A stretch of 33,001 nucleotides of DNA. Origin: Methanosarcinales archaeon Methan_01 (GTDB lineage: Archaea; Halobacteriota; Methanosarcinia; Methanotrichales; Methanotrichaceae). Both the position numbers and the translations under genes were made by a program. The first letter of the stretch is position 1; each line of letters starts with the position of its first letter. Positions 1 through 33,001 of the stretch are shown here, piece after piece. The stretch covers positions 68,042 to 101,042 of the forward strand of contig LUYE01000012.1 of NCBI GenBank assembly GCA_001602645.1, in the 5' to 3' direction. The notes beneath the pieces are model-generated. The model worked only from the letters and a program-made list of their open reading frames with translations, had not been told where the DNA came from and did no database searches.

Positions 1-13
1 GGACTTCCACCAT
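1..13 (-). CDS. 5' end of a gene leaving the left edge, start resembles the MBL hydrolase at 3596-4243
   Basis: On the minus strand an ATG at 13-11 opens Met-Val-Glu-Val before the window ends. The leader and first codons nearly repeat those of the MBL-fold hydrolase at 3596-4243: both have GGTGTT, a few bases, then GAATGGTGGAAGT. A GATATAT box at 45-51 lies about as far upstream of this ATG as the equivalent box does in the other gene. The likely reading is a paralogous MBL hydrolase start or a duplicated promoter-start segment. Only four codons are visible, so the product is inferred from the leader alone. Confidence 0.35.
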
Positions 14-126
14 TCCAACACCTACTCCGGGGAGGGGCTCCACCGATATATCTGTTTGGCAGGGAGATTCCGGGCGGTTCGGGAATAGTTCGAGGAAGGC
101 TCATCGATCGGCCAGATCAACAACCT

Positions 127-138
127 TTTAAATAAATA
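127..138 (+). promoter_or_regulatory. TATA-box promoter of the GyrI-like gene
   Basis: The A+T-rich element TTTTAAATAAAT is centred about 40 bp before the ATG at 172, the usual distance for an archaeal TATA box plus a short leader. A Shine-Dalgarno sequence AAGGTG at 161-166 follows with a 5-nt spacer. Confidence 0.55.
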
Positions 139-171
139 GATCTTTACCCGATCAGCTTTAAAGGTGCCGAT

Positions 172-657
172 ATGTCCCAGTATGAGATCAAGATAAAGAG
201 CGTCCCCGCCCTGCGGGTGGCTAGCCTCTGGGGGAAGGGCCTCCCCTTTGCCGTCACCGTCCCCAAGGCCTACGAGGAGCTGGTGGCCTGGATGGCTGAA
301 AAGAAGATCCCCTTCCCCACGGAATCGCCGTTGGGCCTCGCCCTCTACTACGATGACCCCGCTGCCGTCCCCCCTGAGGAGATGAGGTTCAAGATGGCGC
401 TGCCGGTTCCGGCCGAGACTCCCGAGGTCGCCGAAGGCAAGGCGGCGGTGGAGGTGCTGCCAGAGGCGGAGGTGGCATACCTGACGGTGAGGGGACCCTA
501 CACCAACCTCGAAGACGCCTACAGCCAGCTCTACGGCTGGGTATTCGAGAAGGGTTACAGGCCCACGGACGCCGCCCGGGAGGTCTACGTCCGGTGGAGC
601 GAATCGATGCCGCCGGAGGAGCAGGTGACGGAGATCCAGGTGCCGGTGGAGAGGTAG
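172..657 (+). CDS. GyrI-like / AraC effector-binding domain protein
   Basis: A 161-residue single-domain protein of the GyrI-like (SOUL/AraC effector-binding) family. Family members bind small or hydrophobic ligands and occur alone or fused to regulators. The sequence opens with a short beta strand (YEIKIKSVPALRVASL), has the central segment with LALYYDDP, and a second repeat-like half with AEVAYLTVRGPY, LEDAYSQLYGW and REVYVRW, which is the usual duplicated alpha-beta layout. There is no DNA-binding domain, signal peptide or membrane segment, so a cytoplasmic stand-alone ligand binder is expected. The start is set by the ATG at 172 with AAGGTG 5 nt upstream and a TATA box further up. It is monocistronic as far as can be seen. 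The ligand cannot be predicted. Confidence 0.8.
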   Translation: MSQYEIKIKSVPALRVASLWGKGLPFAVTVPKAYEELVAWMAEKKIPFPTESPLGLALYYDDPAAVPPEEMRFKMALPVPAETPEVAEGKAAVEVLPEAEVAYLTVRGPYTNLEDAYSQLYGWVFEKGYRPTDAAREVYVRWSESMPPEEQVTEIQVPVER

Positions 658-811
658 GGGAAGGGAGAGGGGTGACGAAGCCATAGATGGCGGCACAGCT
701 CCATCATTTAAGCTTTGAAGGGCCGAAGCGGCCGATGGGCTCGGATAGAGGGGCCTTGTCGCCAGAGGGAGGTCGAAAGATTTATCTTTAATAACGTCAA
801 ACGTGGTAGTT

Positions 812-837
812 GACATTTCAGTTCACCGCTAAATGTC
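812..837. terminator. Possible stem-loop downstream of the AbrB-like gene
   Basis: GACATTT (812-818) and AAATGTC (831-837) form a 7-bp stem with a 12-nt loop, just past the stop of the minus-strand AbrB-like gene. It could act as a terminator, but it overlaps the left arm of the 15-bp inverted repeat, so the two roles cannot be separated. Confidence 0.25.
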
Positions 838-1118
838 GACATCAGGCAGGGGGCTTGGCAGTCTCCCTGTCTTGATCCTCTTCTACGATCCGGATAGTTA
901 TCTCTACAAGGTCACCGTCTTTAAGCCTCATGGCGTCGCGTATGGATTTTGGAATGGTCACCTTTCCACCACTAAAAACTCGTACTACGGTCGTGTATTC
1001 TCTCATGTGAGCCTTCTAGGTCATACAAGTTTTTATAGATTACTTTCAGTTCTTAGAAGTTATCAGCGATAATGTTATATAACCTGAACCTGATACATCA
1101 TATCGGTGAACTGAAATG
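814..1118. repeat. 15-bp perfect inverted repeat flanking the AbrB-like gene
   Basis: CATTTCAGTTCACCG at 814-828 is the exact reverse complement of 1104-1118. Weaker similarity continues inward on both sides (ATG and ATCAGG blocks). Read outward, each arm is GGTGA, a spacer, then ATG, so each carries a plausible ribosome-binding site and start codon pointing away from the enclosed gene. I see no clear target-site duplication. It could be the ends of a small mobile cassette, a pair of operator sites, or a duplicated leader. Confidence 0.6.
842..1006 (-). CDS. Small AbrB/SpoVT-type DNA-binding protein (54 aa)
   Basis: Reading the minus strand from ATG 1006-1004 to TGA 844-842 gives 54 residues. 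The core VRVFSGGKVTIPKSIRDAM followed by LKDGDLVEI is the looped-hinge helix (swapped-hairpin AbrB) signature, and the polypeptide ends in a charged tail. Such proteins are usually dimeric DNA-binding regulators and often antitoxins in type II toxin-antitoxin pairs. AGAAGG lies about 5 nt before the ATG and a TATA-like TCTATAAAAAC lies near 1030-1040. The only reading frame behind it on the same strand starts at 816 with a good Shine-Dalgarno (GGTGA). After about 14 residues it turns into low-complexity sequence antisense to the GyrI-like gene, so a partner toxin may have been lost. The antitoxin role is inference from the fold. Confidence 0.8.
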   Translation of the reverse strand: MREYTTVVRVFSGGKVTIPKSIRDAMRLKDGDLVEITIRIVEEDQDRETAKPPA

Positions 1119-1241
1119 AGCATAGGAACCGCATTTAGTGATGGCCGCAAAAGTCTGTATTGCGGCGAGAACGCCGAGACTATTTTGGAGCCAGATGGGT
1201 TGAAGCGCCGTCCGGGCGGTGAGAGACGGTCTTATTTATGA
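1116..1241 (+). CDS. Possible 41-aa protein of unknown function
   Basis: ATG 1116 to TGA 1239-1241 encodes 41 residues with one Cys and a basic C-terminus (KRRPGGERR). It has GGTGA at 1105-1109 six nt before the ATG, inside the right arm of the inverted repeat. A TATA-like TTATATAAC near 1074-1082 is at a suitable distance. I recognise no domain. It could equally be the truncated start of a longer gene. Confidence 0.25.
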   Translation: MSIGTAFSDGRKSLYCGENAETILEPDGLKRRPGGERRSYL

Positions 1242-1555
1242 GGATCCGTCGGGCGCTGACGACGTCGAACGATAGCTCGGATGGCGTCAGTCCCCCGACC
1301 ACCATACGGCCGTCCGCGGGGAGCTGAGCGGACTTGCCCGCACCCGGGCCCGTCGCCGATAGCCTCTGAGGGGCTTGTATCGTGCCCAGAACGCCGCCCC
1401 GATCCGTGGGGGGGAGCGGTAAAGATGGGGTCAGAGATGTCCCGGTATGACCAATCCTTCCCGTTCAGTTCTCGGGCGGGTCCTCAGGGTGGATGGCGGA
1501 TTTGATGTGATAGCTTCGAGTCCAGGCTGATGATTAGAGCTGAGGAGGTGTAGAG
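1242..1555. other. Gap without a convincing gene
   Basis: I see no credible protein, tRNA fold or repeat here. An open frame at 1281-1505 has low-complexity Pro/Arg/Gly content typical of spurious GC-rich frames. The last 15 bases hold the Shine-Dalgarno of the next gene. Confidence 0.5.
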
Positions 1556-1804
1556 ATGCGATCATCCGGGAGTGGAGGGGCTGAGAGGCCGACCTGTCCT
1601 CGCTGTGGCACCTCGCTCTGGACTGACCAGCCAGAGGTCGAAACCATGGAACTCCTCCAGCTGGAGGAACGGGCAGACGAGCTGTTTCTGGAGCTGAACC
1701 AAACCCTTGCCAGGATCAGGGATCTGAGGGGTGATATCATAGTCTGGGGGCTAGGGAAAAACCTCCACGAGCTCCGAGTGGTTCGGAGGCGGAGACGAGG
1801 ATAA
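1556..1804 (+). CDS. Small zinc-knuckle plus coiled-coil protein (82 aa)
   Basis: The ATG at 1556 follows a textbook GGAGGTG 5 nt upstream, which supports real translation. Residues 14-17 form CPRC, half of a treble-clef or ribbon zinc site (the second half is absent, so metal binding may need dimerisation). Residues about 31-60 are a Leu/Glu-rich amphipathic helix (LLQLEERADELFLELNQTL). The C-terminus is very basic (VVRRRRRG), suited to nucleic acid contact. It is the first of a run of very small same-strand genes to 2932; the helix resembles that of the last one. Function unknown. Confidence 0.55.
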   Translation: MRSSGSGGAERPTCPRCGTSLWTDQPEVETMELLQLEERADELFLELNQTLARIRDLRGDIIVWGLGKNLHELRVVRRRRRG

Positions 1805-1811
1805 AAGCGGG

Positions 1812-2018
1812 ATGAATATGAAGAAAATTAAAGGGTATTGGTGACCGACAAAATCGGACCCGATCAAGATTGCCGCCTTGGGTCTGATAGCTCCAGGGAC
1901 CCGGAGAGAAGCGCTGCTAACCTTCCTTTGGCGGGCTGAGATAGCGGCATTCTCGGAGTCGACCCTGAAGAGATTCGTGCAGGAACACGGCTTGAAGATT
2001 TGGCATTCGTCATATTGA
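1812..2018 (+). pseudogene. Stop-interrupted small frame, possible gene remnant
   Basis: One frame runs from ATG 1812 for ten codons, meets TGA at 1842-1844, then stays open to TGA 2016-2018. The second part reads like real protein near its end (LWRAEIAAFSESTLKRFVQE, helical and HTH-like). It may be a decayed gene or chance; a TTG inside the second part could also start a short protein. No Shine-Dalgarno decides between these. Confidence 0.2.
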
Positions 2019-2033
2019 GTGGGGCGCGTATAA

Positions 2034-2252
2034 TTGGCATCGGAGTTGAACCAAGAAGTCACAAAATCCGAATTGATGGAGAAGGTGGCCGCACAAATCG
2101 AGAACTTGCATTCGAAAAAGTTCGGAGAGGACCACAAGATCAACTGGTATTACTATGACGACGTCATGGGCGAGGGCGACGGCAAATGTGCAGCCTGTGG
2201 AGGCAAATTCACGATACGGTTGAAGCGGAGCTCCGCCCAAGGGGGCGATTAG
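2034..2252 (+). CDS. Small CxxC protein of unknown function (72 aa)
   Basis: This frame starts at TTG 2034, directly after an in-frame TAA; an internal ATG at 2076 is the alternative. GGGG at 2021-2024 could serve as a weak Shine-Dalgarno. The protein has a charged N-terminal helix, then a Tyr-rich segment (DHKINWYYYDD) and CAACGGKF, a single zinc-knuckle half, with a basic end (IRLKRSS). No family recognised. It sits in the small-gene run, three bases before the next start. Confidence 0.45.
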   Translation: MASELNQEVTKSELMEKVAAQIENLHSKKFGEDHKINWYYYDDVMGEGDGKCAACGGKFTIRLKRSSAQGGD

Positions 2253-2254
2253 AG

Positions 2255-2335
2255 ATGAAAGTCCCGGGCACGGATCCGTCAGGGGAAGCTACAACAAAGC
2301 TATGCAGCGATAAAACCACTATCAGGAGGAGATGA
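2255..2335 (+). CDS. Possible 26-aa micro-ORF in the small-gene run
   Basis: ATG 2255 begins three bases after the previous stop and ends in TGA 2333-2335, one base before the next ATG. It encodes a short basic peptide. Its only support is this tight spacing; it may be a translational linker. Confidence 0.25.
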   Translation: MKVPGTDPSGEATTKLCSDKTTIRRR

Positions 2336-2336
2336 G

Positions 2337-2471
2337 ATGAAGGAAGGATTTAGGGAGGATCAGAGCGAGATGGTTGGAAATATGGAGGTCGTCGGTGGCA
2401 TCTCGAAGAGCCAGGCAACGGTACTGTTAGCCGATGAGGAGAAGCGGCGCAAGAAGAGGGCGGTGAGATGA
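2337..2471 (+). CDS. 44-aa charged micro-protein
   Basis: ATG 2337 has AGGAGGAG a few bases upstream, one of the strongest ribosome-binding sites here. The peptide has an acidic first half (FREDQSEM), a central GGISKSQATVLLADEE and a lysine/arginine-rich end (KRRKKRAVR), which suggests nucleic acid binding. Its TGA overlaps the ATG of the next gene (ATGA), so the two are probably translationally coupled. No family recognised. Confidence 0.4.
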   Translation: MKEGFREDQSEMVGNMEVVGGISKSQATVLLADEEKRRKKRAVR

Positions 2472-2638
2472 GCCGAAGGTATCTGATGGATTGCGAAGGC
2501 TACAGTTGCGGTATCTGCTACAAGCCGATCAAGATCGGTGACATTTACGTTACCGATCACGGGGCCCTATACCACGCGTCCTGTGCTGAAAAGGCCATGA
2601 CAGTTGATCCTGTCGCCAATTGGTGGGGGATGGCATGA
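2468..2638 (+). CDS. Small zinc-finger protein (56 aa), LIM/RING-like Cys-His pattern
   Basis: The start overlaps the previous stop (ATGA at 2468-2471). Cysteines and histidines fall in a compact pattern: CGICYKPIKIGDIYV then HGALYHASC, i.e. Cys-x2-Cys, His, His-x2-Cys. This resembles a LIM or treble-clef zinc finger, a common module in small archaeal and viral proteins that bind DNA or other proteins. The tail ends NWWGMA. A start codon for a further micro-ORF overlaps its stop in the same ATGA way. A regulatory or adaptor role is inferred; no partner is known. Confidence 0.6.
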   Translation: MSRRYLMDCEGYSCGICYKPIKIGDIYVTDHGALYHASCAEKAMTVDPVANWWGMA

Positions 2639-2666
2639 TGATAGCCAGCCAATACTTCGCCACAGC

Positions 2667-2738
2667 ATGGCCCGGGAGGATGCTGTGGTCTTGAAGGTCG
2701 AGGAGAGCCGATCCCTGCCGGAGGAGGCGGAGTCATGA
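2667..2738 (+). CDS. Possible 23-aa micro-ORF coupled to the next gene
   Basis: ATG 2667 to TGA 2736-2738 gives a short acidic peptide whose stop overlaps the ATG of the 65-aa gene. A competing 19-aa frame starts at 2635. Coupling geometry is the only support. Confidence 0.2.
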   Translation: MAREDAVVLKVEESRSLPEEAES

Positions 2739-2932
2739 ACTCCGATGCAGAAGAGCTAGCGGTCCTGTATGCAGAATTCGACAGGATGTTTGCCGAACTG
2801 GAGCGGCTTATATGGCGCATTAAGATGCTGGAGGAGGAAGAGACGAACCCTCCTCCAAAATCGTCTGATAGATCGATAGAAGGCCCGCCAGACAGGCGAT
2901 GCTGTGAGCAAAAAAACAATGGCCACGGATAG
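2735..2932 (+). CDS. 65-aa coiled-coil micro-protein
   Basis: ATG 2735 follows GGAGGAGGCGGAG. Residues about 5-33 form a strongly amphipathic helix (ELAVLYAEFDRMFAELERL) resembling the helix in the 82-aa protein at 1556. The C-terminal third is Pro/Arg-rich with CC. It is last in the small-gene run. Its end lies antisense to the 3' part of the damaged methyltransferase gene, so the tail may be chance extension into flanking DNA, and this point may be the edge of the inserted segment. Confidence 0.45.
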   Translation: MNSDAEELAVLYAEFDRMFAELERLIWRIKMLEEEETNPPPKSSDRSIEGPPDRRCCEQKNNGHG

Positions 2933-3546
2933 GCTCCTGTCGGCTATCCCCGTCGCCACCGCGGGCCCCCCGCCCCGTCCGCTCCGCGTACCGCCGGTAC
3001 TCATCGCCAAATTGATCCAGCATCATCTCCTCCTCCCGCGGGATCCGGGCGGCATATAAAGGGAGGGACGCCACCAGGAAGGCGGGGCCTGCGATCGCGT
3101 TCTGTAGTAGGAGGAGCTGGGCAGCCGCCCACAACAAATGGGCGGAGTACATCGGGTGGCGGACCAGCTCGTAGACCCCGGCGGTCACAAGCCTGTGGTC
3201 CTTTCGGATCTGAAGCCCCGGCGAGGTCGGCGTGGGACCGCCAGAGGAGGAGGAGGGCCTGGAGGAAGAAGGCGGCGCCGAGGGACTCGGCCACGAGGCT
3301 TGCCGTCGCCGGCAGGCTATAGTCGGCGAAGTCGAGCCTCGTCGTGAAGAGGTAGAGGAAGGGGACAACTATCATCCCGGCGGCCGTGAGGAGCATGAGG
3401 GGTCTGTCCTGCTTCCTCTCCCGGTCGAATGCCACCATCTCCCGCCTCCGCCACCAGTGGTCGGTCCTCCGAAGCCAGACGAGCCGGATGGCGGAGGCCG
3501 GAGCAAAACCGATGAAGTAGACGAAGTCGAAGATGTCGTCGAGCAT
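2820..3546 (-). pseudogene. Isoprenylcysteine carboxyl methyltransferase-like membrane protein, frameshifted
   Basis: Two minus-strand frames together make one protein. The first (from ATG 3546) has an N-terminal membrane-type start (FDFVYFIGFAPASAIRLVWL), further hydrophobic segments and LLLLWRSHADL. The second frame takes over near 3228-3222 with SPGLQIRKDHRLVTAGVYEL, VRHPMYSAHLLW and REEEMMLDQFGDEYRRYAER, the C-terminal SAM-binding signature of the ICMT/phospholipid methyltransferase family. In relatives a Gly-Arg-Asn-Trp-like segment joins HADL and SP; here it is absent and the frame changes, consistent with loss of about 14 bp. After ERTGR the frame runs on for about 60 unrelated residues, so the natural C-terminus may also be lost. 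Either a real pseudogene or an assembly error. Confidence 0.8.
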
Positions 3547-3595
3547 CGCCTATTTATCGACCCCGATGATAAAAATAGGAGGCGGTCCGGAGGAG

Positions 3596-4243
3596 TCAGT
3601 GGATCGACCGGGCGAACTCCAGGCTGGTTCTCAACTGCTCGCCGACGTTCTCGTCCGTCGGCTCCATGTGGCCGGGGTAGAGGACCAGAACGTCCAGTGC
3701 CGCCAGCCTCTCGACCGACCTGACGAGCTCTTTGACCATCTCCCCCGACCGGCGGGTCCTTCCGATGTTCCCGTGGGGCAGGAGGGTATCCCCGGAGAAG
3801 AGGACCCGCGCCCTCGGCTCGTATAAAGAGATGGAGCCCGGCGAGTGGCCAGGGGTCTTCATCACCGAAAGCGACCACTCCCCGAGGTTTATCACGTCCC
3901 CCTCCTCCAGGGTCCCGTCGATTCCAAACTCGGCCGGGTCCTCCCCGTACTGGTAGGAGCCGGTGGCGACGTCGTCGCCGAGGTCGCAGACCTCCCCCTC
4001 TCCGATCAGGACCTTGGCGCCGGTGGCCGCCTTGAGGACCGGGACCCCCGCGGTGTGGTCGTGGTGACAGTGGGTGAGGACGATGAACTTGATTTTTCCG
4101 GGATCAATGAGCTTCTCGACGTTCCTCTTCGTCGCCTCGGCGTTCCTCCCGGCGTCGATGAGGGCCGCCACCTCGTCGATGATCAGGTAGACGTTCCCCT
4201 CATGGGTCGGTCCGCCGCCGTTAACCTTATGCACTTCCACCAT
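3596..4243 (-). CDS. MBL-fold metallo-hydrolase (glyoxalase II-like)
   Basis: A 215-residue metallo-beta-lactamase-fold hydrolase. The metal site is complete: THCHHDH at 57-63 (His58, His60, Asp62, His63), His133 in TPGHSPGS, Asp152 in FSGDTLLP and His192 in YPGHMEP. The length and single-domain layout match cytoplasmic glyoxalase II/thioesterase-type members, so hydrolysis of a thioester or similar ester with a binuclear Zn or Fe site is likely; the substrate is unknown. The start is the ATG at 4243, preceded by GGGGTG. It is divergent from thiC across 56 bp. A near-copy of its start region lies at the left edge of the window. Confidence 0.85.
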   Translation of the reverse strand: MVEVHKVNGGGPTHEGNVYLIIDEVAALIDAGRNAEATKRNVEKLIDPGKIKFIVLTHCHHDHTAGVPVLKAATGAKVLIGEGEVCDLGDDVATGSYQYGEDPAEFGIDGTLEEGDVINLGEWSLSVMKTPGHSPGSISLYEPRARVLFSGDTLLPHGNIGRTRRSGEMVKELVRSVERLAALDVLVLYPGHMEPTDENVGEQLRTSLEFARSIH

Positions 4244-4274
4244 TCAAAACACCCCATAAGATGGATGGGTTTCC

Positions 4275-4284
4275 TTAAATATAT
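4275..4284. promoter_or_regulatory. Shared TATA element between the MBL hydrolase and thiC
   Basis: TTAAATATAT is the only A+T-rich block in the 56-bp divergent gap. It is about 21 bp from the thiC ATG (leaderless if used) and about 36 bp from the hydrolase ATG, where it reads ATATATTTAA. One near-symmetrical box may therefore serve both genes. No TPP riboswitch fits in the gap. Confidence 0.45.
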
Positions 4285-4299
4285 CGGTTAGTTGGTATC

Positions 4300-5610
4300 A
4301 TGACTCTCATCGAAGACGCTAAGAGGGGGAAGACTCCTCCCGAGGTAGAGGCCGTCGCCCGAAAAGAGGGGGTCGACCCCGCCGCCCTCTCCCGCCTCGT
4401 GGCCCGCGGAAGGGTGGTGATCCCGAGGAACGCGGGGCGCGAGATCAGACCGATCGGGATCGGCGAGACCCTCACCACCAAGGTAAACCTCAATATCGGC
4501 TCGTCCAGGGGGATCGCCGACCCCGACGCCGAGGTGGAGAAGGCCGTCGTGGCGATGGAGGCGGGTGCCGACACCGTGATGGACCTCTCGACCGGCGGCG
4601 ACCTGGACTATATAAGGCGGAAGATCCTCAAAGCCGTCGAGATCCCCGTCGGGACCGTCCCGATATACCAGGCGGAGGTGGCTGGAAGGCTGACCAGCCA
4701 GGGGCTCTTCGACGCCCTGGAGCGGCAGGCGAAGGACGGCGTCGACTTCGTCACCGTCCACGTCGGCGTCAACTTGAACTCCTTTGAGCGGCTGAAGAGG
4801 AGCCACCGGATCATGGGCGTCGTCAGCCGCGGGGGCTCCCTCACCCTCAAGTACATGAGCGAGACGGGGGAGGAGAACCCCTACTACGCCGAGTTCGACC
4901 ACCTCCTGGACGTGGCGAGGGAGCACGAGCTGACGTTGAGTTTAGGCGACGGCCTCCGCCCCGGCTGCATCGAGGACGCCAGCGACCGGGCGAAGTACAT
5001 GGAGTTCATAATCCTCGGGGAGCTCGTCGACCGGGCGAGGAGGGCGGGGGTCCAGGCGATGGTGGAGGGGCCCGGCCACGTCCCCGCCGACGAGATCGAG
5101 ACGAGCGTAAAGGCGATGAAGTACGTCGCCGACGGCGCGCCCCTCTACCTCTTGGGGCCGATCGTCACCGACGTCGCCCCCGGCTATGACCACATCACGG
5201 CGGCCATCGGGGGGACGATCGCCGGGATGAGCGGCGCCGACTTCCTATGTGCAACGACCCCGAGCGAGCATCTGGACCTTCCCACCAAAGAGGACATCTT
5301 CGAGGGGACGATCGTCACCAGGATCGCCGCCCACGCCAGCGATCTTGCTAAATTCGGGGTGAAAGATCGGGCCCGCCTCTGGGACCGGAAGATGGCCGTG
5401 GCGCGGAGGGACCTGGACTGGCCCGCCCAGTTCGACCTCGCCATAAACCCGAAGCTCGCAAGACAGATCCGCCACCGCAGAGGCGTTGAGGTCGACACCT
5501 GCACCATGTGCAACGAGCTCTGCGCCATCAGGCTCGCCCGGGAGGCGATGGAGCGGGAAGAGGAGAAGGAGAGGGCGAAGACGAATACGACGAAAGGGAG
5601 AGAGGGCTAG
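4300..5610 (+). CDS. thiC: Phosphomethylpyrimidine synthase ThiC
   Basis: Converts aminoimidazole ribotide to hydroxymethylpyrimidine phosphate in thiamine biosynthesis, using a [4Fe-4S] cluster and SAM radical chemistry. The 436-residue protein has the family core ([81 protein letters not shown]) and the C-terminal cluster motif CTMCNELC with Cys401, Cys404 and Cys408. It is of the short archaeal/thermophile type, without the long N-terminal extension of enterobacterial ThiC. The start ATG at 4300 sits about 21 bp from the TATA box, which suggests a leaderless mRNA. It is convergent with the AMMECR1-family gene, whose stop is 12 bp away. Thiamine genes are not otherwise present. Confidence 0.97.
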
Positions 5611-5622
5611 GGGCCGAGGAGC

Positions 5623-6225
5623 TCAGGAGCAGCTTTCGACCGCCCTCTCCACCACCTCGCCTTCGGGCGAGACCTCGGCGAAGACCTGCCCTTCAAAGTA
5701 AAGGACCTCCGTCTCCTCGTCGATCCAGGAGTCGGGGGGTAGGCCCGCCTTGATGCAGGTCTGGCATAGAAAGTCTGTGGGGTCGAACCCCCACTCCGTC
5801 GCCACCTGGGGGAGGAGGAGCCCCGACCAGATCCCCCGCCGGACGATGAGGCCGTGCTTTCCGATCTTGACCGCCTCCGGAAGGTCCCGGTTTCTGACGT
5901 CGTAGGGCCTCGGAGGGGTCAGGACCGTCACCTCGATCTCGATTTTGGGAAGCTCCTCGGATCTGACCCTCGGAAACCGGGGGTCGTTTGCCCCGGCGTT
6001 GATCGCCGAGTCGACTATCGCCCGTCCCAGCTCCATCACCGGCTCCGGGTAGCCGATGCACCCCCGGAGCTCCCCGTCCTCGTGGAGGGTGACGAAGACC
6101 CCCGCCCTCTCGCTGAAGGCGGGGGGCAGATCCTCCGGAGCTATCCTCTCCCTCCGATCAACGTAGGCCTTAAGGGCCTTCCTAGCCAGGGAGACGGCCC
6201 GCCTCCCCTCATCGATCGTCAGCAT
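5623..6225 (-). CDS. AMMECR1-domain protein
   Basis: About 200 residues from the chosen start, with the AMMECR1 hallmark LRGCIGYPEP and downstream RFPRV, IEIEVTVL, GKHGLIV, GLLLPQVATEWGF and FLCQTCIKAGL. The family is nearly universal in archaea and present in eukaryotes; its activity is unknown, though it is often found near MEMO1-type and radical SAM genes. The open frame reaches 6306, but the segment before Met at 6225 is Pro/Trp-rich and unlike the family. The helix LTIDEGRRAVSLARKALK begins right after that Met, and a TTTAGTA box lies about 27 bp upstream, fitting a leaderless transcript. No signal peptide; presumably cytoplasmic. Confidence 0.88.
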   Translation of the reverse strand: MLTIDEGRRAVSLARKALKAYVDRRERIAPEDLPPAFSERAGVFVTLHEDGELRGCIGYPEPVMELGRAIVDSAINAGANDPRFPRVRSEELPKIEIEVTVLTPPRPYDVRNRDLPEAVKIGKHGLIVRRGIWSGLLLPQVATEWGFDPTDFLCQTCIKAGLPPDSWIDEETEVLYFEGQVFAEVSPEGEVVERAVESCS

Positions 6226-6315
6226 GAGAAGATAGTCAGGCCTCACGGATACTAAATCCCATCGTTCCACCCAAGCCCCGGGCGGAACCCACTGGTGATC
6301 CCCCATCCACCCAAG

Positions 6316-6326
6316 CCCTTTTTATC
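6316..6326 (+). promoter_or_regulatory. TATA box of the rubrerythrin gene
   Basis: CTTTTTATCG is centred about 30 bp before the ATG at 6351, leaving a leader of only a few bases. No operator palindrome like the one at 28036-28055 is visible here. Confidence 0.5.
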
Positions 6327-6350
6327 GATTCAGTTTCATAGACCTCCGAG

Positions 6351-6851
6351 ATGTCCAACTCAGAAGATTCCCTCAAGGAGGCCTTCGCCGGGGAGGCCCA
6401 GGCGAACCGCAAGTACCTTGCCTTCGCCGAGAAGGCCGACCTGGAGGGCTACCCCCAGGCGGCCAGGCTCTTTCGCGCCGCCGCCGAGGCGGAGGCGGTC
6501 CATGCAATAAACCACCTCCGGGCGATGAACGCCGTCAAGACGACGAAGGAGAACCTGAGGGAGGCGGTCGCGGGAGAGACCCACGAGTTCAAGGAGATGT
6601 ACCCCGGGATGATCGAAGCCGCCCAAGCCGAAGGAAACCGGGCCGCCGAGAGGGCCTTCCGATACGCCAACGACGTCGAGGAGATCCACGCGCAGCTCTA
6701 CCACGATATGATGGAGGGTCTCGAGGCGAGGAAGGACGAGAGCTTCCCCTACTACGTCTGCCCCGTCTGCGGCATGACGGCGGAGCGGGAGCCGCCGGCG
6801 AAGTGTCCGGTCTGCGGGATCAAGGGGGAGAGGTTCATGAGGATCGACTGA
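6351..6851 (+). CDS. Rubrerythrin
   Basis: A 166-residue non-haem iron peroxidase that reduces hydrogen peroxide with electrons passed through its rubredoxin domain, protecting anaerobes from oxygen. The N-terminal four-helix ferritin-like domain carries the di-iron ligands in FAGEAQANRKY (Glu15), AAEAEAVHA (Glu48 region, His51), AVAGETHEF (Glu76) and NDVEEIHAQL (Glu110/111, His113). The C-terminal rubredoxin-like domain binds one Fe through Cys137, Cys140, Cys152 and Cys155 (CPVCG twice). Domain order and length are typical. It stands alone between AMMECR1 (divergent) and the phosphoribulokinase (convergent). Functionally it belongs with the peroxiredoxin and SOD genes near 28-30 kb. Confidence 0.95.
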   Translation: MSNSEDSLKEAFAGEAQANRKYLAFAEKADLEGYPQAARLFRAAAEAEAVHAINHLRAMNAVKTTKENLREAVAGETHEFKEMYPGMIEAAQAEGNRAAERAFRYANDVEEIHAQLYHDMMEGLEARKDESFPYYVCPVCGMTAEREPPAKCPVCGIKGERFMRID

Positions 6852-6889
6852 GGCGGTCGGCGAACGTGGGATGACGCGGACGACGGGCT

Positions 6890-7858
6890 CTAGGCCTTGG
6901 CCAGATGAAACTGAAGCTTCTCCAGGAGACGCCAGGAGAGGAGGAGCTGAGCCATCCCGGTGGAGGTGACCCGGTCGCCTTCCGCCCGGTCGCAGATCGG
7001 CCCCGTCGAACCCGCGAGGGCCTGGAGCTTCGCCTCCAGCCCCTCGACCATCGACCGGTGGAGCTCGCCATCGACGGTCAGGACGCTCACCCTCTTGCCG
7101 TAGTAGTCGTCCCTCTGGAAGGCGATGGAGAACTCGCCCTCAGCGAGCCTGAAGAGGGCGGAGAGGTCGATGGTGAGGTCCACCGCCGACGGTCCGGCCT
7201 CCAAAACCTCCTGGATCAGCCTGACGGAGTACCTCTCGCCGGGGTTTTCCAAGATGGATGACGCCCTAAGCCGCGTATCATCGATCTTGACGACCGCCTC
7301 GGCGTAGACCTTCTGGACGTCGACGTAGAGCTTGTAGTCCGGCTCCCGGGCGAGGATCTCGGCCATCACCGCCTCCCGCTCGTAACCCCTATCGCCGCAG
7401 TCTCTCCGAATCTTCCACCGCCTCTTGACCGCCCGGCTCGGGTCGACGAAGATCCCAAGGTCGATCTCCCGCCGGAGCTTTTGGGTGTAAAGGGGATGGA
7501 GCCCCTCGATGATCAGGACCGGAGCCGACCGGAAGGGGACGGGTTCCCGGAATATCCCCACCGAGTGGTCGTAGACGGGCTTTGCGATCGTCTCGCCCCT
7601 CCGCAAGGACCGGAGGTGCTCGGCGAGGAGGTCGAGGCGGTTCGCCTCCGGGTTCAGGGGGGTCATCCCCCGGACCCGCCGCTCCTCCCGATCGAGGCTG
7701 TGGTAGTCATCCATGCTGAAGGTGGATACGACCTCCTCGCCGAGGAGCCTTCGGATCCCCCGGGAGAGGGTCGTCTTTCCGGAGCCGCTGTCCCCCGCCA
7801 CCGCCACCACGAAGACCCGGCCAGAACCCTTCAGCCTCTCAGCCAGACTTAAAGCCAC
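6890..7858 (-). CDS. prk: Archaeal phosphoribulokinase
   Basis: Phosphorylates ribulose 5-phosphate to ribulose 1,5-bisphosphate, the substrate of type III RubisCO; in methanogens this enzyme belongs to the reductive hexulose-phosphate pathway. Seen here: P-loop GDSGSGKTT, then FSMDDYHSLDREERR, GMTPLNPEANR, KPVYDHSVG and IIEGLHPLY, the PRK/uridine-kinase order with the longer spacing and roughly 320-residue length of the archaeal PRK type. The C-terminal third (YSVRLIQEVL to the end) is the archaeal extension. The longest frame begins at GTG 7867, but AGGTGAT fits the next GTG at 7858 with a proper spacer, so I start there. A uridine-kinase-like alternative is less likely because of the DREERR and TPLNPEANR motifs. 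No RubisCO gene is in the window. Confidence 0.85.
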   Translation of the reverse strand: MALSLAERLKGSGRVFVVAVAGDSGSGKTTLSRGIRRLLGEEVVSTFSMDDYHSLDREERRVRGMTPLNPEANRLDLLAEHLRSLRRGETIAKPVYDHSVGIFREPVPFRSAPVLIIEGLHPLYTQKLRREIDLGIFVDPSRAVKRRWKIRRDCGDRGYEREAVMAEILAREPDYKLYVDVQKVYAEAVVKIDDTRLRASSILENPGERYSVRLIQEVLEAGPSAVDLTIDLSALFRLAEGEFSIAFQRDDYYGKRVSVLTVDGELHRSMVEGLEAKLQALAGSTGPICDRAEGDRVTSTGMAQLLLSWRLLEKLQFHLAKA

Positions 7859-7945
7859 AAAAATCACCTGTCATTAGATCCCATCTTATGACCGCCTCTG
7901 ATGCCGGGCCGGGGATTGATGGGAGGACGGCGAGTGAGGGAAAGG

Positions 7946-8881
7946 TCATCGATCCTGCTTCTCCGACATGAGGTCAGCAAACTCGCTCGTCTTGCCGATC
8001 CGCTCCAGCTCCCGGCTCTCGATCACCGCCGTCTCCTCTACCCGCCCCACCTTCGACTCGCCGTCGACGATCACCGCCGAGAAGGTCCTGGTGACGATGG
8101 AGAGGCTGCTCATCAGCCGGGCCTTCTTCAGCATCGTCGACGAGAACTTGCCGACGCCGGTGAGGACGACCAGATCCTCCTTCTGGGTGATGGCGTTGAA
8201 GGGGGACTGGGCGGTGGGGAAGACGTCGAAGCCGATCTCGGCGAGGTGGCTCAGGACTCTGTCGTCGATATGCTCTCCACCTCCGGAGACGGGGGCTGCC
8301 GGCTCCAGGATCTCGACGGGCTTTATCAGCTCCTGGCCGAAGAGCTCCTCGAGCCGGAGGGCGACCTCGATGGTGGTGTCCATCCTCTCGATCTCGTACT
8401 TGCTGACCGTCCTCCGGGAGACGGAGAGCTCCGAGGCGAGGGCCCCCAGGGAGATCCCGCTCTCCAGCCGGAGCTTCCTCAGGAGGCGGCCGTCGATCTT
8501 GACGTAGAGCCCCCCGTGGGCTGCATAGACGAGAGGGGGGACATCCTCGACGATCCAGTCGGCGAGGGTGGTGAAGCTGACGGTGGGAACCCCGTACCTG
8601 AAGTAGACGACGCCCCCCTCCAGGCCGTGGTCCCTCGTCTTCTCCCCTACGAGGAGGGGGTTTCCCGAAAGATATTTGGCCAGGCGGCGAATCTCCACCG
8701 CGGTCTTCTCGTTGAGGCCGTCGATGTTCGAGAGGATCTTGAGAATAAGGAGGAGACCTCCCCGCCTGGCAGCCAGATCGAAGCTCCTGGGCCTGACGTA
8801 ACAACGGTCGGAGACGGAAAATCCCGACCCCGCCAGCAGATCCGAAACCCGATCGGTCAGAAACTCCTTATTCATCGTCAT
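7946..8881 (-). CDS. Archaeal HTH-type transcriptional regulator (XRE-like domain, conserved family)
   Basis: A 311-residue protein matching the conserved archaeal family of putative HTH regulators. Layout: an N-terminal nuclease-fold-like part (SFDLAARRGGLLLILKIL, residues about 32-50), a central XRE-type helix-turn-helix (LRKLRLESGISLGALASELS, then SRRTVSKYE), and a C-terminal domain with VLTGVGKFSSTMLKKA. Archaeal members are near-universal in euryarchaea and their targets are largely unknown. The start ATG at 8881 lies about 24 bp from a TATA-like CCTTAAATAACGG on this strand, fitting leaderless transcription. It is divergent from tiaS across 38 bp. Confidence 0.85.
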   Translation of the reverse strand: MTMNKEFLTDRVSDLLAGSGFSVSDRCYVRPRSFDLAARRGGLLLILKILSNIDGLNEKTAVEIRRLAKYLSGNPLLVGEKTRDHGLEGGVVYFRYGVPTVSFTTLADWIVEDVPPLVYAAHGGLYVKIDGRLLRKLRLESGISLGALASELSVSRRTVSKYEIERMDTTIEVALRLEELFGQELIKPVEILEPAAPVSGGGEHIDDRVLSHLAEIGFDVFPTAQSPFNAITQKEDLVVLTGVGKFSSTMLKKARLMSSLSIVTRTFSAVIVDGESKVGRVEETAVIESRELERIGKTSEFADLMSEKQDR

Positions 8882-8898
8882 ATATCTTTCCGCTTAGC

Positions 8899-8910
8899 CG
8901 TTATTTAAGG
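8899..8910. promoter_or_regulatory. TATA element in the divergent gap before tiaS
   Basis: CGTTATTTAAGG lies between the divergent HTH-regulator and tiaS genes. It is well placed for the minus-strand gene. For tiaS it is rather close (about 15 bp), and CATATATC at 8878-8885, overlapping the other gene's start codon, is the better-placed box. Confidence 0.35.
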
Positions 8911-8919
8911 TTCACCATC

Positions 8920-10176
8920 ATGATCACCATAGGCGTAGACGATACCGATTCGGAATACGGGCTCTGCACCACCTACCTCGCCGCCACGATGATGGCGAGG
9001 CTCGAGGAGATCGGCGTGGTCAGGGGCCTGCCGAAGCTCGTAAGGCTCAACCCCGCCGTCGCGTTCAAGACCAGGGGGAACGCCGCCGTCGCCTTCACCC
9101 TCGATACCGACCGGCCCGAGGAGGCAAAAGAGATCGCCCTCCGGACCGTCCTGGAGCTCTCCGACTTCTCGGGCCCCAATACCAACCCCGGCCTGGTGGT
9201 GGCGGAGGAGGTGCCAGCGGAGCTCACCATCTTCTACCGGAGGGCGCTACACGAGGTCCTGGACGTCGGCGAGGCCGAGGAGATCCTCGAGAGGCATGGC
9301 CTCTGGTCCCGGTCCTTCAAGAACCGGAGGGGGCTGATCGGGGCCCTTGCCGCCGTCGGGGCTGAGTTCTCGGACTGGACCTACGAGCTCCTCGCCTACC
9401 GGGTCCCGGAGAGGTGGGGCACCCCCCGGAAGATCGACGAGGAGTCGGTCTGGAGGGCGGACGCCCTGACCTACCCGAGGACCTGGGACACCGTCGACCA
9501 TCGCAACCGGAAGGTGGTATTCGCCCCCCACTCCGGGGACCCCGTCCTCTTCGGGATCCGGGGGGAGGGGCCGGAGCCCCTGGAGGAGGCCCTGGAGACG
9601 ATCAGATCGGAGGCCTACGAGAGGGCGGTGATCTACAGGACCAACCAGGGCACCGACGCCCACATCCTCCGGGCCGAGATCTCGGAGGCCGCCGAGGACG
9701 GGAGCTATCGGCTCCGGGGCGTCGTCGCTCAGGGGGCGAAGCCGATCGAGGGGGGCCACCTCTTCTTCCCTCTCCGGGCCGAGGAGGGCAATAGCGCCAT
9801 CAACTGCGCCGCCTTCGAGCCGACGAAGAACTTCAGGAAGGTGGTGAGGTCGCTTTTGCCCGGAGACGTTATAGAGGTCTACGGCGCCGTCAGAAGGGGA
9901 ACCCTAAACCTCGAGAAGATGGAGGTGGTGGCCCTCGCCGATGGGGTGGACCAGAAGGCGCCGATCTGCTCTGGATGCGGGAGGCGGATGGAGTCGGCGG
10001 GGAGGGGTCAGGGCTACCGGTGCAAAAGATGCGGCACGAAAGCCGAGGGGAAGGTGTTGGCCGCGATCCCGCGGGAGATCGAAGAGGGGTTCTACGAGGT
10101 TCCGCCTTCTGCCAGGAGGCACCTCTCCAAGCCCCTGGTCAGGATGAGGGGGGAGAAGGTCCATCCGAGCAGATAA
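8920..10176 (+). CDS. tiaS: tRNA(Ile2) 2-agmatinylcytidine synthetase TiaS
   Basis: Attaches agmatine to C34 of tRNA-Ile(CAU) with ATP, so that it reads AUA and not AUG; essential in archaea. The 418-residue protein begins GVDDTDSEYGLCTTYLA (the DDTDS motif of the ATP-dependent kinase-like domain), followed by the ferredoxin-like part with AEISEAAEDGSYRLRGVV, an OB-fold segment (GDVIEVYGAVRRGTLNLEKM) and a zinc ribbon at about 350-372 (CSGCG ... YRCKRCG). All four expected modules are present and the length is typical. Start ATG is 38 bp from the divergent HTH regulator. Its 3' end is convergent with the ParA-like gene, 26 bp apart. Confidence 0.95.
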   Translation: MITIGVDDTDSEYGLCTTYLAATMMARLEEIGVVRGLPKLVRLNPAVAFKTRGNAAVAFTLDTDRPEEAKEIALRTVLELSDFSGPNTNPGLVVAEEVPAELTIFYRRALHEVLDVGEAEEILERHGLWSRSFKNRRGLIGALAAVGAEFSDWTYELLAYRVPERWGTPRKIDEESVWRADALTYPRTWDTVDHRNRKVVFAPHSGDPVLFGIRGEGPEPLEEALETIRSEAYERAVIYRTNQGTDAHILRAEISEAAEDGSYRLRGVVAQGAKPIEGGHLFFPLRAEEGNSAINCAAFEPTKNFRKVVRSLLPGDVIEVYGAVRRGTLNLEKMEVVALADGVDQKAPICSGCGRRMESAGRGQGYRCKRCGTKAEGKVLAAIPREIEEGFYEVPPSARRHLSKPLVRMRGEKVHPSR

Positions 10177-10202
10177 AGATAAGCGGGCTGCCAAAACCCG
10201 CT

Positions 10203-11201
10203 TCATCGTATAGCAATATCGCATCTCTTTGCGATTTCGTACGCAAGTTGTTTGAAATTCTCTTTTGCCTCTATAACGGCTTTTCGATGCGATCCAATTG
10301 CGCCATCTGAGGGCAACAGATGAAACATCGGTTTGTGTGCTTCCTGGGCCATTGGCATCATGCTTTGGTAGTGTTTGACCAGCCCAAGACGATTGGAGTC
10401 GACCCTCAAAAGGTCACTATCCGCCGTTTTTTGACCCAAAACCTCTTCAGCATAAACGCTCGGTATACGGGCCATCCAGCGCTCATATGCTCTGACTGGT
10501 CGATTAAATCTCACAGCATGTTGCATAACAACGTACCCGATAGGTTCTATCCGTCCTGCAGGTAAATTTAGATCTTTCACAGGATTTCTGTCGAGGCGAT
10601 CTTTCCACTCTTTGCGCCAGCGTAGTATGGTGGGACCAAGGTTTTTGAGCCCCTGAAGGGAGAAAAGATCCGGCGCCAAAGGAACCACCAGATAGTCCGT
10701 AGCCACGAGAGCCGCTCGATTTATAGAGCCTAAGTTCGGTCCGAGATCCACAAGGACTACCTCAGCTCCGACCTTTCCGGAGCTGCGCACTAACATGCGC
10801 CAAAAAGCTGATATGACGCGAAACGCCCGCTCCTTTCCATCAAGACAAAGGGGCCACTGCAGTGAAAGCTCGTCTTCAAAGCGTGAGAGACCGAGATCTC
10901 CGACCAGCAGGTGAAGACGCTCTTCGATCTCCTCGGTGTGAGGTTCATCCAGAATATCCCCTACACCCCTAAGTAATGGCTCAATTGAACCATAGACGGT
11001 CTTATCGTGCAGGCCATCTGGCCATAGCTCCTCAAGCCGATCCTCTTCAAGAAAGGCAGCTGTCAAATTCGCCTGCGGATCGAGATCAGCGACCAGAACG
11101 TTCATGCCCAAGTCGAAGTACATCCACGCCAGGTGATAAACCAGCGAAGTTTTGCCTACACCACCCTTGTTGTTGAAGAAGGAGATTATTGGGGCGTTCA
11201 T
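10203..11201 (-). CDS. ParA/Soj-family ATPase
   Basis: A 332-residue deviant-Walker ATPase. It opens with FFNNKGGVGKTSLVYHLAW, continues with VADLDPQANLTAAFL and VDLGPNLGSINRAALVATDY, and has a C-terminal extension from about residue 200 (LRWRKEWKDRLDRNP and VMQHAVRFNRPVRAYERW). ParA proteins dimerise with ATP and bind DNA nonspecifically for partitioning or positioning; a stand-alone ParA paired with a nuclease-like or DNA-binding partner is also seen in accessory loci. No ParB, parS-like repeats or replication gene are present, so plasmid partitioning is unlikely. Its ATG overlaps the stop of the upstream gene (ATGA at 11201-11198), with GGAGG five nt before. Codon use is visibly more A+T-rich than the flanking housekeeping genes, suggesting acquisition. 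Confidence 0.88.
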   Translation of the reverse strand: MNAPIISFFNNKGGVGKTSLVYHLAWMYFDLGMNVLVADLDPQANLTAAFLEEDRLEELWPDGLHDKTVYGSIEPLLRGVGDILDEPHTEEIEERLHLLVGDLGLSRFEDELSLQWPLCLDGKERAFRVISAFWRMLVRSSGKVGAEVVLVDLGPNLGSINRAALVATDYLVVPLAPDLFSLQGLKNLGPTILRWRKEWKDRLDRNPVKDLNLPAGRIEPIGYVVMQHAVRFNRPVRAYERWMARIPSVYAEEVLGQKTADSDLLRVDSNRLGLVKHYQSMMPMAQEAHKPMFHLLPSDGAIGSHRKAVIEAKENFKQLAYEIAKRCDIAIR

Positions 11202-12385
11202 GAATGCCTCCTGATCGTGACCAGCACATTCGTCGTTTCGATGGTAAATTCGGGATCGGGGTTACCATTTTTTGCAAGCTGCTCTCGTGCTATCTGGATA
11301 CCCAACCCAAAACGCTGGACGTATCCCAGCACCTTCATGGATTCCGCAAGGTGAGGATTGCGATAGTCCGTTACGCCAGGCTTGCCAAAGTTCTCCTTTG
11401 TCACTTGACCATAGGGTCCGCCCGGACTGTATATCTCAACGCGATCTGAAAACCAGTAAATTCGAACTGGAGCGTTGGTTCCTTTATAAGTACGATGAAG
11501 TATAGCGTTACGGGTGAGTTGCTGAAGAGCGGGCAAAGGATATTCGGGATGAGGGATCTCAATTGGTCCAGAGGTAATCGAGGTGGAAACGGTATTGTGA
11601 GCCTCAAGTACATCATCTAATCTGCGAAGAAGTTCGAGCAGAGGTCCATCAATCTCTTTTCGATCCCTGATCGGGGCTGTCAGAGAATCGCCTTCAAATC
11701 GCAAAAATTGGATGTAGGCGCCAGGAATGTATTGCAAGGGATCTCTACCCAAGACTATAACACCCAACACCGTGGGGTACCCGTCAGGAGATAAAAATCG
11801 CAAGGCTCGGAGCTGATTTTCGACATTTAGATAACCTTGTTCGAGGACACCAGGATCAACAGCTAGAGGTAAATATTCACGTTCGAAGAGATCTAGGTCC
11901 AAATCCTCGATCATCGCTGACGGAAGCGGTTGAAGATCGAAAGGCAAATCCTTAGACCTCCGCCGTTCTGCGAGAATTAACTCCTCTTCAGGTGTGGCTC
12001 TAGCTCTCCTTGGACCAACCCGTATCCACGTAACTCCATTGAACCTGACAGGTGGCGCTCTAGAGGGCTTCACAATTAAGACGGCTATTTGGCATTCGTT
12101 AAGCTCACGTTTTTCCACAATCATCGAGGGGAATGGCTGGATGGCCCCGTCATCCCGCATATTGGATAGCCTAAGCAAAAGCTCATCGGTTACTTCAATC
12201 CCAGAACAAGAGCCGTCATTATTAGCACCGATGAAGATAACACCTGGCTTACGATGATTCGGAAGATCGTTTGCATAAGCACAGATCGCCTCGCGAATCC
12301 TGGCTGCATCAGATAATGACGCTTTCCGCTCCACCAAGTCGGATTCAAGGTCCTTTAACAAAACCTCCAGTTCATTGTCATCCAT
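11198..12385 (-). CDS. AlbA_2/Schlafen-like domain plus RecG-like GHKL domain protein
   Basis: About 395 residues. The N-terminal part (ESDLVERKASLSDAARIREA, then KPGVIFIGANNDGSCSGIE, residues about 13-135) is the AlbA_2 (Schlafen-type) nucleic-acid-binding domain. The C-terminal part has LTRNAILHRTYKGTNAPVRI, SDRVEIYSPGGPYG and QRFGLGIQIAREQLAKNG, the HATPase_c_4 module of ATP-dependent DNA helicase-like (RecG-related) proteins. In the Bergerat motif the usual catalytic Glu appears to be Gln (ALQQLTRNA), with Asn kept, so hydrolysis may be weak. The longest frame starts at 12520, but the first 45 residues lack family similarity and GAGGCG precedes Met at 12385. It overlaps the ParA gene by four bases, so the two form one unit. 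A defensive or regulatory role is inference. Confidence 0.85.
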   Translation of the reverse strand: MDDNELEVLLKDLESDLVERKASLSDAARIREAICAYANDLPNHRKPGVIFIGANNDGSCSGIEVTDELLLRLSNMRDDGAIQPFPSMIVEKRELNECQIAVLIVKPSRAPPVRFNGVTWIRVGPRRARATPEEELILAERRRSKDLPFDLQPLPSAMIEDLDLDLFEREYLPLAVDPGVLEQGYLNVENQLRALRFLSPDGYPTVLGVIVLGRDPLQYIPGAYIQFLRFEGDSLTAPIRDRKEIDGPLLELLRRLDDVLEAHNTVSTSITSGPIEIPHPEYPLPALQQLTRNAILHRTYKGTNAPVRIYWFSDRVEIYSPGGPYGQVTKENFGKPGVTDYRNPHLAESMKVLGYVQRFGLGIQIAREQLAKNGNPDPEFTIETTNVLVTIRRHS

Positions 12386-12436
12386 AGAACGCCTCGATAT
12401 CTTTTTGTCAAACTGAACATAACATGAGTCGAGATT

Positions 12437-12447
12437 ATTAAATATTT
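12437..12447 (-). promoter_or_regulatory. TATA box of the AlbA_2/ParA unit
   Basis: Minus-strand AAATATTTAAT, in the A+T-rich gap upstream of the chosen start at 12385, leaves a leader of about 30 nt. A second A+T-rich block is near 12524-12536 (TTTTTATAAATTATGG on the minus strand), next to the pyrophosphatase stop. Confidence 0.45.
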
Positions 12448-12545
12448 GACGCCACTCTAGATACAAAATCCTGCAACTCCGCCAGATATGCAGTGGGCGG
12501 GGGTACCCTAAATACACCATAATTTATAAAAATAATGAAAGGGCC

Positions 12546-13475
12546 TCACTTGAAGGCCGCTTCCAGGGGCGGTATGACCTGCTTCTTCCTCGACAAGACC
12601 CCCTTCTTGTAGATGGAGTTGTTCTCCATCTTCCCGGCGAAGGCCTTCTCGAACTTATCGACGGGGGATCCGACGAAGAGGAGGTCGCTCGCCTCCTTCA
12701 TGACGTCGGTGAGCATGATCAGAACGAAGCTGAGACCCTCGTCCTTCCTCACCTTCTCCATCGTCTCCAGGATCTCCTTCTTCCTGGGGGCGAGGACCGA
12801 TAGGTCCATCACCTCGATCTGGCCGACGCCCGCCTTCGTCCCTGCGAAGTCGAAGTGCTTGTAGTCGCCCTTCACGATGTCCATGGCGGTCTTGGAGGAT
12901 ATGTCGCTCTTCGCGGTGAGCATCGCGATCCCATACTCTTGGAAGTCCTCGCCGGTGATCTTCGCGAGCTTAGCCACCTCCTCCTTGTCCTTGGCGGTGC
13001 AGGTGGGGGACTTGAAGAGGACGGTGTCGCTGAGGATGGCGGAGATCATCACTCCCGCCATCTCCCTGGAGATGGGGACCTTGTACTGGTCGTACATAGC
13101 CGAGACGATCGTCGCGGTGCTCCCAACGGGCTCGTTGTGGAAGAAGATGGGGTTCGGGGTCGTTATGTCGCCGATCTTGTGGTGATCTATGACCTCCAGA
13201 ATCGTCGCCTCCTTGATGTTCTCCACCGCCTGTCCGACCTCGTTGTGATCGACGAGGACGATCTTCTTCCCCTTGCCGTCGGTGATCGTCTCCGGCACCG
13301 GGACGCTGAAGTGGTCGAGGACGAACTTCGTTTCGGCGTTGATCGTTCCCGCCGCCGCCGGTACGTATATCTCCGGCATCCCGAGCTGGTTCTTCAGGTT
13401 CGCATAGGATATAGCCGCAGCTACAGAGTCAGTGTCTGGACTTTTGTGGCCAACCACGTAGACGTTATCAGCCAG
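12546..13475 (-). CDS. ppaC: Family II (Mn-dependent) inorganic pyrophosphatase
   Basis: Hydrolyses PPi to phosphate; in Methanothrix-type methanogens a family II enzyme pulls acetyl-CoA synthetase forward during acetate activation. DHH-family motifs are complete: VVGHKSPDTDS at the N-terminus, VLVDHNE, VIDHHKIGD and ISAILSDTVLFKSPT, with the C-terminal DHHA2 part ending LSRKKQVIPPLEAA. The strong Shine-Dalgarno GGAGGTG (13488-13482) overlaps the GTG that opens the longest frame (13484), so that GTG cannot use it. Six bases further is CTG 13475-13473, which gives a protein starting ADNVYVVGHK after Met, the length expected for the family. I therefore place the start at CTG, with GTG 13484 as the conventional alternative. 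Confidence 0.92.
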   Translation of the reverse strand: MADNVYVVGHKSPDTDSVAAAISYANLKNQLGMPEIYVPAAAGTINAETKFVLDHFSVPVPETITDGKGKKIVLVDHNEVGQAVENIKEATILEVIDHHKIGDITTPNPIFFHNEPVGSTATIVSAMYDQYKVPISREMAGVMISAILSDTVLFKSPTCTAKDKEEVAKLAKITGEDFQEYGIAMLTAKSDISSKTAMDIVKGDYKHFDFAGTKAGVGQIEVMDLSVLAPRKKEILETMEKVRKDEGLSFVLIMLTDVMKEASDLLFVGSPVDKFEKAFAGKMENNSIYKKGVLSRKKQVIPPLEAAFK

Positions 13476-13600
13476 ATGAAACACCTCCGAAGATTATCAA
13501 CGCGCGACTTCGACTTAAACCTTTGCTACGCGGCGTTCGTGCCGAAATTATGTTAGAATCGATCGGGATGGGGGCGGCGGATCGATGAGGGCAGGCATCC

Positions 13601-13624
13601 TTATATAGTACTTTGCTTATATAT
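13601..13624 (+). promoter_or_regulatory. Tandem TATA boxes with no gene assigned downstream
   Basis: TTATATA at 13601-13607 and TTATATAT at 13617-13624 are among the best TATA boxes in the window. The first predicts transcription from about 13630, exactly where a GTTCCCC/GGGGAAC stem begins. Confidence 0.4.
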
Positions 13625-13629
13625 CGCAG

Positions 13630-13962
13630 GTTCCCCTCAGAGGACTGGCAGGAGCTCAGGCATCCGCCGTCGCCGTGACCGCCGGAGCAAAGGGGGAACG
13701 ACACGAAAAGCCGCGTTGATAGGTCCTTGGGGGAGATACTGACTATCGTCTGACGATGACCTCAAGACAACCCAGATGCGGTACAGCAAGCCCGCTGCGA
13801 GGGTCACTGAGCCGACTTGCGGATCTTCCAAAGGATGAGGCCTCAGAGTTAGCAGAGCATCGGGCGACATACCAAATCCTCCGGATCGTCAGCATCTTCC
13901 TTCGTCAGCATCCTCCGGGATCGGCCGGCCTCCGACGATTCAAATTATATATAATTTTTCAT
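13630..13962 (+). ncRNA. Candidate non-coding RNA
   Basis: Basis is indirect: tandem TATA boxes just upstream; a long-range stem GTTCCCC (13630-13636) with GGGGAAC (13693-13699); further GC-rich local pairing between them; a T-rich stretch at the far end; and no credible protein. I checked for tRNA, SRP RNA and RNase P RNA hallmarks and did not find them. The 3' end is a guess. It may simply be spacer. Confidence 0.22.
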
Positions 13963-14030
13963 TTGCTTAGCTGCCCCGGCGGCCCTCCCACCCCTTAAAT
14001 ATCAGCAGCTCCTGACCAGAGATCCTGATT

Positions 14031-14714
14031 ATGAGGGGAACTCTGATCACCTTCGAGGGGATAGACGGGAGCGGCAAGTCGACGGCCCTTGCCGGCGTTG
14101 CCCGGATGGTTGCTGAAGGAAAGCTGGCCGTCGCGGGGAGGCGTTTTCTCTTCACCGCCGAGCCGACGAAAGGAGAGGAGGGGCGGATATTAAGAGAGAG
14201 GCTGAGGGCCCCGGCGGCGGTGGGCGGTCCGGGAGGGAGGAGGGCGGGGCAGATGGAGGAGCTCTTCCTCTTCATGGCAGACCACGCCCGCCACCTGGCG
14301 GAGACGGTGATCCCGGCCCTGGAGGTGGGGATGGTCGTCGTATCCGACCGGTACTCCGACTCCAGGGCAGCCTACCAGGGAGCCACCCTCCGTGGGGTCG
14401 TCCCCACGCCGATGGAGCGGGTGCGGGAGCTCCACCGCCCCTGGAGCGTCGTCCCCGATAGGACGATCCTCTTCTCGATCGACCCCACCATGGCGGTGGA
14501 GAGGTGCCTCTCCCGGGGGGAGGCCGGCCCCTCGGCGCCTCGGGGGCCCGAGAAGTTCGAGAGGGAGGAGTTCCTCCGAGAGGTGGCGGAGAACTTCGAT
14601 ACCCTGGCGAGGCTGGAGCCCCAGAGGTTCGTCGTCATCGATGCCGGCCGCCCGATGGCGGAGGTCCTCGCCGAGACGGCAGAGGCCCTGGTTGAGATCC
14701 TCGCCGAGGGCTGA
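14031..14714 (+). CDS. tmk: Thymidylate kinase
   Basis: Phosphorylates dTMP to dTDP with ATP. The 227-residue protein begins TLITFEGIDGSGKSTALAGV (P-loop at 10-18), followed by FLFTAEPTKGEEGRIL, ELFLFMADHARHLAETVIPA and VVSDRYSDSRAAYQGATL, the usual Tmk order with the DR(Y) motif. LSRGEAGPSAPRGPEKFERE is the lid region. The start ATG is about 32 bp from TTAAATAT. It pairs functionally with the thymidylate synthase at 30163-30888 but is not linked to it. It is convergent with mptE, with 113 bp between stops. Confidence 0.95.
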   Translation: MRGTLITFEGIDGSGKSTALAGVARMVAEGKLAVAGRRFLFTAEPTKGEEGRILRERLRAPAAVGGPGGRRAGQMEELFLFMADHARHLAETVIPALEVGMVVVSDRYSDSRAAYQGATLRGVVPTPMERVRELHRPWSVVPDRTILFSIDPTMAVERCLSRGEAGPSAPRGPEKFEREEFLREVAENFDTLARLEPQRFVVIDAGRPMAEVLAETAEALVEILAEG

Positions 14715-14827
14715 AGGCGGAAAGGCCGCAAGATCGGGGAGAACGACGGCGCCCTCCCAGAGCCGGCGAGGGCCCTCAGATGCGGACGAAGGCCTGAGCT
14801 GCCGGAGGGAAGAGCGGCCCCCACCAA

Positions 14828-15514
14828 CTAATCGGCAGGATCCGGCCGATCCACCAGGGCGATCGCCACCAGCCGTCTCGCCCAAGCCAGCTTCTTCTTC
14901 TTCTTCGCCGTGACGGTGGGATCGTCGTAGTCGAAGCCCACCATCCTGATCTCTTTCGCCCCGAAGCGCCGGGCGAGGAAGACCGCCCGATCTCCGTCGG
15001 TGAAGCCGCCGAAGTTGTAGACCCCCTCCAGGGGGGCAGCCTGGGTGGTGGCGAGGACCTTGGTGAGCTTAGGAACGTACTCTCTCAGGGCCGCCAGGTT
15101 GTCGCCGTGGGCGTGGACGACCGCCGCCGAGCCCAGGCCGTTCGCGGCGAGGATGTCGGGCATAAAGCCGTCGAGGTCGGTGACGATGACGTCGGGGAGG
15201 GCCCCCACCGCGAGGATCGCCGTCGTCGCCCCGTCGGCGGCTATGATGACGGGATCGCCCCGCTTCGACGGCTCCGGCGACCCTTGTCCTCCTCCCAGGG
15301 CCTCCGCCAGGCCTTTCGGGAGGCTCGGCCCATTCCCGCAGACCAGAACCCTCCTTTCGCGGATCATCGAGGCGAGCTCCTTTATGGAGAGGTCTCCCTT
15401 CCGGCCCAATAGGAGGCTCTGGAGGAGCCGGGCTGCCACCTCGTCCTCCTCCCTGGAGAAGCCGAAATCCGCCAGGATCTCCGCGTAGATCGGCTCCCAC
15501 TCCGAAAACTGCAT
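14828..15514 (-). CDS. mptE: 6-hydroxymethyl-7,8-dihydropterin pyrophosphokinase MptE (DUF115)
   Basis: Transfers diphosphate from ATP to 6-hydroxymethyl-7,8-dihydropterin in the tetrahydromethanopterin pathway, replacing bacterial FolK. Seen: N-terminal helical part (FSEWEPIYAEILADFGFSRE), then VLVCGNGPSLPKGL, PVIIAADGATTAIL, PDVIVTDLDG, AAVVHAHGDNL, FGGFTDGDRAVFLARRFGA and IRMVGFDYDD, which is the DUF115/thiamine-pyrophosphokinase-like order. The length (228) is normal for archaeal MptE. A run of lysines (KKKKKLAWARR) near the C-terminus is typical. The ATG is about 25-30 bp from a TTAA box, so probably leaderless. Confidence 0.92.
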   Translation of the reverse strand: MQFSEWEPIYAEILADFGFSREEDEVAARLLQSLLLGRKGDLSIKELASMIRERRVLVCGNGPSLPKGLAEALGGGQGSPEPSKRGDPVIIAADGATTAILAVGALPDVIVTDLDGFMPDILAANGLGSAAVVHAHGDNLAALREYVPKLTKVLATTQAAPLEGVYNFGGFTDGDRAVFLARRFGAKEIRMVGFDYDDPTVTAKKKKKLAWARRLVAIALVDRPDPAD

Positions 15515-15621
15515 GATCGTCCCATCCGCAGGAGATGGTTAAGCCTTTTCGCTGCGATCTGGCGGATCCCGGCCACGAAGGGAGAGATTCAGGATCATCA
15601 TAAGCCGCGGAAGAACCAGAC

Positions 15622-15662
15622 CGGATAAAAAGAAGAAAAGAGGGGCGGGGAAGATCTTCCCC
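15622..15662 (-). terminator. Terminator of the secreted-protein gene
   Basis: A perfect 16-bp palindrome, GGGGAAGA/TCTTCCCC at 15647-15662, begins one base after the TGA (15666-15664). It is followed on the minus strand by a C/T-rich stretch with TTTT runs down to about 15622. Confidence 0.6.
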
Positions 15663-15663
15663 A

Positions 15664-16620
15664 TCAGCTGCAACATCCACCGCTGGTGGTGGGGGTGTAG
15701 GCCGCATCAAAGACGGACCCGGCCGCAGAATCGTAAGTGCAGGGGTTGTAGTAGGGCCCATAGTCGCACGGGTCGCCACATCCGACAATGCAGCAGGAGA
15801 GCCAGTCCTTCGGTATCCACTCGTGCTTGTAGGGGACATCGATGGACATGTTCTTCTCGATGTGGAAGGTCCCGACGTAGTGCTCATCGATCTCGATCAT
15901 CGGGTTTCTCCAGGCGGAGTTCCTGGGCAGGAGATATCCGGTGCTGTTCATGTCGTCCGGCTCGCCCTGGAGGACTCCGATGTCCACCATACCGTCGGTG
16001 ATGTCCTCGTTGATCTTCATGGAGGTGTAGCCGACGCCCTGGTATACAGGATCCTCATAGGCGTAGTCCTTGTCCTTGACTATGACGTCGATCTCCTTGT
16101 CGATCGCCTTCGCATACTCCACCTGGTGGTGCATCATGGTGGCGGGCCTGTAGTTCTTTATCAGCGTCTTCTCCTTCAGGAGGGAGTCGTAGCGGATCGG
16201 GTTTCTGGCGTAGTAGCCGTTCCCGTAGGACATGGTCATCGGGGAGTAGACCATGGAGTTGTCCTCCCTCGCCGATATGCAGGAGTAGGCCTCCCACTCT
16301 CTATAGCATCCGTCAGGCCTGGTGTATGCGATCTCCTCTGCACAGAGCGTCATCTCGTTGTCGATGGTGCCGCTCCCGTGGGCGTAGTCCTTGTACATCG
16401 GCCCCTTCTGGTCAGTCCATGGCGAATCGAGCTGGATGTACCTGTAGGTCATGAAGTAGCCGCTGCCCTGGACGCTCTGATCGAAGTCGAAGGTGATGTT
16501 TGCAGATCTAGTTCCTTTCTCACAGGGATAATCATCGTAGTATTCGTAGTCGGCTTCTGCCGCTGCCGATATCCCGATCAGGAACGACAGGGCGAGTATC
16601 GCGAGTGTAACTTTTTTCAG
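15664..16620 (-). CDS. Secreted Cys-rich protein with signal peptide, unknown function
   Basis: From the chosen start the protein has about 318 residues. It opens with a textbook signal peptide, KKVTLAILALSFLIGISAAA after the initiator, cleavage likely near AAAEA. The mature part is rich in Tyr, Asp and Gly (YEYYDDYPC, YGNGYYARNP) and has Cys pairs in the middle (CYREWEAYSC) and many at the end (CCIVGCGDPC and a final GGCCS), suggesting disulfides or metal sites outside the cell. No membrane anchor follows. I do not recognise a family. The longest frame extends 20 codons upstream, but GGAGGG (16632-16627) and the signal peptide both point to CTG at 16620-16618 as the initiation codon. A palindromic terminator follows the stop. 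Confidence 0.8.
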   Translation of the reverse strand: MKKVTLAILALSFLIGISAAAEADYEYYDDYPCEKGTRSANITFDFDQSVQGSGYFMTYRYIQLDSPWTDQKGPMYKDYAHGSGTIDNEMTLCAEEIAYTRPDGCYREWEAYSCISAREDNSMVYSPMTMSYGNGYYARNPIRYDSLLKEKTLIKNYRPATMMHHQVEYAKAIDKEIDVIVKDKDYAYEDPVYQGVGYTSMKINEDITDGMVDIGVLQGEPDDMNSTGYLLPRNSAWRNPMIEIDEHYVGTFHIEKNMSIDVPYKHEWIPKDWLSCCIVGCGDPCDYGPYYNPCTYDSAAGSVFDAAYTPTTSGGCCS

Positions 16621-16865
16621 ATCACTCCCTCCGTCTAAATTAAGCTCGGTAGAGACTTGCAAGAATCTAATGCCACCCACCTATTTTAATCTGTTGATTG
16701 CATTATACGATGGAGGGAGGGCTGCGGCAGGATTTCTCGGGGATTGGAACCGTCCCAGATCGAAGGGGGATCTCAGAGATCCGTGGTGAAAAGTGGGAAG
16801 TTTCAGATCTGGGGTTTACGAAAAAAGAGATAAATGGGAGATGGACGGCGGAAGGGATGGCCGGA

Positions 16866-17732
16866 TCATCGCCCCGGATCGGCATCGTCGGCCTCGACCC
16901 GCCGCCGAAACTCCTCAAAGCCGATCGTATTTATGAACTCCAAAAGCCTCATGCCGGGCTTGGCGCCGGCCCGGTAGACCTCCAGGATCCGCCCTATGAG
17001 GGGGAGGATCTCCTCCCGGCCGACGAAGTCGCGGAAGATCCACCCCTCGTGGGGGGGCCAGCTCCCGCGCCCGCCGACGAAGAACATGTAGCCGTCCTCG
17101 GCGGTGTACCGCGCCCCGACGGGGCAGTTGACGACGCACCGGCCACACATGGCGCACTTACCGTAATCGATGACCGCCTTCCCCTCGACGACGGAGGCAG
17201 CCCCCACCTTGCAGACCTCGACACACTTTCCGCACCCAGTGCACTTCTCAAGGTCCAGCTCCGGTCTCACCCTCCCCATGATCCCTATCTCGTTGAACTG
17301 GGGCCTGGTGCAGGGGAAGGGGCACCCGCCGATCCCGACCTTCAGGGGGCCGGGGGTCTTCTCCCCCGTAAACCGCTCCGCGATCTCCTCCGCCAGGGAG
17401 GTCGTCTCGGCCGCGGCCTTGAAGCAGTAGTCGGACCCGAGACAGGAGACGACGTTCCTGAAGGTCATCCCCGCAGACCCTGGGAGAAGCCCCGCCTCGG
17501 CGAGATCCTGGAGCGCCGGGTCCAGCTTCTCCTCGGGGACCCCCAGGATCGAGAGCTCCTGCCGAACGGTTATGTGCACCTCGCCTCCGTACCTCTCGGC
17601 GACCTCGCCGATCCGCCTCACCTGCCGGGGGGTGAGCATCCCCCCGGTCACCAGGATCTTTATCTCGAACTTCCCGTCCCTCCTCTTGAATACGGCGGGC
17701 ATCCCCTTGTAAATCTCCGGCTTCAACGCCAT
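16866..17732 (-). CDS. Dsr-like sulfite/nitrite reductase-type sirohaem protein with two [4Fe-4S] clusters
   Basis: A 288-residue member of the small dissimilatory-sulfite-reductase-like (Dsr-LP) group found in methanogens. It carries the sirohaem/4Fe-4S cysteines: CLGSDYC (Cys97, Cys103) and CPFPC (Cys137, Cys141). Then an inserted ferredoxin module follows: CTGCGKCVEVC (164-174) and CAMCGRCVVNC (193-203). The N-terminal half-repeat (VTGGMLTPRQVRRIGEVAER, HITVRQELSILGV) is the ferredoxin-like substrate-binding domain. The enzyme is a single polypeptide with no partner gene nearby; electron donor and substrate (sulfite, nitrite or another oxyanion) are unknown. GGAGG lies right against the ATG, so the TTG two codons later (17726), with a 7-nt spacer, may be the real start. 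Confidence 0.88.
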   Translation of the reverse strand: MALKPEIYKGMPAVFKRRDGKFEIKILVTGGMLTPRQVRRIGEVAERYGGEVHITVRQELSILGVPEEKLDPALQDLAEAGLLPGSAGMTFRNVVSCLGSDYCFKAAAETTSLAEEIAERFTGEKTPGPLKVGIGGCPFPCTRPQFNEIGIMGRVRPELDLEKCTGCGKCVEVCKVGAASVVEGKAVIDYGKCAMCGRCVVNCPVGARYTAEDGYMFFVGGRGSWPPHEGWIFRDFVGREEILPLIGRILEVYRAGAKPGMRLLEFINTIGFEEFRRRVEADDADPGR

Positions 17733-18362
17733 TCCTCCAGCCTTTGTAGAACCATCGCCCCCAGGGGACTTGTAAATTGTGGTCGGGAAAAGGAGAACTC
17801 AGGATGAAGTGGTCTATTCGCGCCGGATAGCTTATCAAATGCTCCGAACCCGAGGGTCGCCTCCTCGGATCGGCGGGAGAACCTTAACGGGAAATGGGGG
17901 ACAGGGCGAAGGAAGGCCGCGGCAGGGAGGAAGCGTAATAAAGGCGTGAATGGAGAGGGACGGAGGGAGGGTTACAGAGGGAAGATATAGAGGGCCAGGA
18001 GAGGCGTGGACGGAGAAGGAGGAGAAGGGATCGGCCCGCGCCCCAAGGAGACGATTCCGACCAAAAGGTTAATACGTAAGGGATAAATTAGAAAATTGCC
18101 ACATGCCCATCGACGTCGATCTTGGGAACAATCTATATTTTGGTTCCATGGAGCTCGAAGGGGGGCGACTTTCCAGAAGTCGTGCAGAGCCCGGCTGAGA
18201 TGATGATAAGATAAAAACGAGAGTCGATATTTTACTCGGATCTCCTCCAGGAGAGGTCGATCGAACGAGCATGTAACGTTTATGGCGCCCCACGCAGGAC
18301 AGTGCCGTAGGGAAAGGACGTAATACCAGCCCGGGAGGCTGGAAAAGGAGGACAAAAGGGGG
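17733..18362. other. 630-bp intergenic region, no clear gene
   Basis: The gap lies between the divergent Dsr-like and COG1340 genes. It contains purine-rich G/A runs near 17930-18050, an ATCGACGTCGAT palindrome at 18109-18120, A+T-rich boxes near 18087-18096 and 18130-18142, and a CTCCT/AGGAG symmetrical element near 18243-18254. Only micro-frames are present. It probably holds promoters of both flanking genes and possibly an unannotated RNA; I cannot support a specific one. Confidence 0.4.
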
Positions 18363-19223
18363 ATGCTGGCAGAACTGGAAGAAAAGAAGGCCCGGCTGAA
18401 GCAACAGGCCATCGATTATAAGGATAGTCGCAGCCAATTGAACGCTGAAGCCAGCAAATGGGCCGCGGAGCGGAACGAACTGAACAAGAAGACCAAAGAG
18501 CTCATAGACAAGGCCCAAGAGCTCAAGACGCTCCGTGACGAGTACAACAAGAACGTGGCTGAGGCAAAACTGAAGCGGGACGAGTACAACGAGAAGACCA
18601 ACGACTTGTACGCCCAGATAGACGAGATCAGGAAGAAGCACAACCTCACCGGCGACCGATCGATCCGGGGTCTGCGAAGAGAGATAGACCACATGGAGTT
18701 CAAGCAGCAGACCGAGGTCCTCAGCCCCGACAAGGAGAAGCAGCTGGTCGAGAAGATCTCAGCCCTTCGAGCCGAGTTCAAGGCGAAGAAGGAGCAGATG
18801 GAGAAGAACGAGGTTCTCCGAGATCTCCTGGACGAGGCCCAGAAGCTGAGGGACCAGGCTTCCGAATACCACGATCTAGTAACCAAGTCCGCTGAACTCG
18901 CCCAGGAATATCACGACAAGATGATCGCCACCTTCAAAGAGGCCGACCAGGTGAGGGCCGCTGCCGACGCCGCCCACCGAGAGTTCGTCAAGGCCCAGGA
19001 GGCGGCCGACAAGCAGCACCGAGAGTTCATCAGGACTCAGAGAGAGATACGCGATTTCGACAAGATCATAACGGGCCTCCGAAAGAAGAACCGGGAGAAG
19101 AGAGAGGACAAGGTGAAGGCCGAGGTCAGGAAGGAGGCCGAGGAGATCCTCACCCAGTTCAGACAGGGAGAGAAGCTGGACACCACCGATCTCCTGAGAC
19201 TTCAGCGTTCAGGACTGGTTTGA
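18363..19223 (+). CDS. Archaeal coiled-coil protein (COG1340 type)
   Basis: A 286-residue protein made almost entirely of charged heptad-like helix (LAELEEKKARLKQQAIDYKD, LKRDEYNEKTNDLYAQID, LVEKISALRAEFKAKKEQ). A conserved break at IRKKHNLTGDRSIRGLRREI and VLSPDKEKQLVEK is characteristic of the uncharacterised archaeal COG1340 family. The C-terminal end, EAEEILTQFRQGEKLDTTDL LRLQ, is the usual short terminal motif. The family is widespread in euryarchaea; its function is unknown, with SMC- or ribosome-associated ideas untested. ATG 18363 is preceded by GGAGG and AAGGGGG. The stop codon lies inside the palindrome CTGGTT-TG-AACCAG (19215-19228). Confidence 0.85.
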   Translation: MLAELEEKKARLKQQAIDYKDSRSQLNAEASKWAAERNELNKKTKELIDKAQELKTLRDEYNKNVAEAKLKRDEYNEKTNDLYAQIDEIRKKHNLTGDRSIRGLRREIDHMEFKQQTEVLSPDKEKQLVEKISALRAEFKAKKEQMEKNEVLRDLLDEAQKLRDQASEYHDLVTKSAELAQEYHDKMIATFKEADQVRAAADAAHREFVKAQEAADKQHREFIRTQREIRDFDKIITGLRKKNREKREDKVKAEVRKEAEEILTQFRQGEKLDTTDLLRLQRSGLV

Positions 19224-19245
19224 ACCAGCAGACTGTATAAAAGAA

Positions 19246-19265
19246 GGGCGGCCCCCTGGCCGCCC
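19246..19265 (+). terminator. GC-rich hairpin after the coiled-coil gene
   Basis: GGGCGGCC (19246-19253), loop CCCT and GGCCGCCC (19258-19265) form a perfect 8-bp stem. No T-run follows, so terminator function is uncertain. It also lies just downstream of a TATA-like GTATAAAAG (19235-19243) that may drive the next gene, placing the hairpin in that leader. Confidence 0.4.
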
Positions 19266-19313
19266 CTCAATCCGTCGTCCTTCGGAGATCGAGGGGGCGA
19301 CCTCCCCGGGCGG

Positions 19314-20000
19314 ATGAAGATGGAGATAACCTGGCTTTCTCATTCTTGCTTTGAACTCGAGGGGACGATGAAGGTCCTCATCGACCCCTACCTCCGGGGA
19401 AACCCCGCCGCCCCCGCGTCCGCTGAGAAGCTCGAGCCGGACGCCATCGCCGTCACCCACGGCCACGCCGATCACCTCGGAGACGCCGAGGATATAGCTC
19501 GCAGGACCGGCTCCCCGGTCCTGGCCGTCTCCGAGGTGGCGAGGTTCCTCGACCGCCGGGGGGTTTTATCCGAGGGGATGAACATCGGCGGCACCTTCCG
19601 GGTCGCAGACGTCTCCTTCACCATGACGCAGGCGATCCACTCCTCCGACATAACCGTCACCGATCCGCCAACCTGCGGAGGCGACGCAGCGGGCTTTGTC
19701 ATCGACGATGGGATCAGGGTCTATCACGCCGGGGATACCGCCCTCTTCGACGACATGAGGCTCATCGGCGACCTCTACAGGCCCGATGTGGCGCTCCTTC
19801 CGATCGGAGACAGGTACACCATGGGGATGAGGGAGGCGGCGATCGCCGCGAGCTGGATAAGGCCTCACCTGGTGATACCGATGCACTACAACACCTGGCC
19901 CCGGATAAGCCAGGACCCAGCGGAGTTTCGGGAGATGGTGGAGATGCTATGCGACTCCGAGGTCGTTATCCTGGAGCCCGGCGACTCCCTGGAGTGCTGA
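19314..20000 (+). CDS. UPF0173-type metal-dependent hydrolase (MBL fold)
   Basis: A 228-residue metallo-beta-lactamase-fold protein of the UlaG/UPF0173 type. The metal motif is AVTHGHADHLGD (His, His, Asp, His), followed by the family marker TQAIHSSD, AGDTALFDDM and the late His in VIPMHYNTWP. Residues 3-16 (EITWLSHSCFELEG) are the characteristic first hairpin. It is predicted to be a cytoplasmic hydrolase acting on an unknown phosphodiester, lactone or similar substrate. Two starts are possible, ATG 19314 and ATG 19320; no good Shine-Dalgarno decides. No operon partner. Confidence 0.88.
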   Translation: MKMEITWLSHSCFELEGTMKVLIDPYLRGNPAAPASAEKLEPDAIAVTHGHADHLGDAEDIARRTGSPVLAVSEVARFLDRRGVLSEGMNIGGTFRVADVSFTMTQAIHSSDITVTDPPTCGGDAAGFVIDDGIRVYHAGDTALFDDMRLIGDLYRPDVALLPIGDRYTMGMREAAIAASWIRPHLVIPMHYNTWPRISQDPAEFREMVEMLCDSEVVILEPGDSLEC

Positions 20001-20143
20001 ACCCTCCGACGGCGGCGGGTCCACCAATAATAGATTCTTAGTTTTATATTTCATCTGAATTGCTGGTCCATCCCACAGACCTGCCGATCCTCTCCCGTAT
20101 TGCAACCGCAAACTTTTAAACTTCGTCGCCGAACCACCCGTCG

Positions 20144-20629
20144 ATGAGCGATCTTCGCCTGCTCTTTGGAAGACCGAAGATAAAGGGGAAAGAGCAGTTT
20201 CTCGCGGCTTTGAGGAGGGCCCAGGAGGATCGGCAGTCCGTCATCCAGGCGATGGACGCCTCCCTGGTCGTCGGCGAAAGCCACGCCGCCTTCGCCGCCG
20301 AGAAGGCGGTGCGGGCCTTCTCCGAGAGGAGGAACGTGGCCAAAGATCTGGGGCTGGAGATCCTCCGCTACGCCTCGGGCCAGAGGCAGATCGAGCGGGC
20401 GCTCACCATGGGCGTATCGGAAGCGACGGAGCGCGTCGCCCTGATCGTCTTGGGCACCCTGCCGGACATCTCCGAGATCGTCGAGGTCGACGGCGAAGGG
20501 CCTCGCTGGAGCGAGGCGGCCGTCAGGGAGGCCTTCGATATAGGGGATGCGGAGATCGAGGCCGCTGGGGAGGAGAGGATCCCCGACCTCGTGCTGGAGC
20601 GGATAGCGCTGATTGATGCTTACCGATGA
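20144..20629 (+). CDS. cgi121: KEOPS complex subunit Cgi121
   Basis: A 161-residue protein of the Cgi121/TPRKB family, the KEOPS subunit that captures tRNA by its 3' CCA end during N6-threonylcarbamoyl-adenosine (t6A37) synthesis. Seen: QSVIQAMDASLVVGESHAAF, AAEKAVRAFSERRNVAKDLG, LEILRYASGQRQIERALTMG and RVALIVLGTLP, the typical family order. A TTTTAAA box is centred 27 bp before the ATG, so the mRNA is probably leaderless. The next gene starts 9 bp after its stop, so the two are likely cotranscribed. Other KEOPS subunits are outside the window. Confidence 0.9.
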   Translation: MSDLRLLFGRPKIKGKEQFLAALRRAQEDRQSVIQAMDASLVVGESHAAFAAEKAVRAFSERRNVAKDLGLEILRYASGQRQIERALTMGVSEATERVALIVLGTLPDISEIVEVDGEGPRWSEAAVREAFDIGDAEIEAAGEERIPDLVLERIALIDAYR

Positions 20630-20638
20630 GAGGATCTT

Positions 20639-21244
20639 ATGAAAGAAGAGTTCTACACCCGAGGCCGATGGCAGAACTGGATCAATAAGATAAAGGAGAG
20701 CGGGTTCACCCTCCAGGAGTCGGAGGAGGACCCTTCGGCCGCGGTCTTCGTCTACGCCATGGACGACGTGGTCCTAGCCTGCCTCAAGGTCATCGCGAGA
20801 TGCGAACACGGCACCATAACAAAAGAGGATGCGGTCTCCGCCATCGACGAGATCAGGGATATCGTCTCTGAGAGGGACGACTCCCTGGGAGAGGACGCGA
20901 ACCTGATGCTGGAGTCCCTCAACGCCTCCCTCTCGGCCGTCTTCCTGGCGAGCCAGCGGTACATCGAGGGCGGCTACGACCGAAAGACGCCCCTGGAGGA
21001 TATGGTGAGAAAGGCGGCCACCGCCGAGGAAGCGGGCCGAATGGAGGAGGCCCTGGGGATCCTGAGCGATATAGGGGCGAGGGTGATCGGCGGGGAAGCG
21101 GTCCCCGAGGAGGCCTTCGCAGAGCTCCCCTACTGCATGACCGCAGAGCTCCTCGACGGCATCGACGCCATCTCCGCCGCCCAGGTCGGGGACGACAGCT
21201 ACAAGGAGGACGACGGCTCCGAGGACGACGGCGAGGACGCCTGA
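20639..21244 (+). CDS. DUF2150-family methanogen protein
   Basis: A 201-residue soluble helical protein resembling the archaeal DUF2150 family: FYTRGRWQNWINKIKESGF, AVFVYAMDDVVLACLKVIA and VSAIDEIRDIVSERDD. The last 20 residues are almost purely acidic (SYKEDDGSEDDGEDA). GAGAGGATCTT precedes the ATG. It follows cgi121 by 9 bp, which suggests a link to tRNA modification, but its role is unknown. Its 3' end overlaps the convergent methionine aminopeptidase by 46 bp, so the acidic tail here and the Ser/Pro-rich tail there are encoded by the same DNA. Confidence 0.75.
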   Translation: MKEEFYTRGRWQNWINKIKESGFTLQESEEDPSAAVFVYAMDDVVLACLKVIARCEHGTITKEDAVSAIDEIRDIVSERDDSLGEDANLMLESLNASLSAVFLASQRYIEGGYDRKTPLEDMVRKAATAEEAGRMEEALGILSDIGARVIGGEAVPEEAFAELPYCMTAELLDGIDAISAAQVGDDSYKEDDGSEDDGEDA

Positions 21245-22134
21245 CCGGGCCGTCGCCCCGGCCTCGTCGTCACCTCGCGCCCGCTATCCAGGACGATCAC
21301 CGTCTCCTCGGCCTGGGAGACGAGGGCGCCCTCCGCCTCCCAGAGGAGGGGGTACCGGTGGAGGACCCCCACTCGGAGGAGCTGAAGGATGGAGTAATCG
21401 ATCCTCTCCCCCGAGAGCCACCGGCGGGCGAAGGGGAGGGAGGGGTACCTATCCTGGACCTCTTTTAAGAGAGCCCTCGCCGGCGGAGACCTGACGGGCC
21501 TCTTCCCGACGAGGGAGTATATCTCGACCTGGGGCGCCTCCGAGATCCTGCCGATCCCATCGGTGGCGAAGGGCTCGATGGCTATGACGTCCCCCGGCGA
21601 TAGCTCCACTCCCTTATCGACGGCCCGGTTTGGGACCGACGGCTCGCCGTGGGCCCGGTATCGGTCTAGGCCGTGGCCCGTCAGGTTCGCGACGGAGTTG
21701 TAGCCGTACCCCCGGATCGCCTCCTCAATGGCCGCCCCCAGATCCGCCGTGGACGCGCCGGGCTCCACCAGCTCGATCGCCGCCGCAAGCCCGGCCTTCG
21801 AGGCCTCGACGAGGTCGGGGTGGCCGCCGAGGTCCACCGTCACGGCGGCGTCGGCGATGTAGCCGTCGACGTGGACCCCGATGTCCAGCTTCACCATCTC
21901 CTCGCCGAATGTCGACCCGTCCTGGGGGCGGGGGGTGTCATGGGCCGCGACCCTGTCCCGAGAGATGTTGCAGGGGAAGGCGGGCTCGCCGCCGAGGGCC
22001 CGGGTCTTCCCCTCTACGAACTCCGCCACCTCCAGGATGGAGACGCCGACGTCGATCATCGAGCTCGCCTCCGACCTGACCTGGGCTAGGATCTCTCCCG
22101 CCTTCCTGTACTTTTCAAGCACTTCAGCGTCCAT
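21199..22134 (-). CDS. map: Methionine aminopeptidase, type II
   Basis: Removes the initiator methionine from nascent proteins using a dinuclear metal site. All ligands are visible: LDIGVHVDGYIADAAVTV (two Asp), NLTGHGLDRYRAHGEPS (His), IEPFATDGIG (Glu) and AEETVIVL (Glu). The roughly 60-residue insertion before ARRWLSGERIDYS marks the type II, archaeal/eukaryotic form. The usual C-terminus would be near EETVIVLDSGREVTT; here about 20 extra residues (SSPSSSEPSSSL) read into the antisense of the DUF2150 gene. GGAG lies 9 nt before ATG 22134 and 6 nt before the TTG just ahead of it, so either may start. Confidence 0.95.
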   Translation of the reverse strand: MDAEVLEKYRKAGEILAQVRSEASSMIDVGVSILEVAEFVEGKTRALGGEPAFPCNISRDRVAAHDTPRPQDGSTFGEEMVKLDIGVHVDGYIADAAVTVDLGGHPDLVEASKAGLAAAIELVEPGASTADLGAAIEEAIRGYGYNSVANLTGHGLDRYRAHGEPSVPNRAVDKGVELSPGDVIAIEPFATDGIGRISEAPQVEIYSLVGKRPVRSPPARALLKEVQDRYPSLPFARRWLSGERIDYSILQLLRVGVLHRYPLLWEAEGALVSQAEETVIVLDSGREVTTRPGRRPGQASSPSSSEPSSSL

Positions 22135-22170
22135 CAAATCAGACTCCTATAGTCAACCTCGAAAGACTCG

Positions 22171-23325
22171 TCAGAGGATCAGCCGCTTCTCAAGGCTTGT
22201 GAGGTTTTCGCATCCACCCTCCATCACCACCAGCAGATCCTCAAGCCGGACCCCCCCAAGCTCCGGGTAGTAGAGGCCTGGCTCCACGGTGACGACGCTG
22301 TTCGCCTGGAGAGTCTTCCCCACCTCGGAAAGGGAAGGCCTCTCGTGGACCGCAAGCCCGACCCCGTGGCCGGTGGAGTGGACGAAGCCCCGGCCCTCCC
22401 GCTCAGGGTAGCCCCGCTCCTCGAAGATCTCGCAGACCCGCCCGTGGACGGCCTTCCCGCTCGCCCCCGCCCTCACCGCGGCGATCCCCGCCTCCTGAGC
22501 CGCCAGCACCACCTCGTAGATCTCGAGGATCTCTTCCTCGGCCTCGCCCCGGAGGACGGTCCGCGTCATGTCTGCGAAGTATCGGGTCCTCTTGGAGCGG
22601 GGGAAGATGTCGATGACGATGGGGGCGTCTCTCGGCAGGGGGCCAGAGCCGACGAAGTGAGGGTCGGCCGCCTCTCGGCCTCCGGCCACGATCGTGCCCT
22701 CCGCCTCGCATCCCCTCTCCAGGAGGGAGACGTCGATGGCGGACCTCACCCTCTCGGAGGTGAGGGGCTCACCCTCAAAAAGGAGGACCTCCCCGGCGGG
22801 CCGGGAGCGGCGGATCATATCGATGGCGACCTTCATCGCCTCCTCGCAGGCCCTCTGAGAATATCTGATCGCCTCGATCTCCTCGGCGGCCTTCACCTCT
22901 CGCATCTCCGAGACGGGGCTCTCCAGGACGTACATCTCGAACTCCTCGGCGAGGTCCAGATAGATCCTCACGGGAAAGTCTCCGAAGACCCCGAGCCTCT
23001 TGACGGACCGGTCCCGGAGAAACTCCTTCAGGACCGCGACGTAGGCCTCCTCGGGCCGTCCCATCCCGGCCATCTTCTCCAGAATCCCGTAATCGGAGGT
23101 GCTGACCACCTCATCGGCGACCGACTCCTTCCTGGCCCTCCCCGCCTCCATCCCCGAGACGAGGATGGATAGCGACGGCCGGGCCAGCAGGGCGAACCGG
23201 TCGGGGGCTGAAAAGCGGGATAGGTAGTAGATCTCCAGGTGGCAGCGGCCGTCTCCCAGGAGGAGAAAGCCGTCCAGCTCGTGATCGGAGAGAAACTTTC
23301 CCGTCTGAGGAGACGAAGGGGGCAT
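22171..23325 (-). CDS. M24-family Xaa-Pro dipeptidase/aminopeptidase
   Basis: A 384-residue creatinase/prolidase-type metallopeptidase: an N-terminal creatinase-N domain (HELDGFLLLGDGRCHLEIYY) and a C-terminal pita-bread domain with metal ligands in IVIDIFPRSKRTRYFADMTR (Asp, Asp), HSTGHGVGLAVHERP (His), VTVEPGLYY (Glu) and GVRLEDLLVV (Glu). It probably cleaves X-Pro peptides in the cytoplasm. It is followed 37 bp on by the methionine aminopeptidase on the same strand, so the two M24 enzymes form a likely pair. A TTTTATAC box lies about 23 bp before the ATG, indicating a leaderless mRNA. Confidence 0.92.
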   Translation of the reverse strand: MPPSSPQTGKFLSDHELDGFLLLGDGRCHLEIYYLSRFSAPDRFALLARPSLSILVSGMEAGRARKESVADEVVSTSDYGILEKMAGMGRPEEAYVAVLKEFLRDRSVKRLGVFGDFPVRIYLDLAEEFEMYVLESPVSEMREVKAAEEIEAIRYSQRACEEAMKVAIDMIRRSRPAGEVLLFEGEPLTSERVRSAIDVSLLERGCEAEGTIVAGGREAADPHFVGSGPLPRDAPIVIDIFPRSKRTRYFADMTRTVLRGEAEEEILEIYEVVLAAQEAGIAAVRAGASGKAVHGRVCEIFEERGYPEREGRGFVHSTGHGVGLAVHERPSLSEVGKTLQANSVVTVEPGLYYPELGGVRLEDLLVVMEGGCENLTSLEKRLIL

Positions 23326-23397
23326 GGGAGGGGATCAGGAGAGATAGTATAAAAGGATAGCCATAAAATGGAGGCCCTGCGGCCTAAAGCGAGCTGA

Positions 23398-24150
23398 TCA
23401 GAGGCTCTTCATCGCCGAAGTGATCTCGCGGACGAAGGCCTCGACGTCCTCGGACCTCTCGATCCCGGTCCCGGTGACGATGATCTCGGCTCCCGCCTCC
23501 ACCAGGCGCCGGGCCGCTTCCCCGGACCGGATCCCTCCGCCAACGATGAGAAGGGAGTCGCCGATGGCCCTCTTCGTCGCCGTCACCATCTTCGGGGGGA
23601 CGGGCTCCTCGGCCCCGGACCCCGCCTCCAGGTAGACGAGCCTCATGCCGAAGTACTTCCCGGCGAGGGCGTAAGCCGCGGCCAGCTCGGGCTTATCTCT
23701 CGGTATCAGCTTCGCGTCCCCGACCCAGCCCACCGTCCCCCCCGGCTCGACTATGATGTAGGCCATGGGGATCGGCTCGATCCCGTATTTATAAACCAAC
23801 GGTGCGCCGAGGGCCTGGTTTTCGATCAGGTAGCTCGCGCTCCTGGAGTTCAAAAGGCTCATGAAGAAGACGGCATCGGCGTTGGAGCAGAGCCCCGATA
23901 CGCTGCTGGGAAAGAGGATCACCGGCAGGCAGGACTCGTCCTTGATCGTTCCCACCGTATCCTCCAGGGAGCGACCCGCCGCGCCGACGGACCCCCCCAC
24001 CATGATGGCGTCGGTGCCCCCCTTTGCCGCCGCCTTCGCCATCTCGCCTGCAGCCTCCGGGCTCTGGGAGTCGGGGTCGATGAGGGTGAGATGGGCAGCT
24101 CCGGCCGCCTCCACGACCTTCGCCAGCATCTCCTCGACGGGACCGATCAT
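23398..24150 (-). CDS. Geranylgeranylglyceryl phosphate synthase
   Basis: Forms the first ether bond of archaeal membrane lipids by joining geranylgeranyl-PP to sn-glycerol-1-phosphate. A TIM barrel with AHLTLIDPDSQSPEAAGEMA, DAIMVGGSVG, PVILFPSSVSGLCSNADAVF, NSRSASYLIENQ, MRLVYLEAGSGAEEPV, LLIVGGGIRSGEAARRLVEA and IIVTGTGIE, all family hallmarks. The frame opens at 24231, inside the ribosomal gene upstream, but GAGGT five nt before ATG 24150 and the family N-terminus fix the start there, giving 250 residues. It follows rpl40e by 23 bp and is probably cotranscribed with it. An archaeal lipid gene is one of the clearest taxonomic markers in the window. Confidence 0.95.
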   Translation of the reverse strand: MIGPVEEMLAKVVEAAGAAHLTLIDPDSQSPEAAGEMAKAAAKGGTDAIMVGGSVGAAGRSLEDTVGTIKDESCLPVILFPSSVSGLCSNADAVFFMSLLNSRSASYLIENQALGAPLVYKYGIEPIPMAYIIVEPGGTVGWVGDAKLIPRDKPELAAAYALAGKYFGMRLVYLEAGSGAEEPVPPKMVTATKRAIGDSLLIVGGGIRSGEAARRLVEAGAEIIVTGTGIERSEDVEAFVREITSAMKSL

Positions 24151-24173
24151 GAGGACCTCAGCCCCCGGCCCGG

Positions 24174-24320
24174 CTACCCTCTGCTCTCCTTGGACTTGAC
24201 GCGAAGCCCCTTGTAGCCGCACTTGCGGCATCGGGTCGAACGGGCGGCGTTTCGCGCGTTGCAGCGCATGCAGATCTTCATGTTGAGAAGGCGGTTTTCA
24301 GCCTCTGGAAATCTAGCCAT
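24174..24320 (-). CDS. rpl40e: 50S ribosomal protein L40e
   Basis: A 48-residue zinc-ribbon ribosomal protein, too short for usual frame listings. It reads [19 protein letters not shown] after Met, then [15 protein letters not shown], with Cys17, Cys20, Cys31 and Cys34 forming the zinc site. Length and sequence pattern match archaeal L40e. GAGG lies 8 nt before ATG 24320. The stop is 23 bp before the GGGP synthase start, and the tRNA-Ser gene ends about 98 bp upstream on the same strand, so the three may share a transcript. Confidence 0.95.
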
Positions 24321-24432
24321 GGAAGTATCCTCTCTGATCTCTATTGCGGCTTGTCGTCCCTGACGACGGATATCGCTAGATGGAACACGGCGATATGAAC
24401 TTTTTGGAGGGTTTCAGGCGCCGGGGTTGGGA

Positions 24433-24463
24433 TTTTCCTGAGAGGGCTTTCCCGCCCCCCCAT
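24433..24463 (-). other. tRNA intron in the T-loop, about position 59/60
   Basis: A 31-nt block. Cutting AA^A before it and AA^T at its end leaves a perfect T-loop. TGGG at its start can pair with CCCA just after it, giving a 4-bp central helix between two 3-nt bulges, close to the archaeal bulge-helix-bulge rule. It contains an internal GGGC/GCCC hairpin. The outer helix is imperfect, and A-runs make the exact cut ambiguous by a base or two. Confidence 0.75.
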
Positions 24464-24511
24464 TTTGAACCCAAGCGTCCCAGAAGGGACAACAGGTCTC
24501 GAGCCTGCCGC

Positions 24512-24544
24512 GTTTGGACTCTTCAGACCCCTTGGAGACAGAAG
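24512..24544 (-). other. Insertion in the tRNA D-arm, probable intron
   Basis: A 33-nt block between ACTAAT and GCGGCAGG. Together with exon bases it forms a hairpin: GGACT with AGTCC, a 3-nt AAT bulge, then CTTC with GAAG. That looks bulge-helix-bulge-like, but cutting exactly there would leave 13 extra nt, so the splice sites, or a two-step removal, remain unclear. Confidence 0.6.
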
Positions 24545-24596
24545 ATTAGTCCGCTCTGCCACCCCGGCTCCGGAGCTTCTAGTTCAAACTTCTGGT

Positions 24597-24606
24597 TTAT
24601 ATCTGT
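24597..24606 (-). promoter_or_regulatory. TATA box of the tRNA-Ser gene
   Basis: Minus-strand AGATATAAAC, centred about 33 bp before the mature 5' end, predicts a precursor leader of a few bases. Confidence 0.55.
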
Positions 24607-24675
24607 TGGCCCGGCCCCCTCTCCGGCAGGATAGGCTTATGTGGGCGGGCGGCGAACCCCCGCCGGGAGATTTTG

Positions 24676-25899
24676 ATGGCCCTTCGAGATGATGCGCTGG
24701 AGTTCCACCGGAAATCAAGGGGTAAGATCGCCATAAAGAGCAAGGTGCCCTGCAGCACCCGGGAGGACCTGAGCCTCGCCTACACCCCCGGCGTCGCCGA
24801 GCCCTGCCGCGAGATCGAAAACGATCCGGTGCGGATCTACGACTACACCGCCAAGGGGAACCTGGTGGCCGTCGTCACCGACGGCTCCGCGGTTTTAGGC
24901 CTCGGCGACATCGGTCCAGCGGCGGCGATGCCGGTGATGGAGGGGAAGGCGATCCTCTTCAAGGAGTTCGCCGACGTCGACGCCTTCCCCATCTGCATAG
25001 ACTCTTCGGATCCGGCCGAGATCGTGGAGGTGACGAAGAGGATCGCCACCGTCTTCGGCGGGATCAACCTGGAGGATATCAGCGCCCCCCGCTGCTTCGA
25101 GATCGAGGAGAGGCTGAAGCGAGATCTCGACATACCCGTCTTCCACGACGACCAGCACGGGACCGCGGTGGTGACGGGGGCCGCCCTCATCAACGCCCTG
25201 AAGATCGCGAAGAAGGGTTTCGAAGACGTCTCGGTGGTCATGAGCGGAGCGGGGGCGGCCGGGGTCGCCGTCTCCAAGTTCCTGATGAGCCTCGGCGTCC
25301 GCGACATCGTCCTCTGCGACAGCAAAGGCGTCATTCATTCCGGCCGCTCCGACCTCAACTCCTCCAAGGCGGAGATGGCGAGGATCACTAATCCGAAAGG
25401 AAAGGCCGGCACCCTCGCCGATGCCATGGCTGGCGCCGATGTCTTCGTCGGGGTCTCGGCCCCGGGGATCGTATCCGAGGAGATGGCCAGGTCGATGGCC
25501 AAAGATCCCATAGTCTTCGCCATGGCAAACCCCGTCCCCGAGATCATGCCAGACCTCGCGAGGAAGGCGGGGGCGAGGGTCGTGGCCACCGGCAGGTCCG
25601 ACTTCCCCAACCAGGTGAACAACGTCCTGGGCTTTCCCGGGATCTTCCGGGGGGCCCTGGACGTCCGGGCGCGGGAGATCAACGAGGAGATGAAGATGGC
25701 GGCGGCGAGGGCGATCGCAACGCTCGCGGAGCCGATCTCCGAGGATAGGATAATCCCCTCCCCCTTCGACCGGCGGGTAGTGCCGAAGGTGGCGGAGGCG
25801 GTGGCGAGGGCGGCCCTCGAGTCGGGGGTCGCAAGGCTCAAGGTCGATCCTGCAGAGGTCGGGCGGAGGGCGGCCGAGAGGATAGGGCTTTCTGGCTAG
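24676..25899 (+). CDS. Malate dehydrogenase (oxaloacetate-decarboxylating), malic enzyme
   Basis: Decarboxylates malate to pyruvate with NAD(P)+. The protein of about 407 residues has the short prokaryotic form: EDLSLAYTPGVAEPCREI, VVTDGSAVLGLGDIGPAAAM, VMEGKAILFKEFADVDAFPI, FGGINLEDISAPRCFEIEER, PVFHDDQHGTAVVTGAALIN, a Rossmann GAGAAG and VFAMANPVPEIMPD. Catalytic Tyr and Lys lie in AYTPG and GKAILFK, and metal-binding Glu and Asp in EDISAPRCFEIEE and HDDQHGT. GGGAG lies 6 nt before ATG 24676; a TTG just upstream is unlikely. It is divergent from the tRNA-Ser gene. No C-terminal phosphotransacetylase domain. Confidence 0.95.
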   Translation: MALRDDALEFHRKSRGKIAIKSKVPCSTREDLSLAYTPGVAEPCREIENDPVRIYDYTAKGNLVAVVTDGSAVLGLGDIGPAAAMPVMEGKAILFKEFADVDAFPICIDSSDPAEIVEVTKRIATVFGGINLEDISAPRCFEIEERLKRDLDIPVFHDDQHGTAVVTGAALINALKIAKKGFEDVSVVMSGAGAAGVAVSKFLMSLGVRDIVLCDSKGVIHSGRSDLNSSKAEMARITNPKGKAGTLADAMAGADVFVGVSAPGIVSEEMARSMAKDPIVFAMANPVPEIMPDLARKAGARVVATGRSDFPNQVNNVLGFPGIFRGALDVRAREINEEMKMAAARAIATLAEPISEDRIIPSPFDRRVVPKVAEAVARAALESGVARLKVDPAEVGRRAAERIGLSG

Positions 25900-26069
25900 C
25901 TGGAGGCGAGGGGAGCGGACAGGAAGCTGAAGGCGGAGGCGCTTGAGGCGCAGAATATCCGGTGGGATGGAAAGAGGGCGAGGCGATACACCTTCGAGCG
26001 GTGAAACGGAGTCGGGAGCTGATGCCCGGCGCACAAAATTTAAATTATATTGTGACGTGTTGATTCCAC

Positions 26070-26651
26070 ATGGCACGATTTTACCATATTGATCGGGCAG
26101 GGCAACTAAAACGAGGAAACGTGATTAAATTAACTCGCTGTGACAACCTAAACCCAAAAGACTTACAGTACCACGTCGAGTTGTTATTTCCAGAAGGTGT
26201 TTCAAAGCATGGTGATACGTACTCGAAAAAGCAAGTAATAACACAAAAAAATGATGGTAGTCTTAACGCAGATATTAATTCTATTATTGAACTTCTCTTT
26301 GAATATGTAAGAAGAAGCAATTATTCTCATCGCCCATCAAGATTCCAGTCTTTCTTTGCGTTTGAATCTCAAGATGAAGCCACTGACTTCAGAAAGAATT
26401 TTTGTGATTCAAAAGGAGACCTTTGGGAAGTAGAATGCAATGACGTTCAAGCCTTTAAAGCTGATATGAGCAATCTAAATTTTGATGATTCATTATCAAC
26501 GATTTCCTATAGGGCTTCTTGCTATTGGGAGGGGCGCCGAAATCCAGATACTAGTAAAACTCCCATATGGGAGGTCTTATTGACGCCGCCAGTCAGTGCA
26601 GTCAAAAAAATAAATAGCACCACTATTAAACGCCCGACATATTTTGAGTAA
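26070..26651 (+). CDS. DUF2441-like protein in an A+T-rich island
   Basis: A 193-residue protein starting ARFYHIDRAGQLKRGNVIKL, the opening expected for DUF2441 proteins (YHIDR, then a Gly and a hydrophobic strand). Later parts include LFEYVRRSNYSHRPSRFQSF, FAFESQDEATDFRKNF and IWEVLLTPP. From memory this family has been compared with ADP-ribosyltransferase-like folds, with the early Tyr-His as a possible NAD contact; I cannot verify that. The gene is strikingly A/T-rich, with AAA, AAT, GAA and TTT codons, in contrast to both flanks, so recent transfer is likely. A TTTAAATTATATTG promoter lies about 30 bp upstream. Some relatives act as toxins or effectors; no partner gene is evident. Confidence 0.65.
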   Translation: MARFYHIDRAGQLKRGNVIKLTRCDNLNPKDLQYHVELLFPEGVSKHGDTYSKKQVITQKNDGSLNADINSIIELLFEYVRRSNYSHRPSRFQSFFAFESQDEATDFRKNFCDSKGDLWEVECNDVQAFKADMSNLNFDDSLSTISYRASCYWEGRRNPDTSKTPIWEVLLTPPVSAVKKINSTTIKRPTYFE

Positions 26652-26721
26652 AGAGAGTATTTATGAACTACTCGATGACTTCTTCGAGGGCTTGTTGAGA
26701 ATTCCTGGCAGTATCTTCTAG
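26644..26721 (+). CDS. Possible 25-aa frame overlapping the DUF2441 stop
   Basis: TTG 26644 to TAG 26719-26721 encodes a protein-like helix (YELLDDFFEGLLRIPGSIF). It overlaps the DUF2441 stop. It may be the remnant of a partner gene. No ribosome-binding site is clear. Confidence 0.2.
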   Translation: MSKESIYELLDDFFEGLLRIPGSIF

Positions 26722-26787
26722 ACAATGCCTCCGGTCAGAGACAATCTGGAAAGATAAAAACCGATTATAAAAACAGAAAAATAGAGG

Positions 26788-27300
26788 TCAGAGGACCTCC
26801 TTCTGGACCTCGCCCCTTATATCCTCGAAGTCGACGAAGTGCATCCCTGACACCTCCCGGAGCTCCCGGGCGATGAACCTTTTTGTGGACATGACCATGA
26901 ACCTCTTCCCCCGGGCCCGCAGGAGCCGGAGGGGCCGCTCGAAGTCGCCGTCGCCGCTGACCAGGATCGCCATGTCGTAGTTCTCGATGGTGTTGAACAT
27001 GTCCAGGACGATCTCGATGTCCAGGTTCGCCTTCCTGATCTCCCGGCCGTCGTCGAGGACGATGATCTTCAGCTCCTTGGTGATGATGGAGTAGCCGATG
27101 TCGGCGAGGGCGGTCAAGAATCCCTGCTGCCTCGTGTCTGGCGGGTTCTCCTCCCCGACGTAGTAGTAGGCGTCGATGATCTCCCCGCCGGTCCTGTTCT
27201 CGATCCACCGGAGGAGCTTCTCGAAGTTGATCCACCACTTAAGCTCATCTTTCTGCATGTAAAAGATGTTTGCACCATCTACAAATACCGATATTTTCAA
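26788..27300 (-). CDS. NYN-domain (LabA/DUF88, PIN-like) protein
   Basis: A 170-residue stand-alone NYN domain, a PIN-fold metal-dependent nuclease family. Acidic residues expected for the active site are present: Asp8 and Asn11 in SVFVDGANIFY, Asp94 in ANLDIEIVLDM, and Asp117/Asp119 in LVSGDGDFERPL. RGKRFMVMSTKR matches the next conserved strand. It likely acts on RNA; the substrate is unknown. The start codon is TTG at 27300, with GGAG 8 nt upstream and a TTTAAAATA box before that; no ATG fits. It lies between the A+T-rich DUF2441 island and the Fur-family regulator. Confidence 0.85.
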   Translation of the reverse strand: MKISVFVDGANIFYMQKDELKWWINFEKLLRWIENRTGGEIIDAYYYVGEENPPDTRQQGFLTALADIGYSIITKELKIIVLDDGREIRKANLDIEIVLDMFNTIENYDMAILVSGDGDFERPLRLLRARGKRFMVMSTKRFIARELREVSGMHFVDFEDIRGEVQKEVL

Positions 27301-27392
27301 TTATAGTTCTCCTTTATTTTAAATGTGATGAACGTGTCTGGAGAGGCTGTAAATTACCATTCCAGAGGAGAGAAGATCTGACGATACATATA

Positions 27393-27414
27393 GTTTCCTG
27401 AAAGTTTCCTGAAA
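27393..27414. repeat. Tandem 11-bp direct repeat
   Basis: GTTTCCTGAAA occurs twice in direct succession (27393-27403, 27404-27414) in the spacer behind the NYN promoter. It may be a regulator binding site or simple slippage. Confidence 0.5.
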
Positions 27415-27519
27415 ACTGCCTCCGTTCTGGGCATGATATGCCGAAAGAGGAGGAGGAGGAGGAGATCCTATGGGGGAAGGAGCGGGGGAAAGGGAGAAGG
27501 AGGGACGTGGGAGGCTGCC

Positions 27520-27562
27520 AAAAAAAAAGCCCACATCTCTTCATCCGCCCCGCGGACCGGGG
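27520..27562 (-). terminator. Terminator of the Fur-family gene
   Basis: Directly after the stop codon a hairpin CCCCG/CGGGG (27548-27562) forms. About 20 bp further on the minus strand is a run of nine T (27528-27520). Confidence 0.6.
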
Positions 27563-28033
27563 TCAGTCGTTGGCCGCGGCCCTGGGGGGCGTGCTATCCC
27601 CCTTCCTCCGGCAGCCGTCGCAGATCCCCTTCAGGTCGAGGCTGGACCCGATGACAGTGAAGTTCGCCGCCGCAGAGACCTTGGAGATCAGCTCTCCCAT
27701 GATGGGGTCGGACCAATCGATGAGGCTTCCACACTGAATACATAGCAGGTGAGCGTGAGCCTCGATATTCGGATCGTATCTCGTCTCGCCCTGGGAGATG
27801 TTCAGCTCCATGACCAGCCCAATATCATTCAATATTTTGAGCGTGCTGTAGACCGTGGCGAGGCTCACCGTCGGGTGGGTCTTCTTGACCTCGAGGTATG
27901 CCTTCTGCGCCGTTGGATGTTCGTGATTGCTTAAGATATACCTGCTGATGGCGATCCTCTGGGACGTAGCCCTATACCCCCTGTTGCGGAACGCCTTAAT
28001 TATCGATCCCTCAGGATCTCCGGAATTGGTCAT
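27563..28033 (-). CDS. Fur-family regulator, PerR-like
   Basis: From ATG 28033 the protein has 156 residues. The N-terminal winged helix is GYRATSQRIAISRYILSNHE, then HPTVSLATVYSTLKILNDIG. The dimerisation domain carries HAHLLCIQCG and ICDGCRRK, a structural Cys4 zinc site, with His residues for the sensing metal. It probably senses peroxide or iron. A perfect operator-like palindrome sits between its TATA box and start codon, so it likely represses itself. The divergent peroxiredoxin and the nearby SOD make a peroxide-sensing (PerR) role the best guess, but Fur or Zur cannot be excluded. The frame upstream of 28033, in A+T-rich DNA, is unlikely coding. Confidence 0.88.
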   Translation of the reverse strand: MTNSGDPEGSIIKAFRNRGYRATSQRIAISRYILSNHEHPTAQKAYLEVKKTHPTVSLATVYSTLKILNDIGLVMELNISQGETRYDPNIEAHAHLLCIQCGSLIDWSDPIMGELISKVSAAANFTVIGSSLDLKGICDGCRRKGDSTPPRAAAND

Positions 28034-28035
28034 GG

Positions 28036-28055
28036 TGATTATTAAGTAATAATCA
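28036..28055. promoter_or_regulatory. Fur/PerR-type operator palindrome
   Basis: TGATTATTA and TAATAATCA (28036-28044, 28047-28055), separated by 2 bp, form a perfect inverted repeat resembling bacterial Fur and PerR boxes. It lies 3 bp before the regulator's start codon, over its expected transcription start. The TATA block TTAAATAA (28059-28066), on the far side, could serve both the regulator and the divergent peroxiredoxin gene. Confidence 0.7.
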
Positions 28056-28170
28056 ATCTTAAATAAACCTATGCTCAATAAAGATTTTGGGAGCCATCGA
28101 CTCAAATTTTGGGCGTCCAAGTTGATCGAGCCCTCGAGATTGATGGAGATGGCGTAAAGGAGACGCTAAA

Positions 28171-28839
28171 ATGACAGATCATATAGAACAGGAAGCAATA
28201 TCAGGGATCCCTCTTCTGGGAGACAAGGTCCCTGAGATGGAGGTCCAGACCACCCACGGCAGGATGAAGATCCCCACCGACTTGAAGGGAAAGTGGTTCG
28301 TCCTCTTCAGCCATCCCGGAGATTTCACGCCGGTCTGCACCACCGAGTTCATAGCCTTCGAGAAGATGAAAAAAGAGTTCGATAAGCTCAACTGTGCCCT
28401 CGTTGGATTGTCCATCGATCAGGTCCACTCCCACATGAAGTGGACTGAGTGGATCAAAGAAAAAATGAAGGTGGAGATCACGTTTCCGATCATTGCGGAC
28501 AACGGTGTCGTCGCCTCAAAGCTCGGAATGATCCATCCGGGGAAGGGGACCAACACCGTGAGAGCGGTATTCGTGGTTGATCCAAACGGCGCCATGAGGC
28601 TGATGCTATACTACCCCCAGGAGATAGGCCGGAACATGGACGAGATCCTCAGAGCCGTCAAGGCCCTCCAGATATCCGACAAAAACAAGGTGGCACTCCC
28701 AGCCAACTGGCCGAATAACGACCTCTTCGGCGATGAGGTGATAATACCCCCACCCTCTGACGAGAAGACCGCAGCCACCAGAAAGACCGGCGGCGGCGTC
28801 GTCTGCGAAGACTGGTGGTTCTGTCACAAGAAGCTCTGA
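28171..28839 (+). CDS. Peroxiredoxin (archaeal 1-Cys/Prx6-type with C-terminal cysteines)
   Basis: Reduces hydrogen peroxide and organic peroxides. The 222-residue protein has [14 protein letters not shown] with peroxidatic Cys56 and Thr53, and [13 protein letters not shown] with the catalytic Arg. The extended C-terminal domain ends [14 protein letters not shown] (Cys212, Cys218), the C-x-D-W-W-F-C motif of archaeal thioredoxin peroxidases, where one of these cysteines resolves the disulfide. GGAG lies 8 nt before the ATG. It is divergent from the Fur-family regulator and probably under its control. Confidence 0.95.
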
Positions 28840-28896
28840 GCCGCCGGAAAAGTAGTTAAGAATGCAGATCGTTTATAACGATTGATGGTGAGGAAT

Positions 28897-29196
28897 ATGG
28901 CGAAGATCGGAGTTGTGAGACATCGAGTGGAGGACTTCCCAGCCTGGAGACGGAAGTTCGACGATCGGATGGAGATCCGGAAGAGCAACGGATGGTCGGG
29001 GCACGAGCTCTACTACGACGAGGGGAAGAAAGAGGCATATGTGGTCCACGCCGTCCACGACGATAAGCTGGAGGTGGCCAGGGAGCATATGGAGAAGTTC
29101 AAGGCCATGGGGAAGCGAACGGAGATGAAGCCCTCCGGGAACCCCGACCACTCGATAATGCCAAGAGGCGAGAAGATCGAAGCCGTAAATTACTGA
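28897..29196 (+). CDS. Small conserved protein, ABM/dimeric alpha-beta barrel-like
   Basis: About 99 residues from ATG 28897, chosen because GGTGAGG lies 5 nt upstream; the frame opens at 28882. The pattern AKIGVVRHRVEDFPAWRRKF, then SGHELYYDEGKK, AYVVHAVHDDKLEVAREHME, resembles one-domain ferredoxin-like proteins of the antibiotic-biosynthesis-monooxygenase type, whose members act as haem or quinone mono-oxygenases or as unknown stress proteins. No catalytic residues can be assigned. Its place between peroxiredoxin and SOD suggests a role in oxidative stress; it has its own TATA-like GTTTATAAC just upstream. Confidence 0.6.
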   Translation: MAKIGVVRHRVEDFPAWRRKFDDRMEIRKSNGWSGHELYYDEGKKEAYVVHAVHDDKLEVAREHMEKFKAMGKRTEMKPSGNPDHSIMPRGEKIEAVNY

Positions 29197-29425
29197 TCCG
29201 ACTACGGGATGGACGGCTCCTCCTCCGGGGCTCTGGGCCCCCCCTCGCCGCCCTGAAGGAAGCTCCTCGGGGGCCGGGCCGCTTCTTCATCCTCCCCTCA
29301 TCATCCTATAGCCCATCCTCCGGAGTCCGACAGCCCCGCCCTGCGGTCCCGGGCAGATCCCACAGATAGGGGTCATGGGCCCGGTCGGCAGCCCCCCGGC
29401 CTCCAGGGTCTCGCCGCTCCGCAAA

Positions 29426-29436
29426 AAGTTTAAGGA
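29426..29436 (+). promoter_or_regulatory. TATA box of the SOD gene
   Basis: AAAGTTTAAGG lies about 45 bp before the ATG, with GGAG 8 nt before it. The 280-bp gap behind the previous gene is otherwise GC-rich and I see nothing else in it. Confidence 0.45.
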
Positions 29437-29476
29437 AATCCGACGAAGGTTTTAGAAAGACTATGGAGATATTCGC

Positions 29477-30091
29477 ATGGCTGAAAAGAGATTCTACTCC
29501 CTCCCCGAGCTGCCCTACGCCTACAACGCCCTGGAGCCTCAGATCTCCGAGGCCCAGCTCCGGCTCCACCACGACAAGCATCACGCCGCCTACGTCAACG
29601 GCGCCAACGCCATCCTGGAGAGGCTGGAGAAGGCCCGGGAGGCGGGAACGGACCTGGACATGAAGGCGACCCTCAAGGAGCTCTCCTTCCAGGCGGGAGG
29701 CCACCTCCTCCACAGCCTCTTCTGGACGAACCTCGCCCCGGAGGCGAAGGCGGCCGAGGAGCCCAAAGGCGCGCTAGCCGACGCCCTCAAGGACGAGTTC
29801 GGCTCCTTCGCGAGGTTCAAGAAGGAGTTCTCCGCCGCCGCCGCGACCGTCGAGGGCTCCGGCTGGGCGGCCCTCGCCTGGTGCGGCATGACGAAGAGGC
29901 CCGTCATCATGCAGATCGAGAAGCACAACGTCAACGTCTACCCGATGTTCCGGATCCTCATGGTCCTGGACGTCTGGGAGCACGCCTACTACCTCGACTA
30001 CAAGAACGAGCGGCCGAAGTTCGTCGAGGCCTTCTGGAAGATCGTCGACTGGGACGAGGTGGGCCGGAGGCTAGAGGCGGCGATAAAATAG
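29477..30091 (+). CDS. sod: Fe/Mn superoxide dismutase
   Basis: Dismutes superoxide to oxygen and peroxide. The 204-residue protein has [18 protein letters not shown], the [14 protein letters not shown] helix with metal ligand His31, [10 protein letters not shown] with His79, and [20 protein letters not shown] with Asp165 and His169. All four ligands are present and the length is typical. Iron or manganese cannot be told from sequence. It completes a peroxiredoxin, ABM-like, SOD neighbourhood near the PerR-like regulator. Superoxide dismutase is unusual but not unknown in strict methanogens. Confidence 0.95.
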
Positions 30092-30162
30092 GCCGCCCGA
30101 AGCCGCAAGGCCCCGGAAGGCCCGTCTCAGGAGGAAGGCCTCCCTTCTTTTCTCCTCCTTAT

Positions 30163-30888
30163 TCAGAGATCCTCCTGCCGGCCCGTCACCATCTCGCTGA
30201 CCCAGTCCCAGTCGTGGTCGTAGACGTGGGCCGAGCAGCTGACGGTCGTGATGGAGCCGGGATCCGCTCCCACCCTCTCCGCCACGTATTCGAGGAGCCT
30301 GGTTAGGCCGTAGAGGTTTGCCGGATAGGCGCCCGCGAAGTCGTGGCTCCGGAATAGGGCCGTGAGGTGGAGCCTCCCCTGCCTAATTTTAAAGTCGTCG
30401 ACCATCATGCAGGGGACCTCCTCCTTCTCCGTATCGACGGGCGGGATCCACGTCACCGCCGAGGCCCTCCGCGAGTTCGGATTGGCCCGGAGGCGGCGGA
30501 CGACGTGCTCGATCTGGTCGACGGGGCCGTCGAGGCCTCCGGCCACCCCAAGGTCGTCCCGGACCTTGCCTGCCCCTCCCCCACCCCCGCCGGGGGCGGG
30601 GAGCGCCCAGGCCCGGAGCCGCTCGCCGTAGGTGTACTCAAAGCCGGGGTTGTTGCCGCTTATAAGCTGCTCTGCGTATTCCTCCAAGCGAGACTCATTC
30701 CAAGAGTACCACTCTACAGGGATCATATCCCTCCTAGGATCTTCCACCACCACCTCCAGGGCCAGGATCTCCCGGGTCCTGGTGCCCCGCTCGTCGGTGA
30801 TCTCCTCGCCGCCGCGCCAGATTAGCCCCAGCCCCCGCCGCCACGCCTCGGGGATCGTATCCGCCCGTATGAACCTTCCGACCCTCAC
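30163..30888 (-). CDS. thyA: Thymidylate synthase, archaeal type
   Basis: Methylates dUMP to dTMP; the archaeal enzymes probably use a methanopterin-type C1 carrier. The 241-residue protein has catalytic Cys160 in EEVPCMMVDDFKI, the phosphate-binding arginines in NSRRASAVTW, and RSHDFAGAYPANLYGLTRL, which supplies the HD and Asn contacts to the pyrimidine. It matches the short archaeal group. A Gly-rich stretch (LPAPGGGGGGAGKV, about 97-109) looks like a lineage-specific insertion. The start is GTG 30888 with GGTG 5 nt upstream. It supplies the substrate for Tmk. Confidence 0.9.
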   Translation of the reverse strand: MRVGRFIRADTIPEAWRRGLGLIWRGGEEITDERGTRTREILALEVVVEDPRRDMIPVEWYSWNESRLEEYAEQLISGNNPGFEYTYGERLRAWALPAPGGGGGGAGKVRDDLGVAGGLDGPVDQIEHVVRRLRANPNSRRASAVTWIPPVDTEKEEVPCMMVDDFKIRQGRLHLTALFRSHDFAGAYPANLYGLTRLLEYVAERVGADPGSITTVSCSAHVYDHDWDWVSEMVTGRQEDL

Positions 30889-30935
30889 AAGAACACCCTC
30901 TGTCGTTTGGGACCAAGGGCTGAAATAGTTGGCTC

Positions 30936-31466
30936 TTGAAGGTGGAAGGGCGGAACTTATTCAGCAGAGCCCTGGAGACCTACAAAATGCCCGACTTCGA
31001 GTGGGAGCTGGTGGCGGCCATAAACCGCTTCTTCGAGGCGGCAGGAATCAGGGGCGTCGCCTACCGGCTGAAGCAGAGCAGGTACACCCCCCAGGTCGTC
31101 GACCTCTTAGTCGACTCGCCCCACCCCCCCTACTACCTGGCCATCGAGTGCAAGAGCATCGACGCCCGGAAGGCGAAGACCCTCTACTTCACCCAGCACT
31201 TCTCCGCCGCTGGCGGCGTCCACCAGATCGAGAGGATCGACCAGTTCATCGATAGGACCGGACGGCGGGGGTTTTTGGCGGTGGAGCTCCGGAGGGGGCC
31301 CGGGAAGCCGAAGACCGCCCACCTCCTCCCCTGGAATGCTGCGATCGAGGCCTTCAGGTCCGATAGCCCCGGAATCCCGGTGGAGAGGATCGAGGCGGTC
31401 CCCCCCCTCGGAAGGAGGGACGGATCCTACCTCATCGAGGCGGGAGATCTTGATCGGGAAATTTAG
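30936..31466 (+). CDS. PD-(D/E)XK nuclease-like protein
   Basis: A 176-residue protein with the restriction-endonuclease-like core: WELVAAINRFFEAAGIRGVA (leading helix), QVVDLLVDSPHPPYYLAIEC followed by KS, giving the Asp and Glu-x-Lys of the PD-(D/E)XK motif, then HQIERIDQFIDRTGRRGFLA, a helix and strand typical of Holliday-junction resolvase-like members. It is conserved in appearance but has no known substrate. The start is uncertain: TTG 30936 is the first option, with no clear Shine-Dalgarno. It stands between thyA (divergent) and cbiT, with no restriction methylase, so it is more likely a repair or recombination nuclease. Confidence 0.7.
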   Translation: MKVEGRNLFSRALETYKMPDFEWELVAAINRFFEAAGIRGVAYRLKQSRYTPQVVDLLVDSPHPPYYLAIECKSIDARKAKTLYFTQHFSAAGGVHQIERIDQFIDRTGRRGFLAVELRRGPGKPKTAHLLPWNAAIEAFRSDSPGIPVERIEAVPPLGRRDGSYLIEAGDLDREI

Positions 31467-31506
31467 GGCCAATCAATTTTACTTCGCGCAAGAGGATTTG
31501 GATTAA

Positions 31507-31516
31507 GCTTATATCC
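31507..31516 (+). promoter_or_regulatory. TATA box of the cbi operon
   Basis: GCTTATATCC, centred about 27 bp before the cbiT ATG, predicts a leaderless transcript. No cobalamin riboswitch is visible in the 72-bp gap. Confidence 0.55.
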
Positions 31517-31538
31517 CCTTCCGCCACTCCCAAACCCC

Positions 31539-32069
31539 ATGAAGCTTCCCGGTACCGCGACCCAGCCGGAGAACGTCCAGATCGCCATAGGAAAGCTCGA
31601 CATCAGGCCAGGGATGGCCTTCCTCGACGTCGGATGCGGCTCAGGAGCCGTATCCCTCGCCGCCAGCAGGTTCACCGATCGGATATTTGGCATCGACCGG
31701 AGGCCCGAGGCTGTAGAGATCTCCAGAGCGAGGGTCCCGGCTGGTACCTTCCTCTGCGGCGAGGCGGCAGGGATCATCCCCGGCCTTCCCAAGATCGACC
31801 GGTGCTTCATCGGCGGGACGGCGGGGATCGAGGCCTTCTTTCCAGCGCTGATGGAGAGGCTATCTCCGGGAGCCGCCGTCGTCGCCGACCTCGCCAGGAT
31901 CGGGATCGCCTCGAGGGTTGCAGAGCTTATGAGGGGCGCGGGGATCTTCGAGGAGCTCCTCCAGATCGGGATAGCCCGGGGCTACGACCTCGCCGGAGAC
32001 ATCGCCCTCCGGCCGGAGAACCCCATCTTCATGGTGGTGGGGAGGCTTCCGGGAGGGCGGAGCCCATGA
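31539..32069 (+). CDS. cbiT: Cobalt-precorrin-6B C15-methyltransferase (decarboxylating) CbiT
   Basis: Methylates C15 and decarboxylates the C12 acetate side chain in anaerobic corrin synthesis. The 176-residue SAM-dependent protein has PGTATQPENVQIAIGKLDIR, the SAM loop LDVGCGSGAV, FGIDRRPEAVEISR and FIGGTAGIEAFFPALMERL, all CbiT features, without the CbiE domain. It is the first gene of the cbi run. Confidence 0.92.
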   Translation: MKLPGTATQPENVQIAIGKLDIRPGMAFLDVGCGSGAVSLAASRFTDRIFGIDRRPEAVEISRARVPAGTFLCGEAAGIIPGLPKIDRCFIGGTAGIEAFFPALMERLSPGAAVVADLARIGIASRVAELMRGAGIFEELLQIGIARGYDLAGDIALRPENPIFMVVGRLPGGRSP

Positions 32070-32142
32070 CAACAGGAGGACCGAGGATGGGGGGCCATCG
32101 GGGGAGACGACAGATCTCAGGAGAAGAGATGGAGGTTGCGAC

Positions 32143-32751
32143 GTGCTGATAGGGGTGAGCCTCGGCCCCGGGGACCCGGAGCTGATCACCCGGAAGGCGG
32201 AGAGGGCCCTTGCGGCCGCGGATAAGGTCTTCGTCCCCGGGAAGATGGCCGCAGATCTGGTCCGGCGGTACGCCGAGCCGGAGCTCCTCGACTTTCCCAT
32301 GATCTCGGATAAAAGGAGGCTCCTTGAGATCTGGGCTGAGAACGCGGACCGGGTCGCCTCCTGGGCCGCCCGCGGCGACGCCGCCTTCGCCTGCATCGGG
32401 GACGTCAACACCTTCTCCACCTTCTCCCACCTCAAGAGGCTGGTAATCGAGCGCCACCCGGAGGTGGAGATCGAGACGATCCCCGGGGTCGGGACGGCCC
32501 CCGCCCTGGCGGCGAGGCTCGGGGTCGACCTCTCGGAGTCGTTTCTGGTCTCCGACGGCTCCCCGGTGAATACGGTGATCAGGATGAAGGCGGTCCGTCC
32601 CGCCGAGATGGCAAAGGAGCTCGCGGCGGAGGGTTTCGACGAGTTTCTCCTGGGGGTCCGGCTCTACACCCCCGATGAGGTGGTCGTCAGAGGCGAGATG
32701 CCGGAGAAAAGCGACTACTTCAGCGTCCTCTGCGCCAGGAGGAGGAGATGA
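32143..32751 (+). CDS. cbiL: Cobalt-factor II C20-methyltransferase CbiL
   Basis: Methylates C20 of cobalt-factor II in the anaerobic cobalamin pathway. The 202-residue tetrapyrrole methylase has [20 protein letters not shown], the [14 protein letters not shown] loop and [18 protein letters not shown], typical of CbiL. The start is GTG 32143 with GGAGGT 6 nt upstream. It lies 73 bp behind cbiT and its stop overlaps the cbiF ATG, indicating coupled translation. Corrinoids are needed by the methyltransferases of methanogenesis. Confidence 0.92.
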
Positions 32752-33001
32752 GGGTCCACTTCGTCGGCGCAGGGCCGGGGGACCCCGACCTGATAACCGT
32801 CAGGGGCGCCCGGCTCCTGGCGGAGGCGGACCTCGTCGTCTACGCCGGATCCCTGGTGAACCCCGCCCTCCTGGAGGGGCTCTCGGCAGAGCTCGTCGAC
32901 AGCAACAAGATCAACCTCGAGGAGATCAACGACCTTCTCCTCTCCGCCCTCCGGAGGGGCGAGAGGGTGGTGAGGCTCCACAGCGGCGACCCCTCCCTCT
33001 A
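32748..33001 (+). CDS. cbiF: Cobalt-precorrin-4 C11-methyltransferase CbiF, cut by the window edge
   Basis: ATG 32748 overlaps the cbiL stop (ATGA) and follows GGAGGAGG. The 84 visible residues read [33 protein letters not shown] and [12 protein letters not shown], the SAM-binding and substrate loops of CbiF, which methylates C11. The rest lies outside the window. Confidence 0.92.

What the first reader, a model, noticed from the sequence alone, without database searches (positions are those of the whole stretch)
24512..24544. Second insertion, in the D-arm of the same tRNA gene
A 33-nt block must be removed to get a D-stem, so this tRNA would need two non-canonical splicing events and none at 37/38. 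Its hairpin (GGACT/AGTCC, AAT bulge, CTTC/GAAG) does not place the splice sites where the product requires, hinting at two-step splicing or a relaxed motif.
Basis: partly seen in the sequence, partly recalled or inferred. Interest (0 to 1): 0.72.

Follow-up and report, generated by a model that had tools for sequence, protein, structure and literature searches.

The report
Conserved D-arm intron in archaeal tRNA-Ser
A methane-making archaeon and its relatives carry a small removable insert in the D-arm of one serine tRNA gene (and, in its own family, a second insert in the T-loop); the insert has the normal archaeal splicing motif, so no relaxed or two-step splicing is needed, but the finished tRNA is predicted to keep a conserved A-C mismatch.

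Summary
The window's only tRNA gene, tRNA-Ser(CGA) (24568..24419, minus strand), has a 33-nt D-arm insert and a 31-nt T-loop insert and none at 37/38. ARAGORN and Rfam miss it. The D insert is an archaeal intron kept in Methanotrichaceae, Methanococcoides and several other families of the phylum (68 distinct sequences). All fit one bulge-helix-bulge motif: central helix GGAC/GUYY, two 3-nt bulges, and an inner hairpin in which all five tested pairs show compensatory changes. Ordinary cutting inside these bulges places the splice between A21 and A22. Intron-less Ca. Methanoperedens genes encode exactly GGACTAACGCGG, so the 12-23 pair is A•C there; others encode A-U. The outer helix is weak, so a mildly relaxed motif is not excluded. 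The host endonuclease is predicted to be the narrow-specificity alpha'2 type without the Crenarchaea-specific loop. Reviews say such organisms carry introns only at 37/38 (Korarchaeum excepted), so this is a noteworthy new member of a known kind.

The parts
24419..24568 (-). tRNA-Ser(CGA) gene, type II, with two introns (precursor 150 nt, predicted mature 86 nt)
   Evidence: covariance model R1 hit G000:C58:92460-92609; sequence dissection
24547..24568 (-). exon 1: positions 1-21, ends ...GGACTA (T20b, A21)
24514..24546 (-). D-arm intron, 33 nt, at 21/22 (in this sequence alone, 22/23 with intron 24545..24513 gives the same product; the AAT and AAG genes of relatives select 21/22)
   Evidence: BHB register across 68 distinct sequences; covariation; intron-less relatives
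24549..24552 (-). 5' strand of the central 4-bp helix H (GGAC = G18 G19 A20 C20a)
   Evidence: helix 3, 100% of cells paired
24546..24548 (-). 5' bulge TAA, predicted cut TA^A
24541..24545 (-). 5' strand of the inner helix h' (TCTTC)
   Evidence: 5 of 5 pairs with changes on both sides; isolated fold
24520..24524 (-). 3' strand of the inner helix h' (GAAGA)
24516..24519 (-). 3' strand of H (GTCC; GTTC or GTCT in relatives)
24513..24515 (-). 3' bulge AAA, predicted cut AA^A; the third A is A22 of the tRNA
24512..24512 (-). C23, opposite A12 (24557): conserved A-C mismatch in the predicted mature tRNA
   Evidence: 61 of 68 intron-bearing sequences A12/C23, 7 A12/U23
24464..24513 (-). exon 2: positions 22-59, with anticodon stem-loop and long variable arm
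24499..24501 (-). anticodon CGA (serine, codon UCG)
24433..24463 (-). T-loop intron, 31 nt, at 59/60, with its own BHB
24419..24432 (-). exon 3: U60 to discriminator G73
24597..24603 (-). TATA-box-like GATATAA, about 30 nt upstream of position 1 (possible promoter)
   Evidence: sequence inspection only

Best explanation
The block is a BHB-type archaeal tRNA intron inserted between A21 and A22 of tRNA-Ser(CGA). In the precursor, G18-G19-A20-C20a pairs with GUYY at the intron's 3' end (4-bp helix H), next to an intron hairpin, leaving two 3-nt bulges. The cell's single alpha'2-type EndA would cut between nucleotides 2 and 3 of each bulge, and tRNA ligase would join A21 to A22, giving ...GCAGAGCGGACUA|ACGCGGC.... 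An independent BHB intron at 59/60 is removed the same way. The mature D-stem is G10-C25, C11-G24 and A12/C23. Shown: conservation, covariation, motif register, the same product encoded by intron-less relatives, EndA type by sequence. Inferred: actual cleavage sites, ligation, persistence of A12/C23 in the mature RNA.
For: 68 distinct intron-bearing sequences all parse as GGAC, 3-nt bulge, hairpin, GUYY, 3-nt bulge, [C/U]GC; the nucleotides the model calls exonic (A21, A22) never vary, while those it calls intronic (5' bulge nt 3, 3' bulge nt 1-2) do. In the inner helix 5 of 5 pairs change on both sides, including UA to CG at the pair next to the bulge; for the whole structure, shuffled and slid controls do not reach the observed pairing and covariation. 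The isolated D-arm folds into exactly this structure. Intron-less Ca. Methanoperedens, f35, f19 and f9 genes encode GGACTAACGCGG, and L219-L221 match the predicted mature window tRNA over the first 47 nt. Only one Ser-CGA gene was found in the genome. EndA is one 352-aa ORF with two tRNA_int_endo domains, best matched by the A. fulgidus alpha'2 enzyme and lacking the 10-residue insert of A. pernix.
Against: No RNA data. The outer helix h is at most two G-C pairs (G15-C25, C16-G24) beside C23, or is replaced by the D-stem, so the 3' site may lie in an internal loop and not in a strict bulge. An alternative register pairing G18 with C23 (outer helix GCG/CGC, 3-bp H) cannot be excluded as an intermediate. 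A mature A12/C23 pair is unusual beside the C12-G23 of the genome's other serine tRNAs. The whole-precursor minimum-free-energy fold does not show the D-arm motif.
Confidence: 0.88

Rival explanations
1. Splicing occurs at the reader's boundaries (after AAU, before GC; 23/24) so that the product has an A12-U23 pair; the motif is then cut at shifted sites or in two steps.
For: Gives a 3-bp D-stem GCA/UGC; some intron-less relatives (f2, f27, f18) encode GGACTAATGCGG.
Against: The U it needs is paired in the inner helix and becomes C (UA to CG) in the AAG genes, whose product could then not carry U23. In the AAT genes the D-loop would be one nucleotide shorter. It ignores the exact bulge partition. 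Intron-less class-mates encode C23, not U23.
Confidence: 0.04
2. A refinement of the best explanation: same splice junction, but the 3' site is recognised as a relaxed HBh' motif because the outer helix is weak, with the rest of the pre-tRNA helping EndA.
For: The isolated fold shows no outer helix. Full-length pre-tRNA is reported to allow the A. fulgidus alpha'2 EndA to remove a relaxed 37/38 intron (PMC6379350).
Against: The 4-bp H and two 3-nt bulges are strictly kept, as a strict enzyme would require; the enzyme has no Crenarchaea-specific loop.
Confidence: 0.3
3. The gene is a pseudogene and the inserts are decay.
For: Standard finders miss it.
Against: Exons nearly invariant across families; compensatory changes in acceptor, anticodon, variable and T stems and in both introns; it is the only Ser-CGA gene found in the genome.
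Confidence: 0.01
4. C23 is edited to U in the precursor or mature tRNA, restoring A12-U23 (compatible with the best explanation for splicing).
For: Position 23 switches between C and U opposite an invariant A12 among intron-bearing relatives; no G12-C23 was seen. C-to-U tRNA editing is known at position 8 in Methanopyrus (PMC3695527).
Against: No THUMP-deaminase fusion like the Methanopyrus editor was found. C12/A23 in family f10 suggests that a C-A combination at this pair is simply tolerated.
Confidence: 0.06

Closest known systems
Non-canonical BHB tRNA introns of Crenarchaeota, Thaumarchaeota and Nanoarchaeota (positions such as 20/21, 22/23, 59/60; PMC4090602)
   Same: Short introns outside 37/38 with a 4-bp central helix and 3-nt bulges; several per gene possible
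   Different: Here with an alpha'2 EndA lacking the Crenarchaea-specific loop; two introns, none at 37/38; fixed across families; D site at 21/22
Euryarchaeal canonical 37/38 BHB introns
   Same: Same motif and presumably the same enzyme
   Different: Position; in family f2 the same tRNA has a 37/38 insert instead and no D insert
Multiple-intron tRNAs of Methanopyrus and Methanothermobacter
   Same: Euryarchaeal tRNA genes with more than one intron
   Different: Methanopyrus has an (alpha-beta)2 enzyme; the listing that names them does not mention Methanotrichaceae (PMC4033280)
D-, anticodon- and T-arm introns of a Cyanidioschyzon merolae tRNA gene (PMC9602550)
   Same: Introns in D and T arms of one tRNA
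   Different: Eukaryotic SEN complex; presumably independent origin

Membership tests
archaeal BHB tRNA intron (D-arm) | 4-bp central helix H | tested here: met
   GGAC/GUYY paired in 100% of cells; all 68 sequences
archaeal BHB tRNA intron (D-arm) | two 3-nt bulges on opposite strands, cut between nt 2 and 3 | tested here: met
   3-nt segments present in all 68; exon/intron nucleotide partition fits; the cleavage itself was not testable
archaeal BHB tRNA intron (D-arm) | inner helix h' in the intron | tested here: met
   5 of 5 pairs with compensatory changes
archaeal BHB tRNA intron (D-arm) | outer helix h in the exons | tested here: inconclusive
   only C16-G24/G15-C25 or D-stem C11-G24/G10-C25 possible; the D-stem pairs are invariant and no outer helix forms in the isolated fold
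archaeal BHB tRNA intron (D-arm) | removal restores a tRNA like intron-less relatives | tested here: met
   first 47 nt identical to L219-L221
archaeal BHB tRNA intron (D-arm) | genome encodes EndA | tested here: met
archaeal BHB tRNA intron (D-arm) | excision in vivo or in vitro | not testable with these tools
   needs RNA sequencing or an enzyme assay
archaeal BHB tRNA intron (T-loop) | 4-bp H, two 3-nt bulges, inner helix h' | tested here: met
   three H pairs constant, the fourth (A57) pairs in 4 of 16 and not in 12 of 16
relaxed-motif intron needing a broad-specificity endonuclease | EndA with Crenarchaea-specific loop | tested here: not met
   10-residue insert of A. pernix 3p1z_B absent
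C-to-U edited tRNA (Methanopyrus CDAT8 type) | THUMP-deaminase enzyme in the genome | tested here: not met
   one THUMP match, not fused to a deaminase domain

The most novel reading that the evidence does not exclude
tRNA-Ser(CGA) of these archaea is edited from C to U at position 23, before or after splicing, restoring A12-U23, by an unidentified deaminase; editing would explain why position 23 drifts between C and U while A12 does not change in the intron-bearing genes.
Probability: 0.06. Interest if true: 0.75.

Novelty: new member of a known kind. Interest (0 to 1): 0.45.

Why it matters
Reviews state that Euryarchaeota with alpha4 or alpha'2 EndA have introns only at 37/38 (PMC4090602), with Korarchaeum as the only alpha'2 exception (PMC4033280). 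A fixed D-arm intron in several families, with a T-loop intron besides in Methanotrichaceae, contradicts this and suggests that the motif, not the position, is what a narrow enzyme requires. It gives a natural substrate for that test. Tools without BHB models (ARAGORN, Rfam) miss the only Ser-CGA gene here.

Tried and rejected
Pseudogene: rejected. The degenerate pattern search of the phylum gave mostly chance hits in G+C-rich genomes but revealed family f5; the covariance model was the better tool. The pattern search for Methanosarcina-like Ser-CGA was also noisy. ARAGORN called L083 tRNA-Pro although it looks like a Ser(UGA) with a 37/38 intron. Literature searches found no paper describing these introns; Marck & Grosjean 2003 and GtRNAdb were not available, so prior listing there cannot be excluded. 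The first BLAST query carried about 40 nt of the wrong strand at its start; harmless.

Full report
The window lies in a genome (G000, 2.6 Mb, 98.95% complete) whose GGGP synthase gene beside the tRNA is 83-85% identical at protein level to named Methanothrix harundinacea and Methanothrix sp. records. The minus strand carries tRNA-Ser(CGA) at 24568..24419. ARAGORN and Rfam gathering thresholds find no tRNA in the window, and the genome's 43 Rfam tRNA hits contain no other Ser-CGA gene.

The same gene with both inserts stands upstream of the synthase gene in named Methanothrix, Methanosaeta and Methanotrichaceae records. In a covariance search of 200 genomes of the class, 151 match at E <= 1e-12; the listed family-f1 matches span 148-173 nt (both inserts), f3 and f4 about 114-124 nt and f34 103-109 nt (D insert only), f33 and f35 85-86 nt (no insert). 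Through named loci, f3-g16 is Methanococcoides and f33-g118 is Candidatus Methanoperedens. Outside the class, f5 and f29 also have the D insert.

All 68 distinct intron-bearing sequences parse as GGAC, three nucleotides, hairpin, GUYY, three nucleotides, then CGC or UGC (the first set). Bulges are TAA, AAT, AAA, CAA, AAG or TAT on the 5' side and ATA, AAA, CAA, TAA or ACA on the 3' side. The second 5' nucleotide and the third 3' nucleotide are always A, which are A21 and A22 of the tRNA; the nucleotides that fall to the intron vary. The parsing pattern required these two A's, but no intron-bearing sequence picked up by the script failed it. The exonic side of H is fixed by the tRNA, and its first two partners vary only between C and U. 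All five inner-helix pairs tested change on both sides. The isolated arm folds to this structure, though the whole precursor's minimum-energy fold does not.

Cutting between bulge nucleotides 2 and 3 gives GGACTA|ACGCGG for the window. In this sequence alone the junction could slide by one nucleotide without changing the product; the AAT and AAG genes settle it at 21/22. Intron-less genes of Ca. Methanoperedens, f35, f19 and f9 encode the same D-arm, and L219-L221 agree with the predicted mature tRNA over the first 47 nt. Intron-less f2, f27 and f18 encode U23 instead, as do seven intron-bearing genes of f4 and f3-g20.

The T-loop insert is a second BHB intron at 59/60 (24463..24433) with compensatory changes in all five inner-helix pairs tested. 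Its central helix has three constant pairs; the fourth (A57) pairs in only 4 of 16 sequences.

The endonuclease is one 352-residue reading frame with two tRNA_int_endo domains. Its best solved relatives are the A. fulgidus alpha'2 enzymes, and it lacks the ten-residue insert seen in the A. pernix enzyme. Papers describe alpha'2 enzymes as narrow, restricted to canonical BHB motifs (PMC4033280, PMC6379350, PMC12397907), which fits the strict motif kept here. The outer helix is weak, so a mildly relaxed 3' site remains possible; full-length pre-tRNA is reported to help the A. fulgidus enzyme with a relaxed intron (PMC6379350).

The A12/C23 pair could be a tolerated wobble-like pair or an editing site. 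No Methanopyrus-type THUMP-deaminase was found, and C12/A23 in f10 suggests tolerance. Only RNA sequencing can decide.

Noticed in passing
window 24433..24463 (-): T-loop intron at 59/60 in the same gene, present in the Methanotrichaceae genes examined and absent from the other families examined.
   Followed up: yes
L140-L142, L272, L273 (family f5): tRNA-Ser(CGA) with the 21/22 D intron and a further insert in the variable arm.
   Followed up: partly
L271 (G156, family f8): tRNA-Ser(UGA) that seems to have a D-arm intron with the same GGAC/GTCC helix plus a 37/38 insert.
   Followed up: no
L252-L254 versus L275, L278, L282 (genera g18, g19, probably Methanosarcina): The intron-bearing Ser-CGA gene is missing; an intron-less Ser-CGA gene with a D-arm like that of Ser-GGA is present, suggesting replacement by an anticodon switch.
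   Followed up: partly
L180, L181 (family f10): Intron-less Ser-CGA genes with C12 facing A23, another C-A combination at the same pair.
   Followed up: no
L127, L128 (family f2): Ser-CGA gene with no D insert but an insert at 37/38.
   Followed up: no
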